Of a stretch of DNA of 64,000 nt, positions 1 to 64,000 are shown piece after piece. The notes below the pieces were generated by a model. It saw only the letters and a program-made list of their open reading frames with translations. It was not told where the DNA came from and ran no database searches. Position numbers and translations under genes: made by a program. Positions within the stretch are counted from its first letter, which is position 1. Each line of letters begins with the position of its first letter. This stretch comes from an uncultured bacterium (GTDB taxonomy: Bacteria; Calescibacteriota; Calescibacteriia; Calescibacteriales; Calescibacteriaceae), in assembly GCA_938036315.1 (NCBI GenBank), contig CALHPK010000006.1, positions 124,001 through 188,000 on the forward strand, read 5' to 3'.

Positions 1-1
1 C

Positions 2-1645
2 CTCCTTTTAATTTTGCAGTGCAAAAAGCCGGATAAGAAGGTGGATGATTTTTCGTGGGGACTTGCTAATAGGGATCCCGCTATCATGGAGGGGATAGGA
101 TATATTGAGAAGGAAGATATAAGAAGAGCAAAGGAGTTCTTTGATGAGCTTGGTCAAAAGAACCCGAACCATTGTGGCTATCTTGTGGGATTCCCACTTG
201 CTCAGATTCAGGATTATCTTGCTAAAATAAGTTCTATTATAAATTTTGTAGTGGGAGCCTACTCATCTGGTTCACCTTCAGCCCCTAAACATATTTCTGT
301 TGAGCAAGTTGAAAACTGTGATCCAACTCTTGATAATATGTTGAGAGAGTTTATTTTTGAAATGCATAATAATACCGGAAAGGGAATTTCACTTTTTGAA
401 AAAGCCATTGCTAATAAGTGTGAGATGGAGTTAAATTTCCCACTGAGGTTAAGTGTTGGACCGAACTTTTCTTTATATATAACTATGAATGGAAGGTTTG
501 GAGAAGCAGAACTTCAGATAATGAATTTTATTGGGTATTGGATTTTGACACTTTCGGCAGCTATTCTGGCTCATGATTATTCAATAGATACGCTATCTAT
601 ACTATCAAATATAAAGAACATAGACACTTCGAATATAGTAGGGCTCCTGAGATCTTTGGCATTTATCCTTCCAGGGTGTAGTAGAACCTTAGCTTTCCAC
701 TCAAAGGATATGAACTATATTTTTAAAATTCCAGAATTTGTTGCAAGATCTATATCTGCTGGTAGAGCCTTTCTGAAAGCCCTTGAACAGAGAAGCGGAA
801 GTGATGTTAACTACATTTTCAATTTTAAGGATAATTCAGGAGAAGGCAAAATAGGATACTTCCCAGAGGATACTACACCAGGGCTTTCCCTTGATGAAGT
901 GACGGTAAATATAGGAGGGAGTACTTCTGTTGGCAATGTAAAAGCAAATATTAAAGCTCTAAAAATTAAAATTCCTTATATAATAACCACTGGATTTATA
1001 GAAGAGGGGGCAAAAGTTGTAGAAAAATTGGATAGTATAATTCAGAACAAAAAAGTGGGGTGTCCAGAAAATTGTATATCTATTGCTGAACTCAACTTCT
1101 TTCTGAGACCTTTGAATACTTCGAAGTTTGATGATTTTTTAAGACTCGATATTATGAGATATTTCAGCAATCCTAAGCCTCTGAGAGAACTTTTACCATA
1201 TTGGTTCCAAGACGAGGAAAGGAAATGGAAATTTGTTATAGAAGCAGAAGTTCCCCCGTCACGAAAAGATTTGACAAACTATCTTTTCAATTATGATGCA
1301 CCACATTTTGAGTATCCCAAGGAGATAACATTTTACGGAAAGTACTTTACAGGGTTTTCTATCCCGCCTGATTGTGTATCACTTGAGAATGTAAAAGAGG
1401 ATTGGGTACTTGCACCTTATATTCTTTTCCAAGATCCCACATTCTCGGGAGTATTTTGGGCTCGTATGAAAAATGTTATTATTGAGCTTTGTAACACTTA
1501 TGATTACGAGTATGAGGTTGAGGAATGGAAACCGACCAATGTTTATATGTTGAATAAAGCTATTGCGATTATAACTCAGAAAGCTGGTTCAATCATATCT
1601 CCTCTTACCGATCTTATCATTCAATCAGTAGAAGTGATTGAGTAG
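2..1645 (+). CDS. Lipoprotein of unknown function, 5' end cut by window edge
   Basis: The frame is open from base 2, and the first residues read LLLILQCKKPDKK. This is the tail of a hydrophobic signal peptide followed by a Leu-Gln-Cys lipobox, with the lipidated Cys at bases 20-22, so the start codon lies left of the window. The mature part is about 540 residues. I recognise no domain or catalytic motif in it. It has a few Cys pairs (for example CPENC near residue 350) and aromatic, amphipathic stretches in its second half. The gene ends 68 bases before the stop of convergent pyrR. A TTG at base 14 could be called as a start but would remove the lipobox. Lipoprotein status is inferred from the lipobox; the function is unknown. 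Confidence 0.75.
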   Translation, partial: LLLILQCKKPDKKVDDFSWGLANRDPAIMEGIGYIEKEDIRRAKEFFDELGQKNPNHCGYLVGFPLAQIQDYLAKISSIINFVVGAYSSGSPSAPKHISVEQVENCDPTLDNMLREFIFEMHNNTGKGISLFEKAIANKCEMELNFPLRLSVGPNFSLYITMNGRFGEAELQIMNFIGYWILTLSAAILAHDYSIDTLSILSNIKNIDTSNIVGLLRSLAFILPGCSRTLAFHSKDMNYIFKIPEFVARSISAGRAFLKALEQRSGSDVNYIFNFKDNSGEGKIGYFPEDTTPGLSLDEVTVNIGGSTSVGNVKANIKALKIKIPYIITTGFIEEGAKVVEKLDSIIQNKKVGCPENCISIAELNFFLRPLNTSKFDDFLRLDIMRYFSNPKPLRELLPYWFQDEERKWKFVIEAEVPPSRKDLTNYLFNYDAPHFEYPKEITFYGKYFTGFSIPPDCVSLENVKEDWVLAPYILFQDPTFSGVFWARMKNVIIELCNTYDYEYEVEEWKPTNVYMLNKAIAIITQKAGSIISPLTDLIIQSVEVIE

Positions 1646-1661
1646 TGCTAATTGAGAGTTA

Positions 1662-1683
1662 AATTTAGGTTGAATTTGGGTTG
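1662..1683. repeat. 11-bp tandem duplication after lipoprotein gene
   Basis: Two adjacent 11-bp units, AATTTAGGTTG and AATTTGGGTTG, differ at one base. They lie in the short spacer between the stop at 1645 and the convergent pyrR stop at 1714. This is one of many such short duplications in the window. Confidence 0.6.
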
Positions 1684-1713
1684 AGTATCCAGTTTAGATT
1701 GGAGTCCAAATTT

Positions 1714-2292
1714 TTATTGGTTAAATTTTTCTGATGTGATTATCTCAATAGCGAGAGGAGTTATTTTTTCTCCTTTAGTGATTGCGATTCCGCAGTCTAT
1801 TGGAAATCCTTTTTCCTTAAGTATGACTTCTACTGACTTTTCTCTGTCAACTTCAATAAGAAATGCAAAGTAATCAGGATGTATTGGTAACTCTCTTCCG
1901 ATTCTGTTTACTAAAGTAAGTAGCTTGACACACTCGGGTCTTCCAAAATCGAAAATCTCGCATAGGGCTGATCTTATAGTCCTTCCAGTATATATTACAT
2001 CATCTATGAGGAATACTGTAAGATCGTCTGTTGAGAAATTTATTTCGGTTCCCTTCACTATTGGGTAAGGATTATGTGATAGATCATCTCTCCAGAATGT
2101 TATGTCAAGTGAGCCCAAAAGAATGTTCTTTGATGTATCTTTCACAACTTCGGTAAATATCCTTTTTGCAAGGAGAAACCCGCCGGTTTTTATACCTATT
2201 ATGCCGACTTGCTTCCCTGGGTGGTTCTCAATTATTTCTGATGCTTTCTTTATGAACTTTTCTACTATATCTGCTTTGAAAAGAAGCTCCAT
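1714..2292 (-). CDS. pyrR: PyrR bifunctional pyrimidine regulator / uracil phosphoribosyltransferase
   Basis: This 192-residue type I phosphoribosyltransferase carries GIKTGG (residues 33-38), the PyrR-typical SLDITFWRDDL segment (61-71) and the PRPP loop VFLIDDVIYTGRT (93-105). The segment NRIGRELPIHPDY also matches PyrR rather than Hpt or Upp. In the family, PyrR binds UMP or UTP and attenuates pyr mRNAs, and it has weak uracil phosphoribosyltransferase activity (uracil + PRPP to UMP). Length fits the family (about 180). There is no Shine-Dalgarno before the ATG. I found no clear PyrR-binding loop upstream of the only other pyr gene here (pyrD at 51003), so its RNA target is not visible in this window. 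Confidence 0.93.
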   Translation of the reverse strand: MELLFKADIVEKFIKKASEIIENHPGKQVGIIGIKTGGFLLAKRIFTEVVKDTSKNILLGSLDITFWRDDLSHNPYPIVKGTEINFSTDDLTVFLIDDVIYTGRTIRSALCEIFDFGRPECVKLLTLVNRIGRELPIHPDYFAFLIEVDREKSVEVILKEKGFPIDCGIAITKGEKITPLAIEIITSEKFNQ

Positions 2293-2417
2293 TTACAAAT
2301 AATATTTTGTGTACGGGGGAAAAAAGTAAAATATAGAAAACTTGAGGGGGGTAGGGGGATGTGCCCAAAGGATGTTGTTTTTACAAAAATTTTGTTACCT
2401 TTATTATAATAGGAAAT

Positions 2418-2720
2418 ATGGCAAAGAAGAAAAAAATGGGAGGTAGTAAAGGAAAGGCTAAGGAGGCAAAATCTAGTAGGAAGGCACCTCAATCCTTCTT
2501 CAAAGAGTTTGAGTTAAGTAGCGAGCTATCAGAAATAGTCGGGAAGACAAAAGCGACTATGCAGGAGGTGATCAAAAATGTCTGGAAATACATAAAAGAT
2601 AAAGGGTTGCAAGTCAAAAGGGAGATTAATGCTGATGAGAAGCTCAAAAAACTGTTCGGTAAAGACAAAATTACTATGTTCGAATTACCTAAAATCATAA
2701 AGCAGAATCTCAAAAAATAA
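2418..2720 (+). CDS. SWIB/MDM2 domain protein
   Basis: This 100-residue protein has a basic Lys/Ser-rich tail (residues 1-25) followed by one SWIB domain (about 27-98). Domain hallmarks are LSEIVGK near the start, VIKNVWKYIKDKGLQ in the middle and the highly conserved REINADEKLKKLFGKD, then ITMFELPKIIKQNL. Bacterial SWIB proteins occur in Chlamydiae, Planctomycetes and deltaproteobacteria; DNA or chromatin association is suspected but not settled. The ATG at 2418 follows a TATAAT at 2405-2410 by seven bases, so the transcript may be leaderless. It sits 7 bases before nuoA and is probably co-transcribed with it. Confidence 0.9.
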   Translation: MAKKKKMGGSKGKAKEAKSSRKAPQSFFKEFELSSELSEIVGKTKATMQEVIKNVWKYIKDKGLQVKREINADEKLKKLFGKDKITMFELPKIIKQNLKK

Positions 2721-2727
2721 AAACCGT

Positions 2728-3087
2728 ATGGAAAAAATATTCTTAGTAAGTATATATTTTCTGATTTCATTGGTTATTGCTGTTGGATTGATCTTTATAC
2801 ACTATATCTTATCTGAAAAGGCAAAGCAGAATTTTCCAGATAAATTTTTACCTTTTGAAAGTGGAATGACTCCACTGCAAGATGTAAGAGGTAGATTCCC
2901 TGTTAAATTCTATGTTTTTGCTCTTGCATTTTTGATATTCGATATAGAGATCGCTTTGCTACTGCCATATATACCGGTTGTAAGAGAACTCGGATTAATT
3001 GGACTTGTTGAAGTGTTTATTTTCTTCGGCGTGCTTCTGCTTGCATACATATATGTAAGAGAAATAGCTCTCAAAGAGAGAATATAG
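2728..3087 (+). CDS. nuoA: NADH-quinone oxidoreductase subunit A (orphan NuoA)
   Basis: This 119-residue membrane protein has three predicted helices (about 5-27, 60-84 and 88-112). It carries the NuoA signature: PFESGMTP in the first loop, then GRFPVKFYVFALAFLIFD and the acidic EIALLLPY in helix 2. NuoA is a small subunit at the quinone-site junction of complex I. The usual Cys of the YECG motif is Ser here, as in some other NuoA proteins. No nuoB-N gene follows; recG comes next after a 210-base spacer. The remaining complex I genes must be elsewhere, or this subunit is a relic or serves another complex. Confidence 0.92.
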   Translation: MEKIFLVSIYFLISLVIAVGLIFIHYILSEKAKQNFPDKFLPFESGMTPLQDVRGRFPVKFYVFALAFLIFDIEIALLLPYIPVVRELGLIGLVEVFIFFGVLLLAYIYVREIALKERI

Positions 3088-3124
3088 TGATAAAATCAAA
3101 GCTTAAAGCAAGCAAAAAAAGATG

Positions 3125-3184
3125 TAGTGATAAATAGGGCAGAGGCAATACAGTTAGTGATAAACAGTACAGAGGCAATACAGT
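3125..3184. repeat. 30-bp tandem duplication downstream of nuoA
   Basis: Bases 3125-3154 and 3155-3184 are two copies of a 30-bp unit differing at about three positions. Each begins TAGTGATAAA and ends AGAGGCAATACAGT. The same TAGTGATAAA also occurs at 3085, where its TAG is the nuoA stop codon, so the unit looks derived from the gene's 3' end. Confidence 0.8.
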
Positions 3185-3297
3185 AGGTAAGTAGTGACAC
3201 AGATATTGTGCTTATTCTCTTTCAGTAATTGTTAACTCTTACTATCTTTTCAGTAAAAATCACTTTGGTGTAGTAAGAAGGAATAGTTTTAATCAAG

Positions 3298-5457
3298 ATG
3301 GAGGATTTCTACGCTGAGGATGTAAAAAATTTCAATGGTGACGTTGTTGAAAAGTTAGATGGCATATTTGACAAGATAAAAGCAGTCCTTAATCTTGATG
3401 TAAGATATGTAAAGGGGGTAGGACCTAACCGTGCTCAGTATCTTTATAAAAAAGGGATTTTTACAGTTGAGTCCGCACTGTTTACGATTCCAAGAGCATA
3501 CGAAAATAGGGGGAATATAAAAAAGATTGCAGAACTCAGATACGGAGAAAAAGCCTTAGTTTTAGGGAAAATCATATCCAAAAAGGAGATACCAGTTTCA
3601 TCCGGTAGAGTGATTCACAAATTAATTGTTGCTGATGATACCGGGGTTGTAGAATGTGTGTGGTTCCAAAAGCTGGCATATCTTGATACATTCCATGAAG
3701 ATGATGAGGTTGCAATCTTTGGAGAGGTAGGTTTTTTCAGAGTTACACCACAAATATCTCATCCCAAAATAGCTAAAAAGTCTGATATATCGAAGTTGAA
3801 AGTGGGAAAGATAGTGCCGGTGTATTCTATCTCAGACAGATTTGAGTCATCTGTTGTGTCCCAGTCAATAAGGAAGATATTGGAGTTTTCACAAAGATAT
3901 ATTTTCAGTTTTGTAGCTCCGTCTGTAGAAAGGAAATTTGGTCTGATGCCTTTGTATGAAGCTTTACTGAAAATTCACATACCAGAAAAGTATGTCAAAG
4001 ATGCCCAGGAGATAGAGATTGCTAAAAAGCGTATTGTTTTTGAGGAGGTGTACAGAACTCAGCTATCACTTCTGATGAAACGAAAATTGGTAAAAGATAA
4101 AAGGGCTCCAGAAATTTTCGTAAGCGATTCTCTTTTGAGTTTAGCATTGTCCAGTTTACCTTTCAGGCTCACAGGTGCACAAATTAAAGCTATAGAAACA
4201 ATAAGAAAAGATCTGGAAGGAACAAAACCTATGTACAGGCTTTTGCAGGGAGATGTAGGTTCTGGTAAGACAGTAGTTGCGTTTTTGGCATCACTTATGG
4301 TATCTGCAGGTGGATACCAAGTTGCAGTTATGTCTCCCACCGAGATTCTAGCAAACCAGCTTTACAAAAATTTTCTGAATTTTGGAGAAAAGCTCGGTTT
4401 AAAGATTGCTCTATTGACAGGTAGCAGTAAAAAGTCCGAAAGAGCAGATATATACAAAAGTCTTAGGGATGGGAGGCTGAATATCATTGTAGGAACTCAT
4501 GCACTCATTTATGATGATGAGGTGAAATTTAAGAATCTCGGCCTTATAGTAATAGATGAACAGCATAGATTTGGTGTCCTCCAGAGGTTATCAATAATTG
4601 AAAAAGGAAATGAATTCTCTCCACACATTTTGGTAATGACTGCTACTCCTATACCAAGAACAGTGGCTCTGACAGTCTGGGGAGATTTAGATATAACCAT
4701 ATTAGATGAGTTCCCCCCAGGTAAGAGACCGGTTCCAACAGTGGTATATTATGAGAATCAAAGGTATATGGTTGAGCAGGAGATAGAAAGAGAACTCAGA
4801 GAGGGTGGGAAAGTGTTTGTTGTGTATCCGCTCCTGAAGGATTCGGAAAAGATAGATATTCCATCAGCAGAGAGAATGTACTCTGTTTTTGTAGAGAAGT
4901 TTGGGAGTTGGGGTGTTGAACTTATTCATGGGAGGATGCCGGGGCAGAAAAAGGCCGAAATAATTTCTGCATTTGTAGAGGGTAGGGTAAGGCTATTGGT
5001 TTCGACTACTGTGATTGAGGTTGGTATTGATGTCCCAGATGCCACTTTAATTATTATAGAGCATGCAGAAAGGTTCGGACTTGCACAGCTTCATCAGCTC
5101 AGGGGGCGAGTTGGACGAAAGGATCGGCCTGGCAGATGCATCCTTGTAATTCCTGAAAATCTATCCGAGCAATCTCGGGAGAGAGTAAAAATAATGGAAA
5201 GGGAAACAGATGGTTTTAAAATAGCTGAACTCGATTTAGATATAAGGGGACCAGGTGACATTTTAGGGGTGAGACAACATGGTTTCTCCGAGCTGAAAAC
5301 AGAAATGCTAAAAGACACAAAACTCATTTCTTTTGCTAGAGAAGTAGCAAAGGATTTTATATTCTCAGGCACTGTCCCCGAAAATGAAAGAAGAGTTATC
5401 TTTACAGCTTTTCAAAAGCTCCTTGGAGATAAAGCCAATTTTGTCATGTCTGGTTAG
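3298..5457 (+). CDS. recG: ATP-dependent DNA helicase RecG
   Basis: This 719-residue superfamily 2 helicase reverses stalled forks and branch-migrates recombination intermediates. An N-terminal wedge/OB region contains the helix-hairpin-like VRYVKGVGPNRAQYL near residue 40. It is followed by Walker A GDVGSGKT (about 317), the DEQH box (VIDEQHRFG, about 420), TATPIPRT (about 449) and motif VI QLRGRVGRKDRPGRC (about 599). The C-terminal wedge contact IRGPGDILGVRQHG is typical of RecG. Length is close to normal. The ATG at 3298 lacks a Shine-Dalgarno. It appears to be transcribed alone, with repeats upstream and an acyl-CoA dehydrogenase gene 73 bases downstream. Confidence 0.96.
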   Translation: MEDFYAEDVKNFNGDVVEKLDGIFDKIKAVLNLDVRYVKGVGPNRAQYLYKKGIFTVESALFTIPRAYENRGNIKKIAELRYGEKALVLGKIISKKEIPVSSGRVIHKLIVADDTGVVECVWFQKLAYLDTFHEDDEVAIFGEVGFFRVTPQISHPKIAKKSDISKLKVGKIVPVYSISDRFESSVVSQSIRKILEFSQRYIFSFVAPSVERKFGLMPLYEALLKIHIPEKYVKDAQEIEIAKKRIVFEEVYRTQLSLLMKRKLVKDKRAPEIFVSDSLLSLALSSLPFRLTGAQIKAIETIRKDLEGTKPMYRLLQGDVGSGKTVVAFLASLMVSAGGYQVAVMSPTEILANQLYKNFLNFGEKLGLKIALLTGSSKKSERADIYKSLRDGRLNIIVGTHALIYDDEVKFKNLGLIVIDEQHRFGVLQRLSIIEKGNEFSPHILVMTATPIPRTVALTVWGDLDITILDEFPPGKRPVPTVVYYENQRYMVEQEIERELREGGKVFVVYPLLKDSEKIDIPSAERMYSVFVEKFGSWGVELIHGRMPGQKKAEIISAFVEGRVRLLVSTTVIEVGIDVPDATLIIIEHAERFGLAQLHQLRGRVGRKDRPGRCILVIPENLSEQSRERVKIMERETDGFKIAELDLDIRGPGDILGVRQHGFSELKTEMLKDTKLISFAREVAKDFIFSGTVPENERRVIFTAFQKLLGDKANFVMSG

Positions 5458-5500
5458 ATCAGTATAGTGAACAACTAAAAATTTCTGAAAATGTTGTGTA

Positions 5501-5512
5501 TGCTTTTATAAT
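5501..5512 (+). promoter_or_regulatory. Promoter-like TG-N4-TATAAT before acyl-CoA dehydrogenase gene
   Basis: TGCTTTTATAAT sits 18 bases before the ATG at 5531, with a CTGAAA 16 bases upstream as a weak -35. The same 12-mer occurs before rpmH (48096-48107), and a one-base variant before the 5S gene. The predicted leader is about 11 bases. Confidence 0.5.
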
Positions 5513-5530
5513 TCAGAACCTTTTATTGGT

Positions 5531-6577
5531 ATGGATTTTTCTTTGAATGAGCAACAAGAGATGATGGTAAAAACCTCGGAGGATTTTGCATCAAAGGAGA
5601 TAAGGCCGAAGATAAGAGAAATTGAAAAGCTTGGTGTGAAGGAATTACGTGAGAAGGTGTATGATTTAGGACTTTTTGGTGTGGAGTTTCCAGAAGATTG
5701 TGGTGGAGCTGGATTGGGAACTATTGAGAGAGGCTTGATTCTTGAAAAATTTGCTGAAAAGGGAGACGGTGGAGCAACCTATTCTATATTCTATCCACTC
5801 CTTTCAATATATATATCCTATGAGCTGGTTGAAGATAAAAAACTTACTTCTGAGCTCATCCAAGGCGCAAAGAAAATTGCTCTTGCAAAGTGTGGTTTGT
5901 ATCCAGATGTGATCAAGAGTGTGGGAAAAGATTCCCGACTGGTCATAGAAGATAAATATTCAAAATTTGTATTTTTCTTCGCTCAAGACGGTGATGACTA
6001 TTCTCTTTATATAACTGATAACTTTGAAATTGTTCGAGAATTATTCAGATCAGGACTTCTTTCTTCTCCCGCAAATGAAATTGTTGTGAAAAGCTCTGAA
6101 AAACTAGTAGAAAACGTTACTAGACATAAAAATTGGATAAATTTCCTCGCCAGAGTTAAGATTTTTCTTTCTGCAATATGTGTGGGGATCTGCAAGGGAG
6201 TTTCAGATTACGCACTTGAATACGCTCTGGACAGAGTGGCATTTGAAAGACCAATAGCCTATCACCAAGCTATATCTTTTATGCTTGCTGACATGGATAC
6301 ATTGTCGCAGTCACTTGAAGTCCTGCTTTACAAAGCTGCCTATAGCTTTGATAAAAAGAAGGAAAATTATGAAGATACTGTAACTGAGCTTTTTATCGAG
6401 ACTTCCGAGACAGGTAGGAAGATTGTAGCAGATGCAGTCCAAATTTTGGGTGGACATGGGTATATAAAGGATCATCCCACTGAGAAGTGGATGAGAGATT
6501 TTGTCGAAATCATAAATGCATTTGGTAGCCCAATTTATTATGAAGGCACAATAAAGAACCTTGAGAGCTGGATATGA
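5531..6577 (+). CDS. Acyl-CoA dehydrogenase-like flavoprotein
   Basis: This 348-residue acyl-CoA dehydrogenase has an N-terminal helical domain (LNEQQEMMVKTSEDFA), GLFGVEFPEDCGGAGLG (about 47-63) and a shortened, poorly conserved middle beta-domain. The C-terminal domain holds RVAFERPIAYHQAISFMLADM and the FAD-contacting VQILGGHGYIKDHPTEKWMRD (split around residues 300-320). The Glu of YYEGTIKNL near the end aligns with the catalytic base of the medium-chain type. It is about 30 residues shorter than usual, with the loss in the middle domain, so substrate preference cannot be read. It ends 3 bases before the stop of a convergent gene and is a paralogue of the enzyme at 54589. Confidence 0.85.
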   Translation: MDFSLNEQQEMMVKTSEDFASKEIRPKIREIEKLGVKELREKVYDLGLFGVEFPEDCGGAGLGTIERGLILEKFAEKGDGGATYSIFYPLLSIYISYELVEDKKLTSELIQGAKKIALAKCGLYPDVIKSVGKDSRLVIEDKYSKFVFFFAQDGDDYSLYITDNFEIVRELFRSGLLSSPANEIVVKSSEKLVENVTRHKNWINFLARVKIFLSAICVGICKGVSDYALEYALDRVAFERPIAYHQAISFMLADMDTLSQSLEVLLYKAAYSFDKKKENYEDTVTELFIETSETGRKIVADAVQILGGHGYIKDHPTEKWMRDFVEIINAFGSPIYYEGTIKNLESWI

Positions 6578-6580
6578 CTT

Positions 6581-7324
6581 TTAAGTCGTCACTTTCTCTA
6601 TAACAATAGAGAAGATAGAGAATAGTCCTTCAAGGGAAACAGAGGAAGGAAATTTTATCTCCCCTTCTTTCTCAAAATCTATTCTCAGCGATGAGAATAT
6701 TGGTTTTGCCTCATCAGTCTTTGGTAAAACTTCGATTTTGTTCTCCGAAGAGTTGATTTCAAAAGGTAGATCAATATCATCCTGCTGGAGATCTATTATA
6801 TTTTCGCGATTTTCAGCTCCCATAAAATCAAGAATAAGAGACACTGGATCCTTTTCCATTTCAAAGTCCTCTGATTTCTCATATTTCCTTCCATCTGTTT
6901 TTTCTTCAATGAATAATGTTTTTTCTGTTAGATATCCCTCTTGTTTATCGTAAAATACGTATGCGGAGTAGGACATCTGTTTATGCTTAGATAAAAGCTG
7001 AAGTACAAGGGAAGGGAAAAAAGAGATTTTGAAAAAATATTTTCTATTCTCTACCTTTGATGATGAAATATTGATATTCCCAATGTGAATTTTTCCTAAG
7101 GACAGAATAGACATTAGGAAATCTGGGATGTGTAAAGCCTCCTTGAGAATATTTGCCTTAGAGATTTTCAGGAACACTGAGAATGTTTTTGATATATTGG
7201 ATATTGGGATCTCTTTTATCTTGATCTTATCCTTGTTTTTGTCGTCAGTTTCTCTTTTGGGTAGAGTATTCTTTTTGGTAATTTTTGCACTTATTTTTCT
7301 TTCTTTTTTTCTTTTCCCTTCCAT
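6581..7324 (-). CDS. Hypothetical protein, last gene of acyl-CoA operon
   Basis: This 247-residue protein is not recognised. It starts with a very basic Lys-rich tail (residues 1-35), then a mixed region with GKIHIGNINISSSKVENRKYF and a Tyr-rich SYSAYVFYDKQEGYLTEKTL. An acidic segment with KDPVSLILDFMGAENREN follows. The alternating beta pattern and the DPVSLILDF stretch vaguely recall DUF3108-type periplasmic beta-sheet proteins, but no signal peptide is present, so I do not assign it. It follows the HAD phosphatase gene by 15 bases on the same strand and is likely the distal gene of the ccr-crotonase-HAD operon. Confidence 0.6.
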   Translation of the reverse strand: MEGKRKKERKISAKITKKNTLPKRETDDKNKDKIKIKEIPISNISKTFSVFLKISKANILKEALHIPDFLMSILSLGKIHIGNINISSSKVENRKYFFKISFFPSLVLQLLSKHKQMSYSAYVFYDKQEGYLTEKTLFIEEKTDGRKYEKSEDFEMEKDPVSLILDFMGAENRENIIDLQQDDIDLPFEINSSENKIEVLPKTDEAKPIFSSLRIDFEKEGEIKFPSSVSLEGLFSIFSIVIEKVTT

Positions 7325-7339
7325 CCTCTAACTTCTATG

Positions 7340-8170
7340 TTATTGAAATAAGTTTAAAATTTCACTGATATTTTTTACTTTCAAATTAGGTTCTTTTTTT
7401 TCGTTGTATATGGGCGGTGTGAAATGGCTCTTTCTTTCTTCTGATTCGAGGAAGATGGAATAGATTCCCAAAGCTACAGCTCCTGCTATATCTGTTTCTA
7501 TCTTGTCTCCAATCATAACTGCCTCTGATGGTTCGACTTGATATTTAGAAAGTAGGTACTGAAAGATTATCGGGGAAGGTTTACCTATTTTTATGTATTC
7601 TCCTTTCTTGCCTGCGGTAAAGGATATCATCTCACATATTGGGATATCTCCTATGAATACTCCTTTTCTGCCCATATATTCACCTATATAGTAATTTGTG
7701 TATCCGCAGGATATGAGTTCAGCTCCTTCGAGTACGCATTCTAAAGCGAAGTTTATCTCGGTAAAGTTTATATTTCTTTTTAACCCGATAACTACAAAGT
7801 CTACAGGTTTTTGAGATGTGAGGGTTATATTTTTTTCTTGGGAAAAATCAGCGAGCAATCCGTATTCAGATATCACAAACACTCTGGCTTCTTTTCTTTT
7901 TCTTTTTACGTACTCTACGGCAACCTTTCCAGCGGTGAAAACTTCATCTCTATCGGAGGCGAGTCCAAGCTCGACCAGAGTGTCTGCGACCTTGTTCCAT
8001 GGTGTTCTAGATATATTTGATAGGAAAGCGATTTTCTTTCCTTTCTCCCTTAGTTCTTTTATTACATCATTTGCTGATTGATAGACTTTAGGATTTTCGA
8101 TTGATGGGATTAAAACTCCCTCTATATCAAATATGAAAAGCTTTTTATCTTTAAGACTTTTTTGATTCAT
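7340..8170 (-). CDS. HAD-superfamily subclass IIA (NagD-like) phosphatase
   Basis: This 276-residue enzyme has HAD motif I FDIEGVLIP (14-22), motif II FLSNISRTP, an intervening type IIA cap, then KIGKPSPIIFQYLL and motif IV MIGDKIETDIAGA (about 220-232). NagD-like enzymes hydrolyse phosphomonoesters of nucleotides or sugars. The nucleophile Asp is present. The second acidic residue of DxD is Glu (DIEG), which in this fold may reduce or alter phosphatase activity. The start lies one base beyond the end of the crotonase gene (stop at 8172), so the two are tightly coupled. Confidence 0.85.
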   Translation of the reverse strand: MNQKSLKDKKLFIFDIEGVLIPSIENPKVYQSANDVIKELREKGKKIAFLSNISRTPWNKVADTLVELGLASDRDEVFTAGKVAVEYVKRKRKEARVFVISEYGLLADFSQEKNITLTSQKPVDFVVIGLKRNINFTEINFALECVLEGAELISCGYTNYYIGEYMGRKGVFIGDIPICEMISFTAGKKGEYIKIGKPSPIIFQYLLSKYQVEPSEAVMIGDKIETDIAGAVALGIYSIFLESEERKSHFTPPIYNEKKEPNLKVKNISEILNLFQ

Positions 8171-8171
8171 T

Positions 8172-8972
8172 TCAATTTTTCTTCTTTTTGCTTTTTTCCA
8201 GGAAATCTTTCATTTTCGATTTTGCTTGTTCCGATGATATCAAGGCCGAGCAGAATAGGGCTTCTGTTTTCAGATTATCTTCAAAATCTCCTCCAAGGGA
8301 TAGATTGCACAGTTCATTTATGTATCTTAGGGCTGTGGGATACTTTGACTCAAATTTTTTTAAGAATTTTATTGATGTGCTGATGAGTTCTTCTTGAGTT
8401 TCACAAATTTCATCGACGATACCGAGTCCGTATGCCTCTTCGGCTGAGATATGTTTCCCTTCCATTATAATTCTTTTTGCTTTTTGTGGACCTACCAATC
8501 TTGAGAGTCTTTGGGTACCGCCGTATCCTGGGATTATTCCGAGGTTTATTTCTGGGAGTCCGAGTTTTGCGCTTTTTGTGGCGATTCTGAAGGTGCAAGA
8601 TAAGGCTAGTTCAAAACCACCGCCTAATGCATAGCCGTTTATCGCTGCGATAGTTATGAATTTTGAATTTTCTATCTTTGATAAGATTCTCTGACCTCTT
8701 CGCAGATACTCGTATGCCTGATGGAAGTTTTCAAGATTATAAAGCTCTTGAATGTTAGCTCCTGCAGAAAATGCTTTACCTTCTCCAGTTATGATCACTC
8801 CAGAGTATCTCAAATACCATATCTTTTCTATTACATCTTCTAACTCTGCCAAGAGTTTTGATTCAAGAGCATTTAAAGTTTCTGGAGAATTAAGCGTTAT
8901 TATGAAAATTCCTTCTTTTTCGTCAATTTTTAATTTTTCGTACTGATATTGAGCTGGGCTATTTTGGTTCAT
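8172..8972 (-). CDS. Enoyl-CoA hydratase / crotonase family protein
   Basis: This 266-residue crotonase-fold enzyme shows the oxyanion-hole segments GKAFSAGANIQEL (about 67-79) and NGYALGGGFELALSC (about 112-126). It also has the catalytic region LPEINLGIIPGYGGTQRLSR (about 138-157). The Glu in GGGFELAL and the Glu of LPEINLG are the residues that activate water in hydratases. It probably hydrates crotonyl-CoA or a related 2-enoyl-CoA. It is second in the operon behind the crotonyl-CoA carboxylase/reductase, 20 bases from it, which supports a C4 substrate. The precise reaction is inferred from context. Confidence 0.92.
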   Translation of the reverse strand: MNQNSPAQYQYEKLKIDEKEGIFIITLNSPETLNALESKLLAELEDVIEKIWYLRYSGVIITGEGKAFSAGANIQELYNLENFHQAYEYLRRGQRILSKIENSKFITIAAINGYALGGGFELALSCTFRIATKSAKLGLPEINLGIIPGYGGTQRLSRLVGPQKAKRIIMEGKHISAEEAYGLGIVDEICETQEELISTSIKFLKKFESKYPTALRYINELCNLSLGGDFEDNLKTEALFCSALISSEQAKSKMKDFLEKSKKKKN

Positions 8973-8992
8973 TTATTTGTAATTTTATTTAT

Positions 8993-10183
8993 TCATTCAT
9001 TTGCATCTTGAATTTGTACTTTAATAACCATTTTTCCAAAATGCTTATTTTCATACATAAGTTGGTGTGCAAGGGGGGTTTCTTCGAATTCAAAAACTTG
9101 TGATACGATTGGTTTTATCTTCTTTTGGATTATGAGCTCGTTGGCTTCCCATGCGTCGTAAGCGTTAGCGAAATGGGAGCCTATTATTTCCTTCTGCCTC
9201 ATCCAAAGATATCTCACATCAAAAAGCAGATTATAACCTGTTGTAGCTCCGCATATTACTATTCTTCCAAACCTATCACAGACATAAACACTTGTTGGAA
9301 ATGTTTCATATCCGACATGCTCAAAGACAATATCTGGGTCGCGCCCTCCTGTGAGCTCTCTTATTTTATTACCGAATCTTTTTATTTCCTCAAATGTCTT
9401 ACTATCGATGACTCCGTTTTTAGGAGCTATATCGAATTCCGACCTATTGATGAATAGTTCTGCGCCGAGTTCCCTTAGAATTTCTGCCTTGGAAGGTGAT
9501 GAGACAACACACACAGGTATAGCTCCAACAAGTTTGCAAATCTGGACAGCAAAGATCCCGAGTCCCCCTGCTGCTCCCCAAATCAGAACGACTTCACCCG
9601 GTTTGATTCTTGCTCTTCTGACAAGCATTCTGTAGGCTGTAAAGTATGTGAGCCCGTAGCTTGCGGCTTCGACCCAACTCAGATGTTTGGGTTTAGGAAG
9701 AACCTGCTGGGCTTGAACAAGACAAAATTGAGCAAATGATCCCCAGTTTGTTTCATAAGCCCATATCCTCTGGTTCTTGCAGGCCATCGGATCGAATCCG
9801 TTGCACTCTGGACACTGCCCGCATGACTGGTTGCAGTGGAGAACCACTTCATCTCCAACTTTGCAGTTTTTAACCCCAGGTCCCACTTCCCACACAATAC
9901 CCGATGCATCCGATCCCCCTATATGAAAATCATATCCTGTGTATTTCATTATATTAACCGGTTTACCTAAGGATGCCCAGACTCCATTGAAGTTTACTCC
10001 TGCCGCTTTAACAAGAACAAGAACCTGTCCTGGTCCTGGTTTTGGTACATCTATTTCTTCAATTTTCATTGCTTTTATCGGCTCACCTAATCTATCCGGT
10101 CGTATCACAACCGCTTTCATTTTTTTTACAGGGGTTCCAGGTTCAACATCTACTTTACCTAAAGGTAATATTTCTACTGCCAT
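8993..10183 (-). CDS. ccr: Crotonyl-CoA carboxylase/reductase (Ccr)
   Basis: This 396-residue medium-chain reductase matches Ccr throughout: VNFNGVWASLGKPVN, HIGGSDASGIVW, IWAYETNWGSFAQF, LIWGAAGGLGIFAVQ (NADPH site), FEHVGYETFPTSVYVC and IIGSHFANAYDAWEAN. Known enzymes convert crotonyl-CoA + CO2 + NADPH to ethylmalonyl-CoA. The CO2-pocket residues of the Kitasatospora enzyme (Asn81, Phe170, Glu171 and His365, numbering from memory) correspond to Asn, Tyr, Glu and His here, so carboxylation looks possible. A CxxCxxC cluster (CNQSCGQCPEC) recalls the zinc site of alcohol dehydrogenases. I chose the ATG at 10183 because GGAGGT lies six bases before it; the next upstream TTG at 10198 would overlap that site. 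It is the first gene of the four-gene operon. Confidence 0.9.
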   Translation of the reverse strand: MAVEILPLGKVDVEPGTPVKKMKAVVIRPDRLGEPIKAMKIEEIDVPKPGPGQVLVLVKAAGVNFNGVWASLGKPVNIMKYTGYDFHIGGSDASGIVWEVGPGVKNCKVGDEVVLHCNQSCGQCPECNGFDPMACKNQRIWAYETNWGSFAQFCLVQAQQVLPKPKHLSWVEAASYGLTYFTAYRMLVRRARIKPGEVVLIWGAAGGLGIFAVQICKLVGAIPVCVVSSPSKAEILRELGAELFINRSEFDIAPKNGVIDSKTFEEIKRFGNKIRELTGGRDPDIVFEHVGYETFPTSVYVCDRFGRIVICGATTGYNLLFDVRYLWMRQKEIIGSHFANAYDAWEANELIIQKKIKPIVSQVFEFEETPLAHQLMYENKHFGKMVIKVQIQDANE

Positions 10184-10357
10184 ACTCTTTACCTCCAATA
10201 CGAATTTTACTGGATTACTTTAATTCCTATTTAATTAATTTTTCTATTATGACCGATCTATTTTTGCAATTATTTTTAGGATGAACTTTGGTGCTTTTGT
10301 ATTATTTGTGAGTTCTGAACCCGGGGCGATTGTAGGATAACCTATTGCGGGATTGCT

Positions 10358-10398
10358 CGGCAATTAAGAAACTCAAATCGGCAAATAAGAAACTCAAA
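10358..10398. repeat. 21-bp tandem duplication before aspartokinase gene
   Basis: CGGCAATTAAGAAACTCAAA at 10358-10377 is repeated with one mismatch at 10379-10398. The rest of the 10184-10439 spacer between divergent ccr and the aspartokinase gene holds nothing else I recognise. Confidence 0.7.
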
Positions 10399-10439
10399 AA
10401 AGAGTAAATCGTATTTGTATCTATTATTTATTTTTGAAA

Positions 10440-11228
10440 ATGAGAAAAGGCGGGAAGATAATAGTACAGAAGTTTGGAGGCACATCGGTTGCTAACTTTG
10501 ACAGAATGAGAAGGGCTGTAAGTCATGTTATAAGGGAGTATAGTAAAGGTAACAAAGTTGTGGTTGTTGTGTCCGCAATGGCAGGTGAGACAGATCGTCT
10601 TTTGAATCTTGGAAAATCAGCTACAGAAAAAATATACCCCGATGAGCTTGATGTAGTAGCGTCAACCGGAGAGCAGATCTCATCTGCCATATTCTCTATG
10701 ATACTTAGAGAAAATGGTATAAATGCAAAGTCTTTTCTCGCTCATCAAATAAGGATATTGACAGATGATAATTTTACCGATGCAAGAATAGTAAAGATAG
10801 AAACTGATAAGCTTATGGATTTTATAAATTCGGGAGGAGTCCCAGTAGTTGCCGGGTTTCAGGGTGTCACCACTGATGGAAGGATAACTACCATAGGAAG
10901 AGGAGGATCTGATACAACAGCTGTTGCAGTTGCTTCCGCTATAAAAGCCTATATATGTGAAATATATACCGATGTTTCAGGAGTCTTTACTACAGATCCT
11001 AACCTTGTTCAGAATGCGAAAAAAATAAACTTTGTATCCTATGAAGAAATGATGGAATTAGCATCACTGGGAGCAAAAGTCTTGCAGATAAGGAGCGTGG
11101 AGATAGGGGCAAGATTTGGCATACCAATTCATGTCAGAAATACATTCTCAGATGAACTTGGAACTTTGGTGTGTTATCCGGAGAGGATTCAAGAGTTGAA
11201 AGAGTTCTACAAAATCAGTTCATTATAA
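10440..11228 (+). CDS. Aspartate kinase catalytic domain, no ACT domains
   Basis: This amino-acid kinase fold protein is about 262 residues long. KFGGTSV binds phosphate near the N-terminus, VVVVSAMAGETDRLL follows, and ELDVVASTGEQISSAIF and TTIGRGGSDTTAVAVASAI are the substrate and ATP regions of aspartokinase (aspartate + ATP to aspartyl phosphate). Normal bacterial aspartokinases are 400-450 residues with two C-terminal ACT domains for Lys/Thr feedback. Here the protein stops at the end of the kinase domain (CYPERIQELKEFYKI), and no ACT-coding frame follows. An in-frame TTG at 10434 is an alternative start; there is no Shine-Dalgarno. It appears to be transcribed alone. It may be feedback-insensitive or pair with a separate ACT subunit. 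Confidence 0.88.
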   Translation: MRKGGKIIVQKFGGTSVANFDRMRRAVSHVIREYSKGNKVVVVVSAMAGETDRLLNLGKSATEKIYPDELDVVASTGEQISSAIFSMILRENGINAKSFLAHQIRILTDDNFTDARIVKIETDKLMDFINSGGVPVVAGFQGVTTDGRITTIGRGGSDTTAVAVASAIKAYICEIYTDVSGVFTTDPNLVQNAKKINFVSYEEMMELASLGAKVLQIRSVEIGARFGIPIHVRNTFSDELGTLVCYPERIQELKEFYKISSL

Positions 11229-11311
11229 ATAAGTGAAGTGAATCGTGAAATGGCTGAAGCGTATCGGGTTAGGAGTTATTACTCTGACAGTAGAAGTTAT
11301 TCTATGATGTC

Positions 11312-11340
11312 CTATATTATCGGATGTTCTATATTATCGG
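11312..11340. repeat. 17-bp period direct repeat
   Basis: CTATATTATCGG occurs at 11312-11323 and again at 11329-11340, in the convergent spacer between the aspartokinase and ZIP transporter genes. Confidence 0.55.
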
Positions 11341-11359
11341 TAGATACTTAGTGTAAGCT
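11341..11359. repeat. Left copy of 19-bp direct repeat flanking ZIP gene
   Basis: TAGATACTTAGTGTAAGCT at 11341-11359 matches TAGATACGTAGTGTAAACT at 12119-12137 at 17 of 19 positions and in the same orientation. The two copies lie just outside each end of the ZIP transporter gene. Confidence 0.6.
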
Positions 11360-11381
11360 GATTGGATTCAGTGTATATGTT

Positions 11382-12116
11382 TTAGTGTCCCAAAAACTCT
11401 ACTATTGTGAATATAAGTATGGCGCCAGCCCCGAATAATGCAAAATCTTTTATTGAACTGAGAAGTGGTATAAAATCGTGTATGGCTACATAGGTGAGAA
11501 TTCCAGCAGAAACTGGCGCAAAGATATGTCCAACATCAGAAGAAAAAAGTACAAGTGTAGCCCCTAGTATATTGAAAGCAGATGTCAAAAATATGAAAGC
11601 TATAGATCTTTTCTTGTTATGATCTGAGTATATGAAACTGAGAATCAATCCATCTGTTACTTTGTGAGCTAGGATAGGTAGCAGAGATACAAAAAAATTC
11701 TTTGAAAACAATAGAAAACCACCCATGAAAAATCCATCTGAAATGTAGTGTAATCCTAGTCCAGTTACAACTGTAACCCTAAAAGGATCTTCACAAGACC
11801 AGCAAGAAAGTTCATTTTCTCTGTATGTAAGGTGGTGACTTTTAAGGAAGCTCAATTTATCAAGTATGATAGATATAACTACTCCAAGGAACATAAGAGT
11901 ATGGGAGAAGTTATCAGAATTATGAAGCGATTCAGGAATAATCCGTAAAAAAACTGCTGATAGAATTACTCCAGAAGCAAAGCTGAAGATTTCTTTCTTC
12001 CTTAAGATAGCAAGATTTAAAAAGAGTAAAGCTGATAGTACTGGTATAGAAAACAGTACTGCTGAGATTATAATCCATTTTAAAATTATCTCAAGCTGAC
12101 CAATCATAAGATACAT
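11382..12116 (-). CDS. ZIP family metal transporter
   Basis: This 244-residue membrane protein has about eight hydrophobic helices. It carries the two ZIP metal-site motifs: LGLHYISDGFFMGG in helix 4 and LAHKVTDGLILS in helix 5. SAVFLRIIPESLH near the N-terminus matches the ZIP helix 2 signature. ZIP proteins move Zn2+, Fe2+ or Mn2+ into the cytoplasm. The usual His-rich loop after helix 3 is short (KSHHLTYRENE) and followed by CWSCED. The usual Glu of HxxPEG is Asp in both helices (ISDG, VTDG), a conservative change. The gene is flanked by 19-bp direct repeats and lies next to the 302-bp inverted-end element. The start may also be the ATG at 12104. Confidence 0.88.
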   Translation of the reverse strand: MYLMIGQLEIILKWIIISAVLFSIPVLSALLFLNLAILRKKEIFSFASGVILSAVFLRIIPESLHNSDNFSHTLMFLGVVISIILDKLSFLKSHHLTYRENELSCWSCEDPFRVTVVTGLGLHYISDGFFMGGFLLFSKNFFVSLLPILAHKVTDGLILSFIYSDHNKKRSIAFIFLTSAFNILGATLVLFSSDVGHIFAPVSAGILTYVAIHDFIPLLSSIKDFALFGAGAILIFTIVEFLGH

Positions 12117-12118
12117 AG

Positions 12119-12137
12119 TAGATACGTAGTGTAAACT
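12119..12137. repeat. Right copy of 19-bp direct repeat flanking ZIP gene
   Basis: This is the partner of 11341-11359 (17 of 19 identical). It overlaps a smaller 11-bp tandem duplication at 12109-12130 (AGATACATAGT / AGATACGTAGT), whose first unit covers the ZIP start codon. Confidence 0.6.
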
Positions 12138-12236
12138 TAGTAGATCTACAATAATAATTCTAATCTATAATTAAGATTTCAATGATTCTTTCTTTTTCAT
12201 TATTATGGCGTTTATTTTATTTTAATCTTATAAGTT

Positions 12237-12538
12237 GGGTGAGAAATTGACCATTATAGATTAAGATCTTTTGTAGGGAAGGTGCGTAGTCTATAGGTAT
12301 TCCGTAGGCTATATCTTTGAAACACCTGAATTGTAGCCATTGCGGGCTAAAGTGTAACCTATCTTAGCCTTGAATCGTTCAACATGCTCTCTTCTAAAAA
12401 ATTGTAAGTTCGGCGGAGGGGAATTCGCTGGTTTTACCTCTTTGAAGGGTGCATTTGAGGGGTACATCCTTTAGATTACCAACTTTGTTTGGCTTGCTGA
12501 TAGGGAGAGTTTTGAAGAGAAGAATTAATTTCTCACCC
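12237..12538. other. 302-bp non-coding element with 12-bp perfect inverted ends (structured RNA or MITE)
   Basis: The element begins GGGTGAGAAATT (12237-12248) and ends with the exact reverse complement AATTTCTCACCC (12527-12538). Inside are further hairpins: about 12289-12310 (AGTCTAT paired with a GTAGGCT-type arm), GGCTAA/TTAGCC (12345-12350 / 12364-12369) and GAAGGGTG/CATCCTTT (about 12444-12471). It lies in a 606-base spacer with no gene. The layout fits either an RNA closed by a terminal P1 helix or a miniature inverted-repeat element. No target duplication is visible (TAAGTT left, GGTGTA right). A short minus-strand frame leaving through the left end could be a relic. RNase P, tmRNA, SRP and cobalamin motifs were looked for and not found. 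The remaining flanks (12138-12236, 12539-12680) are AT-rich with nothing recognised. Confidence 0.55.
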
Positions 12539-12722
12539 GGTGTATTTAAAAAAATTTATATTATTTATTTTACTATACGTAATATCTTTTTCTTTTATAA
12601 TTTTGTATGATTTCATCGGGGGTAAGGTAGGCTGGGTTCTACTCCCGGCTGTGGAAAAATGAAAAATAGATAGGTCATTAATTTTTAATTTCCCAGAGGA
12701 AGTTGAGAATATTATAAAGAGC

Positions 12723-13889
12723 TTGATTTATACTTGGAGAAGAGATTATTTGTATAAACTTGCAAAGTCAAGCTTTGAGCTTGCAGAACAATTTCAAAAA
12801 GGGATTTCTTTTCCTATAGATTACCAAACTATTATACCATATTTTTTTTACTTTTTCCCAAAAACTTTTTCAGCCAATGTCTTTGTCATAAAAAGTGCGC
12901 GTGATATTATAGAGGAAATCATTGCTAGTAAAGATCATATAAATATATTTGAAATTTCGGCAGGTACCTGTTCTGGGATTTCGGCTTTTCTCTATCTACT
13001 TAAAAAGCAATACATTAAGCTCGGTAGAAATATCAGGCATAATAAAAAGTTAAATATCTTCGTTCAGGATATTTCAGAGTTAGCATTAGATCTCGGTATC
13101 AAGCAGATTGAGAAATTTCTACCGATTCAGGGTTTTGATGTGTCTCTGAGAAAGATTGTGGCAGATTCAACTAAATTGAATATCCATAAGGAAGTCGGAG
13201 AGAAAGCGGACATTGTGATAATTTCTTTTTCCCTCTATGATATTTTTGGTACGTCTGTTGAGGATATGATATCTTGGTGTAAGAAGATGATGAAATATAT
13301 AAGTGATAATGGTCTGTTTTTTATTGTTGAACCAGCAGTGAAGAATAGAAATTCTTTGTTTTTGATGAAGATAAGGGATGCTATGAGGGAGAATGTTATT
13401 TCGCCTTGTCCACACTACAAAGATTGTCCACTACTTCGAAGAGGGGATGACTGGTGTCATTTTGGTGTAAGATGGAAAGCTCCGGAGTATCTTGAAAGAG
13501 CTATGTATATGATCGGAGGGAGACCTCCAGATATAAACTTTTCTTATCTTACTTTATCGAAAAAATACAGGTTGGAAAATTTGCTAAAAATATCAAATGG
13601 AAGCAAACAAGATTTTCAGCATAAACCAGAACAAAATATGAAAATTATAAGGATTGTAAGTCATAGGTTAGAAGAGAAGGGGAGAATTCTTTTCTGGTCT
13701 TGTGAGGAATCTGGCAAATTTCTATATCAATTTCTCAAAAGGAATTCGTCCAAGACAGTTGAGGATGTATTCAGAATTGTCTCTGGAGACCTTATTGAAA
13801 TATCTGGTGTTGTAAAAAGAGAAAATTTCTATGAAATACTACCGAACTCAAATCTAAAAATAATCTTAAGGCTCTTTGATCTTGATTAA
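12723..13889 (+). CDS. Rsm22-type (METTL17-like) methyltransferase, putative Fe-S protein
   Basis: This protein of about 388 residues has an N-terminal helical part, a SAM-binding region (NIFEISAGTCSGISAFLYL, about residues 78-96) and the Rsm22 hallmark CPHYKDCPLLRRGDDWCHF (about 229-247). In the mitochondrial homologue METTL17 these Cys residues bind a [4Fe-4S] cluster and the protein acts in small-subunit ribosome assembly. Bacterial members are thought to bind or methylate rRNA. The TTG at 12723 is the first common start codon, but the frame stays open upstream to 12663 and encodes FPEEVENIIKSL, which looks like genuine family sequence, so translation may begin at a rare codon such as ATT at 12681. 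It appears to be transcribed alone. Confidence 0.85.
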   Translation: MIYTWRRDYLYKLAKSSFELAEQFQKGISFPIDYQTIIPYFFYFFPKTFSANVFVIKSARDIIEEIIASKDHINIFEISAGTCSGISAFLYLLKKQYIKLGRNIRHNKKLNIFVQDISELALDLGIKQIEKFLPIQGFDVSLRKIVADSTKLNIHKEVGEKADIVIISFSLYDIFGTSVEDMISWCKKMMKYISDNGLFFIVEPAVKNRNSLFLMKIRDAMRENVISPCPHYKDCPLLRRGDDWCHFGVRWKAPEYLERAMYMIGGRPPDINFSYLTLSKKYRLENLLKISNGSKQDFQHKPEQNMKIIRIVSHRLEEKGRILFWSCEESGKFLYQFLKRNSSKTVEDVFRIVSGDLIEISGVVKRENFYEILPNSNLKIILRLFDLD

Positions 13890-14015
13890 AAATTCCGCGT
13901 TGGAACTTTTTACGCACTTGAGAAAAAAGAAGTACAAATAGAGTGTTCTTGAAAAGAATGCAGGAGGTAGTATATCTGATATTCTCTCTTGCTAAACCCT
14001 GACATACTGAATCTG

Positions 14016-14030
14016 CTTGCTCAAAGCAAG
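14016..14030. other. Small hairpin in leader of MopE lipoprotein gene
   Basis: CTTGCT and AGCAAG form a 6-bp stem with a 3-base loop. It lies about 90 bases upstream of the ATG at 14119 in a 229-base spacer that otherwise shows nothing recognisable. Confidence 0.35.
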
Positions 14031-14118
14031 AACAAATTGTATAAGCAAAAACAAAAAATGGGAAATTCGGTTAAATATCAAAAAGTGGCTCTAAACTCAA
14101 TATAGGAGATAAAAAAAT

Positions 14119-17040
14119 ATGGGGCAATTACTTATAAAAAGATTGTCAATAGTGGTGACGGCGGTAATTTTTCTGAGCTATGTTCTAATACAATCTGCGT
14201 GTACAAGAACAGGTAGTAAAAAAGTATCGGGTGAGGATCAGCTATCCGGAGGAATTCAAAAAATAAAGATAGAAGGGAAAGTTCAGGCGGAATCTGATTT
14301 CTTCTCGGCTTCGCAGGAGGGTATAGTAACTACTAGATTAGTAACAGGAAGAATCATAACTGCGAGGGCTCCTCGGCTTTCAGCTAAGGAAGAGGAAGTA
14401 AAGCCGGTTAGGGAAGCGATTGTTGTGTATGAGGAGGGAGGAGTATCTGCAACTTCTGATGATAATGGGAATTTTTCTCTACAGGTAACTATTTCAAGGA
14501 AGTGTCCATGTGAGGTTACAATTTCAGCCGGAGCAGTCCGGAAGGATGGAAAAAGCTATCGTGTAAGACAGAATATCACAATATCAGACGAGGACATCAA
14601 GGCTGGTAGGAAGAATGTCGGAGCTATTACTGTTCTATCATCAGGAGGAATAATAGGTAAAGTAAGACTTGTGGGGGCTGATTATCATCAAGGTGTGTAT
14701 GCCTATATCCCCGGAACTGGAATGATTAGTATAACAGACGAGGAGGGTAATTTCGTCATAGGAGATATACCACCAGGGCAATATAAACTCGCAATGGAAA
14801 AAATAGGATACTCCTCTAAAATGACAGAGAATGTAGTGGTGGAAGAGGGGAAGATAACTTATGTTGGAGATTTTGAACTGCAAAAGGTGGAGTCTTCAGA
14901 TGATTTTCTCAAGGGAGTGGTTAGGGAGAAGGTATCCGGAAGGGTTGTAATTGGCGCAATAATAGTCAGTTCTTCTGGCAAAGTTGCTATGTCAGATGTG
15001 CAAGGGATATTTCAAATAGGGAGCACTAAAGAAAAGCTTACCGTCTACAAAGAGGGATACAAACTAAAAGAGGTTTTCCCATCCGAGCTAACCACCAGGC
15101 AAGTTGAGATCATTCTTGAGATTGAAGATCTGAGAACTGGAGTAATAAAGGGTAAAGTGTACAATTGGAGTACATCAAAGCCTATCCCTGGGGCAACAGT
15201 GATCTCCCTACCTAAAGGAGATGCGACAGTGACTTTAAATGATGGAAGTTTTTCTCTTCAAGGAGTTGAGCCAGGAAGTTATAATCTTATATTCATCAAG
15301 AGCGATTTCCAAGTAGGTGTAGAACCGATCAGGATGCCAAATGGAGGAGTAATAGATATAGGAATAATAGGGCTTGTCCCGGATTGTCAGATGGCAAAGT
15401 TTTATGCGGATAAAGATGGAGATGGTTTTGGAGATCCTAATGAATATACCGAAGATTGTTATCCACCTTATGGGTATGTTGGGAATAAGAATGATTGTGA
15501 TGATACAAGGGTTGAAATTCATCCCGGGGCAGTTGAAATTTGTAATGGGAAAGATGATAACTGTAATGGTCTTGTTGATGAGGGTGTGCAGGTAAAGTTC
15601 TACAGAGATCAAGATAATGATGGGTATGGCACATCGTTGACCTTGCCAGGAAGTGTAACTCAGGCTTGTGAGCAACCCCCAGGTTATGTAGGGAACAATC
15701 TTGATTGCGATGATTCTGATCCTAATATAAACCCTGGTGTATTGGAAGAATGTAATGGGAAAGACGACAACTGCAACGGACATATAGACGAAGGTGTACA
15801 GGTAAGATTCTACAGAGATCAAGATAATGATGGGTATGGAGATCCTGCTTCCAAGATGCAGGCGTGTACAGTACCTGTGGGCTATGTTGAAAACAATCTT
15901 GATTGCGATGATTCTGATCCTAATATAAACCCTGGCGTAGTTGAGGTAGTTGATGGACGAGATGAAAATTGCGATGGTATCCAAGATAATCTAACTTTCA
16001 GGATAGGGAATATAGCTGAAGTTTCGCCAGTACATTATATTGATTTGGCGATGGATCAAAGTGAGAGGCTTTATGTGTCAATGTCTTATACTGCATATGG
16101 GAGCTCAAGATGGTTAGATTACTTTCGAAAAGAAGTTTTGGGAGAGTGGGAGGGAAAGGGTGCTCGATACCTCGGTGCAGGTAGCCAACTTTTGTATAGT
16201 TCCTCTATAGCAGTGAAACCAGATGGAAGTGAAGTTTACTTTTCTTACCATAGTTTTTCAGATGGCTCTTGTGGGGGTGGTTTGTGTATAAATAAATATA
16301 CATCGGGTGGTTGGTACGGTGACGGTAAAGGAGTAATTGTTGCGCCAAGCACGAGAAATAATGCGATAGCTTATGCTAATGGTTTTACTCATATAGTTTA
16401 TGCAGATGAAACGGTGGTACACATATATGCAGACTCATCGCATCCAACTTTCTCAGAGCGAGCTTCAATTGTCTTTTCAGGTCAGGTTACAGATGTAGAG
16501 GTTTCTGCAAGTCCTGATGGAGCAACTGTGCATATGGTTGCTATTGTGATTTTAGCAGATGGGGAAAAATATCCATTTTATGCAAGGAATGCAATTCCAG
16601 GTGTTTTTTCGTCGTGGGTTACATCTCGAATAACTTCTTATACTTATGATGTTGAAAGTATTTCCGTTGCTGTTTCAGCTAATGGAGTAACTCATATATG
16701 TTTTACTGGAAAAAATACTCCACATCTTTTTTACACGCAATCTACCGGGGGTAGCTTTTCAATTCCCAACAGTATTGACGGAGAGGGACCAATGTCATCC
16801 TGTTCAATTACACTTGATAATGTTGGTTCCCCTCACGTAGCCTATTACAGTAAATCATTCAAAGATTTGAGATATGCTGTTTTGTATGAGGGAAGTTGGA
16901 AGAAATACAGAGTAACATATGTAGAATATGTTCCGTTGAATCACGGAGTCGGGATAGTGATAGATAGTAAAAAGATTCCGTATATAGCTTTTATTGGTTA
17001 TAATCTACCAAGATACGCAACGCTAACAAGGAAGAATTAG
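14119..17040 (+). CDS. Large lipoprotein: regulatory-type beta domains, MopE metal-binding repeats, C-terminal propeller-like region
   Basis: This 973-residue protein has a signal peptide ending in the lipobox IQSAC (Cys near residue 28). Four carboxypeptidase-regulatory-like beta-sandwich units span about 90-420; the fourth contains GVIKGKVYNWSTSKPIPGA and GSFSLQGVEPGSYNL. Three MopE-type repeats follow (about 429-618), each with DxDxDGxG, NDCDD or LDCDD, HPGAxEICNGKDDNC or NPGVxE, and NGxxDEG. These acidic/Cys units are annotated in other genomes as putative metal-binding motifs. The last 350 residues contain repeated HIVYAD, HICFTGK and HVAYYS strands, as in a beta-propeller. The second and third MopE units share near-identical DNA (15598 and 15808 starts), so they duplicated recently. 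AGGAGA precedes the ATG. It is probably exposed on the outer surface; the ligand is unknown. Confidence 0.8.
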   Translation: MGQLLIKRLSIVVTAVIFLSYVLIQSACTRTGSKKVSGEDQLSGGIQKIKIEGKVQAESDFFSASQEGIVTTRLVTGRIITARAPRLSAKEEEVKPVREAIVVYEEGGVSATSDDNGNFSLQVTISRKCPCEVTISAGAVRKDGKSYRVRQNITISDEDIKAGRKNVGAITVLSSGGIIGKVRLVGADYHQGVYAYIPGTGMISITDEEGNFVIGDIPPGQYKLAMEKIGYSSKMTENVVVEEGKITYVGDFELQKVESSDDFLKGVVREKVSGRVVIGAIIVSSSGKVAMSDVQGIFQIGSTKEKLTVYKEGYKLKEVFPSELTTRQVEIILEIEDLRTGVIKGKVYNWSTSKPIPGATVISLPKGDATVTLNDGSFSLQGVEPGSYNLIFIKSDFQVGVEPIRMPNGGVIDIGIIGLVPDCQMAKFYADKDGDGFGDPNEYTEDCYPPYGYVGNKNDCDDTRVEIHPGAVEICNGKDDNCNGLVDEGVQVKFYRDQDNDGYGTSLTLPGSVTQACEQPPGYVGNNLDCDDSDPNINPGVLEECNGKDDNCNGHIDEGVQVRFYRDQDNDGYGDPASKMQACTVPVGYVENNLDCDDSDPNINPGVVEVVDGRDENCDGIQDNLTFRIGNIAEVSPVHYIDLAMDQSERLYVSMSYTAYGSSRWLDYFRKEVLGEWEGKGARYLGAGSQLLYSSSIAVKPDGSEVYFSYHSFSDGSCGGGLCINKYTSGGWYGDGKGVIVAPSTRNNAIAYANGFTHIVYADETVVHIYADSSHPTFSERASIVFSGQVTDVEVSASPDGATVHMVAIVILADGEKYPFYARNAIPGVFSSWVTSRITSYTYDVESISVAVSANGVTHICFTGKNTPHLFYTQSTGGSFSIPNSIDGEGPMSSCSITLDNVGSPHVAYYSKSFKDLRYAVLYEGSWKKYRVTYVEYVPLNHGVGIVIDSKKIPYIAFIGYNLPRYATLTRKN

Positions 17041-17105
17041 ATCATTATATTCTTGTCTGAGTGGAAGATTTGCAAAGCTTGAAAGTTCTGCAGAGAACTT
17101 AATTC

Positions 17106-18401
17106 TCACAGGAGACTAAGTATGGCTTTTGGTGAGGATGGGAAATAAAGATGAATCCAAGTTGCTATAAACTTCCCTTTTGCAAATCCATCGTAACCTC
17201 TAAAATTCCCTTTTGCATCATATACTCTAAATATCCTCTTTATTTTTATGCGATCTAAATTTGAGATTCTTCCATAGTGGAATTCGTGTCCCTTCAAAAA
17301 ACTATTCCCTATTTTTATTTTCCTCCAACCTAAAGCCTGAAGTCTGTCTTCAATTGATATTTCGAATGGAAAAATTCCGATACCGCTTATTTTTTTATCT
17401 TTGTAGATTATCGATTTTGATAGAAGTTCAAGTCCTCCACATTCTGCGATAACCCTTTTGGGCTTTGAGAGCAAATTTCTGATAAGACTTATCAGATATT
17501 CATTTTTCCCTATAAGTTCTGGATATCCTCCGGGGATAATAAGGACTCCTATATCTTTGTAAGTATCAGGGGATTCGATATCTTTTTCATTGATCTCAAA
17601 TGTATCAAATCCCATACTCCGGAGTATCATTATATTTTCTGGGTAGTAGAAGGGGAAAAACTTTCCGGTTATAATGGCGATGCTTTTGATTTTTTTTAGC
17701 TTCGGAGTCAGTTCCGGGATTGAAAAATCACTTCTGATATAAGATTCTGATCTTTCAAATATCTTGAGTACGGTCTTTTTATCGAAGTATTTTGAGAATG
17801 CTTCTTCAAACTTACTTTTGATTATCTTGTGCTCGTGTGGTAATTTCAATCCAAGGTGCCTTGATTTAAAATCAAATGAATTATCATATGGTAAATATCC
17901 AACAAGAGCGACTTTCTCCTTACTCAGTGATTCTTTTATAATCTTGATATGGTTTGTTGAGCTTACTTTGTTGGCTATAATGCCAGCCAGGTTTATTTCA
18001 TCTTTGAACCCCTTGACAATTCCACGGATTGATTCTCCCATGCGCGAGGCATCCACACAGAGTATAACAGGAGCCTTAACCACTTTTGAGGTATAAGCTG
18101 TACTTCCTTTGTATTTTTCACCGTCTAAAACCCCCATTACTCCTTCTATTACGTTGTATTCTTTCCCGTATTTTGCGAGCAGGAACTTTACAAAACTTTC
18201 CGAGCTCATAACAATATCAAGATTGAAACACGATGTAAATTCTCTATGGTATAAAGGATCTATAAAATCAGGACCTACCTTGAATGCGCAAACTTTATAT
18301 CCTAAAGATAGAAGACCAGCTTCTATGCACAAAGAAGCTACAGTTTTCCCTGAATCTGACGATATTCCTCCTACTACCACTTTTTTTAACTTCCTGTTCA
18401 A
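17106..18401 (-). CDS. cbiA: Cobyrinate a,c-diamide synthase (CobB/CbiA family)
   Basis: This protein of about 431 residues has an N-terminal ATP-binding domain (VVGGISSDSGKTVAS, a modified P-loop; KVGPDFIDPLYH; VIEGVMGVLDG). Its C-terminal class I glutaminase domain has VLIIPGGYPEL, the nucleophile Cys in IAECGGLELLSKS, and the late GHEFHYGRI and WIHLYFPSSP. The family uses glutamine and ATP to amidate the a and c side chains of cobyrinic acid. No other cobalamin gene is in the window. I chose TTG at 18401 because homologues start just before the P-loop and GGGGGT lies nine bases upstream. A GTG at 18461 would add 20 residues encoded by the hairpin-rich leader. Confidence 0.85.
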   Translation of the reverse strand: MNRKLKKVVVGGISSDSGKTVASLCIEAGLLSLGYKVCAFKVGPDFIDPLYHREFTSCFNLDIVMSSESFVKFLLAKYGKEYNVIEGVMGVLDGEKYKGSTAYTSKVVKAPVILCVDASRMGESIRGIVKGFKDEINLAGIIANKVSSTNHIKIIKESLSKEKVALVGYLPYDNSFDFKSRHLGLKLPHEHKIIKSKFEEAFSKYFDKKTVLKIFERSESYIRSDFSIPELTPKLKKIKSIAIITGKFFPFYYPENIMILRSMGFDTFEINEKDIESPDTYKDIGVLIIPGGYPELIGKNEYLISLIRNLLSKPKRVIAECGGLELLSKSIIYKDKKISGIGIFPFEISIEDRLQALGWRKIKIGNSFLKGHEFHYGRISNLDRIKIKRIFRVYDAKGNFRGYDGFAKGKFIATWIHLYFPSSPKAILSLL

Positions 18402-18402
18402 T

Positions 18403-18461
18403 GTTGGTACCCCCTGTTCGTTACCTCCTAAGTAGTACCTCTTAGGTGGTACCTCCTGCAC
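18403..18461 (-). promoter_or_regulatory. Hairpin-rich leader with duplicated Shine-Dalgarno-like sites before cbiA
   Basis: Read on the minus strand, this stretch holds AGGAGGT twice plus GGGGGT. It contains a hairpin whose arms CCACCTAAG (18441-18449) and CTTAGGAGG (18424-18432) pair over eight bases with one A-A mismatch. The right arm includes one AGGAGG. It could control translation of cbiA, or code for an N-terminal extension if GTG 18461 is used. Confidence 0.4.
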
Positions 18462-18562
18462 CCACCCAGAATCAGAAATTATTATGATTTATATATAGGA
18501 AACAGAAAATATAAAAATGACAACGATAAAGAAAATCTAGTTCGATTATAGTGAAGATAATA

Positions 18563-20509
18563 ATGAAGATTATAAAAAGATTAACTGTAGCTATCATACA
18601 AGTTTTGGCTATAGTTTTTGTTTCTGCTTATGTTGTAGTGTTTGGTTCAGCTCAGGATCTTAGAGAAAGGTCGGGTTCTTCAAATGCTCGGGATTCACTG
18701 GATATAAGAAGAATCCTTCAATTCATAAAGGCTAAAGTAGGGGATAAGTTATCTGTAAATGTGGATATTGCTAAGTATTTTTCGAGAACACATCTTAAAC
18801 ATCCACTGCCGGAACTTTTTTTAGCTCAGCCTCTTTACGCAGTTGAATGGTTTACTCAATTTGGCAGGATAATCTCTAATCAAAGTGATAATTTCAAGAA
18901 TATATTCTATGCGCTGGCTAAATTCTCTTCAGATATAAAAAGAATAGATATTATAGAAAATCCTGCTGAAAAGATCTTCTCTAATCCGCCCACTGAAAAA
19001 GTCAAAATCTTAAAAGGTAAATTAACAGATAAAGAACTTAGAATTACAGCTGGCTTTTCAGAATGTATCAGGGTAGCTAAGGACAAATTTGATAACTTTA
19101 TATTTCAGAATCCAGAGTTTATGGTCAACCCCATTACTAAGTTTTCCGACATTAATGCACTTTCGGTCTTGCACTTTAAGTATGAAAAGATTCTGAATTT
19201 CCTTGAGGTTCTCAATACTTCACAGTATCTTTTGTTACTTTGCTTTGACAATCTCATTAAGAATATAGGAACTATTCGTAATAGCTTTGTTGCAGATGTG
19301 GGTGGCATTGCTTTTGAGGTGTACGGTAAAGAAGACGATTTTGTAGTTGTGCCAAATTCCTCAGCTGTAATAATTAATCTTGGTGGAAATGATACTTACT
19401 TTTTTTGGAGATGGGATCAAGATTTAAAACCATATGCTTCGTCTTTTCTTGTTATTGTGGATTTGGGTAAAGGGAAGGATTTATACAAGTTTTTAGGGGG
19501 GCGATCGTTGTATGTGTCTTTGATATTTGATGATGGAGGTGATGATTTTTATGACTGTACGTTCGGCTGTCAAGGTGGGGGTTTTTTTGGCTCTGAAATT
19601 CTTGTGGATGCCGATGGGAATGATCATTACAGAGCTCTTGGAGTAGCGCAGGGAGCTGGTTTTTTAGGAACCGGTATTTTGCTTGATCTTAATGGAGATG
19701 ATTTGTATGAATCTATAACTTTTTCGCAAGGATCTGCAAAGATAGGAGGTGGTCTTCTGGCAGATTTTCAAGGGAATGATAGATATATTCTGAAGAAAGG
19801 AAATGAATTCCCATCTTTTCAGGATAAATCAAGGAATCTAAGTATGGGACAGGGATGCGGAACCGGGATCAGGGCTGATCACATAGAGAATTATGAATCT
19901 ATCGGTGGTGGAGTTGGGTTACTGTATGATTTTTCTGGCAATGATGAATATGTGGCTGAAGTTTTCTCTCAGGGGTGTGGCTACTGGTATGGAATTGGTG
20001 CATTGATTGATATGGCAGGGGATGATAAATATACAGGATACTGGTATTGTCAAGGGACATCGGCTCACTTTGGAGTTGGAATTTTAGTAGATTCAGGAGG
20101 TTCTGATTCTTATCTATGTGATTTTCAGGGTATGGGACACGGGCACGATTTGGGATATGGAATCTTGATCGACTTCGTTCGAGATGGAAAAGTCGATTCG
20201 GATATATTCACTTGCAAAGAAAGGTGTTTAGGTATGGGACATGCAAACGGAATTGGAACATTTTTCAATTGGGGTGGGTATGATGAATATAAAGCTGAAA
20301 AGTATGCTTTTGGCGATGCCATAACAAATATATACTCCAAGCAGGAATCAATGAGAGATATAATACCTACTGTAGGAATTTTTATAGACATAGGTCAGGA
20401 ATATGATAAGTTAACTATGGGAGGTGAAACTTTCGACCCGGAAGCAAGAAAAACAGAAAACAGAGGATATCTGTACAGTATCCTAATAAAGCAAGATAAT
20501 CTTGAGTAG
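18563..20509 (+). CDS. Secreted protein with GxD-x-Y / QG tandem repeats (novel-looking beta-repeat)
   Basis: This 648-residue protein has a hydrophobic N-terminal signal (IIQVLAIVFVSAYVVVFGSA) and a helical region to about residue 270. About ten degenerate repeats of 30-35 residues follow (about 274-590). Each carries D-x-x-G-x-D-x-Y (GGNDTYFF, GGDDFYDC, DGNDHYRA, NGDDLYES, QGNDRYIL, SGNDEYVA, AGDDKYTG, GGSDSYLC), then a QG or GQG and a GxGxLxD strand such as GTGILLDLNG. The G-D-D/N-Y turns look like calcium-binding beta-solenoid loops, similar in spirit to RTX repeats but with a different spacing and an added QG element. I do not recognise a named family. A GTG at 18551 is an alternative start. 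It is followed by the lone 5S gene. Confidence 0.7.
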   Translation: MKIIKRLTVAIIQVLAIVFVSAYVVVFGSAQDLRERSGSSNARDSLDIRRILQFIKAKVGDKLSVNVDIAKYFSRTHLKHPLPELFLAQPLYAVEWFTQFGRIISNQSDNFKNIFYALAKFSSDIKRIDIIENPAEKIFSNPPTEKVKILKGKLTDKELRITAGFSECIRVAKDKFDNFIFQNPEFMVNPITKFSDINALSVLHFKYEKILNFLEVLNTSQYLLLLCFDNLIKNIGTIRNSFVADVGGIAFEVYGKEDDFVVVPNSSAVIINLGGNDTYFFWRWDQDLKPYASSFLVIVDLGKGKDLYKFLGGRSLYVSLIFDDGGDDFYDCTFGCQGGGFFGSEILVDADGNDHYRALGVAQGAGFLGTGILLDLNGDDLYESITFSQGSAKIGGGLLADFQGNDRYILKKGNEFPSFQDKSRNLSMGQGCGTGIRADHIENYESIGGGVGLLYDFSGNDEYVAEVFSQGCGYWYGIGALIDMAGDDKYTGYWYCQGTSAHFGVGILVDSGGSDSYLCDFQGMGHGHDLGYGILIDFVRDGKVDSDIFTCKERCLGMGHANGIGTFFNWGGYDEYKAEKYAFGDAITNIYSKQESMRDIIPTVGIFIDIGQEYDKLTMGGETFDPEARKTENRGYLYSILIKQDNLE

Positions 20510-20614
20510 ATGTGATTTTTGTAATATCGCAAATGTAATTGTGGAGATGGCAAAAGGAGGCTTGGTAGGACTTGCAGGATTGTATTTGAAATGGTATAAG
20601 TATTTTTGAAATAT

Positions 20615-20642
20615 TTGTTTTTATAATGTAGGAATTTATAAT
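20615..20642 (+). promoter_or_regulatory. Promoter of 5S rRNA gene
   Basis: TTGTTT (20615-20620), a 16-base spacer and TATAAT (20637-20642) place the transcription start at about 20649, next to the predicted 5S end at 20651. A second motif TGTTTTTATAAT (20616-20627) overlaps and matches the TG-N4-TATAAT pattern seen elsewhere in the window. Confidence 0.6.
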
Positions 20643-20650
20643 ATGTAGTA

Positions 20651-20769
20651 GGTATGGGGTCCATATCGGGAGTGGCACCAGCCTTACCATTCCGAATAGG
20701 ACCTGGAAACCTCCCAGAGCCGATGATACTGTGCCCGCACGGGCATGGGAAAGTAGGTCGACCCCTGCC
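20651..20769 (+). rRNA. rrf: 5S ribosomal RNA
   Basis: A 119-base stretch contains the 5S core: TACCATTCCGAATAGGACC (loop B/C region), AGAGCCGATGATACTG and the near-invariant GGGAAAGTAGGTCG. The ends GGTATGGGG and CCCCTGCC pair as helix I with one bulged base. No 16S, 23S or tRNA gene is adjacent, so this 5S gene is separated from any rRNA operon and has its own promoter-like sequence. Boundaries are set by helix I and may be off by one or two bases. The remaining parts of the 20510-20985 spacer hold only promoters and tandem repeats. Confidence 0.93.
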
Positions 20770-20795
20770 TCTTTATGATCCCTGCTCTTTATGAT
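20763..20795. repeat. Tandem duplication of the 5S 3' end
   Basis: CCCTGCCTCTTTATGAT (20763-20779) is followed directly by CCCTGCTCTTTATGAT (20780-20795), one base shorter. The first copy includes the last bases of the 5S gene. Confidence 0.7.
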
Positions 20796-20820
20796 ATACA
20801 GCATTGCTGAGAAATTTAGA

Positions 20821-20846
20821 AAGTGAATGCCCTAAGTGAATGCCCT
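20821..20846. repeat. 13-bp perfect tandem duplication
   Basis: AAGTGAATGCCCT occurs twice in a row without mismatch, downstream of the 5S gene. Confidence 0.75.
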
Positions 20847-20872
20847 TAGCACAAAAACTTAGAATGCCAGCT

Positions 20873-20953
20873 GATATTCGTATTTTTCATCTGACTGATA
20901 TTTGCATTTTATCCAGTCGGTATTTATATTTCATCGATATTCGCATTTCATCC
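20873..20953. repeat. Four imperfect tandem repeats before aminotransferase gene
   Basis: Four units of 17-24 bp of the form GATATTCGCATTTCATCC begin at 20873, 20897, 20919 and 20936. They end about 30 bases before the aminotransferase ATG. They could be operator-like sites or slippage products. Confidence 0.55.
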
Positions 20954-20985
20954 AAAGCGCATCAAAAAAATTTAAAATTTTATTT

Positions 20986-22209
20986 ATGATCGTCGATGAG
21001 GTTGATTTTCTTGACTTCTTCCCCAGATTGAGACGCCTTCCACCATATGTTCTTTCAGTTGTGAATGCAAAAAAGCAGGAGCTGAGAAGAAAGGGCGCAG
21101 ATGTTATAGATCTTGGAATGGGTAATCCAAATATCCCAGCTCCAGAACCTGTTGTGAGAAAGTTAAAAGAAACTGCTGAAGATCCTCGCAATCATAGATA
21201 TTCTATATCACAGGGACTTCCCAGACTCAGGGAGGAAATAGCAAGAAGATATAAAAAGCTTTGGGGAGTTGAGCTTTCTCACGATGAAGAGGTTGCAGTC
21301 GTAAATGGTACAAAAATGGGATTTTTCCAGCTTATGCTTGCCATCTTATCTCAAGGTGATACTATTCTGGTTCCAGAACCAGCATATCCTATTCATTTAT
21401 ATGCTCCAATTATAGCTGGAGCAGATGTCAGGACTTTCTCAATGATAAATGGCTTTGGATTCTTCGAGAATTTAGAAAGAGTCCTGAGAACAACCTATCC
21501 AAAACCTAAAGCTATAGTGGTATCTTTCCCCAACAACCCAACATCAAAATGTGTTGATCTAGAGTTTTTTAGAAAACTTGTCGATTTTGCTATTTCAGAA
21601 AGAATATGGATAATTCATGACTTCGCTTATGCTGACATTGTTTTTGAAGGATATAAAGCCCCATCTATCTTGCAGGTTGAGGATGCAAAAAAGGTAGCTG
21701 TTGAGTTCTACTCTATGTCAAAAGGATTTTCTATGGCGGGATTCAGAGTTGGTTTTATGGTTGGCAACAGATTTCTCGTTTCTGCCCTACAGAAAATAAA
21801 AAGCTGGATGGATTACGGAATATTTCAACCTATCCAGATAGCTTCAATTATAGCTCTGAGGGAATGTGAGGACTATCCAGAAAAAGTTGCCAAAATATAC
21901 GAGTCAAGAATGAAAGTCGCCGTGGATCTGTTATCTAAAATGGGTTTTGAATTTCAGAAACCGCAAGGTAGTATGTTCATTTGGATAAAGGTTCCCGAAG
22001 AGTTCAAAAAGCTCGGTTCAGCAAAATTCTCGGAAATGCTACTTGAAAAAGCTTTTGTAGCAACATCCCCAGGTACTGGCTTTGGTCAGTCTGGAGAGGG
22101 ATACATAAGAATTGCACTTGTTGAGAATGAAAAAAGAATAAGACAAGCAATGAGGGAGATCAGAAAATTGATAAACGGTGTACACAAATCTGATATAGAT
22201 GAAATATAA
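20986..22209 (+). CDS. Class I aminotransferase, AlaC-like
   Basis: This PLP fold type I aminotransferase of about 407 residues contains FPRLRRLPPYVLSVVN and VIDLGMGNPNIPAPEPVV near the N-terminus, HRYSISQGLPRLREEIARRY, the Asn/Asp/Tyr PLP contacts (VVSFPNNPTSK and HDFAYADI) and the Schiff-base Lys in YSMSKGFSMAGFRVGFM. It matches the AlaC type (glutamate-pyruvate and related transaminations) more closely than aspartate aminotransferase. LL-diaminopimelate aminotransferase is a related alternative that sequence alone does not exclude. I chose ATG 20986 because homologues begin just before FPRLRRLPPYVL; a longer frame from 20902 runs through the repeat region. No Shine-Dalgarno is present. Confidence 0.88.
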   Translation: MIVDEVDFLDFFPRLRRLPPYVLSVVNAKKQELRRKGADVIDLGMGNPNIPAPEPVVRKLKETAEDPRNHRYSISQGLPRLREEIARRYKKLWGVELSHDEEVAVVNGTKMGFFQLMLAILSQGDTILVPEPAYPIHLYAPIIAGADVRTFSMINGFGFFENLERVLRTTYPKPKAIVVSFPNNPTSKCVDLEFFRKLVDFAISERIWIIHDFAYADIVFEGYKAPSILQVEDAKKVAVEFYSMSKGFSMAGFRVGFMVGNRFLVSALQKIKSWMDYGIFQPIQIASIIALRECEDYPEKVAKIYESRMKVAVDLLSKMGFEFQKPQGSMFIWIKVPEEFKKLGSAKFSEMLLEKAFVATSPGTGFGQSGEGYIRIALVENEKRIRQAMREIRKLINGVHKSDIDEI

Positions 22210-22228
22210 CTGAAGTATTAGCACATTT

Positions 22229-23416
22229 ATGCATCTTCGGGAGCTCGTAGAACAACTCTACAGTATGAGAGATTCTGGATCTGAAAAATCGGATGTATTT
22301 GTAGCCATCGCTCCGGGGAGGATAAACTTGATAGGAGAGCATACAGATTATAACGAAGGCTTTGTTATGCCTGTTTCAATTAATCTGCATACAATTGCAG
22401 TTGGAAGCAAAAGAAAAGACGATAAGCTAAAGGTGAAAAGTCTTAACCTTAAAGAAGAATACGAGAAAAAGATATGGGATCTCAAACCATCTGGAGATTG
22501 GCACTCATATGTGGAAGGCTGTATTTATCAATTGCTCAAAAGGGAATATCAGGTAAGGGGGGTTGAAATCGTCCTGTGGGGAAATATCCCTCTGGGCGGG
22601 GGGTTAAGTTCATCTGCGAGCTTAGAAGTTGCGGTTGTCAAGTTGATCTCTGAAATTTTTTCACTATATATTGATAGCTTGGAGATAGCTCAAATATCTC
22701 AAAAGGCAGAAAATGAATTTGTAGGAGTTCCTTGCGGAATTATGGATCAGCTCACAGCTGTTTTCGGTGAAAAAGGGAAAGCCCTATTTATTGACTGTAG
22801 AACTTGGGAAATCCAGAAAGTAGATTTCCCATCCGACTACAGTATTATTGCTGTTGACTCTGGAGTAAAACATCAACTATCTTCATCAAATTATGCAAAG
22901 AGAAGGCAAGAGTGTGAGGAGGCAGTCAGAATTATCAAAAAAAATAAAAAAAATTATGATATAAGCTCATTAAGAGATGTAAATGAAGATATACTTCGGG
23001 AATTTGAAAATCGTATGCCAGAGGTAATATTTAAGAGAGCAAAATTCGTAATAGAAGAAAATACAAGAGTTATAAAATTTAAGGAAGCACTGGGAAAAAA
23101 AGATAGAAATAATATTTTCGAGCTTATGAAAAACTCTCATCAGGGGCTCAGAGTGCAGTATGAAGTCTCTTGTGAGGAGCTTGATTTTCTCGTCCATAAC
23201 TCGTGGGATTTCAAATATACGATCGGGGCTAGAATGACAGGCGGAGGATTTGGAGGAAATATCGTTGCACTCATCGAAAAAGGTCATGAAGATGAATATA
23301 CTATTTTCATATCAGAAAAGTTCAAGCAAAGATTCGGTACAGTTCCAAAAATTTATTTTCTTGAGATTCAAGATGGTGTAAGGGCTTTCAAGATAAACGG
23401 AATGGAGAAGGAATAG
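22229..23416 (+). CDS. galK: Galactokinase
   Basis: This 395-residue GHMP kinase has the galactokinase signature GRINLIGEHTDYNEGFVMP (about 30-48), the ATP loop GNIPLGGGLSSSASLEVA (about 116-133), the segment VPCGIMDQLTAVFG and GARMTGGGFGGNIVAL near the C-terminus. It phosphorylates galactose to galactose 1-phosphate. It starts 19 bases after the aminotransferase stop and is followed after 104 bases by a UDPGP-family pyrophosphorylase. No galT or galE lies in the window. The pair suggests a route in which a UDP-sugar pyrophosphorylase activates galactose 1-phosphate. Confidence 0.95.
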   Translation: MHLRELVEQLYSMRDSGSEKSDVFVAIAPGRINLIGEHTDYNEGFVMPVSINLHTIAVGSKRKDDKLKVKSLNLKEEYEKKIWDLKPSGDWHSYVEGCIYQLLKREYQVRGVEIVLWGNIPLGGGLSSSASLEVAVVKLISEIFSLYIDSLEIAQISQKAENEFVGVPCGIMDQLTAVFGEKGKALFIDCRTWEIQKVDFPSDYSIIAVDSGVKHQLSSSNYAKRRQECEEAVRIIKKNKKNYDISSLRDVNEDILREFENRMPEVIFKRAKFVIEENTRVIKFKEALGKKDRNNIFELMKNSHQGLRVQYEVSCEELDFLVHNSWDFKYTIGARMTGGGFGGNIVALIEKGHEDEYTIFISEKFKQRFGTVPKIYFLEIQDGVRAFKINGMEKE

Positions 23417-23520
23417 GAGAAAAGTCAAGAAAATATGATAGGTAGGAGTTTGCAAAGCTATTCTATGCTTGACTAAATTGCGCAAAGCAAAAAGTAAATT
23501 AATTTAGAAATAAGGCGGTT

Positions 23521-25212
23521 ATGTACACAGAAATAGAGAATAAATTCAGAAGGTATAGACGGATTATCAAAAAAATATATGATGCTGGTATGGGTGGGAT
23601 ATTTGAAAAATATCTTTTGTCGCCTGAGGCAATTGAGAATTTTTTCAAATCCGCTAAAAAGATAGATTTTGGGAAAATTGAGTTGTACAGAAAGCTAGCT
23701 TTGAATCCCAAACCGTATACTACTATCCATAGGGTTGAGAATCCTCAAGCTCAGATCCCTCAGTACGATGAATTTGGAAAGAAGTCTCTGAAGGATGGTC
23801 TCTGGTGTGTGATAACTTTAGCCGGCGGATCAGCTACGCGCTTCTTCTCCGAATCAGAAGAAAAACTATCTATCAAATCAAAAGGATTATTTCAAATAAC
23901 GAAGAATCACTCGTTTATGGAAATATTTGCAGGAGAAATTATATCAAAGGCAATCATATATGGTAAGGTTCCTGTCTGGATTGTTCTTGTTAGTGAGATA
24001 ACTTATGATGAAGTAGAAAGTTTCCTGCGGAATTTTTGGTTCCCATCTGAACATATATTGATTCTAAAGCAAGGGTGCTTACCAAGATTTGATTCTGAAG
24101 GGCTACCTATAATATCAAAAGATGGAAATATGATACTGACTGGTGATGGGCATGGTGGAGTTTTTTTTGCGCTTCTCAGAAAAAGTGAATCTGGAGAAAG
24201 CTATAAACAAATTCTTAAATCGCGGGGAATAAAATTTGCGGTTTTACACAATGTTGATAATATTCTTTCAAGACCTCTTGACGAAAAAAGGCTTGATTTT
24301 CACATAAGGAAAAATGCTCTGTTTACTATCTCTTGTGTCAAAAGGAAAAATATAACCGAAAGGGTAGGTATCCCTCTTTATCTTGTAGATGAAAATAAAA
24401 TCTCGGTTATGGAGTACAGCGTTGCAGATCCAAAGATATTCTCGGCGGTAAAGGAGGACGGTTCTCCATATTTTGATCTTGCTCACATAAATGTCAATCT
24501 ATTTTCTTTGGATGTAGTATCAAGGAGGTATCTAAAATATCTGAGACCAGTTATATACACAGGGAAGATAGTGGAGGTTGACGGGAGAAGAGTCGATTCA
24601 ACCACTATTGAATACCTGAATCAAGCAATAGTAGAATGGCTCCCGCCCAGCAAAGTAGCCATATGTCTTCTTGAAAGAGAGGAATTTTACTCTCCTACAA
24701 AATCAATCAAAGGTGAAGACTCTGCCGAAGAATCAAGGAATAGATACTTGAAATACACAAAGCGTCGGCTTGAAAGATTTGGATTATATATCCCACAAAA
24801 TTCGTATTTTGAGATTGCTCCCTACATCCTTTTCGCAGATGAATTTATCTCTAAAATTTTTGATTTTTCTGGATGGATCATAGAGGACGAAACAGAATTC
24901 TATTTCGGTATTTTTTCTCCATTAGATTCATATCCTATATTTTCTGGGGATTTTAGGCTTCTGAAAGGAAGTTCATTTATAGTTCGCACAAATTATCCAT
25001 TTGGAGATATTGTTCTTTCTGGGTTTGACAGAAGAAGTTTCCACTGTGAAAATCCTCCAAGAGTTAAGATAGGTAGGGGGGTCTTGGTAAAGCCAGGAGC
25101 GAAATTTTATGCTGAACTTGAAAAAGGTTCCACCCTTGTTATTCCTCAGAATTTTGTTATAGATGATGATATAAAAATTTATGTTAGGAGTGGAGAAAAG
25201 GTCTTTTTGTGA
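23521..25212 (+). CDS. UDPGP-family UTP-sugar-1-phosphate uridylyltransferase
   Basis: This 563-residue nucleotidyltransferase of the eukaryote-like UDPGP/UAP family has a nucleotide loop CVITLAGGSATRFF with a downstream SKGLF. It also has VWIVLVSEITYDEVESFL, ILTGDGHGGVFFALL (sugar phosphate region), FAVLHNVDNIL, and FDLAHINVNLFSLD. The GG-x-GTR motif is GGSATR here. The C-terminal 60 residues form a left-handed-helix-like tail (VKIGRGVLVKPGAKFY). Members make UDP-glucose, UDP-galactose or UDP-GlcNAc from UTP; the partner galK points to galactose 1-phosphate. Substrate assignment is inference. Confidence 0.82.
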   Translation: MYTEIENKFRRYRRIIKKIYDAGMGGIFEKYLLSPEAIENFFKSAKKIDFGKIELYRKLALNPKPYTTIHRVENPQAQIPQYDEFGKKSLKDGLWCVITLAGGSATRFFSESEEKLSIKSKGLFQITKNHSFMEIFAGEIISKAIIYGKVPVWIVLVSEITYDEVESFLRNFWFPSEHILILKQGCLPRFDSEGLPIISKDGNMILTGDGHGGVFFALLRKSESGESYKQILKSRGIKFAVLHNVDNILSRPLDEKRLDFHIRKNALFTISCVKRKNITERVGIPLYLVDENKISVMEYSVADPKIFSAVKEDGSPYFDLAHINVNLFSLDVVSRRYLKYLRPVIYTGKIVEVDGRRVDSTTIEYLNQAIVEWLPPSKVAICLLEREEFYSPTKSIKGEDSAEESRNRYLKYTKRRLERFGLYIPQNSYFEIAPYILFADEFISKIFDFSGWIIEDETEFYFGIFSPLDSYPIFSGDFRLLKGSSFIVRTNYPFGDIVLSGFDRRSFHCENPPRVKIGRGVLVKPGAKFYAELEKGSTLVIPQNFVIDDDIKIYVRSGEKVFL

Positions 25213-25222
25213 GCTTTGATCA

Positions 25223-25279
25223 AGGTCTGCCGACCGAGGTTCTGACGACCGAGGTTCTGCCAACCAAGGTTTGCCAAAC
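25223..25279. repeat. Four tandem 14-15 bp repeats downstream of UDPGP gene
   Basis: Units AGGTCTGCCGACCG, AGGTTCTGACGACCG, AGGTTCTGCCAACCA and AGGTTTGCCAAAC follow each other directly, starting 10 bases after the stop at 25212. They are much more GC-rich than the surroundings. Confidence 0.75.
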
Positions 25280-25328
25280 TTTTTCATATTGCATCAAATA
25301 CTGCAATTATGAATAGCATTTATTTAGT

Positions 25329-26561
25329 ATGGATTATGCGGAAGATGTACTGAAATACTCTTATCTTGAGGGGAAAAAGATCGTCTTGGGGGTAAGTGGG
25401 GGTATATCTGCGTACAAATCTGTTGAGCTTTTGCGTATGTTTCAGAAAGCCGGGGCAGATGTGCAGGTTGTTATGACAAAGACAGCAACCAAATTTGTGT
25501 CTGAGTGGACTTTTGAATCTCTTACTGGGAAGAAAGTTTATGTTGAGTTTGAGGGTATGGAGCATATATATGTTCCGCATTCTGCAGACCTTTTTGTTGT
25601 CGCGCCAGCTACTGCTAATATCATAGGAAAGTTTGCAAATGGAATATGCGATACTATGCTCTCAACTATGCTTATAGCTACAACATGTCCGGTTGTTATT
25701 GTTCCATCTATGAATTGGGCGATGCTGAAAAATCCTGCTGTTTCTGAAAATATCAAGAAGATTTCAGAGAGAAATGGATGTATTGTTGTTGAGCCGGAGG
25801 AGGGAGATTTAGCCTGCGGAGAAAGGGGGGAGGGAAAATTTCCACATCTTGAGAAAATTTTCTTCTGGTGCGAGTATGCGTTAGCTCCAAAGAAGTTCTA
25901 TGGTAAAAGAGCTGTGGTTACCGCTGGACCGACCAAAGAGTTTATAGATGATGTAAGATATATATCTAATCCTTCTTCTGGACTTATGGGGTATTTGGTG
26001 GCTCGTGAAATTGCTCTCAGTGGAGCGCAAACCTACCTCGTTTCAGGAGCTGATATCCATTTTCAAGATATAAATTGTTTCGCAGGATTTTCTAAAGTTG
26101 TGTCAGCTGAAGATATGTTGACTGAGGTAGAAAAACTCCTTCCAGCAGATATATTTGTTGGCGCCGCTGCTGTTTCAGACTTCAGACCAAAAGTAAGAAT
26201 AAAAGGGAAAGTTAAAAAAGAAAGCGTTGGAGATGAAGTATTAGTAGAATTCATTAGAAATCCCGACATAGTAAATTCTGTTCGCCAGGGAGTAAAGATC
26301 TTGATTGGGTTTGCCCTCGAGTCAGAAGATATCCTAAACAATGCTCTATGCAAGCTCAAAAGCAAAAACGTAGATCTTATAGTTGCAAATGATATTCGGA
26401 CATTTGGAAAATCTGAATCAGAATTCATTATTATAGATAAAGAGAATGTTGAATCACCTGAAAAAGTGGTATCACACAAAAGGATTGTTGCAAGAAAAAT
26501 AGTTGAGAGGATAGCTGAGAAAATGGAGAAGGCAGAAAAATGCAAAGATATAAAACATTAA
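25329..26561 (+). CDS. coaBC: Phosphopantothenoylcysteine decarboxylase / phosphopantothenate-cysteine ligase
   Basis: This 410-residue fused CoaBC has a flavin decarboxylase half with VLGVSGGISAYKSVELLR, APATANIIGKFANGICD, the substrate-recognition PSMNWAMLKNPAV and the active-site Cys region VEPEEGDLACGERGEGKFP. Its ligase half begins RAVVTAGPTKEFIDDVRYISN and contains VGAAAVSDFRP and FALESED. It carries out two steps of coenzyme A synthesis. About 20 residues precede the flavin domain. The 3' end overlaps the YhcC-type gene by 22 bases, so they are translationally coupled in an operon that runs on through a PLP enzyme. Confidence 0.95.
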   Translation: MDYAEDVLKYSYLEGKKIVLGVSGGISAYKSVELLRMFQKAGADVQVVMTKTATKFVSEWTFESLTGKKVYVEFEGMEHIYVPHSADLFVVAPATANIIGKFANGICDTMLSTMLIATTCPVVIVPSMNWAMLKNPAVSENIKKISERNGCIVVEPEEGDLACGERGEGKFPHLEKIFFWCEYALAPKKFYGKRAVVTAGPTKEFIDDVRYISNPSSGLMGYLVAREIALSGAQTYLVSGADIHFQDINCFAGFSKVVSAEDMLTEVEKLLPADIFVGAAAVSDFRPKVRIKGKVKKESVGDEVLVEFIRNPDIVNSVRQGVKILIGFALESEDILNNALCKLKSKNVDLIVANDIRTFGKSESEFIIIDKENVESPEKVVSHKRIVARKIVERIAEKMEKAEKCKDIKH

Positions 26562-27481
26562 ATTCTTATCTTAGAGAGAGATTCGGGCAGAGGGTATGGC
26601 GTATTTCTGTAGATGGTGGTTTCACCTGCCCTGTAAGGGATGGAACAAAAGGTTGGCGTGGATGTATATTTTGCAATATAAAAAGCTTTACTCCTCCTTA
26701 TGCTGAGAGGGTAAAATCGGTAAGGGAGCAGGTAAAGTTTGGCGTTGAGCTCATCAGAAAACATAAAAAAGCTCAAAAATTCGTGGTCTATTTCCAGCCA
26801 TACACAAACACATACGCAGAAGTTGAAAAACTTAGAAAGCTCTACTATGATGCATTAGAAGCAGATGAAAATGTTGTAGGTTTATTTATAGGAACAAGAC
26901 CTGATTGTCTGCCGAATGAAACAATAGACCTTCTTGATGAGATAAATAAAAGGACATTCCTTGTTGTTGAATTAGGACTTCAGACTGCAAATAACAGAAC
27001 TTTGGAGATCATAAAAAGAGGACACACTGTTGAAGATTTCGTGGAAGCAACATATAAACTTCACAAAAGAGGAATAAAGGTTCTTGCCCATGTTATAATA
27101 GGTTTGCCGGGAGATACTGTTCAAGATTATATAAATACTGCAAAATTGTTAAATGATCTAAAGATTTTTGCTGTCAAAATTCACCCACTTCATGTGGTAA
27201 AGTTTACAGAGCTTGATTTGTGGTACAGGGAGGGAAAATACATACCTCTTGAGTTTGATGAGTACATCAATTATGTTGTGGAGTTTATTGCTAATTTATC
27301 TCCGAGCATATATATAGCGAGACTTACAGGGGAGGCGCCTGAGAAATTTTTAGTCGCTCCATTATGGTGCAAGGATAAATTCAGAGTTTTGGATGGAATT
27401 GCAAAGAAACTTGAAGAACTTAACATATTTCAGGGGTCAAAAATTCAGCAGTATGAACTCAGAATACAAAAAAATTCTTGA
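26540..27481 (+). CDS. Radical SAM protein, YhcC/TIGR01212 type
   Basis: This 313-residue protein has the spaced radical SAM cysteines C30, C42 and C45 in CPVRDGTKGWRGCIFC, the arrangement typical of the YhcC family rather than CxxxCxxC. Other family matches are VYFQPYTNTYA, LFIGTRPDCLPNE, VVELGLQTANNRTLEIIKRG and HVIIGLPGDT. The fold and [4Fe-4S]/SAM use are established for the superfamily; the YhcC substrate is unknown to me. The start overlaps coaBC, and the end overlaps the following PLP gene by 29 bases. Confidence 0.92.
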   Translation: MQRYKTLNSYLRERFGQRVWRISVDGGFTCPVRDGTKGWRGCIFCNIKSFTPPYAERVKSVREQVKFGVELIRKHKKAQKFVVYFQPYTNTYAEVEKLRKLYYDALEADENVVGLFIGTRPDCLPNETIDLLDEINKRTFLVVELGLQTANNRTLEIIKRGHTVEDFVEATYKLHKRGIKVLAHVIIGLPGDTVQDYINTAKLLNDLKIFAVKIHPLHVVKFTELDLWYREGKYIPLEFDEYINYVVEFIANLSPSIYIARLTGEAPEKFLVAPLWCKDKFRVLDGIAKKLEELNIFQGSKIQQYELRIQKNS

Positions 27482-28439
27482 AAAACTTGATCAGCAAAGA
27501 TTCAAGCTTGCGCAAATTCCATCACCTATAGAATTCAGAAAGGATATATCAGCTGAGCTTGGGTTCTCTTTCTTCATAAAAAGAGATGATATACTTGGGA
27601 TCTATGGCGGAAATAAGGTGAGAAAGCTTGAATTTCTGTTCAAGGATGCAATCAGGAGGAGTAAAAAACTTTTTGTTTTTGGACCAACTGGTTCTCATCA
27701 TATTATCGCAAACCTCATATACGGAAAAGACATCTTCGATGGAATAACTTCTGTGGTGTTCCCAACATTTTTATACAAGGTAGGTGACACATATGTGAGG
27801 GAAAATTTTAAGATTGTGAAAAGGCTTTCTAAAAGAGTTATTTTTACACCAAATTATCTGATAGCATTCGTCATTGCGTATCTGTTATCTGTGGTTCAGA
27901 GGGGTTTTTTAGTCCCTCCTGGTTCGACTTCTCCTAGATCTTCGTTAGGATTTGTTTTGGCCTCATTTGAGATAAAAGACGCTGTGGAATCTGGACAGAT
28001 TCCGGAACCTGATTTTATATTCCTGCCAGCCGGAACTTGCGGAACACTAGCTGGACTTTCTCTTGGGAATTTGATTTGTGGCCTGAGCTCAAAAGTTGTA
28101 GGGGTTAGAGTTGTTGAGAAAATCATGTGCAATTGGTACATTGTTAGAAAGCTCATAAAGTTGACATTTACACAGATAAGAGAACTTTCACCATCTATAT
28201 CCAAACTTCCTGATGATATCAACTTTGTATTGCTTGATGGTTTTATAGGAAAGGGTTATGGTTATCCTACCGAAGGAGGTCAGAGGGCTTTGGAATTTTT
28301 CGCAAGATTTGGAATAAAAGCTGAAAAAACTTACACTGCTAAAACTTTATCTGCAATTTTGGAGCTCAAACAAAAGCTAAGAAACAAAAATGTTCTTTTC
28401 TATTACACTTTAAACACAATTGAGAATTTGAGGTTTTGA
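27453..28439 (+). CDS. PLP-dependent deaminase/desulfhydrase-like enzyme (ACC deaminase / D-cysteine desulfhydrase family)
   Basis: This fold type II PLP enzyme is about 328 residues long. FFIKRDDILGIYGGNKVRKL matches the ACC deaminase/DcyD signature with the Schiff-base Lys in GGNKVRKLEFL. The usual QSNH phosphate/carboxylate loop is replaced by TGSHH (FGPTGSHHIIANL). The glycine-rich phosphate loop is FLPAGTCGTLAGLSLG. The altered loop suggests a different substrate, so neither ACC nor D-cysteine can be assumed. I prefer ATG 27453 to an upstream start at 27393 inside the radical SAM gene because the conserved region begins there. It is coupled to the preceding gene by overlap. Confidence 0.75.
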   Translation: MNSEYKKILEKLDQQRFKLAQIPSPIEFRKDISAELGFSFFIKRDDILGIYGGNKVRKLEFLFKDAIRRSKKLFVFGPTGSHHIIANLIYGKDIFDGITSVVFPTFLYKVGDTYVRENFKIVKRLSKRVIFTPNYLIAFVIAYLLSVVQRGFLVPPGSTSPRSSLGFVLASFEIKDAVESGQIPEPDFIFLPAGTCGTLAGLSLGNLICGLSSKVVGVRVVEKIMCNWYIVRKLIKLTFTQIRELSPSISKLPDDINFVLLDGFIGKGYGYPTEGGQRALEFFARFGIKAEKTYTAKTLSAILELKQKLRNKNVLFYYTLNTIENLRF

Positions 28440-28502
28440 ATTAAACTATAAATTTTTAAATTTTTCTATTTTTCTTTATACTTAAGAACTAAAATTGGAA
28501 TT

Positions 28503-29354
28503 ATGCAGAAGGTAGGGATAGTCGGTCCAGGAATTATGGGAACTGGTATAGCTTACCTGTGTGCGTCATGTGGGTTTGATACGCTCTTGTGGGGAAGATC
28601 GCAGGATTCCGTGAGTAAAGGAAAACAAAGGGTGGAGAAAATAATAGAGGGTGCTCTAAAAAGGGGAAGGCTCTCTCAGGACGAAGCGGAGAAAGTAAAA
28701 AACAAGGTGGAATACACTACCGATCTTCATCTATTAGGGGATTGCGATATCGTTATTGAATCAATAGCGGAGGATGCTGATCTAAAAAAGGAAATTATAA
28801 AAAAATTGAGTGTGATATGTAGACCTTCGATAATTCTTGCGACAAATACTTCTACAAAATCTATTACGGAACTTGCCAGTGTCTGTTCGTATCCTGAAAG
28901 GTTTATAGGGGCACACTTTTTTAATCCTCCTTATATTATGAGGCTTGTTGAGGTTGTGAAAGCTGTACAGACATCAGATAAAGTGGTGGGAAAAACCGTT
29001 GAATTTGCGAAAAATTTGAAGAGAGTTCCGGTTGTTCTCAAAGACTATCCGGGGTTTATAGTGAACCATCTTCTTGTACCTTTTTTAAATCATGCTGTGC
29101 ATATGCTAGAAGCAGGGGAATCAGCTGAAAATTTGAAAAAAGTGACAACTTTAGGGCTTGGACATCCTATGGGGCCGATAGAGCTTGCGGACTTCATAGG
29201 TCTTGATGTTGTAGAAGCGATGGGGGATACCCTGTACGAGAAATTCAAGGATCCTAAATTTAACCCTCCTATATCTATTAGGAATCTGGTGAAAGCAGGT
29301 TATTTAGGGATGAAAGCAGGCAGAGGATTGCTCAGCTACGATGAAAAAAAATAA
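28503..29354 (+). CDS. 3-hydroxyacyl-CoA dehydrogenase (3-hydroxybutyryl-CoA type)
   Basis: This 283-residue enzyme has an NAD(P) fold GIVGPGIMGTGIAYLCASCG at the N-terminus, VIESIAEDADLKKEI, ILATNTSTKSITELA, and the catalytic His of RFIGAHFFNPPYIMRLVEVV (His near residue 140). PGFIVNHLLVPFLNHAV and GLGHPMGPIELADFIGLDV form the C-terminal helical part. It oxidises 3-hydroxyacyl-CoA or reduces acetoacetyl-CoA. Length matches the stand-alone Hbd/PaaH type. It is unlinked from but functionally related to the crotonase and Ccr genes at 8-10 kb. Confidence 0.93.
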   Translation: MQKVGIVGPGIMGTGIAYLCASCGFDTLLWGRSQDSVSKGKQRVEKIIEGALKRGRLSQDEAEKVKNKVEYTTDLHLLGDCDIVIESIAEDADLKKEIIKKLSVICRPSIILATNTSTKSITELASVCSYPERFIGAHFFNPPYIMRLVEVVKAVQTSDKVVGKTVEFAKNLKRVPVVLKDYPGFIVNHLLVPFLNHAVHMLEAGESAENLKKVTTLGLGHPMGPIELADFIGLDVVEAMGDTLYEKFKDPKFNPPISIRNLVKAGYLGMKAGRGLLSYDEKK

Positions 29355-29441
29355 TTCTGAAAATCCTGAAAAACTCTTCCGACATAGCAAAAGTGTTTAT
29401 CTATCTTATACTTACTTATTTCCTGAGGAGGGAATATTATT

Positions 29442-30629
29442 ATGGCTAAGTTAAAGTTTGAAAGGAAGAAACCTCACTTAAATGTGGGAACGATAGGGCA
29501 TGTTGATCATGGCAAAACAACTCTTACATCGGCTATAACATATGTGCTGTCTAAAAAAGGGTTTGCTCAATTTTTGGCCTATGAGCAAATAGACAAAGCA
29601 CCAGAAGAAAAAGCAAGGGGACTCACAATAAATATATCTCATGTTGAGTATGAAACAGATAAAAGACACTATGCTCATATAGATTGTCCAGGGCATGCTG
29701 ACTATGTGAAAAATATGATAACTGGAGCTGCTCAGATGGATGGTGCTATCTTAGTTGTTGCTGCTACAGATGGTGTTATGCCACAAACAAGGGAGCATGT
29801 TCTCCTTGCAAGACAGGTTAACGTCGGGCATCTTATTGTATTTATAAATAAGGTCGATGCTGTTGATGACCCGGAACTTGTAGATCTTGTAGAGGCAGAA
29901 GTTAGAGATCTTCTGAAAAAATACGGTTTCCCCGGTGATCAGATCCCAGTGATAAGAGGTAGTGCTCTGAAAGCTCTTCAAGATGATCCGGAAGCTATAA
30001 AATCTATTGAGAAGCTCCTTGAAACTATTGACGAGTATATTCCTGATCCTATAAGGGAGGCCGATAAACCATTCCTTATGCCAATTGAAGACGTTTTCCT
30101 CATACAGGGTAGGGGAACTGTTGCTACCGGAAGGGTTGAGAGAGGAACGTTAAAGCCGGGGGAAGAAGTTGAGATAGTCGGTGGATCAGATAGACCAATA
30201 AAGACTGTTGCAGTATCTATTGAGATGTTCAGAAAGATTTTAGATGAAGCTCTGCCAGGTGATAATGTTGGTATACTCCTGCGAGGACTATCGAAAGATG
30301 AAGTATGGCGTGGTCAGGTTATTGCAAAGCCCGGTTCGATAAAGCCTCATAAAAAGTTCAACGCCCAGGTTTATGTTCTCACTAAGGAGGAGGGTGGAAG
30401 ACATACTCCATTTTATTCGCATTATAAACCTCAATTTTACATAAGAACCGCTGATATTACGGGAGAGATTACTCTTCCAAGCGGGGTCGAGATGGTTATG
30501 CCTGGAGATAATGTCGAGCTCACAATTGAGCTGATTGAGTATGTTGCTATTGATGAGGGATTGAGGTTCGCTATTAGGGAAGGTGGTAGAACTGTCGGGG
30601 CAGGTGTTGTCACAAAGATTTTAGATTGA
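29442..30629 (+). CDS. tuf: Elongation factor Tu
   Basis: This 395-residue translational GTPase has [20 protein letters not shown] (P-loop), the switch [27 protein letters not shown] for guanine recognition and GSAL (SAL) at about 172. Domains 2 and 3 follow with [13 protein letters not shown] and [16 protein letters not shown]. Switch I reads [15 protein letters not shown], where most bacteria have TINTAHVEYET. EF-Tu delivers aminoacyl-tRNA to the ribosome. A strong GAGGAGGG lies about ten bases before the ATG. It is followed by rpmG, tRNA-Trp, secE and nusG, the classic ancestral order. Confidence 0.98.
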
Positions 30630-30647
30630 TCCTGATATCAGATAGTT

Positions 30648-30800
30648 ATGCCACGCGAAATTATTGAGCTTGAATGTTCGGAGTGTGAGCGAAGAAATTA
30701 TTCCACTACCAAAAATACTAAGGTCAAGAAGGAGAAATTACAGCTCAGGAAGTTCTGTAAGTGGTGCAAGAAACATACGATACATAAGGAAGTTAAATAA
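30648..30800 (+). CDS. rpmG: 50S ribosomal protein L33
   Basis: This 50-residue protein starts [20 protein letters not shown] and ends in [16 protein letters not shown]. Two CxxC pairs (residues 10/13 and 37/40) form the zinc ribbon of the C-plus L33 type, and length is normal. It begins 18 bases after the tuf stop and lies upstream of tRNA-Trp, as in many bacteria. Confidence 0.95.
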
Positions 30801-30827
30801 TCGAAAATTTCTAGTATATAGGATTAA

Positions 30828-30840
30828 TGTTTATTATAAA
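30828..30840 (+). promoter_or_regulatory. Promoter-like TG-N5-TATAAA before tRNA-Trp
   Basis: TGTTTATTATAAA ends nine bases before the tRNA 5' end, so transcription would start at about 30847. It suggests that tRNA-Trp, secE and nusG can be transcribed independently of tuf. Confidence 0.5.
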
Positions 30841-30848
30841 GGGGTAGT

Positions 30849-30922
30849 AGGTCCGTAGCTCAATTTGGCAGAGCACCGGACTCCAAATCCGGAGGTTGCA
30901 GGTTCAAGTCCTGCCGGACCTG
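30849..30922 (+). tRNA. trnW: tRNA-Trp (CCA anticodon)
   Basis: The acceptor stem AGGTCCG pairs with CGGACCT (30915-30921). The D arm is GCTC/GAGC. The anticodon stem CCGGA/TCCGG encloses loop CTCCAAA with anticodon CCA at 30883-30885. The T arm is GCAGG TTCAAGT CCTGC. The discriminator base is G. The 3' CCA is not encoded (CCCC follows) and must be added enzymatically. The next gene, secE, starts 12 bases downstream, so tRNA processing would trim the secE mRNA. Confidence 0.97.
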
Positions 30923-30934
30923 CCCCTAAGATGT

Positions 30935-31114
30935 ATGTGGAAAGTAAAGCAAATGCTCTCTGAGTCCATATCAGAGATGAAAAAGATAGATTTCCCTAAT
31001 CAAGAGGCAACACGTATTACTACGATTGCTGTCATCTTTATGATTTTTTTAGTATCTTCCATAGTAGGATTGATTGATTTTGTGTTCTCCAGAATATTCA
31101 AACTGATATTCTGA
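30935..31114 (+). CDS. secE: Preprotein translocase subunit SecE
   Basis: This 59-residue protein has an amphipathic helix with SEMKKIDFPNQEAT (the counterpart of the conserved KKVTWPSREE) and one transmembrane helix (TTIAVIFMIFLVSSIVGLID). This is the minimal single-span SecE found outside enterobacteria. SecE clamps SecY in the inner membrane. I chose ATG 30935 because the distance to the DFP motif then equals that in typical short SecE; ATG 30953 is possible. The position between tRNA-Trp and nusG supports the call. Confidence 0.93.
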   Translation: MWKVKQMLSESISEMKKIDFPNQEATRITTIAVIFMIFLVSSIVGLIDFVFSRIFKLIF

Positions 31115-31125
31115 AAAGGGGATAG

Positions 31126-31761
31126 ATGGATATGGCTGATATAGAACATACTGATGAAAATTCTTTAGATCAAGAATCTGCTCAGGAGCAGATACAAACT
31201 CAGCAGGAATCAAGCTCCAGTCCTGAAGAAGAATATAAATGGTGGATTCTCAAAGTAAAAGCTGGTAGAGAAGATTTTGTAAAAAAAGAGATAGAAAAGC
31301 TTATAGAAAAAGATGAAAGGTTAAAGGAGGTTTTTGTTCCAGAGGAGGAGGAAGAAAAATCAAAAAAGAAAACCAAGGAAGAGGAGGGTAAAATTGGTAA
31401 GAAGAAGAAAATGCTCCCCGGATATGTATACGTCAGGATGAAGCTTGATCAGGAGGTTTGGAACGAAATAAAAGCTATCCCAGGAGTTGGATATATACTT
31501 GGAGAGAGGGGAGTTCCTTTTTCGGTTCCTTCCGATAAAATAGAGTCACTGAAGGTGAAATCGGTTTCTGGTGAGATATCAAAAATATTTAGTATATCTG
31601 TGGGGGATAGAATCAGAATAAAGGGAGGTCCATTTAAGGGGCTTTCTGGAGTGGTAGAGTATATAAGTGATGATAGGACAAAGGCAAGAGTGCTAATATC
31701 TATTTTCGGAAGACAGACTCCTTTAGTTATTGAGACAGCTCATATAGAGAAGGAGGCATAA
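31126..31761 (+). CDS. nusG: Transcription termination/antitermination factor NusG
   Basis: This 211-residue protein has an acidic Gln/Ser/Glu-rich tail (residues 1-40), then the NGN domain (KWWILKVKAGREDFVKKEIE ... LPGYVYVRMKLD ... VGYILGERGVPFSVP). A C-terminal KOW domain follows (SVGDRIRIKGGPFKGLSGVV). A highly charged Glu/Lys insertion of about 25 residues (PEEEEEKSKKKTKEEEGKIG) interrupts NGN between VFVP and LPGYV. NusG binds RNA polymerase and Rho or ribosomal S10. The start has AAGGGG upstream. The gene is not followed by rplKAJL-rpoBC but by waaA. Confidence 0.96.
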   Translation: MDMADIEHTDENSLDQESAQEQIQTQQESSSSPEEEYKWWILKVKAGREDFVKKEIEKLIEKDERLKEVFVPEEEEEKSKKKTKEEEGKIGKKKKMLPGYVYVRMKLDQEVWNEIKAIPGVGYILGERGVPFSVPSDKIESLKVKSVSGEISKIFSISVGDRIRIKGGPFKGLSGVVEYISDDRTKARVLISIFGRQTPLVIETAHIEKEA

Positions 31762-31786
31762 AGTTCTTAAGAGGCATAAAGTTCTT
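31753..31786. repeat. 18-bp tandem duplication of the nusG 3' end
   Basis: GAGGCATAAAGTTCTT (31753-31768) is repeated exactly at 31771-31786, with an 18-base period. The first copy contains the nusG stop codon. Confidence 0.75.
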
Positions 31787-31818
31787 GATAAAAAGTGTAA
31801 TTTAATTCCATAGGTGTG

Positions 31819-33081
31819 ATGATAAGGTATGAAGTTTTGGGATTCCTTCACGATGTATTAGCCTTAAATTCTGTTCCATTTATTCCACTATATTTTATTC
31901 TGCTAGCATCAAAAGGGGACATTGTAAGCAGAATAAAGCGGGGGGTTCTTCCAAGATTCAATAACAATAAGATTTTTTCAGATGTGGTGATCCATTCATC
32001 ATCAATAGGTGAAACCAAAAATGCTGTTCTTTTTTCTCAGATGTTACGGCGGGAATTTCCGTATGCTGTGGTTTCTCATTCAGTTTTTACAAGAACTGCT
32101 GAAGAGCTCTTTGGACCCAAAGTAGGTGCTAAGGCTATTCCACTCCCCTTTTTCATATTTATGAGAAAGTTTCTTAGTCCGTGTTTGAAGCTTCTTATCA
32201 TATTTGAGAAAGATTTGTGGCCTGGGTATGTCATCGCGGCTAAAAGTCTTGGAGCCGGAGTTATTATCGTAAGTGGGAAAATATCATCAACAACTCAGAA
32301 GATCTGGAGTTATTTCCCTATTATAACATCTATGGTAGATTGTGTATTTTCTGCAGATCCCCCTGAAAAATTCAGAGGGGCTGGATTCCCATATGTGGTT
32401 CCGTCTATAAATCTCAAAAATATTATCTTTCTGAAAGCACAGGCGGGGGAGAAATTTGATTATAGTAAAGAAGAAGAAAAGAAAATAGTGGTAGCGGGTA
32501 TATCTTTAAGGGGGAATACTGAGATAGAATTTCTTTTGAAATTTTCCTATGAAGTTCAGCAGAGGTATGGATATAAAATTTCTGTTTTTCTTGCTCCAAG
32601 GCATAATTTTTCAGAAGCGGAAAATTTTCTGCGCAAAAGAGCTGTCAATTTTATCAAATTTTCTGAATTTGTTAGTGGATCTGGAGAGGGGATCAGTAAA
32701 GAAAAGCTGTTTAGTTTTTCTATGCCTCATTTTATCTTGGTGGATGGATATGGTGAGGTTGAGAAGTTTTTGCCAATATGTGATTTTGCATTTGTGGGAG
32801 GAACGATCTCAAATTTCGGTGGACACAATGCTCTTGAGCCAATTGCATTTGGTGTCCCAACAGTGGTTGGACCGCACATCTGGAATATAGAAAATCAGGA
32901 TGAACTTATAAAAGAGCATGTTATAAATATTGTAAGAGCACCTTCTGAATTTGCTAAACTTGTAAAGTTGAGAAAAAAACTGAAATCATATGTATTAGAA
33001 TTCTCGAAAAAAAAGAAAGAAATTATATATGTAGAGATCAAGAAGATATTCGATTATGTTGGCAAGTACTTAATTAAATAG
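31819..33081 (+). CDS. waaA: 3-deoxy-D-manno-octulosonic acid (Kdo) transferase
   Basis: This GT-B glycosyltransferase of about 420 residues has an N-terminal hydrophobic anchor and then VVIHSSSIGETKNAVLF, where family members have the HxxSxGE motif. It also has LLIIFEKDLWPGYV (the E-x-x-WP motif) and a C-terminal donor domain with FAFVGGTISNFGGHNALEPIAFGVPTVVGPHIWN. WaaA adds Kdo from CMP-Kdo to lipid A at the cytoplasmic face of the inner membrane. It starts about 57 bases after nusG; an in-frame GTG precedes the ATG by one codon. With the next GT9 gene it forms a small lipopolysaccharide-core cluster. Confidence 0.92.
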   Translation: MIRYEVLGFLHDVLALNSVPFIPLYFILLASKGDIVSRIKRGVLPRFNNNKIFSDVVIHSSSIGETKNAVLFSQMLRREFPYAVVSHSVFTRTAEELFGPKVGAKAIPLPFFIFMRKFLSPCLKLLIIFEKDLWPGYVIAAKSLGAGVIIVSGKISSTTQKIWSYFPIITSMVDCVFSADPPEKFRGAGFPYVVPSINLKNIIFLKAQAGEKFDYSKEEEKKIVVAGISLRGNTEIEFLLKFSYEVQQRYGYKISVFLAPRHNFSEAENFLRKRAVNFIKFSEFVSGSGEGISKEKLFSFSMPHFILVDGYGEVEKFLPICDFAFVGGTISNFGGHNALEPIAFGVPTVVGPHIWNIENQDELIKEHVINIVRAPSEFAKLVKLRKKLKSYVLEFSKKKKEIIYVEIKKIFDYVGKYLIK

Positions 33082-33098
33082 TAATATTTAGGGAATCA

Positions 33099-33113
33099 CC
33101 TGTAATAAACAGG
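33099..33113 (+). terminator. Weak hairpin after waaA, possible terminator
   Basis: CCTGT and ACAGG form a 5-bp stem with an AATAA loop, followed by AAATTTTAAAAG. There is no proper U-tract, so this is a weak candidate. Confidence 0.2.
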
Positions 33114-33214
33114 AAATTTTAAAAGATTTATTAGATTGCAAAATGCAACAATACCAGAAATTCCGATTTGTATATACAGCATAACTATAGTGATTTGAAT
33201 ATGGGTGCGCAATA

Positions 33215-34312
33215 ATGCATCCTATATCACAAAAATTCGTCAAGAAAGTAGATTTAGTCATTGGTAAGCTAATCATAAGGCTGATGTCAAGAATTTTTCG
33301 CAAAAGGATATCTATTGGTAATGTAAATTCTATCTCATCAGATTCTCCAAGAATTCTTATCATAAGACCGGGTGGACTTGGAGATGCTATACTCTTGACT
33401 CCTGCGGTAAGGATGTTGATTGAAAAAATTCCATCAGCAAAAATTCACTATCTTGGTGAAAAAAGAAATATAGAAGGAGCTAAGCTTTGTTATGGTGATA
33501 TTGTTGAAGAGTTTTTCTTGTATGACAGCATCAGATTTATTCCCTTTTTGATTTTCAATATCAAAAAATATGATGTAGTTATCGACACTGAACAATCTTT
33601 CCTGCTTCCAGCTGTTGTGGCGAGAATAGTTGGGAGGGTAGTTTTCGGCTTTGATACGACGGAGAAAAAGAAAATCTTAGATGAATCTTGTGATTATAGA
33701 TTTTTTTCTTATGAGGCTTTTGAATTTTTTAGATTATTTAGTAAGGTTGTTGAATTCATTTTGGATAAAAAAGAGAAAGTAGGTGAGCAAGGGAAGATAA
33801 ATAAAGAGAGTGTAATTATTAAAAGAGAGGATGTGAGTTGGGATGACATAAGGAATTATTTGAGGATTTCTTGCGATTTTAGGGATAAGCATTTCAAGTT
33901 ATCTAAAATTCTCGTTGCTCCATTTACAACCAAGAGAGAAAAGATGTATCCTGAAATTCAGGGGCTTGTTGATATATTGAAGAGTAGATTTGGGGAGGTT
34001 GTGGAAGTTATTGGTGATAGGAAGCTTAGTATGGAGGAGGTTGCCTATAAAGTTATGAATTCAGAGATTTTTATAAGCGTTGATACTGGGATTATGCATT
34101 TTAGAATTTTTTCAGGCAGACCGTACGTTGTGATATTTGGTCCAACAAATCATCTCAAGTGGGCTTCGGCATTTGCTACAGTTGTAAGAATGAATTTATG
34201 GTGTTCCCCTTGCTCCAAATTTGCTGAGGTTCCGCCTTGTCCAAGAGGGCAAATTTGTATGAAAATTCCGGTAGATCAGATACTTGCTCAGGTTGAAAGG
34301 CTTATGAATTGA
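33215..34312 (+). CDS. Glycosyltransferase family 9 (heptosyltransferase-like)
   Basis: This 365-residue GT9 protein has ILIIRPGGLGDAILLTPAVR (about 46-65), the nucleotide/acceptor region IHYLGEKRN, YDVVIDTEQSFLLPAVVARI and the C-terminal donor site ISVDTGIMHFRIFSGRPYVV with IFGPTNHLKW. The Cys-rich end (CSPCSKFAEVPPCPRGQICM) is common in heptosyltransferases. GT9 enzymes transfer ADP-heptose to the Kdo-lipid A core. It follows waaA after 133 bases and ends one base before the stop of convergent rpoD. The exact sugar is not determinable. Confidence 0.85.
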   Translation: MHPISQKFVKKVDLVIGKLIIRLMSRIFRKRISIGNVNSISSDSPRILIIRPGGLGDAILLTPAVRMLIEKIPSAKIHYLGEKRNIEGAKLCYGDIVEEFFLYDSIRFIPFLIFNIKKYDVVIDTEQSFLLPAVVARIVGRVVFGFDTTEKKKILDESCDYRFFSYEAFEFFRLFSKVVEFILDKKEKVGEQGKINKESVIIKREDVSWDDIRNYLRISCDFRDKHFKLSKILVAPFTTKREKMYPEIQGLVDILKSRFGEVVEVIGDRKLSMEEVAYKVMNSEIFISVDTGIMHFRIFSGRPYVVIFGPTNHLKWASAFATVVRMNLWCSPCSKFAEVPPCPRGQICMKIPVDQILAQVERLMN

Positions 34313-34313
34313 A

Positions 34314-35663
34314 TTATCTTTTCGCTTTTATAGTGGGTGGTAGGATTGCTTGCTTTATTCCGAATAGAGCTTTTTTTAGCTTTCTGATGGCTTGTCTTTC
34401 TAGCTGTCTTACTCTCTCTCTTGTTATGTTCAAAATTTCACTGATCTCATCGAGGGTAGCTTCTCTGCTGTAGATTAATCCACATCTTAACTCCAAGATC
34501 TTTATTTCTCTGGGAGATAAAACTTTTTTCATAATATGTCTTATATTTTTGATTTTATTTAATTTTTCGATGCTATCCAGGACCTCATCATTTGAAAGAG
34601 AATCGGGATCTGAGATAAGATCATCTAGTTTATATCTGTCTTCATCTTGGTTTAAGTAACATGATTCAAGGACTAAGGGTTCTTTACTGATTTTCATAAC
34701 AAATTCAATTTTCTCGCGAGAGATTTTCAGGATACGGGATAATTCTGAAATATGCGGTTCTCTTCCGTTTGTCTGAAAGAAATTCCTTGTCGCTTTTGTC
34801 ACTTTATTTATGATTTCGACTATATGTCCTGGTACTCTGAATGGATGAAATCCATCATTCATTGCTTTCATTATTATCTGTTGCATCCAGGGTACAGCGT
34901 AGGTTGAGAATTTTGTTCCGCGTCTCCAATCGAACTTCTCTATAGCTTTAGCGATAGCCATATTTCCTTCCTGAATAAAATCCATAAGTTCTGTGTTCTG
35001 CATATTGTACTTGCGCGCCACGGTTACAGCTAATCTGAGATTTGATGAGAAGATAGTATTTGTTTCTTTTGTGAGTTTTTTTGATAGATCGCTTACTCTT
35101 CTGAGCACTTCTTCTGCCTTTATGATTTCTTTATTTTTCATAGGGGATAGCGGGTCACGCCTTAGTTCATTATGATACCATTCATGTATGTGCCTTTTTA
35201 CATGATGAATAAGTTCGAGAGTAACTCCGATCTGATTTTTCAGAACTGCTATCTCTGAAAATTTTTTCTCTGCCTTTTTGTACTGTCCCATCTTCTCGAG
35301 GATTTTTGCAATTTTGTAAAGATTGATCATCTTTGTAAGAGCAAGCTTTATCTTGCGTGCCAGTTCTATTCTCACCTTTTTATATGTCTTTTTTTCAAGA
35401 TTTGCGTAGTGTGCTTTTGTGATATCGAAAAATTCTGTAGGGATTTCTGCTGTTTCTATCATCTCATCGAGTATTCTATCGACTTCACTCCAAGCCTCTG
35501 TCAGGCTCATAAGTTCGCACAAGATGGACACGATATATTTCTCGTTTCTTTGGAATACTTCTCTTTCGTCTTTTGGAGATAGGAGTTTTGACTTCCTAAG
35601 TTCATAAAAGTATGAAGAGAAGTAATCTTTTCCCCCATTTAATGGAACAGGTTTTTTTGCCAT
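34314..35663 (-). CDS. rpoD: RNA polymerase sigma factor, primary type (RpoD)
   Basis: This 449-residue sigma-70 factor shows region 1.2 near residues 12-45, region 2 (SNLRLAVTVARKYNM; LMDFIQEGNMAIAKAIEKFD; RRGTKFSTYAVPWMQQIIMK), region 3 (FRVPGHIVEIINKV) and region 4 (LSPREIKILELRCGL; TLDEISEILNITRERVRQLE). It lies 22 bases after dnaG, the classic macromolecular-synthesis order, which supports the housekeeping role. Region 2.4 is unusual: the WWIRQAITR segment of E. coli sigma-70 reads PWMQQIIMK, replacing one melting Trp and the Thr that contacts base -12. The sequence lacks a recognisable region 1.1. GGAGGG lies eight bases before the ATG. Confidence 0.9.
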   Translation of the reverse strand: MAKKPVPLNGGKDYFSSYFYELRKSKLLSPKDEREVFQRNEKYIVSILCELMSLTEAWSEVDRILDEMIETAEIPTEFFDITKAHYANLEKKTYKKVRIELARKIKLALTKMINLYKIAKILEKMGQYKKAEKKFSEIAVLKNQIGVTLELIHHVKRHIHEWYHNELRRDPLSPMKNKEIIKAEEVLRRVSDLSKKLTKETNTIFSSNLRLAVTVARKYNMQNTELMDFIQEGNMAIAKAIEKFDWRRGTKFSTYAVPWMQQIIMKAMNDGFHPFRVPGHIVEIINKVTKATRNFFQTNGREPHISELSRILKISREKIEFVMKISKEPLVLESCYLNQDEDRYKLDDLISDPDSLSNDEVLDSIEKLNKIKNIRHIMKKVLSPREIKILELRCGLIYSREATLDEISEILNITRERVRQLERQAIRKLKKALFGIKQAILPPTIKAKR

Positions 35664-35685
35664 ACCTTTTCCCTCCTTTTATTGT

Positions 35686-37434
35686 TTAAAATTTCTTTTT
35701 AGGTTTACCTCTGCGATACCCTTCAAGATAGGAAAGTTTTTTTAGCATGTTAAGATAGGCTTGTTTTTTGATTGGATCTTTAACTGCCTGTCGGGCGAGC
35801 TCGGGTAGTTCTCTTCTTATTTTCTCTATTGCGAGCCTTTGCAGGGTGCTTTCTACAAGATTTTCCCAACCGATTTCAGGATACTCTCTGTGTTCAATAA
35901 GTATTTCCATAAGAAGTTTTCTTGAGTTCTCATCTGCTAAGCTAATTGCGAATTCAAGATTCCCATCAGCTTCAAGTATCACAGAAAGAGCCTGTTTTAC
36001 CTCTTCTGAAGATATGTATTGAATGTATTCTCTGACAAATCTGATGGATTCTGGGATGAAAGTAGCAAATCTTAGTATTTCTAGTTCATACTCTGGAATA
36101 TCCTTGCGTATGAAGTTCTGCGGGTGATTGATGGGAACAAAAGGTTTTGCAAGTTTTTTGATGTCTGATCTTAGTGCTGATGATTGGATATTAAGTTTGG
36201 ATGCTATCTCGCGGATGTATATTTCCGCCTGAGTTTCTGAGTCACTGTATATAATACTTAGAAGTGACTGGACTTTAGCCAAGGCTTGTGATAGTAGTAT
36301 TTTATCATTTTTTTTGAGTGGATCTTCAAGGAGGTATTCGGCATAGTATATTATTCCATCTTTGATTTGCAATTCCTCGACTTTTCCTCCTTTGGCAAAG
36401 AATGTATCTGGGTCTTCGCCGGGGGGCAGGATACATATTTTGGGGATTATCCCGGCTTTTACGAGTGTCTCAATATTTTTCAGTATTGCTCTTCTTCCGG
36501 CATCGTCGTTATCAAACATCAAGATTACATCTGACGCTATTTTTCGCAAGAATTCTATGTGTGCGGATGTGATTGAGGTTCCAAGACAGCTTACGGCATA
36601 CTTTATCCCGTGCTGGTGAAGAGCTATGACGTCGATATATCCTTCTGTGATTATACATTTTCCGTAGAGTCTTATTTCATCGAGTGCCTGTGTGATTCCG
36701 AAGAAGCTTTCTCTTTTTCTGAAGACAGGACTTTCTGATGAATTGATGTATTTGGGGGATATCAGATCATCGAGGACTCTTCCTCCGAAGGCTATTACTT
36801 CTCCTTTTGAGTTTGTTATGGGGAATAAGATTCTGTTTCTGAAGATGAGTTGTAAAGTTCCTTCTATTTCTTTTATGCTTCCGGTTTTTATGAGGGTTTC
36901 TTTATCGAATCCTTCCTTTAGAAGGAGGTTGGGGATAGTGTATGGATCTTGTGGTGCGAATCCTATGGCGAAAGTTCCCCACATTTTTTCATCTATGCCT
37001 CTTGTTTGTAGATAGTCACGGGCGGGTTTGCCGATTTTTGATGTGAGGAATTTTCTAAAGTTAAAGAGAAGGTGGGCATTTGCTTTTATGATGGCTCTTT
37101 TTTCTGTCCAATATTCTCTGTTTATTTCTATAGTTATATCTGGGTAATATCTTTCTGCCAGGGAGGTTACTGCTTCTTGGAAGGATATGTTTTTTATTTT
37201 TGATACGAAGGTGATCACATTTCCGAATGCTCCACAGCCGAAGCAATTGAAAACTTTTTTGTCATCTCTTATTCTCAGAGAAGGTTTTGTATCGGGGTGG
37301 AATGGGCAGATAGCGTACCAGTCTTTTCCTATTTTCTTGATTGGGATATATGATGAGATAACTTCGACGATGTCTATTCTTTCCAGGAGTTCTTTTATTA
37401 ATTCTTTTTTATAATTTTCCATTTCTGTTTTCAA
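35686..37434 (-). CDS. dnaG: DNA primase
   Basis: This 582-residue primase has an N-terminal CHC2-type zinc finger (CPFHPDTKPSLRI ... FNCFGCGAFGNVITF, about 43-73). The TOPRIM catalytic domain carries ITEGYIDVIALHQHG and MFDNDDAGRRAI (about 260-330). The divergent C-terminal helicase-binding domain ends in a basic tail GYRRGKPKKKF. DnaG makes RNA primers for replication. The motif LYGKCIITEGYIDV supplies the metal-binding Glu. It is the first gene of dnaG-rpoD on the minus strand, with a 216-base upstream spacer containing a perfect palindrome. Confidence 0.96.
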   Translation of the reverse strand: MKTEMENYKKELIKELLERIDIVEVISSYIPIKKIGKDWYAICPFHPDTKPSLRIRDDKKVFNCFGCGAFGNVITFVSKIKNISFQEAVTSLAERYYPDITIEINREYWTEKRAIIKANAHLLFNFRKFLTSKIGKPARDYLQTRGIDEKMWGTFAIGFAPQDPYTIPNLLLKEGFDKETLIKTGSIKEIEGTLQLIFRNRILFPITNSKGEVIAFGGRVLDDLISPKYINSSESPVFRKRESFFGITQALDEIRLYGKCIITEGYIDVIALHQHGIKYAVSCLGTSITSAHIEFLRKIASDVILMFDNDDAGRRAILKNIETLVKAGIIPKICILPPGEDPDTFFAKGGKVEELQIKDGIIYYAEYLLEDPLKKNDKILLSQALAKVQSLLSIIYSDSETQAEIYIREIASKLNIQSSALRSDIKKLAKPFVPINHPQNFIRKDIPEYELEILRFATFIPESIRFVREYIQYISSEEVKQALSVILEADGNLEFAISLADENSRKLLMEILIEHREYPEIGWENLVESTLQRLAIEKIRRELPELARQAVKDPIKKQAYLNMLKKLSYLEGYRRGKPKKKF

Positions 37435-37550
37435 TCAGTTTGCATTTTTATTTTATCTATTACCATCTTCATTAATCCTTATACTTTTTTATTTGTTTCG
37501 GGAGTTTTATTTTTGCTATTTTCATCTTCTTTTTAGAAATTTTTTTTAAA

Positions 37551-37566
37551 TTCAACATATGTTGAA
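37551..37566. promoter_or_regulatory. 16-bp perfect palindrome upstream of dnaG
   Basis: TTCAACATATGTTGAA is fully palindromic and lies about 117 bases upstream of the dnaG start, between dnaG and the stop of mgtC, in AT-rich DNA. It looks like an operator for a dimeric regulator; I cannot name the regulator. Confidence 0.4.
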
Positions 37567-37650
37567 AAGAAGCAGAGTTAAAATTAACAATTTGTGAATA
37601 AAATTTCGATTTTCTGTTATTTCAGATTCCCCTTGAAGTACAAGTCCTTT

Positions 37651-38325
37651 TTATCCATAATTTAGGATCTTATCTGCCGACCTTAAAAATGGTATATAAG
37701 TATGAACTCTGCAATACTCGGCAGCAAATACAATTGCCTGACCTTCCTTGAGGACAACAAATTTGTGCGCAGTCCTGCAATTTGATCGAAAATTTCTCAC
37801 AAAATCTTCAACTTCCCTGTCACTTTCGATAGGAAGTCTCAATGAAATCTTCTCAGTAACGCATCTACTCTTTAAAAACTTTACCTCTACAAATTCAAGC
37901 CCTCTCAAAAAAACAAAACCCCCTATAGATATGATAACCGATGAGATATAGTAGCCTGCTCCGATTAAAATCCCCATAGAACCACAGAACCAAATTACTG
38001 AAGCTGTTGTTAGCCCTTCCACAGCATCCCCCCTCCTGACAATGGTTCCTGCTCCAAGAAAACCAATTCCAGTTGCTATGTTTGCAGCTATTCTTAAAGG
38101 ATCACCCCCATATATCCTTGCTAGTTCAAATGAAGCAAATGAAAATACAGCAGATCCTACCGTTACAAAAACTAATGTTTTGAGCCCAGCCGGTCTTTTT
38201 GCTCTTTCACGCTCATAACCTAGTATTGCCCCGGAAATATTTGCAAAAACTATAGCAAGTACAAGTTTTATGACAAATTCTAAGGATATATTATTCTCAA
38301 GCAGTGTCTTGAAAAAATCTCCCAT
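37651..38325 (-). CDS. MgtC/SapB family membrane protein
   Basis: This 224-residue protein has about five N-terminal helices and the MgtC signatures ISGAILGYERERAKRPAGLKT, VTVGSAVFSFASFE, ATGIGFLGAGTIVRRGDAVE and GLTTASVIWFCGSMGI. A soluble C-terminal ACT-like tail (about 150-224) follows. MgtC proteins are linked to growth at low Mg2+ and modulate ATP synthase in Salmonella; SapB-like environmental members are less understood. It starts 10 bases after the pepA stop, likely in the same operon. Confidence 0.9.
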   Translation of the reverse strand: MGDFFKTLLENNISLEFVIKLVLAIVFANISGAILGYERERAKRPAGLKTLVFVTVGSAVFSFASFELARIYGGDPLRIAANIATGIGFLGAGTIVRRGDAVEGLTTASVIWFCGSMGILIGAGYYISSVIISIGGFVFLRGLEFVEVKFLKSRCVTEKISLRLPIESDREVEDFVRNFRSNCRTAHKFVVLKEGQAIVFAAEYCRVHTYIPFLRSADKILNYG

Positions 38326-38335
38326 AAATTACAAT

Positions 38336-39838
38336 TTATTGATTTTGTATCTGAATTTTCTTTACAAGTTCAACAGCTGTCCTGACACCAAAGCCTGTTG
38401 CTCCTTCAACAGTGTAACATCCTATCTTCTTTTTGACAAACGCCGGACCTGCTATGTCTATGTGGCACCAGTCTATACCTTTTTCGACAAATTCAGATAA
38501 GAACATCCCAGCAGTTATTGCTCCACCGTAAGAATCTCCTGCGTTCTTTAGATCTGCAACTGGACTCTTTATCTTTTCTTCCATATCTTTGTCGAATGGT
38601 AGTATCCACATTTTGTCACCAACTTCTAACCCTGTTTCAAATATGAGTCTTTTGAACTCGTCTGAGTTCCCCATTATTCCTGCTGTAAATTCCCCTAGTG
38701 CCACCATGCAGGCTCCTGTTAGTGTAGCCATATCTAAAATTTTACTTACTCCGAGTTTGTTCGCAAAGGAGATTGCATCTGCAAGTGTTAATCTGCCTTC
38801 TGCATCAGTGTTTACAACCTCTACTGTTTTCCCATTCATCATTTTTATTATGTCGTCAACTCTTTGAGCTGTTCCCGATGGCATATTCTCACAGGTGGCG
38901 TAAATTCCGTGTACCTGGATATTCGGTTTTATCTGAGCGATAGCTTTCATAGCTGCTAAGATAGCACAAGCCCCAGATTTGTCAGCCTTCATATGTTGCA
39001 TATTTTGATTGGTTTTGATAGAGAGACCTCCTGAATCGAATGTTATCGCTTTACCAATTAGAGCTATCTTTATACTGCTTTTTATCTCTTCAGGTTTGTA
39101 CCAGATATGGACAAACTTTGGCGGGACTGCGCTTCCTTGTCCAACCGCTAAAACTCCATGCATCCCCATTTTTTTCATCTCCTCGACTCCGAAGATTTCG
39201 CAGAAGAGTCCATACTCTTGAGCAATAGCTGAGCCTATTTCTGCTAAAGTTGAAGGGTTTATAACATTTCCGGGTTCATTTATTATATCTCTTGCGAAGT
39301 TTTGAGCTTCACAGACGATTCTCACGAATTCGGCGATCTTTTCAGAATTTTTATCCGACACTAAAAATAACTTTTTCACCTCCTTTTCTCTCTCGTGCTC
39401 GTGTTTTGAATATTTTTTGAATCTATATAGCCCTATGAAAGCGCCTTCCAAAGCTTCTCTTACTTTTTCTTCAAATCCACACAGGGTAACACTTTCTGCT
39501 CCAAGTTTCCTTGCTTCGGTACACCCTAGCGCTGAAGCTCTCCTTATGTTTTCTCTGCTCCAAAATATATCGCTTTCTTTTCTGTCTCCAAGTCCGACCA
39601 GAACGATAATTGGTTTATTGAGGATATACAGAAATTTTCCGGAATCCCCATCGAAATTTGCTTTTTCACATATATAAAAGATATCTTTTATTTTCTCACT
39701 AATTTTATTTATATCCTTTGACTGCCTAAGTTCATTTTTATAAACACCTATAACCACTGTATCGGTATCCTCAGGTGGAGCCGGTACTATTTTAGTTTCT
39801 GGTAGTGTGAAATACGACTTTGTAATTATCGACGACAT
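38336..39838 (-). CDS. pepA: Leucyl aminopeptidase (cytosol aminopeptidase, M17)
   Basis: This 500-residue M17 peptidase has an N-terminal macro-like domain and a C-terminal catalytic domain. The domain includes ALIGKAITFDSGGLSIK, the metal/catalytic Lys-Asp segment MQHMKADKSGACAIL, EVVNTDAEGRLTLADA (signature NTDAEGRL) and ILDMATLTGACMVALG. It removes N-terminal residues using two metal ions and in some species also binds DNA. Length is normal for PepA. There is no Shine-Dalgarno at the ATG. Confidence 0.96.
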   Translation of the reverse strand: MSSIITKSYFTLPETKIVPAPPEDTDTVVIGVYKNELRQSKDINKISEKIKDIFYICEKANFDGDSGKFLYILNKPIIVLVGLGDRKESDIFWSRENIRRASALGCTEARKLGAESVTLCGFEEKVREALEGAFIGLYRFKKYSKHEHEREKEVKKLFLVSDKNSEKIAEFVRIVCEAQNFARDIINEPGNVINPSTLAEIGSAIAQEYGLFCEIFGVEEMKKMGMHGVLAVGQGSAVPPKFVHIWYKPEEIKSSIKIALIGKAITFDSGGLSIKTNQNMQHMKADKSGACAILAAMKAIAQIKPNIQVHGIYATCENMPSGTAQRVDDIIKMMNGKTVEVVNTDAEGRLTLADAISFANKLGVSKILDMATLTGACMVALGEFTAGIMGNSDEFKRLIFETGLEVGDKMWILPFDKDMEEKIKSPVADLKNAGDSYGGAITAGMFLSEFVEKGIDWCHIDIAGPAFVKKKIGCYTVEGATGFGVRTAVELVKKIQIQNQ

Positions 39839-39910
39839 ATCACAAAAAAGTAAGCATGATGCAAAGATGCTATTGTAAAATCGGTAAAATAAATGAAAAC
39901 TCAGAAAGAC

Positions 39911-41647
39911 TCAAAATTTCAGGATACAGTTTATATCCTTTGTGATGGGCATTCTTCTGTCTTTCCCGAAGGCTCTGGAGCTTATTTTTATTCCCGGTGG
40001 TGCTTGCCTTCTTTTGTATTCTGCTTTTTCAACTAATTCTATGACTTTTTTTATTGTTTCTTTTTCAATGCCAGTTATTTTGTGGATTATTTCAGGGGAC
40101 ACATCTGTTTCAACATAGAGTTTGAGGATAGTATCTAAGATTTTGTATGGGGGTAGGGTGTCTTCGTCTTTTTGTCCCGGCCGGAGTTCTGCAGATGGTG
40201 GTTTCTCAAAAACTCGCCTCGGTATTATTTCTTTCCCCTTTATTTTATTGTAGTATTCTGCCAGTTTGTAGACATCTGTTTTGTATACATCTTTTATGAC
40301 AGAAAGCCCTCCGGCCATATCTCCATACAAAGTTGCATATCCTGTGCTCAGCTCACTTTTGTTCCCACATGTCAGAACGATGTACCCAAATTTATTGGAT
40401 ATTGTCATTCCTATGACACCTCTTATTCTGGCCTGTAGATTCTCTTCAGCGACTGAAAATGGAGTTCCAGAAAAAAGTTCGGCGAGTTCATTCATGAATG
40501 AGTTATAGATGTTAGTAATTGGAATCTTATAGAATTTTATCCCGAGATTTCTTGATAAAATCTCTGCGTCCTCGACCGAATGTTGTGACGAGAATTGAGA
40601 TGGCATACTGATGCCTATTACGTTTTCCGGACCTATCGCCTCGGAAGCTATGCAGGCTGTCAGCGAGGAGTCAATACCTCCAGATAGAGCAATTAAAGCT
40701 TTTGAGAATCCGTTTTTGCTTATGTAATCTCTGACACCAAGAACGAGTGCTTGAAATACTTCTTCCTCCCAAGGCGGAAAATCATATGGGGGGCTTTCGT
40801 CCAAACTGATTCCTTTTTCATCGGTCAACTTTATCTCGAGCGGAATTATTCTACAGCTAGATAGAGAAGTTTCAAATCTTCTTCGAGGATCATGAGCTAT
40901 CTTTGAGAAAACCTCCGCAGGTAGTATGTCCTTTATGAGTAAGGCTTCTTTGAAAAGGGGAGCTCTTGCCTTCACCTCTCCTGATGGAGATATTACTGAT
41001 GACGATCCGTCAAAAACCAGCTCGTCCTGACCACCAACAAGGTTGCAAAACAGAATAAAGACAGAGTAGTCTGAAGCTCTTGTTCTTATCATATCCTCTC
41101 TCATTTTGGGTTTTGATATATGATATGGAGAGGCTGATATATTGACAATTATATGCGCTTCTCCAGAAGTTACCATAGATAAGATGGGCTCTGTCGGATG
41201 CCATATATCCTCACATATTGAGACTCCAATTCTTATGCCGTCTTCTGTCAGGAGAACAATTTTTTCGCTTCCGGGTTTGAAATATCTTAGCTCATCGAAA
41301 ACACCATAGTTCGGCAAATGAATTTTCTTATATTTGTAAATTTTACCATTGCATATTATTGCCGCGCAGTTGTAAAGGTCTGTTTCTTTGTCAACATAGC
41401 CGATGATGATTATTGAATCATTCGATAGTTCCTTTATTTCTTCTAATGCTTCTTTCTGAGCCTCAATGAATTTCGGGTTGAAAACGAGGTCTTCCGGGGG
41501 GTATCCGGGTATAGCTAGTTCTGGAAAACATATAAGTTTGGCACCGCTATCTTTAGCACGAAGAATAAACTCTTTTATCTTTTTCAAATTCCCTTCTATG
41601 TCTCCTACTTTGGAATTTATCTGGCATAAAGCTGTTCTGATGTACAT
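39911..41647 (-). CDS. nadE: Glutamine-dependent NAD+ synthetase
   Basis: This 578-residue two-domain enzyme has an N-terminal nitrilase-type glutaminase with Glu in CFPELAIPGYPPEDL, Lys in KIHLPNYGVFDE and Cys in GVSICEDIWHP. The C-terminal ATP-pyrophosphatase domain has the P-loop ALSGGIDSSLTACIA and TCGNKSELSTGYATLYGDMA. It amidates nicotinic acid adenine dinucleotide to NAD using glutamine. The length matches the prokaryotic glutamine-dependent type. It begins six bases after the yceD stop and is probably co-transcribed with it. Confidence 0.96.
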   Translation of the reverse strand: MYIRTALCQINSKVGDIEGNLKKIKEFILRAKDSGAKLICFPELAIPGYPPEDLVFNPKFIEAQKEALEEIKELSNDSIIIIGYVDKETDLYNCAAIICNGKIYKYKKIHLPNYGVFDELRYFKPGSEKIVLLTEDGIRIGVSICEDIWHPTEPILSMVTSGEAHIIVNISASPYHISKPKMREDMIRTRASDYSVFILFCNLVGGQDELVFDGSSSVISPSGEVKARAPLFKEALLIKDILPAEVFSKIAHDPRRRFETSLSSCRIIPLEIKLTDEKGISLDESPPYDFPPWEEEVFQALVLGVRDYISKNGFSKALIALSGGIDSSLTACIASEAIGPENVIGISMPSQFSSQHSVEDAEILSRNLGIKFYKIPITNIYNSFMNELAELFSGTPFSVAEENLQARIRGVIGMTISNKFGYIVLTCGNKSELSTGYATLYGDMAGGLSVIKDVYKTDVYKLAEYYNKIKGKEIIPRRVFEKPPSAELRPGQKDEDTLPPYKILDTILKLYVETDVSPEIIHKITGIEKETIKKVIELVEKAEYKRRQAPPGIKISSRAFGKDRRMPITKDINCILKF

Positions 41648-41653
41648 ATTAAC

Positions 41654-42205
41654 TCATTTTATCGTTTTATTTTTTGATTTTTTTGTTGGTAGTAGATTTT
41701 TGATAAGGTTGTCAAGATTTGTTTTGATTTGAGTGGAGTTGTTACATGAACAGTTGTTTTCATTCAGATTCTCTCCACATTTTGGGCAGATTCCTTTGCA
41801 ATATTCAGAACAGTTTGCAAATTCAGGTAGACATAGTTCGCCAAGTTTCAATATATAATCGTAAAAATCCATCTCATCTCCTTCATAAAAATCGTCATCG
41901 AGATCTTCAAAGCTTAGTTCTATTTCTTCCTTTGTGGGGAGAGATTTTGAAGATTTGAGAAATACCTTCACTTGATCTGTAGTGTTATATATAAATTCTC
42001 TTAGGCATTTGCTACATTCCAATCTGCCCTCAACGAAAAGGTTTCCTTGTATTTCTACAGTTTCTCCATTTCTTTTTACAGTTCCGTTAAACAGAACTTT
42101 TATTTTTTCTCCTATGAATAATTTTGATACATTTATACCTTTTTCAGTTATATGTTTTATTTTTACTGGAGCGGAGAACAGCTCATCCTGTGTCTTTATT
42201 AACAT
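41654..42205 (-). CDS. yceD: YceD/DUF177 family protein
   Basis: This 183-residue protein has an N-terminal beta domain and the family segment EGRLECSKCLREFIYNT (about 68-84). It has an acidic middle and a C-terminal Cys cluster (CSEYCKGICPKCGENLNENN, then CSCN) that probably binds zinc. YceD homologues are involved in 23S rRNA/ribosome assembly and are usually followed by rpmF (L32). Here nadE follows instead, and no rpmF is in the window. A promoter-like TG-N5-TATAAA lies about 57 bases upstream. Confidence 0.82.
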   Translation of the reverse strand: MLIKTQDELFSAPVKIKHITEKGINVSKLFIGEKIKVLFNGTVKRNGETVEIQGNLFVEGRLECSKCLREFIYNTTDQVKVFLKSSKSLPTKEEIELSFEDLDDDFYEGDEMDFYDYILKLGELCLPEFANCSEYCKGICPKCGENLNENNCSCNNSTQIKTNLDNLIKNLLPTKKSKNKTIK

Positions 42206-42261
42206 TTTTACTAACAGGCAGATAATATCCTATTTTGGTCAAGTCTTTTCTGCCTATCCTT

Positions 42262-42274
42262 TTTATAATAGTCA
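42262..42274 (-). promoter_or_regulatory. Promoter-like TG-N5-TATAAA before yceD
   Basis: On the minus strand the sequence TGACTATTATAAA lies about 57 bases upstream of the yceD ATG and has the same layout as the element before tRNA-Trp. Confidence 0.4.
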
Positions 42275-42312
42275 AAAAAGTTTGTAATGTTCATTTTTAA
42301 GATTATTTTTGG

Positions 42313-42344
42313 CAGTAATTTTTGTATTCAGTAATTTTTGTATT
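42313..42344. repeat. 16-bp perfect tandem duplication
   Basis: CAGTAATTTTTGTATT is repeated twice in a row without mismatch in the divergent spacer between yceD and the small membrane protein gene. Confidence 0.8.
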
Positions 42345-42432
42345 TTCTTATCAATCGATTTATCTATTTTTTGCGACTCAGTTTGTATCCTGAAATTTGT
42401 TTTTTTTTACAATCTTATCTAAAGTTAATAAG

Positions 42433-42678
42433 ATGAGGCTAAGGGAGATACTTTTGAGAAACTTGAAAAGCTGGGTTTATCCTTTTTGGGTTTTAGGTTT
42501 TATATTTTCTCTTTTGATCTTGGGAATATTTATGTATGCGAGGATGATAGAAGATGAGCATATCTCAGGAGCGTTTGGGCTTGCTCCTATGATATTACTG
42601 CTGATTTTATTTTTCATAACGTTCTCAGCGCTGGCGATAAATGAATTTAAAAAAAGCAATAGAATACAAAAACTGTAG
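42433..42678 (+). CDS. Small membrane protein, two helices
   Basis: This 81-residue protein has a basic N-terminus (MRLREILLRNLKSW) and two predicted membrane helices (about 19-39 and 52-72: VLGFIFSLLILGIFMYA and PMILLLILFFITFSALA). A basic tail NEFKKSNRIQKL follows. It is not recognised. It ends 28 bases before the M16 peptidase gene and is probably co-transcribed with it. Two hydrophobic helices with basic ends suggest both termini in the cytoplasm. Confidence 0.65.
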   Translation: MRLREILLRNLKSWVYPFWVLGFIFSLLILGIFMYARMIEDEHISGAFGLAPMILLLILFFITFSALAINEFKKSNRIQKL

Positions 42679-42706
42679 AAGAAAATAAATAAAATTTACA
42701 AAAGAT

Positions 42707-45409
42707 ATGGGGAATCAAAGATATTTACCTTTAATCTCTCTTTGTTTTTCTTCATTATTATTGTTAGGTTATAGTTTGGCCCATGCAATAAAGATTGATC
42801 TTTGGGGGAAGAAGATGGAAAAAAGTAAAGAGTCAGAAGTGAAAAGGAAAGACTTAGGATTTGAACCGAAAATAAGGAAACTCGGGAATGGACTTGATGT
42901 TATTATTATTCCGAAAAGGGGTGGAAGTGGTGTTTCGGCTTTTTACTTGTGGGTCAAGGCTGGAGCTTCTTATGAAAGTCCAGAGTTTTTCGGGGGGGCG
43001 CATGTCCTTGAGCATATCGTTTTCAAAGGAAGTCCAGAAAGGGGTGTGAGTGAGGTCTCTGATGCTATAGAAAGAGTCGGTGGATATATAAACGCATGGA
43101 CATCATATGACGAAACAGTATACTGGGTAATCATACCATCAGAAAAAATTGATGTGGCAATAGATGTTTTGGGAGACATAGTGTGGAACCCGAAATTTTC
43201 AGATGAGGAGCTCGAAAGAGAAAAGGAAGTCGTCCTTGAAGAGTGGAGAAGAGGAGAAGATCGACCTGCAAGTAGACTATACAAGCAATTTTTCCAAACA
43301 ATCTACAAAGACTACGTATATGGACACCCGGTAATAGGCTACGAAGAGACAATAAAAAAGGTATCACGAGAACTAATCACAGAATTTCATTCAAAGTTTT
43401 ATTCTCCAAGGAATGCTTTTGTTATTGCAGTTGGGGACTTTGATGAAAATGAGATAATGGAGAAAATTAGGTCAAAATTCGGGAGGGTAAAGGATAAAAA
43501 GGAAAAAGTAGAAATTCCAAATTACCAAAGTCTGCCGAAATTTGAGGGTTTGTATTCATTTTCGATCAGTGGTGAGGAGAAAGAGGCTATACTTATGCTT
43601 GGGTTTTCGGGTATGCAGTTTTCTGTAACAGCTTCAGCCTACCTTGGTATAGTAAGCGAGATATTGGAGAAAGCTCTTGTGAAAAAACTCAGAGTAGAAG
43701 ATGTTATCGCAAATTCTGTTGATGCTGACTATTGGGCGCCAAAAGGTATCGGACTTTTCGGAATATATGCAACCTCAAAAGCGGAAAATCTTGAAAAGAT
43801 ATTGAACATAATTGTTGATGAGATAAGAAAGATAAAGAGTTTGGGGGTATCGGAGAAAGACCTTGAATCAGCAAAGAATTCAATTTTATCCAACTTATAT
43901 GGAGGTTTACAATCTGTAGGATCCATAGCGAGGATCTTTGGGCGGATATACCACTTGACTGGTAATTTAGATTCTATATATGAATATCTTGATATCATAA
44001 AAAGGGCAAAACCACAGGATCTTCAGAAGTTTATAGATGAGATATTTGATGATAAGAGAGCCTTGCTCGGGCTATATGTGAACAAAGAGGATGTCAAATA
44101 TGCCAGCATAGTAGAAGATAAATTCAAGAGTGTATCGTTTAGGTCCCCGTATTCACTTCCATTTACATTTGTGAAGGAATATGAAGGAATAAGATTGTAC
44201 AAAGCCTCAAACGGTTTAAGGATAGTCCTCAAAAGCGTAAAAGGTACAGGTACTATATCTGTGGTAGCAGTGTTCCCAGGTGGGCAGATCTTTTATCCAA
44301 CTGAGGTGGGGACTCCACTTCTTGCATCGAAAACTCTGATAAGAGGAACAAAAAATAGAACAGCTAAAATGATCCTTGATGAAATAAAAGAAATAGGAGG
44401 AGGAATAGGAGCTGGAGCAGATTTTGATTCTCTCTCTGTGTCATCTTCATTTCTTGCAGAAAAGAGAGAGAAGGGGCTTGATATATTCTTTGACATACTA
44501 CTTAATCCCTCTTTCCCAGTAGAAGAAATTGAAAAGGTTAAAAGCGATATCATTGAGGATCTGAGGACCAGATATGATAATCCGCAAGTTCAGGCTTTTG
44601 ATGAATTTTATAAATTTCTTTTCCCGGAAACTCCTTACGCCTTCCCAGAGCTTGCAAAAGAGGAGAGTATAAAGGATAGAAAGAAAGAAGATTTAGAAAA
44701 ATTCTGGAACTTTATAAACTCTGATCCAGATAAAGTGGTAATTTCGATAGTTGGTGATTTTGACTATGATGATATGTTGAGACTTCTTTTTTTGTATGGG
44801 GAGCCATTATTTTCGAGAGAGAAGGAAAGGAACATAGATTTTCAGTGGGAGTTTAGCTGTAACTCCAATGCTGGGAGTAAGTCAATATATCGCAAGGGGA
44901 ACCAAGTTCATATAGTAGCTGGTTTCTGTGGTCCGACTGTTACTGATGAGATGTCTCCGGTATTTCAGGTTATATCCGCATCTGTTTCGGGAATGGGGGG
45001 AAGATTTTTTATGAATCTACGGGAGCAGAGAGGATTAGCTTATGTTGTGGCTCCAATCAGGCGAGCACATCTTGGAGTTGGTCTCTTTGGAGGATACATT
45101 GCATCAGCTCCTGAGAAACTCGAAGAAGCAAAGAATGGACTAATAGACGAACTCAATAAGCTCGATTCTCTGACAGACAAAGAGATTGAAAGAGGCAAGA
45201 ACCTAATTTTAGGAACTCTTAAGAGGAATCTACAAACAAATAGTAGTTGGGCAGAAACGCTTGCTTCGTACGAATTTTTAGGTTTCGGGTTTGATTATTT
45301 TGCTATTTTGCCAGAAAAGATAAAAAGAGTGTCAAAAGAAGATATTATTTCTGCCCTTCGTAAATATAATCAGATGATAAATGTTGTTGTTCTTGGTCCG
45401 GTAGAATAA
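42707..45409 (+). CDS. M16 (pitrilysin-type) zinc peptidase, fused two-half form
   Basis: This 900-residue protein has an N-terminal signal-like segment (ISLCFSSLLLLGYSLAHA), so it is probably periplasmic. The first half carries the inverse zinc motif HVLEHIVFKG (HxxEH, about residue 100) and the third ligand region EKEVVLEEWRRGED (about 180). The second half repeats the M16 fold but has lost HxxEH; it keeps the substrate-binding RGLAYVVAPIRRAHLGVGLFGG. M16 enzymes degrade peptides in a clamshell chamber. In many bacteria the active and inactive halves are separate genes; here they are one polypeptide. Confidence 0.93.
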   Translation: MGNQRYLPLISLCFSSLLLLGYSLAHAIKIDLWGKKMEKSKESEVKRKDLGFEPKIRKLGNGLDVIIIPKRGGSGVSAFYLWVKAGASYESPEFFGGAHVLEHIVFKGSPERGVSEVSDAIERVGGYINAWTSYDETVYWVIIPSEKIDVAIDVLGDIVWNPKFSDEELEREKEVVLEEWRRGEDRPASRLYKQFFQTIYKDYVYGHPVIGYEETIKKVSRELITEFHSKFYSPRNAFVIAVGDFDENEIMEKIRSKFGRVKDKKEKVEIPNYQSLPKFEGLYSFSISGEEKEAILMLGFSGMQFSVTASAYLGIVSEILEKALVKKLRVEDVIANSVDADYWAPKGIGLFGIYATSKAENLEKILNIIVDEIRKIKSLGVSEKDLESAKNSILSNLYGGLQSVGSIARIFGRIYHLTGNLDSIYEYLDIIKRAKPQDLQKFIDEIFDDKRALLGLYVNKEDVKYASIVEDKFKSVSFRSPYSLPFTFVKEYEGIRLYKASNGLRIVLKSVKGTGTISVVAVFPGGQIFYPTEVGTPLLASKTLIRGTKNRTAKMILDEIKEIGGGIGAGADFDSLSVSSSFLAEKREKGLDIFFDILLNPSFPVEEIEKVKSDIIEDLRTRYDNPQVQAFDEFYKFLFPETPYAFPELAKEESIKDRKKEDLEKFWNFINSDPDKVVISIVGDFDYDDMLRLLFLYGEPLFSREKERNIDFQWEFSCNSNAGSKSIYRKGNQVHIVAGFCGPTVTDEMSPVFQVISASVSGMGGRFFMNLREQRGLAYVVAPIRRAHLGVGLFGGYIASAPEKLEEAKNGLIDELNKLDSLTDKEIERGKNLILGTLKRNLQTNSSWAETLASYEFLGFGFDYFAILPEKIKRVSKEDIISALRKYNQMINVVVLGPVE

Positions 45410-45537
45410 CCGCTTATTTTTTGATCCACCTTGATCTATTTTGGATTTAGCATCTTCGATACTTCCTTTATAAGAATGAATTTTCAGTATCTATATCTTA
45501 TATTTTATGGATTGCTAAGATTATTGTATTTAAGAAG

Positions 45538-46359
45538 ATGAAAAGACAGGAGAAAGAAGAGTTCGAGCCTGTTATAGCTAAAGGAAAAAGAAAAGAATTC
45601 TTCAAAGATAAAGTTATAGAATTCACCGAAGATCTCTTCTATACTATTTCTGAAAGATGGAAAGAAGTTCTTGTCGGCTTTGCAGGAGTGATTCTTGCTG
45701 TAGGTCTGATACTTGGAGTATTTGAGTACAGAAAGAATAAAATTAAGAATGAATTTTTGACTTTTGAGAGCGCTTATCAATTAATTGTCTCATATGATAT
45801 GACAAAAGACAGTAAATTTATTGATGAGGCAGTAGCTAAGCTCTATCAAGTTCAGAGCAATCCTAAATACATATCGAAGGTATTTCTAGCATGGGCTCTT
45901 TCAAAGCAAGAAAAGTATAATGAAGCATCTGAGATACTGAATCAGATAATTTATGATGATAAATTAGTGTTAGGATTAAGAAAGTTGGCTACTGTGCTTA
46001 AGATAAATATTTTGGCTGGTAAAGATTGTGAGGAAATTATAAAAACCTGGAAATTTATGAAAGATAAAGAAAAGAATTTGTCACCAGAGGAGATTGATAA
46101 AGCTTTTTCTGTTATACCTATTCCTATAAGGACGTATTTTGAAATTATAAGATGTTCTGACAAAAACCCAGAAGTCTTGCAAGATTTGTTATATGAAATT
46201 GATTTTATGTATATGATAGAAAGGCTGGTATCTCAAGACAGAGCAAATATGTTTGTAGTTCTGAAAAATTATGCATATCAGCGGTTAAGGGGACTGCCCA
46301 CAGGGCTGCCCACCACTGAATTTCCAATCCAACAACCTGAAAAATTGGAAAAACAATAA
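45538..46359 (+). CDS. YfgM-like membrane-anchored TPR protein
   Basis: This 273-residue protein has a charged cytoplasmic N-terminus (1-40), one membrane helix (VLVGFAGVILAVGLILGVF, about 42-60) and a periplasmic helical domain with TPR-like units (KVFLAWALSKQEKYNEASEIL). YfgM in E. coli works with PpiD at the SecYEG translocon, and yfgM is next to bamB. The same order is seen here: the next gene is a beta-propeller protein 21 bases downstream. The C-terminus contains an in-frame 12-bp duplication (GLPTGLPTTE, about 46291-46314). The assignment rests on topology and context. Confidence 0.65.
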   Translation: MKRQEKEEFEPVIAKGKRKEFFKDKVIEFTEDLFYTISERWKEVLVGFAGVILAVGLILGVFEYRKNKIKNEFLTFESAYQLIVSYDMTKDSKFIDEAVAKLYQVQSNPKYISKVFLAWALSKQEKYNEASEILNQIIYDDKLVLGLRKLATVLKINILAGKDCEEIIKTWKFMKDKEKNLSPEEIDKAFSVIPIPIRTYFEIIRCSDKNPEVLQDLLYEIDFMYMIERLVSQDRANMFVVLKNYAYQRLRGLPTGLPTTEFPIQQPEKLEKQ

Positions 46360-46380
46360 GATATAGTCAATGATTAACTA

Positions 46381-47499
46381 ATGCCTTACCTTGCTACACT
46401 CTTGATATCGCTCAATCTTCAGTTTCTATATTTCTTTAGACCAGCAGCTTACTATAACAATGTTTTTGCTATCGCTCCATTTATTTTCCCAGATAAATTA
46501 GCTGTCTTACCTACTGAAGGGAGAATATTTGTGATATTAAGAGATCCTGCTTCAAGCATAAACTCTGTTGAGATAGATATTGGTAGAGAGCCTACTTCAG
46601 ATATTGTCAGAATAGAAGATAATACGCTTGGTTTCTGCACGGACAAGCCAGAGGTTATTTTTCTGAGTAAATATGGAATTGAATTGAGAGTTGATGCTGA
46701 ATTCCCCTGTATCGTTCCTCCAATAAAATTTGGAGGTAAAATTTGGTTTGTTGATCTGAGGGGTAATTTATGCTCGATTGAGAGGGAACAAAAAGAAAGT
46801 AGAGATATCAAATGCTTCTCTCTTGATGAAGAGTCAGTAAAGATAGCTCCAGAAATTATTAATCTGACCACTCCCCAGATGAAAGTATTTCAAGGAAACC
46901 TTTTTATAGCTTACAGAAATAAGTTATTTGTTTTATCTGATGTTTCAAAGTATCAGCTTCTTGAGCTCCCTGGTATTTCAATATCCTCGTTCGAGCTAAG
47001 GGGCAGATATCTAGTTGTTACTACAGAAGATACTCTCTATCTTTTTGAAGTGTGGAAGAAAGGGGGTGTTATAGAGTACCGGAAGATTTTTGAAAAAACC
47101 CTAAAGAATATTTCTGGAATGGATTTCGATGGTCAAAATATTGTAGTATCCAGATGGGATGGATTTTCAATAGTAAATATTAGAGGTTTTACCAAGACTG
47201 TGAGGATAGCCAGCTTGTTTGACACTTCGAATCCTATATTGTTAGGCGATCACGTGGTTTTTGCCGGAAGTTTTGGGAAGTATTTGAAATCTATATATCC
47301 GTATAAAAATTCTATCATTCTTGCTCGCTTTGAAGTCGTAGGTAATAAATACAAAGTTTCAATCGAAGAAGAAAAGATAATTCATTCTTTCCCCAAAAAG
47401 ATAAGGAGGTTTGATGACAAAATCGCATTCATCACAGATGACGGGACTTTATACCTTTTCAGGATTTTTTCACCAGGATCCCCTCATCTTTCCCGATAG
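46381..47499 (+). CDS. Beta-propeller protein, BamB-like
   Basis: This 372-residue protein has a hydrophobic start (ATLLISLNLQFLYFF), so it is probably exported. Regularly spaced propeller strands follow: KLAVLPTEGRIFVI, GGKIWFVDLRGNLCSI, GNLFIAYRNKLFVLSD, GRYLVVTTEDTLYLFE and DKIAFITDDGTLYLF. BamB is the propeller subunit of the outer-membrane protein assembly machine. The yfgM-like neighbour supports a BamB role, but no lipobox is visible and the sequence is divergent, so a generic PQQ-like propeller remains possible. Its last 41 bases overlap convergent vanZ. Confidence 0.55.
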   Translation: MPYLATLLISLNLQFLYFFRPAAYYNNVFAIAPFIFPDKLAVLPTEGRIFVILRDPASSINSVEIDIGREPTSDIVRIEDNTLGFCTDKPEVIFLSKYGIELRVDAEFPCIVPPIKFGGKIWFVDLRGNLCSIEREQKESRDIKCFSLDEESVKIAPEIINLTTPQMKVFQGNLFIAYRNKLFVLSDVSKYQLLELPGISISSFELRGRYLVVTTEDTLYLFEVWKKGGVIEYRKIFEKTLKNISGMDFDGQNIVVSRWDGFSIVNIRGFTKTVRIASLFDTSNPILLGDHVVFAGSFGKYLKSIYPYKNSIILARFEVVGNKYKVSIEEEKIIHSFPKKIRRFDDKIAFITDDGTLYLFRIFSPGSPHLSR

Positions 47500-48013
47500 C
47501 ATACTTTGAAAAAACTATCCCTAAGAATACTCCAAAAGAATTCATAAATATATCCTTCCATTCAAAGTATCTTCGTGGCAGTGGAAGAATGTTTTGGATT
47601 TGTAAGACTCCCTGTATTAACTCATCTGTAAAACCAATAATTCCGCCTATGATGAATGCTATTATGTATTTGTAAGGAGAGGGAAGTTCAACAGCTTCGG
47701 TTAGTAAAAACCCAAGAAGACCATACTCCAAAAAATGGATCCTCTCAGCAGGTATATCTATGCTGAATGTTATGATGATCCCCGATAGTAACAAATAAAA
47801 TAGCCAGAAGTATCCTCTGGGGTTTGTGATGAATTTTAGTGTACCTTTTGTGATAATGACTAACCCAAGAATTATAAGAATGGTCATAAAGTAGTTGTAG
47901 TTTTTACCCGCTATACTTCTGAGAAGATCTACAAAATATGGAGCAAACGGCACAGTAAGGTAGATTACTCCGGTATACAGGAATATTATACCCCACAGTT
48001 TTTTTCTGTTCAT
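47459..48013 (-). CDS. VanZ-like membrane protein
   Basis: This 184-residue protein has about five membrane helices and the VanZ-like charged motifs AERIHFLEYGLLGFLL, FTDELIQGVLQI, and WKDIFMNSFGVFLGIV. VanZ gives low teicoplanin resistance in enterococci; the many environmental homologues have no agreed role. It overlaps the 3' end of the BamB-like gene by 41 bases in convergent orientation. The upstream spacer holds the divergent rpmH promoter. Confidence 0.88.
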   Translation of the reverse strand: MNRKKLWGIIFLYTGVIYLTVPFAPYFVDLLRSIAGKNYNYFMTILIILGLVIITKGTLKFITNPRGYFWLFYLLLSGIIITFSIDIPAERIHFLEYGLLGFLLTEAVELPSPYKYIIAFIIGGIIGFTDELIQGVLQIQNILPLPRRYFEWKDIFMNSFGVFLGIVFSKYAIGKDEGILVKKS

Positions 48014-48095
48014 AAAGTCATATCTAATTTTGTTATGATCAAGAATGATTTCATAATTAACTGAGAAAAGTCAAAATTTTTCCATCTTTTGTTTT

Positions 48096-48107
48096 TGCTT
48101 TTATAAT
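48096..48107 (+). promoter_or_regulatory. Promoter-like TG-N4-TATAAT before rpmH
   Basis: TGCTTTTATAAT is identical over 12 bases to the element at 5501-5512. It would start transcription at about 48114, just upstream of the AAAGGAGGT ribosome site (48125-48133). Confidence 0.55.
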
Positions 48108-48141
48108 TTATGAAAGGTTTATCCAAAGGAGGTAGATCATT

Positions 48142-48312
48142 ATGGCAATGAAGGAAGCTACATTGAAAAGGAGAAAGAGATTGAGAACTCATGGCTTTTT
48201 AAAGCGAATGGCAACTAAGTCTGGTAGAGAAATAATCAGAAGAAGACGAAAGAAGGGGAGATGGAGATTAACTCCAGGAATATATCACAAATTAAGAGCT
48301 GTTAGAAGATGA
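48142..48312 (+). CDS. rpmH: 50S ribosomal protein L34
   Basis: This 56-residue, very basic protein contains [20 protein letters not shown] and [18 protein letters not shown], matching L34 (RTHGFxxRMATKxGRxVLxxRRxKGR). It is about ten residues longer than the usual 44-46 residues, with the extra part at the C-terminus ([11 protein letters not shown]). A strong AAAGGAGGT lies eight bases before the ATG. The usual neighbour rnpA is not downstream; convergent aroE follows two bases later. Confidence 0.95.
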
Positions 48313-48314
48313 AA

Positions 48315-49202
48315 TTATTGTTCTAACTTAAGCCTTCTTTTCAGTTCTTTTTTTGCTGACAGTAACATAGTTTTCTCATCAGGTATAAGACCAGTCCATA
48401 TCTCAAAACTTTTTTTTCCTTGTAGAACGAGCATAAGTAGTCCATCCTGGGTTATGTATCCGTAGGATTTTGCGATTTTTTGAAATTCTGTGGGGACGTA
48501 TATTGTATCGTAGAATAGCTTCTGGGGTTTACCTTTCCTTCTTTTTGTGGGTAACTTGCCTATGATGTCAAACAGATTTTCTCCTTTTTTCCAGCCTACA
48601 GAGGTTGCATTCACAATTATGTCAAACTCTTCAAAATCTATTTTCCTTATATCTTGTATATCGATAGTGCTATTTTTGAATAGGTGCTCAGTATCTTCTT
48701 TTATTTTTTCTGCTCTCTCAAGGGTTCTGCCGAAAATTACTATCTTCTTTGCGTTGTTCTTTGCAGAAGAATAGACTATAGATCGGCTTACTCCTCCTGT
48801 ACCTATTACAGCTATAGTGCTATCTTCGAGTTTGAATCCGGTCTTTTTGATAGACTCCTCAAATCCGTATATATCTGTATTGAAAGCTTTAATAGTTACT
48901 CTGCTTTTGTTTCGGATAAAAAGGAGTGTGTTTGCTGACTTGATATTGCTAACTTCTTCTGATGTTTCATCAGCTATTTTGTATGCTAATTCTTTATACG
49001 GAAGCGTTACATTAAGTCCCCTAAATCCGAGCTCCACAGCGCTGTGTACAGCTTTTTCAAAATTTTCAACCTCAAAGGCAAGGTAAGCTCCTGAGATTTT
49101 AAGTTTCTTCATTACAGCATTGTGCATTGCTGGAGAAAGGGAGTGAAAAGCTGGGAATCCAACAACTCCAAGATAGATGGGTTTGTTGTCGTGTTGGGAC
49201 AT
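48315..49202 (-). CDS. aroE: Shikimate dehydrogenase
   Basis: This enzyme of about 295 residues has an N-terminal substrate domain (GVVGFPAFHSLSPAMHNAV; the SxS and the catalytic Lys in GLNVTLPYKELAY). It also has TANTLLF-like SANTLLFIR, FNTDIYGFEESI, an NADP-binding VIGTGGVSRSIVYSSAK and VGWKKGENLFD. AroE reduces 3-dehydroshikimate to shikimate. I chose ATG 49202; a TTG at 49226 would add eight residues before GVVGFP. It ends two bases from rpmH and lies 41 bases after tusA on the same strand. Confidence 0.94.
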   Translation of the reverse strand: MSQHDNKPIYLGVVGFPAFHSLSPAMHNAVMKKLKISGAYLAFEVENFEKAVHSAVELGFRGLNVTLPYKELAYKIADETSEEVSNIKSANTLLFIRNKSRVTIKAFNTDIYGFEESIKKTGFKLEDSTIAVIGTGGVSRSIVYSSAKNNAKKIVIFGRTLERAEKIKEDTEHLFKNSTIDIQDIRKIDFEEFDIIVNATSVGWKKGENLFDIIGKLPTKRRKGKPQKLFYDTIYVPTEFQKIAKSYGYITQDGLLMLVLQGKKSFEIWTGLIPDEKTMLLSAKKELKRRLKLEQ

Positions 49203-49243
49203 GCTGAAATATTCTTTTCTGCTCAATAATTTAGGATCTATAT

Positions 49244-49507
49244 TTATTTAACCTTTCTTACAAGGATGCGCCAAGTATTGTTGTCAATTTTTTCAGTCAG
49301 AAGAATTTCCTGACCATCTTGCTTCAGAGACAGCGGAACATTTTTTATTGGCTCTCCATCGTCAAGAATGACTTCTATAATTTGCCCTGGTGACATTTCT
49401 TCCATTCTAATTTTTGTTTTGACATAATTGAGAGGGCAGGGAGTTCCTCTTAGGTTGAGAAATACATCTACCTTTAGATTCTGATTCGCATCTGAGATAG
49501 ATGACAT
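49244..49507 (-). CDS. TusA/SirA/YeeD family sulfurtransferase-like protein
   Basis: This 87-residue protein has the TusA core LNLRGTPCPLNYVKTKIRM, with the reactive Cys in the CPxx motif, followed by MSPGQIIEVILDDGEP and a C-terminal strand RILVRK. TusA carries sulfur as a persulfide for tRNA thiolation and other pathways. CPxP is CPLN here, as in several non-enteric members. No sulfur-relay partner gene is adjacent. Confidence 0.88.
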   Translation of the reverse strand: MSSISDANQNLKVDVFLNLRGTPCPLNYVKTKIRMEEMSPGQIIEVILDDGEPIKNVPLSLKQDGQEILLTEKIDNNTWRILVRKVK

Positions 49508-49581
49508 AAAAATAGTTTTGCAATTTTACATCAGTATTTTATATTTTCAGAATTTTTGGGTTTTTCAGGTTTTATTTTTGT

Positions 49582-49633
49582 GCCGGGGCACGCTATGGTT
49601 GTATTGATTGCTGATGCTCGGTTGTGCCCCGGC
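49582..49633. terminator. 10-bp perfect inverted repeat after porin gene
   Basis: GCCGGGGCAC (49582-49591) and GTGCCCCGGC (49624-49633) pair perfectly around a 32-base loop. They lie just past the porin stop (49647) in its direction of transcription. The arms are far more GC-rich than the surroundings. No U-run follows on either strand, so it may be a transcript-stabilising or processing hairpin rather than a standard terminator. Confidence 0.45.
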
Positions 49634-49646
49634 TTCAGAAAACTTA

Positions 49647-50702
49647 TCAGAAGCTTACCTGTATATTTATTCTGATGATATCATTGTCCTTAGCAGGTTT
49701 TTCTCCACGGTGGACATAGTTCAGCTGTATTTTGGCATTGTGTTTCTCAATAAAGTAATTTACTCCACCTGTAATCTCATATTGTTCGTTATCATCTTTT
49801 TTAGTATCGGTGTCGTACCAGTCGAACCTTGCCACAAGCTGGAGGGGCTTGATAATCTTGTAGCCTCCGGTCAGGTAGAATGTGTATGCATCTTTGCCTT
49901 TGTATTTACCTGTGGCAAATTCTCCGTAAGCGACTATTGGATCCATGCTGAACTTTAATTCTGCACCAACTCTTGAATTATCTACTTTGTCCTTTCCGAT
50001 TTTGCTGTTGGCGTATGCTGCGCCAAGATGCAGTTCTTCAATGGGCTTTACTACTAATCTCCCGTAAAGATCAAACACATCGTTCACATCAAATTTATTT
50101 TGTCCTTCGCCGTTGAATACTCCAACTGTTGGCAGAATTTTTATATTTTCAATTTTAAGATTCCCATTGAGTGTAAAACCTAAGTCCCTGAAATCAGCCC
50201 ACTTGAACAGTGTGGAAAGTGCTGAGCGCTCCACAAAATCGAGCCTTGCTGTGGACTCCAATCCTTCCATACCGAATGGGGTTTTATATTGTCCGAAGTT
50301 GATTGAAATAAGTTCGTGTGGTTTTAAAGTGATGACAAAGTCTTGCAGTACGGATTTTCTACCAACATCAGTAACAACCGTTTTAGTAACGACTTGAGGT
50401 ATTTCGATCTTTTCTGTTTTTACATTTTCCACTACTGCGGCAGGATCGATCATCAGGGTCCATAGAACTTCGGGTCTTATTTGGCCTGATAGTCTTATTT
50501 CAGATCTGCGAAGTCGGAAGTAACTTTTGGGAGTTGCACTTTGGTCATGTAGGTACCAGAACTGCATCAGTCCGCCGATTCTGATTTTTCCGAATCCGGC
50601 TTCTACTTGTTGGGCAAGAGAATTTTTCTCAAAGCATAAAACGAGAACTGCAATTGCCGCCAAAGAAGCTATACATCTTTTTATCCTTATCCTTTCTTTC
50701 AT
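49647..50702 (-). CDS. Phosphate-selective porin O/P family outer-membrane protein
   Basis: This 351-residue protein has a signal peptide (IASLAAIAVLVLCFEKNSLAQQ) and porin O/P features: KIRIGGLMQFWYLHD, SYFRLRRSEIRLSGQI, NFGQYKTPFGMEGLESTA and alternating beta strands to the end. It finishes with Phe (IRINIQVSF), the outer-membrane barrel signal. OprP/OprO form anion channels for phosphate or polyphosphate; the substrate of distant members is uncertain. An excellent AGGAGG precedes the ATG, and a -24/-12-like promoter lies 26 bases upstream. Confidence 0.9.
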   Translation of the reverse strand: MKERIRIKRCIASLAAIAVLVLCFEKNSLAQQVEAGFGKIRIGGLMQFWYLHDQSATPKSYFRLRRSEIRLSGQIRPEVLWTLMIDPAAVVENVKTEKIEIPQVVTKTVVTDVGRKSVLQDFVITLKPHELISINFGQYKTPFGMEGLESTARLDFVERSALSTLFKWADFRDLGFTLNGNLKIENIKILPTVGVFNGEGQNKFDVNDVFDLYGRLVVKPIEELHLGAAYANSKIGKDKVDNSRVGAELKFSMDPIVAYGEFATGKYKGKDAYTFYLTGGYKIIKPLQLVARFDWYDTDTKKDDNEQYEITGGVNYFIEKHNAKIQLNYVHRGEKPAKDNDIIRINIQVSF

Positions 50703-50727
50703 ATTCTTTACCTCCTTCCTCTATAAT

Positions 50728-50744
50728 AGCAAAAGATGTGCCAG
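50728..50744 (-). promoter_or_regulatory. Sigma-54-like (-24/-12) promoter of porin gene
   Basis: On the minus strand CTGGCACATCTTTTGCT matches the consensus YTGGCAC-N5-TTGCW at all core positions with the correct GG-to-GC spacing. The predicted start is at about 50717, immediately before the AGGAGG of the porin gene. An overlapping TGCTATTATAGA could serve sigma-70 instead. Confidence 0.5.
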
Positions 50745-51002
50745 CCTTACTCTTTTTTGATGCAAAGAAATTTAGCCCTGTTAGCGAAGATGGACATTAA
50801 GCATCATCCTTTGTATCCTAATACAGGGGCAATTCTTTTGAGCATGCAAGATCTCTTGCTATGGCAGTAGACTATGTTCGTGCAAAAGTCAATATCAAAG
50901 ATGAGACAGAATTTACATAGATGAGACAATGCGGGTTGATAAATAATGAATATTTGGATTGTAACCGGCTCTGGTGCATGCTTCTTCTGAAACCATAAAG
51001 TT
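50745..51002. other. Spacer between pyrD and porin, nothing recognised
   Basis: About 258 bases with stops in all frames and no tRNA or hairpin. AGATGAGACA occurs twice about 20 bases apart (about 50905-50940). Confidence 0.5.
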
Positions 51003-51893
51003 TTATCTTTGAGATTTTTCCTTGAAGTAATTGATAAGTTTTTCAGCTATTCTGTGACCTATTTGAGGATCGAGAAAATTGGCAGTTCCAATCTGAATGA
51101 GAATTGCTCCTGCATCCAAAAATTCTACAGCGTCTTTTTCTGAATATATTCCTCCACAGCCTATGATCTTTGCATCGGGAAATTTTTCTTTTGCCTCTAT
51201 GATGCACCTTAAAGCTATGGGCTTCAGAACTGGACCTGACAGTCCTCCTTTGAAGAAGAATCCTTTCTGATCTCTCACAGCTGCTGGTATTGAATTTACA
51301 AGTGTAAAAGCATCTGCTCCTTCGTCTATTGCAGTTTTCATAAGATTTTTGATAATCTCAGAAAATGGTGAGAACTTTACTATGATTGGTCTTTTGGTAA
51401 CCTTTCTTGTTTTGCGTACTATTTTTGCTACAGATTTTGTGTTTACTCCAAATTCTATTCCACCTTTTTCTGTATTTGGGCAAGAAAGATTAAGTTCGTA
51501 AGCATGCGGGGGGGTATCTGATTCATTTTCTATGAATTTTATCACTTCTGCGTATTCCTTTTCGGTCTCGCCGAACACGTTCACTATAACCATAGTTGGA
51601 AGTCTCATTATCTGGGGGAGAATTTTTTCGGTGAAATGTTTTACACCTGGGTTTTGCAGTCCGATTGAATTTAGAAGTCCAATTGTTGTTCCATTTATGG
51701 AAAATTCCGAGATTCTCGGTGGAGGATTTCCTTGTCTATCCCGCATAGATATACCTTTTGTTACTATTCCGCCAATTTTTGTAAAGTCTACTATACCTTC
51801 GAGCTCTATTCCGTATCCAGCGGTTCCGGAAGCTAAGATTACAGGGGATTCAAACTTGATATTTCCTATTTCTGCTTTAAACCAGTTTTGCAT
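51003..51893 (-). CDS. pyrD: Dihydroorotate dehydrogenase, class 1B catalytic subunit
   Basis: This 296-residue FMN barrel has ILASGTAGYGIELE, GGIVTKGISMRDRQGNPPPR, IGLQNPGVKHF and the catalytic Cys in ELNLSCPNTEKGG (about 138-150; Cys rather than Ser marks class 1). IIVKFSPF and IIGCGGIYSEKDAVEFLDAG are the FMN phosphate regions. Class 1B enzymes usually partner with PyrK, which is not adjacent. It oxidises dihydroorotate to orotate in pyrimidine synthesis. No Shine-Dalgarno is seen at the ATG. Confidence 0.95.
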   Translation of the reverse strand: MQNWFKAEIGNIKFESPVILASGTAGYGIELEGIVDFTKIGGIVTKGISMRDRQGNPPPRISEFSINGTTIGLLNSIGLQNPGVKHFTEKILPQIMRLPTMVIVNVFGETEKEYAEVIKFIENESDTPPHAYELNLSCPNTEKGGIEFGVNTKSVAKIVRKTRKVTKRPIIVKFSPFSEIIKNLMKTAIDEGADAFTLVNSIPAAVRDQKGFFFKGGLSGPVLKPIALRCIIEAKEKFPDAKIIGCGGIYSEKDAVEFLDAGAILIQIGTANFLDPQIGHRIAEKLINYFKEKSQR

Positions 51894-52029
51894 TGTGCTT
51901 TGAATAATAGTTATAATCTATCAGGGTTAATCTTTTTTGCAAATTCTCTTTGAGCTTTAGTTACCTCAGGAGGAGAGGGGATGATTCATCTATTAGTATC
52001 AATGTGCGAGCAAGTATGAATTTTTATTT

Positions 52030-52938
52030 CTATTGTGTGGCTAGTGCTCTGGCTTGATCGAGTTTTAGAATTTTTCTTGCTTCTTCTGGAGTAGCTACAT
52101 CTTTACCGGCTTTTTTCACTACTTTTACAGCTTCTTCTACGAGTTCGCCGTTTGATTTTGCCATCTCTCCTGTTGGGAGGTAGAAATTATCCTCAAATCC
52201 GACTCTGATATGTCCGCCGAGCACGACAGCCTGCATGACCAACTGCCATTGTTCTTTGGATATTCCTATAACTTGCCACTGAGCCCCAGCAGGGACCTTT
52301 GATGATAGGTAGACTAAATTTCTGGGATCAGCGGAGGCTCCACCGACTACCCCCAAAATTATGCTTACTTGAAATATTTTGAGAACTCCTTTATCTTGCA
52401 ATGGGTATATTGTCTCTATGTGTCCGAGATCGAAACATTCGCATTCGGGCTTTGTTCCGACTTTAACCATGTTTTCGATAAAGTATTCTATGTCCCATAT
52501 TGAGTTTATGAATTCGAATGCGAAAACCCAGTTTTTCCTTTTTGGAGAATATTTTGCGTAATTCATTGTTCCCATATTTAGTGCTGCTATATCTGGTTTT
52601 AGAGCAACAACGTGAGCAATTCTCTGCTCGCGCGTTAAACCGACTGCCCCTGTAGATAAGTTGATTATCATATCTGGTACTTCTGCTTTTATAGCTTCGA
52701 CAATATTTTTGAAATCTTCGATAAGGTAAGATGGAGTTCCGTCGGGTCTTCTTGCATGTATGTGAACAACGGTACAGCCAGCCTCATAAGCTCTTTTTGC
52801 TTCAGCTGCATATTCCTCTGGCGTGTATGGTATGTACGGGCACTGGGAACGGTTCGCGACCGCTCCAGATAATGCACAAGTCACAACGACCTTATCCGAG
52901 ATCTCGTCTTCAATATTTTTTCTACTTTCATCACTCAT
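52030..52938 (-). CDS. BKACE family enzyme (3-keto-5-aminohexanoate cleavage enzyme-like)
   Basis: This 302-residue TIM-barrel enzyme has KVVVTCALSGAVANRS, the zinc HxH in CTVVHIHARRPDG (about 54-66), NLSTGAVGLTREQRI, ECECFDLGHIETI and GGHIRVGFEDNFYLP. BKACE enzymes condense a beta-keto acid with an acyl-CoA and release acetoacetate or a similar acid. The founding member acts in lysine fermentation, but the other lysine genes (kdd, kal, kamA) are not here, so the keto acid is unknown. GGAGGG lies upstream of the ATG. It fits the C4 acyl-CoA theme of the window. Confidence 0.9.
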   Translation of the reverse strand: MSDESRKNIEDEISDKVVVTCALSGAVANRSQCPYIPYTPEEYAAEAKRAYEAGCTVVHIHARRPDGTPSYLIEDFKNIVEAIKAEVPDMIINLSTGAVGLTREQRIAHVVALKPDIAALNMGTMNYAKYSPKRKNWVFAFEFINSIWDIEYFIENMVKVGTKPECECFDLGHIETIYPLQDKGVLKIFQVSIILGVVGGASADPRNLVYLSSKVPAGAQWQVIGISKEQWQLVMQAVVLGGHIRVGFEDNFYLPTGEMAKSNGELVEEAVKVVKKAGKDVATPEEARKILKLDQARALATQ

Positions 52939-53043
52939 TCTATATTCTCCCTCCTTCCGTACAAATGTATGATCTTATATTTCATATTTCAGAAAAACAA
53001 GAAAATTTGAATGATTGTTCAATTATAAGAGCAGAATTATTCT

Positions 53044-54546
53044 TTACAACTTTGGAGTTTTGCTTGCACAATTAGAAATCTCTTCGAAGCACTTTGCTAA
53101 AGTCAGGATATCTCCTTCACAGAAAGGTTTGCCTATAATCTGTATTCCTACTGGTAATTCTTTTCCATCATCGCTGATAAAACCAATAGGTACTGATATC
53201 GCAGGAAGACCTGCCAAACTTGATGGAACTGTGAGTATATCTGAAAGGTACATTTTTATTGGATCTCCTGCTTTTTCACCTAATCTGAAAGGAAGCTCAG
53301 GTGCTACGGGACAGACTATAAAGTCAACTTTTTTGAATACCTGATCGAATTCTCTCTTGAGCAGAGTTATAGCTTTTTGAGCTTTGAGATAATAAGCATC
53401 GTAGTATCCAGATGAGAGAACAAAAGTCCCAATAAATATTCTCCTTTTTACTTCATCCCCGAATCCGTGCCCTCTTGTTTTTGTGTAAAGATCCCATATG
53501 GAGCTATGGAAGTCTGAGAATCCATATTTGACCCCGTCATATCTTGAAAGGTTTGATGATGCCTCAGCTGGAGCGATTATGTAATAGATTGGTATAGAAT
53601 ATTTTGCAGTTGGTAATGAAACTTCTTGAACGTCAAAGGGGAAGGATTTTGATAGTTCATTAACTTTTTTTAGAATCAGCTCTTTTATTCTTTTATCTAC
53701 ATCATCGGTAAAGAATTCACGGGGGATTCCAATCTTTTTTGGTAAATTCTTATCTCCGTAGGATAGTTTAGAAAACATTTCGGTAACGTATGCAAGATAA
53801 TCTTCTTTTGGAGCTGGGGAGCAAGTTGAATCTTTAGGATCGTAGCCAGCTATGATATTCAGCAGTTCTGCGCAGTCTTCAGTAAAGATGGTCATAGGAC
53901 CTATTCGATCTAGTGATGAGGCGAAGGCAACAAGTCCGAATCGTGATACTCTTCCGTAAGTTGGGCACAGGCCTACAATTCCGCAGAAGGAAGCAGGTTG
54001 TCTTATTGACCCTCCGGTGTCTGAGCCCAGGGCTAGTGGAACCTGCCAGGATGCAACAGCAGTAGCAGAACCACCTGAAGATCCCCCCGGAACTCTTGAT
54101 ATATCCCACGGATTTTTGGTCGGGAAGAACGCAGAATTTTCTGTGGACGAGCCCATGGCAAATTCGTCAAGATTAGTCTTTCCAACTATTATCAAACCAG
54201 CTTGTTTTATCCTTGTTATCACTGTAGCATCGTAAGGAGGAATAAAGTTATAAAGGATTTTTGAAGCACAGGTAGTCTTTATACCTTTTGTCACAATATT
54301 ATCCTTTATCGCTATGGGGATTCCTGCCAACCTTGAGTATGATTCTCCAAGATTTATTTTCTCCTGAACAATTTTTACCTGATCATATATTTTCTCTTCG
54401 TCAAGGATGGTAATGAAGGCATTCACTTTGGTGTCGATCTCCTTTATTCGCTTAAGGAAAAAGTCGACAACCTCCTTTACGGTAAGTTCTCCTCTTTTTA
54501 TAAGTTGGGATATTTCTATTGCCTTTGTCTTTTCACCAAGTAGCAT
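53044..54546 (-). CDS. gatA: Aspartyl/glutamyl-tRNA(Asn/Gln) amidotransferase subunit A
   Basis: This 500-residue amidase-signature protein has the Ser-cisSer-Lys triad: Lys in GIPIAIKDNIVTKG (about 77), cis-Ser and Ser in PGGSSGGSATAVAS and GSDTGGSIRQPASFCG (about 155-185). ENSAFFPTKNPWDISRVP and LDRIGPMTIFTEDCA are GatA-specific. GatA releases ammonia from glutamine for tRNA-dependent Gln/Asn formation. GatB and GatC are not adjacent. The gene ends in a Cys-containing helix. It precedes BKACE on the minus strand with a 105-base gap. Confidence 0.95.
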   Translation of the reverse strand: MLLGEKTKAIEISQLIKRGELTVKEVVDFFLKRIKEIDTKVNAFITILDEEKIYDQVKIVQEKINLGESYSRLAGIPIAIKDNIVTKGIKTTCASKILYNFIPPYDATVITRIKQAGLIIVGKTNLDEFAMGSSTENSAFFPTKNPWDISRVPGGSSGGSATAVASWQVPLALGSDTGGSIRQPASFCGIVGLCPTYGRVSRFGLVAFASSLDRIGPMTIFTEDCAELLNIIAGYDPKDSTCSPAPKEDYLAYVTEMFSKLSYGDKNLPKKIGIPREFFTDDVDKRIKELILKKVNELSKSFPFDVQEVSLPTAKYSIPIYYIIAPAEASSNLSRYDGVKYGFSDFHSSIWDLYTKTRGHGFGDEVKRRIFIGTFVLSSGYYDAYYLKAQKAITLLKREFDQVFKKVDFIVCPVAPELPFRLGEKAGDPIKMYLSDILTVPSSLAGLPAISVPIGFISDDGKELPVGIQIIGKPFCEGDILTLAKCFEEISNCASKTPKL

Positions 54547-54588
54547 TTGCTTTTAATTTTTTACGCTGATCAATAGAAAGCTGGCGAA

Positions 54589-55782
54589 TTAATATATTTC
54601 AAGTATTCTTTTTGCTATAACCTCTTCTTGTATTTCTGATGTTCCTTCGAAGATTTTGAAGAGTCTGCCATCTCTCCAATATCTTTCTATTTCGTATTCT
54701 TTGGAGTATCCGTATCCGCCAAAAATCTGCATAGCTTCGGATGTGACGTACTCTACCATTTCCGCTGCGTATAATTTAGCCATACCAGCTTCAAGATCAC
54801 ACCTTTTTCCTGTATCTTTCATCATACAGGCATAGTATGTAAGCTGTCTTGCAGCTTCTATGTAGGTACCCATTTTTGCAAGCTTTGATCTTATAAGCTG
54901 AAACTCAGCTATTGGTTTTTCGAATTGAATTCTTTCTTTCGCATACTTTACTGCAAGCTCAAATGCTCCTTGAGCAACTCCTATAGCTCTCGCAGCGGTC
55001 TGAATTCTTGCGGATTCATAGGTTTGCATTAGCTGGTAGAAACCTTTACCGGGTTCTATTCCGATCAAGTTCTCATCAGGGACAAAAACATCTTCAAAGT
55101 GTAAAGTCCAGCAGTGCATACCGTGGTATCCGACGGTTTCTATGAGTTCACCGGCTATGTTTGGATGCTTAATTTTTTCATGGGCTTCAGATCTTTCTTT
55201 TTCGACTATGAAGATAGAGAGCCCGAGATGTCTTTTGGGTGGGTTAGGATCGGTTCTTGCCAGGACAACAAGTATATCTGCTCTATTTGCGAAGGTGCAC
55301 CAGGTTTTTGTTCCGCTGAGGATCCAGCCTTTGTCCACCTTTGTTGCTTTGAGTTTAATTCCGGCAGTGTCGCTTCCTGCATTAGGTTCAGTAAATGCTG
55401 CTGCTGCCAAGATTTGACCTTTAGCGAGACCAGGAAGATACTTTTTTTTCTGTTCTTCGGTTCCATTGTTCATAAGTAGGGTTTCTGCTATTATGTTTCT
55501 GGTCATAACACTTCCGACCGATAGCCAGACTCGAGATAGCTCCTCTGCGACGATTGCCATAGCTGTGTAATCCAGCCCGAGCCCTCCCCACTTTTCCGGA
55601 ACCAAAATTCCAAAATATCCGAAATCCGACATTTTCTCTATTATATCCCATGGTATCTCCTTGTCCTCTTTATCGTATTTGTGCGCTATTGATCTGATTT
55701 CCTTTTCTGCAAAGTCTCTGACTTGTTCCCGAATCTCCTCATAAATTTTTGCTTTCTCTTCTGGTATAGCATATTTGTACAT
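54589..55782 (-). CDS. Acyl-CoA dehydrogenase
   Basis: This 397-residue enzyme of full length has DFGYFGILVPEKWGGLGLD and the FAD signature AAAAFTEPNAGSDTAGIK (about 128-145). It also has WILSGTKTWCTFANRAD, AARAIGVAQGAFELAVKYAKE, RIQFEKPIAEFQLIRSKLA and MQIFGGYGYSKEYEIERYWRD. The catalytic Glu is in KIFEGTSEIQEE near the C-terminus. It probably acts on a short-chain acyl-CoA such as butyryl-CoA, given the Ccr, crotonase and 3-hydroxyacyl-CoA dehydrogenase genes in the window. GGAGGG precedes the ATG. Confidence 0.95.
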   Translation of the reverse strand: MYKYAIPEEKAKIYEEIREQVRDFAEKEIRSIAHKYDKEDKEIPWDIIEKMSDFGYFGILVPEKWGGLGLDYTAMAIVAEELSRVWLSVGSVMTRNIIAETLLMNNGTEEQKKKYLPGLAKGQILAAAAFTEPNAGSDTAGIKLKATKVDKGWILSGTKTWCTFANRADILVVLARTDPNPPKRHLGLSIFIVEKERSEAHEKIKHPNIAGELIETVGYHGMHCWTLHFEDVFVPDENLIGIEPGKGFYQLMQTYESARIQTAARAIGVAQGAFELAVKYAKERIQFEKPIAEFQLIRSKLAKMGTYIEAARQLTYYACMMKDTGKRCDLEAGMAKLYAAEMVEYVTSEAMQIFGGYGYSKEYEIERYWRDGRLFKIFEGTSEIQEEVIAKRILEIY

Positions 55783-56095
55783 TGTGATTCCCTCCTATCT
55801 TTGCCTTATAATATTCTTTTATATTCCCCTTGTGTGTTTCAATTTTGCAGTAAAATTAGCACGGGTGCTCATATTTACTAATCGCTGTATAACAGGCAAT
55901 ATCATTCAAATAGTTTTATGAATCCAGTTTTATAAATCACTCTACCGATCAATTGTGTCTTCTGAGGAGAAGAACAAACTTATGCTTTAGTCATAGGCGG
56001 ACACAAAAGAAGGCTCTTATCGGTTATAAAAAGATCAAAAAATGAAAAAGATAAAGGAGAAATTATAAAGATATAAAGAATAGGAGGTGAATTAG
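55783..56095. other. 313-base divergent spacer upstream of thiC; small hairpin, no TPP riboswitch seen
   Basis: The spacer holds -10-like TATAAA/TTATAAG sites for the minus-strand dehydrogenase gene and GGTTATAAAAAG near 56020 for thiC. A 6-bp stem TCTTCT/AGAAGA with loop GAGG lies at 55958-55973. The conserved CUGAGA and CCUGAUC elements of the TPP riboswitch are absent, although thiC genes often carry one. Confidence 0.5.
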
Positions 56096-57412
56096 ATGAC
56101 TCAGATGGAAAAAGCTAAAAGAGGAATAGTAACCGATCAGATGCGTTATGTGGCAGAAATTGAAAGAGTGCCAGTAGATGAAGTTAGAGAGGGAGTCGCT
56201 CAGGGTTTGATAGTGATTCCAGCAAATCCTAACCATGCATCATTAGAAAAGTTCTCAGGAATAGGCAAGGGTCTTAGCGTAAAAGTAAATGTAAACCTTG
56301 GCACATCATACGACTATGTTAATCTGGAAGAGGAACTTAGAAAACTGGAAATTTCAATGGAGTATGGAGCGGATACTGTTATGGATCTTTCAACCGGGGG
56401 AGATTTAAGGTCAATTATGACCGAAATAGTATCAAAGTCAAAAATACCTGTCGGAACAGTTCCGATCTATGAAGCTGAGTTTAAGGCTGCGAAGGAGAAA
56501 GGTTCATTTTATAATATGACCGAGGATGATCTTTTTGAAGTGATAGAAGAACAAGCTAAGCGAGGTGTTGACTTTATGACAGTACACTGCGGGGTCACTA
56601 TGGAAGCACTAAGAAAATATAAAGGTTCACAAAGGGTCACAGGTATTGTCTCACGCGGGGGCGGACTTATGGCTGCATGGATGATACACAACGAAAAAGA
56701 AAATCCATTGTATGAGAAATTTGACAGACTCTTGGAGATAGCACGAGAGTACGACATCACGCTAAGTTTAGGAGATGGACTCCGCCCAGGCTCAATATCA
56801 GACTCAACAGATAGGCCACAAATCCAAGAGCTCATAATCTTGGGGGAACTCTGCGAAAGAGCGAGAAAAGCTGGGGTTCAAGTTATGATAGAAGGACCTG
56901 GGCACATACCATTGAATGAGATTGCGACAAATGTTCAGATAGAAAAGAAATTATGCAATGGAGCTCCTTTTTACATTTTGGGGATGCTTCCGTGTGACAC
57001 ATCTTGTGGATATGATCACATAGCCGGAGCAATAGGGGGAGCTATTGCTGGGTGGTTAGGGGCAGATATGTTGTGCTACATTACACCCTCAGAGCATCTT
57101 GGTCTTCCATCTGTAGAACATGTTAAAGAAGGACTTATCGCCTTCAAAATTGCGGCGCACATAGCCGATATTGCTCGGGGAAATAAAAATGCTATCCAAA
57201 GAAACTTGGAGATGTCCAAAGCAAGATATAACCTTGATTGGGAGATGCAGTTTGAACTTGCTCTCTTCCCGGCAGAAGCTCGCAAAATATTCGATGAGAG
57301 AAAATCTAAAACTAAAGCATGCTCAATGTGTGGTCCATTCTGTCCCATGAATTTAGTTGAAAAGACCCTGAAAAGCCAGAATTATAATATAAAAGTTGCC
57401 CACATTCACTAA
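56096..57412 (+). CDS. thiC: Phosphomethylpyrimidine synthase ThiC
   Basis: This 438-residue radical SAM-like enzyme converts aminoimidazole ribotide to hydroxymethylpyrimidine phosphate for thiamine synthesis. Seen motifs include VNVNLGTSYDY, YGADTVMDLSTGGD, FMTVHCGVT, SLGDGLRPGSISDSTDRPQI, MIEGPGHIPLNEI, DTSCGYDHIAGAIGGAIAGW and the C-terminal [4Fe-4S] motif ACSMCGPFCPM (CxxCxxxxC). This is the shorter ThiC form common in clostridia and archaea, without the long N-terminal domain. AGGAGGT precedes the ATG. No other thi gene is nearby. Confidence 0.97.
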   Translation: MTQMEKAKRGIVTDQMRYVAEIERVPVDEVREGVAQGLIVIPANPNHASLEKFSGIGKGLSVKVNVNLGTSYDYVNLEEELRKLEISMEYGADTVMDLSTGGDLRSIMTEIVSKSKIPVGTVPIYEAEFKAAKEKGSFYNMTEDDLFEVIEEQAKRGVDFMTVHCGVTMEALRKYKGSQRVTGIVSRGGGLMAAWMIHNEKENPLYEKFDRLLEIAREYDITLSLGDGLRPGSISDSTDRPQIQELIILGELCERARKAGVQVMIEGPGHIPLNEIATNVQIEKKLCNGAPFYILGMLPCDTSCGYDHIAGAIGGAIAGWLGADMLCYITPSEHLGLPSVEHVKEGLIAFKIAAHIADIARGNKNAIQRNLEMSKARYNLDWEMQFELALFPAEARKIFDERKSKTKACSMCGPFCPMNLVEKTLKSQNYNIKVAHIH

Positions 57413-57449
57413 ATTCACTAATCGCCTACTTTTTAAGCTACTTTTTAAG
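57404..57449. repeat. Two tandem duplications at the thiC 3' end
   Basis: ATTCACTAA is repeated exactly at 57404-57412 and 57413-57421; the first copy contains the thiC stop. CTACTTTTTAAG is then repeated exactly at 57426-57437 and 57438-57449, reaching the stop of the convergent osmC-like gene. Confidence 0.8.
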
Positions 57450-57954
57450 AGTTCCTTACTTCAATATCAACAGGTATCGGATTAGTTATACAGAATATAG
57501 CTGGACATCTTTCCATGGCGAGTTTCTTTGCTTTTTGGATATCTCCTTTACCTTTAACATTTAGGATGATTTTAATCTTTTCTGTTATTGGAGCATTTGA
57601 GATTCCAAATGTTCTCTCAAGATTGATGTTATTTTCAATGATCCCGGAGAGTTCTTCCACTTCAATTCCTTCTTCTGCACAGATTGAAGCAAAAGTTCCG
57701 ATAAAGCAAGATAACATACCAACAAGGCAAAGCTGAACTGGGCTGACAGAAGCTCCTTTTCCTCCCATAAAAGGGGGAGAATCGATATCTATTTTGAACT
57801 GCCCTTGAGGTGTTTCCAATACTGAACTCATTTGAGGTTTAGATTCGTCCGCATTCCATTTAACCTCAACTTTCATTAGCTTCCTAAACTGATTTGTATC
57901 TTTCCTCCCACTCTCGACAAATGTCTTTATAGCTTCAATATTTACATTCTTCAT
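57445..57954 (-). CDS. OsmC/Ohr superfamily protein
   Basis: This protein of about 169 residues has an N-terminal beta part with a MSSVLETPQGQFKIDID strand, then GASVSPVQLCLVGMLSCFIGTFASICAEEGIEV (split over about 80-112) and a C-terminal CPAIFCITNPIPVDI. The Cys in the helix and the later CP motif resemble the reactive Cys pair of OsmC/Ohr thiol peroxidases. The motif spacing is that of general OsmC-like proteins, so peroxide reduction is likely but not certain. I chose ATG 57954; an upstream start at 58032 would add 26 residues without family character. Confidence 0.8.
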   Translation of the reverse strand: MKNVNIEAIKTFVESGRKDTNQFRKLMKVEVKWNADESKPQMSSVLETPQGQFKIDIDSPPFMGGKGASVSPVQLCLVGMLSCFIGTFASICAEEGIEVEELSGIIENNINLERTFGISNAPITEKIKIILNVKGKGDIQKAKKLAMERCPAIFCITNPIPVDIEVRNS

Positions 57955-58066
57955 ATGCAGAAATAGTAATGCATGTAGTCTATGAAAATCAGATTTTGCG
58001 AAAGTCGGTATCAAGAAATGATTCAGATGCAATCTTATCGACAGGCAATATATCTAATATTTTCTG

Positions 58067-58891
58067 ATGGTTCTGGTTACTATAATTTATCTGCTATCAA
58101 CAGTTCTGAAGATTTTCTGGGGCATAAAAGATAATAATCTGAGCATGCTTTCTGATGGACTAGATTCTGTCAAAAACGTGGTTACTCTCTCCACTTCCTA
58201 TATTTTCTTCAGGGTTTCTCAACAAAGAGCCGATATTACTCATCATTTTGGGCACGGCAAGTATGATATCTTTGGGGCAGTCATAATAGGAGCTTTTCAG
58301 ATTTTTTTTGCAGGGATAACAATTACCGCTTCAATATTAAAATTTGGAGAATCACCCCTTGAAACTTCTCTTCTCCACTCTGTTATTTCTTTTGTTATTA
58401 TGGTTGTAGTGGTTCTATCGGTCTTTTATTTTGCAAGAAAGTATAAATCTGAGGCGTTAAAGGCTGAAATTTGGCATGAGCTTTCTGATCTGGTTCAAAG
58501 CCTTTTAGTGATTCTTTCAACTTTTTTGTCTATAAGATATTTCCCCTATATTAATTCGTTCTTTGCTATGTCAGTTTCGGTGATTCTTCTTATAGGTGGG
58601 ATAAGGGCTATACTGTTGATCGAAAAGTTTCTTCTTGATAAAGCACCTCCTGCAGTGGTGACATCAGTTATAAGTAAAGTGAATATGGAGAAAGTGAGCA
58701 TAAAGGATGTGAAATCGCTTGTCTCAGGAAAAAATAAGGTGAGGATTGAACTGACGATAGGAATCGACGGGGAGATGCAACTGGGTCAAGCACATAAATT
58801 GGGACATGAGATTGAAAGTGAGATAGTGGAAAGACTGAGAAATATTGGATGGATTGTAGAAAACTTTGTAATTCACATAGAACCTAAATAA
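58067..58891 (+). CDS. Cation diffusion facilitator (CDF) family transporter
   Basis: This 274-residue protein has six predicted helices. It has the CDF metal sites: LSMLSDGLDSVKNVVTL in helix 2, HHFGHGKYDIFGA in the following loop and EIWHELSDLVQS (HxxxD) in helix 5. A C-terminal cytoplasmic ferredoxin-like domain (about 195-274) ends in VIHIEPK. CDF proteins export Zn2+, Fe2+, Mn2+ or similar by proton antiport. The N-terminus is a little short because an in-frame stop lies just upstream of the ATG. No metal regulator gene is adjacent. Confidence 0.92.
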   Translation: MVLVTIIYLLSTVLKIFWGIKDNNLSMLSDGLDSVKNVVTLSTSYIFFRVSQQRADITHHFGHGKYDIFGAVIIGAFQIFFAGITITASILKFGESPLETSLLHSVISFVIMVVVVLSVFYFARKYKSEALKAEIWHELSDLVQSLLVILSTFLSIRYFPYINSFFAMSVSVILLIGGIRAILLIEKFLLDKAPPAVVTSVISKVNMEKVSIKDVKSLVSGKNKVRIELTIGIDGEMQLGQAHKLGHEIESEIVERLRNIGWIVENFVIHIEPK

Positions 58892-58969
58892 TTCTCTGAT
58901 CTTTTCTCATCTTACTTTTCATTTTCCTGAAGACCTGATTTGTTTATTGAGGTTATTTGGGCAGAAAAA

Positions 58970-59467
58970 TTAGCCTGGTGGCCATCTCATTTGTCTTCCT
59001 CCCATAACGTGAAAGTGAAGATGATAAACTGATTGTCCACCTTGGGGATTAGTGTTTACTACTATTCTGAATCCCTTTTCCGATATTCCGGTCTGCCTTG
59101 CAACTTTATTGCAGGCATCTATAAGCTCGAAAACCAAGTTTTTGTCCTCTTCCGAGATATCCAAAATTGTAGATATGTGCTTTTTGGGAATGACAAGAAT
59201 ATGTACTGGAGACTGTGGGTTTATATCATAAAAAGCTAAAACACTATCATTTTCGTAGATTTTGTTTGAGCTGATATCCCCTTTTACTATTCTGCAGAAA
59301 ATACAGTTTCCTTGCATAGCTTTTATAAGGTTAAGAGCTTTTGTAACAATTTTCCAAAATAATGGATTATTCCTGAAGAGAAGAAAAATAATCTTTCTGA
59401 AAGTGTTTTTGTGATAAAAATTCAAGACCTCATCTTTAATTTTTTCGAAACTGAATATAGGCTTCAT
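58970..59467 (-). CDS. HIT family nucleotide-binding hydrolase, with N-terminal extension
   Basis: The last 115 residues are a typical HIT (Hint/PKCI-like) protein: CIFCRIVKGDISSNKIYEND, LAFYDINPQSPVHILVIPKKH, GFRIVVNTNPQGGQSVYH and the triad HLHFHVMGGRQM. These enzymes hydrolyse purine nucleoside phosphoramidates. The frame extends 50 residues upstream (MKPIFSFEKIKDEV...), encoding a basic, aromatic helix-like tail. Starting at ATG 59317 would give the standard length. Neither start has a Shine-Dalgarno, so the extension is uncertain. Confidence 0.88.
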   Translation of the reverse strand: MKPIFSFEKIKDEVLNFYHKNTFRKIIFLLFRNNPLFWKIVTKALNLIKAMQGNCIFCRIVKGDISSNKIYENDSVLAFYDINPQSPVHILVIPKKHISTILDISEEDKNLVFELIDACNKVARQTGISEKGFRIVVNTNPQGGQSVYHLHFHVMGGRQMRWPPG

Positions 59468-59542
59468 CTATTTCAATAATTTTTCTCAGAAAAATAAAGA
59501 AAAGTGAAAAAGTTATTAAAATAAATATAGATAGATAGTGAG

Positions 59543-60220
59543 ATGAAAAAGATAGTGACAGAGAATGTGATTCCTTTGTTTTTGATATCTAATTCTATTT
59601 TGTTACCCAAGGTAAGGAGTCCATTTATAGTAATTGATGAAAGATACAAGAGGCTTATTGCGGATTCGATGAATTTTTCGAATTTGATTGGAGTGTTTTC
59701 AGTGAGAAGAGCAGAAGTAAGCAAAAAAGAAGGGATTGATATATATCCGGTTGGGTGTGCTGGGAAGGTGGTATCATTTTCAGAGGCAGCGGAGAATGTA
59801 TATAGTGTCCTTATTCAGGGAGTTTTTAGAGCAAAGCTTATTGAGATCATAAGCGATGAGCCATATAGTAAGGTTAGGTTTGAAATACTTCCAGATATTC
59901 TCCCACCGCCAAATATTCAGGAGAGTCTGAAGAGGGAAATAATAGAGAAATCATCAATCTACCTTTCAAAGATAGGGGAGAGTAGGGAAAGATTGATGGA
60001 AATAGTTAAAATAGCTTCAGCTATGCCGTTTGATGAAGTTGTCAATTGGGCAATATTTCTCCACCCGCTAAAGTTTGCAGTAAAGCTAGAGCTACTTAAA
60101 GAAGATGACTTGGAATCAAGGGCTACACAATTTATCAGAGAAGTGGAGAAAGATATAAGCTATCTTGAAATTGTAGAGAAATACAGACCTTTGAAACCAT
60201 CTGATCCAAACGTCAATTAA
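59543..60220 (+). CDS. LON substrate-binding domain protein
   Basis: This 225-residue protein matches the N-terminal domain of Lon protease without ATPase or protease parts. It has NVIPLFLISNSILLPKVRSPFIV (spanning 8-30), RYKRLIADSMNFSNLIGVF, GCAGKVVSFSEAAENVYSVLIQGVFRAKL and a helical C-terminal bundle. Stand-alone LON-domain proteins are common; their function is unclear, perhaps in substrate recognition. It is divergent from the HIT gene. Confidence 0.88.
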   Translation: MKKIVTENVIPLFLISNSILLPKVRSPFIVIDERYKRLIADSMNFSNLIGVFSVRRAEVSKKEGIDIYPVGCAGKVVSFSEAAENVYSVLIQGVFRAKLIEIISDEPYSKVRFEILPDILPPPNIQESLKREIIEKSSIYLSKIGESRERLMEIVKIASAMPFDEVVNWAIFLHPLKFAVKLELLKEDDLESRATQFIREVEKDISYLEIVEKYRPLKPSDPNVN

Positions 60221-60321
60221 TTGTTTCTGTCTGATTGATTATTTTCACTTAACTCTGTTAGGGATGATTCATCTATCCACTATCTGTTTATAGCTTTTTG
60301 TATCATTTCTTTGCATTTTGT

Positions 60322-61572
60322 TTAGCTTCTCAGAGCTGCTATTCCGGGCAATTCTTTTCCTTCGAGTATTTCTATGAAAGCACCACCGCCTGTGGATATG
60401 TATGAAATTCTGTGTTGTTCTCCCATTTTTGAGACTGCCACATCTGTATCTCCTCCTCCTACAACAGTGAAAGCGGTAGAATTTGCAAGGATTGAGACCA
60501 TAGAGTAAGTTCCTTTTGAAAACTGTTCCTTTTCAAATACACCCATTGGACCATTCCAAATAATGGTTCGCGCATCCTTGAGTACTTCTGAAAATAGCAC
60601 TATTGTAGCAGGACCTATATCAAATCCAGCATAATCGGGTGGGATTTCTTGGACTGGCACAACCTTTTCTTCGTCTCCATCAATAGATCTTGCGACCACA
60701 CAGTCCACTGGAAGATAGAGCTTTATTCCTTTTCTTTTAGCTTCATCAAGTATTACTTTAGCGGTTTCGATGTAATCCTGCTCGACTATGGATTTACCTA
60801 CCTTTATTCCTTGAGCTTCAAGAAAGGTAAAGGCCATAGCACCGCCGATCAGAAGTTTGTCAACTAAATTCAGAAGATTTCTCAATGCTCCGATTTTGTC
60901 TGAAACTTTGACTCCACCGACTATTGCGGCAAAAGGCTTTCGAGGATTTTCAAAAATTCGCTCCATAGCTAGTAACTCTTTTTTCATAAGGATTCCTGCG
61001 AATCTATCTTTTTTATCAAAGAGCTTTGCGAGAGAGTGAACAGAAGCATGTTTTCTGTGAGATACAGCAAAGGCATCATTCACATATATATTCGCTCCAG
61101 TGGAGTCCTTTATGAGCTTTGCGAAGTTAATGTCATCCTTTGTTTCTCCTTCATGGAATCTCACGTTTTCAAGCAGAATAATTTCATAATCTGACTTTAC
61201 AGCATTTTTGACTTTTTCTCCTATGCAATCATCAACAAACAGGACCTCTTTTTCAAGAAGACGAGAAAGTCTTTTTGACACGATTGAGAGAGAAAGTTCT
61301 TGAACAATCTTACCCTTTGGTCTTCCCATATGAGAGAGTAAGATTACCTTACACCTTTCGTCAAGAAGATGGTTTATCGTGGGAAGTACAGCCCTTATTC
61401 TCCTGTCATCTATTATTTGACCTGTCTCATCTTTTGGGACGTTGAAGTCAACTCTAACCAGAGCTATTTTCTCTCTTATGTTGTTCTCATCAATAAATCT
61501 GATGCCTTCGGCGAGTTTTGGCTTTGCCTTATGTGAATCTGATTCAGATTGATCCTCATCAAATTTTTCCAT
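60322..61572 (-). CDS. pgk: Phosphoglycerate kinase
   Basis: This 416-residue glycolytic enzyme has ALVRVDFNVPKDETG, RIRAVLPTINHLLDE, LLSHMGRPKGK, ILLENVRFHEGETKDD, FAAIVGGVKVSDKI, LLIGGAMAFTFLEAQG, IWNGPMGVFEKEQFSKGT and the ATP-site STGGGAFIEILEGKELPGI. It transfers phosphate between 1,3-bisphosphoglycerate and ADP. About 20 extra residues, acidic and charged (MEKFDEDQSESDSHKAKPKL), precede the normal start. No gap or tpi gene is adjacent. Confidence 0.96.
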   Translation of the reverse strand: MEKFDEDQSESDSHKAKPKLAEGIRFIDENNIREKIALVRVDFNVPKDETGQIIDDRRIRAVLPTINHLLDERCKVILLSHMGRPKGKIVQELSLSIVSKRLSRLLEKEVLFVDDCIGEKVKNAVKSDYEIILLENVRFHEGETKDDINFAKLIKDSTGANIYVNDAFAVSHRKHASVHSLAKLFDKKDRFAGILMKKELLAMERIFENPRKPFAAIVGGVKVSDKIGALRNLLNLVDKLLIGGAMAFTFLEAQGIKVGKSIVEQDYIETAKVILDEAKRKGIKLYLPVDCVVARSIDGDEEKVVPVQEIPPDYAGFDIGPATIVLFSEVLKDARTIIWNGPMGVFEKEQFSKGTYSMVSILANSTAFTVVGGGDTDVAVSKMGEQHRISYISTGGGAFIEILEGKELPGIAALRS

Positions 61573-61636
61573 ACAGAAATAATAAGAAATAGAAAAATGA
61601 TAAAAAATTTTTCAGAAAAATCTGACAAAAGGTCTT

Positions 61637-61664
61637 TTTGTGCATTGATGTTTGTGTATTGATG
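61637..61664. repeat. 14-bp tandem duplication
   Basis: TTTGTGCATTGATG (61637-61650) is followed by TTTGTGTATTGATG (61651-61664), one mismatch, in the spacer downstream of the RCC1 lipoprotein gene. Confidence 0.65.
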
Positions 61665-61731
61665 TACCACGCCGGCATCATCGGGGAGTTGTGCAAAGTT
61701 CTCGCATCAGGTTTAGAAGTAGAAAAAGTAT

Positions 61732-63630
61732 TTAGTTTTTTGTGAGTGAGGATAAAGTCCTCTTTCGCAAAAGCAAGATCAAAGGCAAAGCAGAGAAAAA
61801 GATAAGGTAGCCAAAGCCAGAAACTGAACAACCAAATTTTGAAGTAAGTTTTTGATCTTGATCTGAAGTGAATTCAGTTTGATCAGCTTGAGATGTGCCA
61901 AAGTAGTGCGGAGCTCCACCGCTACCGCCTCCCCCACCGTCACTTTCCACCAAAACTCTAACTGGATACTCCTTCCACCACGTTGTCCCATCTCCTAGCT
62001 GTCCGGAGTAATTATTCCCCCAGCACCAGAGAGAGTTATCTTGTTTTACAGCGCAGGTGTGAGCTCCTCCCAAAGAGATTTGTGAGACTCCTTGTGTTAT
62101 CTGCACTGGGATGTTCTTGTCTGTCCAAGTTCCATCTCCTAACTGACCGGAGTAATTATTCCCCCAGCACCAGAGGGAGTTATCTTGTTTTATCGCACAG
62201 GTGTGAACCACTCCTAAAGAGACTTGTGAGACTCCTGTCATTATCTGCACTGGAGTGCTTTTGCTTTCGTTCGTCCCGTCTCCTAACTGTCCATAGTAAT
62301 TCAACCCCCAGCACCAGAGAGAATTATCTTGTTTTACAGCACAGGTGTGCCATGCTCCCGAAGAGACTTGTGAAACCCCTGTCATTATCTGCACTGGGGT
62401 TTTCTTGTGTTCAGTTGTCCCATCTCCTAACTGACCGGAGTAATTATTCCCCCAGCACCAGAGGGAGTTATCTTGTTTTATCGCACAGGTATGATTACTT
62501 CCCAAAGAGACTTGTGAAACCCCTGTCATTATCTGCACTGGAGTGTTACTGGGTGCAGTAGTACCATTCCCTAACTGCCCGGACCCATTCCACCCCCAGC
62601 ACCAAAGGGAGTTATCTTGTTTTACAGCACAGGTGTGAGAACCGCCCAAAGAGACTTGTGAGACCCCTGCCATTATCTGCACTGGGGTGCTTTTGCTTTC
62701 GTTCGTCCCGTCTCCTAACTGTCCATAGTAATTCAACCCCCAGCACCAAAGAGAACTATCTTGTTTTATCGCACAGGTGTGATAACTCCCCAAAGAAATT
62801 TGTATAGCTCCTTCAAAGTGTATTAATAATGAAGTGGTTGCTGATATTGTATTTGAGTATGTTGTATTTCCTGTTGAGTTGAAGGCATATACCCTGAGAT
62901 AGTAGGTAGTTCCTTGCTGAAGTGATCTTATATATCCTTCTGTTGTGTTTGCTGAGAAAGTTTGTGTCCGAGGATTTGAAAATGAAGGATCAGTTGAGAC
63001 TTGGACAATAAACCCTTGTTCGTTTGGAGAATTATCCTGCCATCTTAATCCAACTGTATCAGCTGATACGAAGAAATAAGTGAGATTAGAAGGAGCAGAA
63101 CAGGGAGCAAACCCTTCGTCTATCCCTCCTGCGCAGTTATTATCAATCCCATCACATAATTCGGTCTGCCCCGGATTTACATTTGGATTAAGGTCATCGC
63201 AATCAGTAGGTTTTGAAACAGAGGTAAAACCTTCTGGCATCGTGTTTGCACAGGTAGAAACCGATGTTGTCCAAGTATCAGAATCTTGATCTTGCCAGAA
63301 CCAAGTTTCAATATGTCCAGAGCAATCGTTATCTTTCCCATTGTTGCAGTTCAGAGGAGCTCCAGGGTATATAGAGGCGTTATTATCATCGCAATCCAAA
63401 GGTGTTATTGATGTAAGGTTATATGGTGCAGTTGGTCCACAAGCCACTTGTGTTGCACCATCTGTGTAACCATCAGAATCTGCATCTTTGTAGAATACCA
63501 ACACACACCCTTTCTTACCTTCTGAGGAGTCATCTACTGTCTCTTTTGCTTTTGTTTTACATGAAGAAGCAGAATATGAGAGGAAGACGAAGACAAAAAA
63601 ACAAGAACCTAAACGTAAAATGTTTTTCAT
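61732..63630 (-). CDS. Surface lipoprotein: MopE repeats, Fn3 domain, six RCC1 repeats, C-terminal sorting-like tail
   Basis: This protein of about 632 residues has a signal peptide ending in the lipobox YSASSC. MopE-type units follow (DADSDGYTDGATQVACGP; LDCDDNNASIYPGAPLNC; CDGIDNNCAGGIDEGF; about 40-180). A fibronectin type III domain then has TVGLRWQDNSPNEQGF and TYYLRVYAFNSTG. Six RCC1-like repeats of 48 residues follow, each with HTCAIKQDNSLWCWG and GQLGDGT. A Gly linker and a C-terminal tail come last: FGCSVSGF, a hydrophobic span and RKRTLSSLTKN. That Cys-helix-basic end resembles MYXO-CTERM/Synerg-CTERM sorting signals. ATG 63630 begins the signal peptide; an upstream in-frame start at 63666 is less likely. 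Confidence 0.85.
   Translation of the reverse strand: MKNILRLGSCFFVFVFLSYSASSCKTKAKETVDDSSEGKKGCVLVFYKDADSDGYTDGATQVACGPTAPYNLTSITPLDCDDNNASIYPGAPLNCNNGKDNDCSGHIETWFWQDQDSDTWTTSVSTCANTMPEGFTSVSKPTDCDDLNPNVNPGQTELCDGIDNNCAGGIDEGFAPCSAPSNLTYFFVSADTVGLRWQDNSPNEQGFIVQVSTDPSFSNPRTQTFSANTTEGYIRSLQQGTTYYLRVYAFNSTGNTTYSNTISATTSLLIHFEGAIQISLGSYHTCAIKQDSSLWCWGLNYYGQLGDGTNESKSTPVQIMAGVSQVSLGGSHTCAVKQDNSLWCWGWNGSGQLGNGTTAPSNTPVQIMTGVSQVSLGSNHTCAIKQDNSLWCWGNNYSGQLGDGTTEHKKTPVQIMTGVSQVSSGAWHTCAVKQDNSLWCWGLNYYGQLGDGTNESKSTPVQIMTGVSQVSLGVVHTCAIKQDNSLWCWGNNYSGQLGDGTWTDKNIPVQITQGVSQISLGGAHTCAVKQDNSLWCWGNNYSGQLGDGTTWWKEYPVRVLVESDGGGGGSGGAPHYFGTSQADQTEFTSDQDQKLTSKFGCSVSGFGYLIFFSALPLILLLRKRTLSSLTKN
61955..62818. 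repeat. Six 144-bp tandem DNA repeats encoding RCC1 units
   Basis: The segment has a 144-bp period; ATCTTGTTTTA recurs about every 144 bases near 62039, 62183, 62327, 62471, 62615 and 62759. Identity between copies is high. Copies 1 and 4 share a NYYGQLGDGTNESKSTPVQI segment, while copies 3, 5 and 6 share NNYSGQLGDGT. This implies recent unequal exchange or gene conversion. Confidence 0.85.
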
Positions 63631-63892
63631 ATTTATATCTATAATACTATTTTTGAAAAGTAGCAAGGAGATTTAAAATTTTTGTGTTGAGGAATTTTTA
63701 CTGATCAGCATTCAGAGTGTGACAGATTTTACGTTTTCTATTGTCTATAGAGATCTTCCATCGGTTCTTTGTGCTTTTCGGATCTATCTAGTAGATGGGA
63801 GCTGAAAGTTATTACACTATGGTCAAGAAATAGATGATAATGAAATATAGAGTGCGAAAATCGTTAAACTTTTTAAAAAGGTTGGGGTTCAG

Positions 63893-64000
63893 ATGCCAAT
63901 AATTTGGGACAAAAATAGCAATTTTATAGATATATCTGATGAGTCATATTTTTCTGAAGCTGGGGGATTTGCGATAATCTACTCTGGAAACAGCAAGATG
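63893..64000 (+). CDS. Partial gene at right edge, kinase-like N-terminus
   Basis: An open frame starts at ATG 63893 and runs off the window. The 36 visible residues contain SEAGGFAIIYSGNSKM, which resembles the glycine-rich ATP loop of protein kinase-like folds (GGFAxVYxG). No Shine-Dalgarno is clear (GGTTGGGG lies about 12 bases upstream). The 226-base spacer before it shows nothing else. The kinase suggestion is tentative because only the first residues are available. Confidence 0.45.
   Translation, partial: MPIIWDKNSNFIDISDESYFSEAGGFAIIYSGNSKM

Follow-up and report, generated by a model that had tools for sequence, protein, structure and literature searches.

The intergenic DNA that separates the genes for a ZIP transporter and an Rsm22-family methyltransferase contains a 302-bp GC-rich island closed by a perfect inverted repeat, and it was asked whether this element is a structured RNA gene, the remnant of a mobile sequence or ordinary spacer in which a repeat arose by chance. 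In the window, which is the whole 64,000-nucleotide stretch of DNA analysed here, the spacer spans 12117–12722 and carries no ORFs (none of more than 53 amino acids overlaps it). It is bordered by the ZIP gene (11382–12116, − strand) and by the Rsm22 gene, which was called from about 12723 on the + strand. The protein-like frame of Rsm22 appears to start slightly upstream of 12723, so the spacer, which had been described earlier as 606 bases without genes, was found to be free of coding sequence as claimed and slightly shorter than that. The perfect 12-bp inverted ends reported by the sequence-only reading of this DNA were verified as exact reverse complements (Table 1). The GC content is 0.407 within the element as against 0.208 in the left flank and 0.139 in the right flank, and when base composition was followed across the spacer, the arms were found to sit at the edges of the GC island. 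The element is a real, sharply bounded unit, for which this agreement between the arm positions and the island edges is the best evidence obtained. A scan for promoters upstream of the element on the + strand found no good site, and no terminator was present directly after it.

Table 1. Coordinates in the window of the candidate element, its terminal arms and its predicted stem-loops
Feature	Position	Paired segments	Strand	Basis or predicted probability
Candidate element, GC island with perfect 12-bp inverted repeats at its ends	12237..12538		+	sequence, fold, composition
Left arm GGGTGAGAAATT, 5' side of terminal helix	12237..12248		+	p = 0.95 for the helix with its flanks
Right arm AATTTCTCACCC, 3' side of terminal helix	12527..12538		+	exact reverse complement of left arm
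Predicted stem-loop 1	12255..12295	12255-12263 / 12287-12295	+	p = 0.92
Predicted stem-loop 2	12303..12344	12303-12313 / 12332-12344	+	p = 0.80-0.96
Predicted stem-loop 3	12345..12369	12345-12350 / 12364-12369	+	p = 0.80
Predicted long stem-loop 4	12374..12463	tip 12404-12417 / 12424-12437	+	p = 0.75-0.94, one 3-bp segment 0.33

The predicted fold of the element was compared with those of shuffled sequences and of other parts of the genome. The minimum free energy was −95.1 kcal/mol for the + strand and −64.8 for the − strand, and the whole element on the + strand gave z scores of −3.3 to −3.6, with none of 100 shuffles as good in the run that gave −3.3. When the arms were removed, the interior scored −1.1 on the + strand (35 of 300 shuffles did as well) and +0.2 on the − strand. 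The fold excess stems mainly from the terminal arms. The case illustrates that where an element is picked for a perfect terminal repeat, the repeat itself can account for its fold score. At least three internal stem-loops had been claimed from the sequence, and these were indeed predicted with fair probability on the + strand; the interior overall is no better than shuffles, so the internal hairpins alone do not exceed chance. The terminal helix, which has a probability of 0.95 in the flanking context, is predicted to persist at 70°C (probability 0.90). The z score of the element was the lowest of 258 segments scored across the 64 kb, a set to which the element had been deliberately added, and it ranked eleventh of 204 strands when the GC-richest segments of sampled spacers were compared; the RNase P RNA and tmRNA of the home genome (G000, to which the window belongs) gave −4.4 and −5.1 in the same comparison. 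Furthermore, 34% of the predicted pairs in the element are G-C and 19% are G-U, whereas G-C pairs make up 62–76% in the organism's own RNase P, tmRNA, 5S and tRNA-Trp, and its GC content (0.41) lies close to the mean of the window (0.375) and far under that of the organism's RNAs (0.56–0.59). By these models the element folds less convincingly than the known RNAs of the organism.

No match to the spacer was found in Rfam 15 at the gathering score or at E ≤ 10, in agreement with the earlier statement that it holds no recognisable RNA, and both RNase P and tmRNA were located elsewhere in the home genome. A tRNA, whole or split, spanning the element was also considered and rejected, as ARAGORN gave no call at default settings and scattered low-threshold calls only when relaxed. 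In the relative G003, three similar repeats (L121:18000–18293, L128:11317–11565 and L085:10648–11002, all on the − strand), which by eye look like IS605/TnpB-type right-end RNAs, bear no resemblance to the element. The same genome has a cobalamin riboswitch at L138:12002–12216 (+ strand).

Searches of the whole home genome, which is 85% complete, found the element in one copy. No further exact end sequence was found in the 42% of this genome that was read directly, and a direct cmsearch gave no homologue in 0.73 Mb of other G000 contigs or in 1.87 Mb of G003. In four family members (82–86% complete), whose proteins from the neighbouring genes are 45–52% identical to those encoded here, neither blastn nor a single-sequence covariance model detected a homologue, and the model found no match in a set of 386 genomes. 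As a control, the RNase P and tmRNA of the home genome matched their counterparts by blastn in all four relatives, with best E values of 5e-8 to 4e-29. The Rsm22 and ZIP genes are present in the four relatives with other neighbours, and no such element was seen at the corresponding Rsm22 or ZIP neighbourhoods. Phage and plasmid collections gave no match to the element, and two further sequence patterns found none in viral sequences. Short blastn matches elsewhere were discarded, those in family members falling within long ORFs, and eight viral contigs carrying the first 16 bases of the element did not match the covariance model. From these comparisons the element appears to be specific to its home genome or genus. 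The sequence-only reading had counted a lack of homologues against its proposals, and none was found in the four relatives or the 386 genomes; because a model built on one sequence has little power to detect diverged homologues, and because the bins are not complete, this absence is not a proof. The named sequences among the relatives are a contig of Bacterium HR19 (HRbin19) and an uncultured MAG contig. We infer that the lineage is thermophilic from the high G-C content of its stable RNAs and from the provenance that we presume for the HRbin genomes; the papers found do not say so of HRbin19.

For this sequence unit, whose boundaries, single copy and lack of a known-family match are established, the best explanation is an orphan structured RNA, restricted to the lineage and read from the + strand, whose ends would pair in a terminal helix and which would act independently of the downstream gene. 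We give it a probability of about 0.4, its transcription and strand, its fold and any function being inferred. A non-coding RNA of ~300 nt would be transcribed from the single + strand copy, a terminal helix of 12–13 bp would close the molecule and enclose several stem-loops in a multibranched fold, and the RNA would act in trans and not as leader of the Rsm22 gene. In favour of an RNA are the position of the arms at the edges of the GC island and their rarity in shuffles, the folding of the whole + strand element, better than shuffles and much better than the − strand, and the lack of a coding signal; against it are the ordinary interior, the ranking among spacer strands, the lack of a homologue in relatives where blastn does find RNase P and tmRNA, and the lack of good promoter and terminator signals. 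The proposal made on first inspection, of a new structured RNA closed by a terminal helix, is possible but unproven, since no homologue was found in which covariation could be sought, the fold excess is driven mainly by the arms and the predicted pairs are poor in G-C. Long GC-rich intergenic regions have yielded published candidates for orphan structured ncRNAs (PMC6429828, PMC8632094, PMC8723152). The element is like them in its long and relatively GC-rich spacer, its predicted fold and its lack of a known family, and both were picked up by a similar base-composition cue; unlike the element, which is one sequence with no comparative support, those candidates have several homologues and a consensus structure. 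If transcribed, it would lengthen by one the list of orphan RNAs confined to a genus in uncultured lineages, and little would be changed by the element alone.

Nearly as likely as the orphan RNA is that this is non-functional, drifting spacer DNA, possibly what is left of a decayed gene, with a 12-bp inverted repeat that arose by chance. The element is not conserved across the family, its interior folds ordinarily and its base composition is close to that of the window, all of which speaks for this reading. Perfect inverted repeats of 12 bp or longer occurred in 2.6–3% of dinucleotide shuffles of the same spacer, and two were observed in 118 directly read spacers of the home genome where 0.9 were expected. 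Repeats that contain as much G and C as this one are however rarer: those with five or more G/C in each arm, a cut set post hoc when the arms were already known, occurred in 0.13% of the shuffles, and 0.017 were expected in the same 118 spacers where one was observed. In 221 spacers of the home genome and one related genome, the repeat of the element was the sole one of at least 12 bp with more than three G/C per arm. The match of the arms to the edges of the GC island also argues against chance. A decayed gene found no support, as no reading frame looks protein-like: stops were present in every frame, the best frame scored 0.123 as against a coding mean of 0.228 and a 95th percentile of 0.154 in other spacers, Pfam gave no convincing match on the spacer frames, and the best tblastn E value was about 0.4 among the frames listed.

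We consider it unlikely that the element is a degraded or non-autonomous insertion, MITE-like or left from an insertion sequence, with the 12-bp ends as its terminal inverted repeats. Like MITEs and insertion-sequence remnants it is a short non-coding unit with inverted ends, its boundaries are sharp, its composition differs from the flanks, and it is missing from the corresponding neighbourhoods in the relatives. Such elements differ from it in that it is single-copy and no related transposase ends were seen, and no target-site duplication was found, the flanks (...ATAAGTT and GGTGTAT...) sharing no direct repeat at the junctions; the silence of the phage and plasmid collections is also against an insertion. 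The MITE alternative, which had been offered beside the RNA, is thus not supported, given the single copy and the absence of a target duplication.

A cis-acting leader of the Rsm22-family gene, riboswitch-like or exerting translational control, seems improbable. The element lies on the same strand, about 130–185 bases upstream of the Rsm22 frame, but no riboswitch in Rfam matches it and in four of four relatives the gene occurs without such an upstream element; for the latter reason an RNA acting in trans is preferred to a leader. More improbable still is the ambitious form of the RNA reading, a new class of large trans-acting multibranched RNA that a terminal helix would close and that would be found in a single genus of a poorly sampled, apparently SRP-less lineage. 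In rough length and in the pairing of its 5' and 3' ends in a terminal helix, the element is comparable to RNase P RNA, tmRNA and the large SRP RNA, but RNase P and tmRNA lie elsewhere in the genome with much more G-C-rich pairs and it has no Rfam match of its own. That it is a very divergent housekeeping RNA (SRP RNA or 6S RNA) is hardly credible: although searches of the five family genomes turned up no SRP RNA elsewhere, such an RNA would be expected in the relatives, where no homologue was detected, a motif-plus-pairing scan of the window found no helix 8 with a GNRA tetraloop and AGCA, and the Ffh M domain, which would bind an SRP RNA, is also missing.

This absence was followed in the five family genomes. 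SRP RNA was not found in any of the five with RF00169 or RF01854, searches that are not exhaustive because both models were also silent in Bacillus subtilis. The exact helix-8 consensus was not seen in any of the five genomes, and the motif-plus-pairing scan of G003 was negative, as it was for the window. PF02978, the Ffh M domain, was found in none of the five as against 14 of 14 control genomes. No SRP-GTPase motifs were present in the ORFs of G003, which was read almost completely, and tblastn with E. coli Ffh gave only one weak match there (E 0.08). SecA is present in the two genomes examined, G003 (~55% identity) and the home genome (54% identity), in L144 and L210. These results together suggest that the SRP pathway, Ffh as well as SRP RNA, has been lost in the whole family, with the reservation that all five genomes are incomplete bins (82–86% complete). 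Because SRP is regarded in published work as conserved throughout the living world (PMC7844537), its apparent family-wide absence could matter more than the element itself.

Other features were noted in the spacer, the window and the home genome. A second small GC-rich island of 42 nt (12614–12655, GC 0.62) lies just upstream of the Rsm22 gene and holds a T-arm-like hairpin, CTGGG TTCTACT CCCGG. The relative G001 has a complete tRNA-Gly gene at the corresponding position, so the island may be a tRNA remnant; no matching tRNA turned up in the sequence read. Between 12669 and 12723, the residues FPEEVENIIKS ahead of the called Rsm22 start match FPDEVAKII of the relatives, and no ATG, GTG or TTG occurs between the preceding stop and these residues; the cause may be an unusual start codon or an error in the assembly. 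Two other spacers of the home genome, neither of them matched in Rfam, are L182:1–763, which is GC-rich without a tRNA, and L203:7669–7870, which folds far better than shuffles (z of −5.9 and −3.4 on its two strands). The window also encodes, at 14119–17040, a large protein with three copies of a MopE-type metal-binding motif and with carboxypeptidase-regulatory-like domains.
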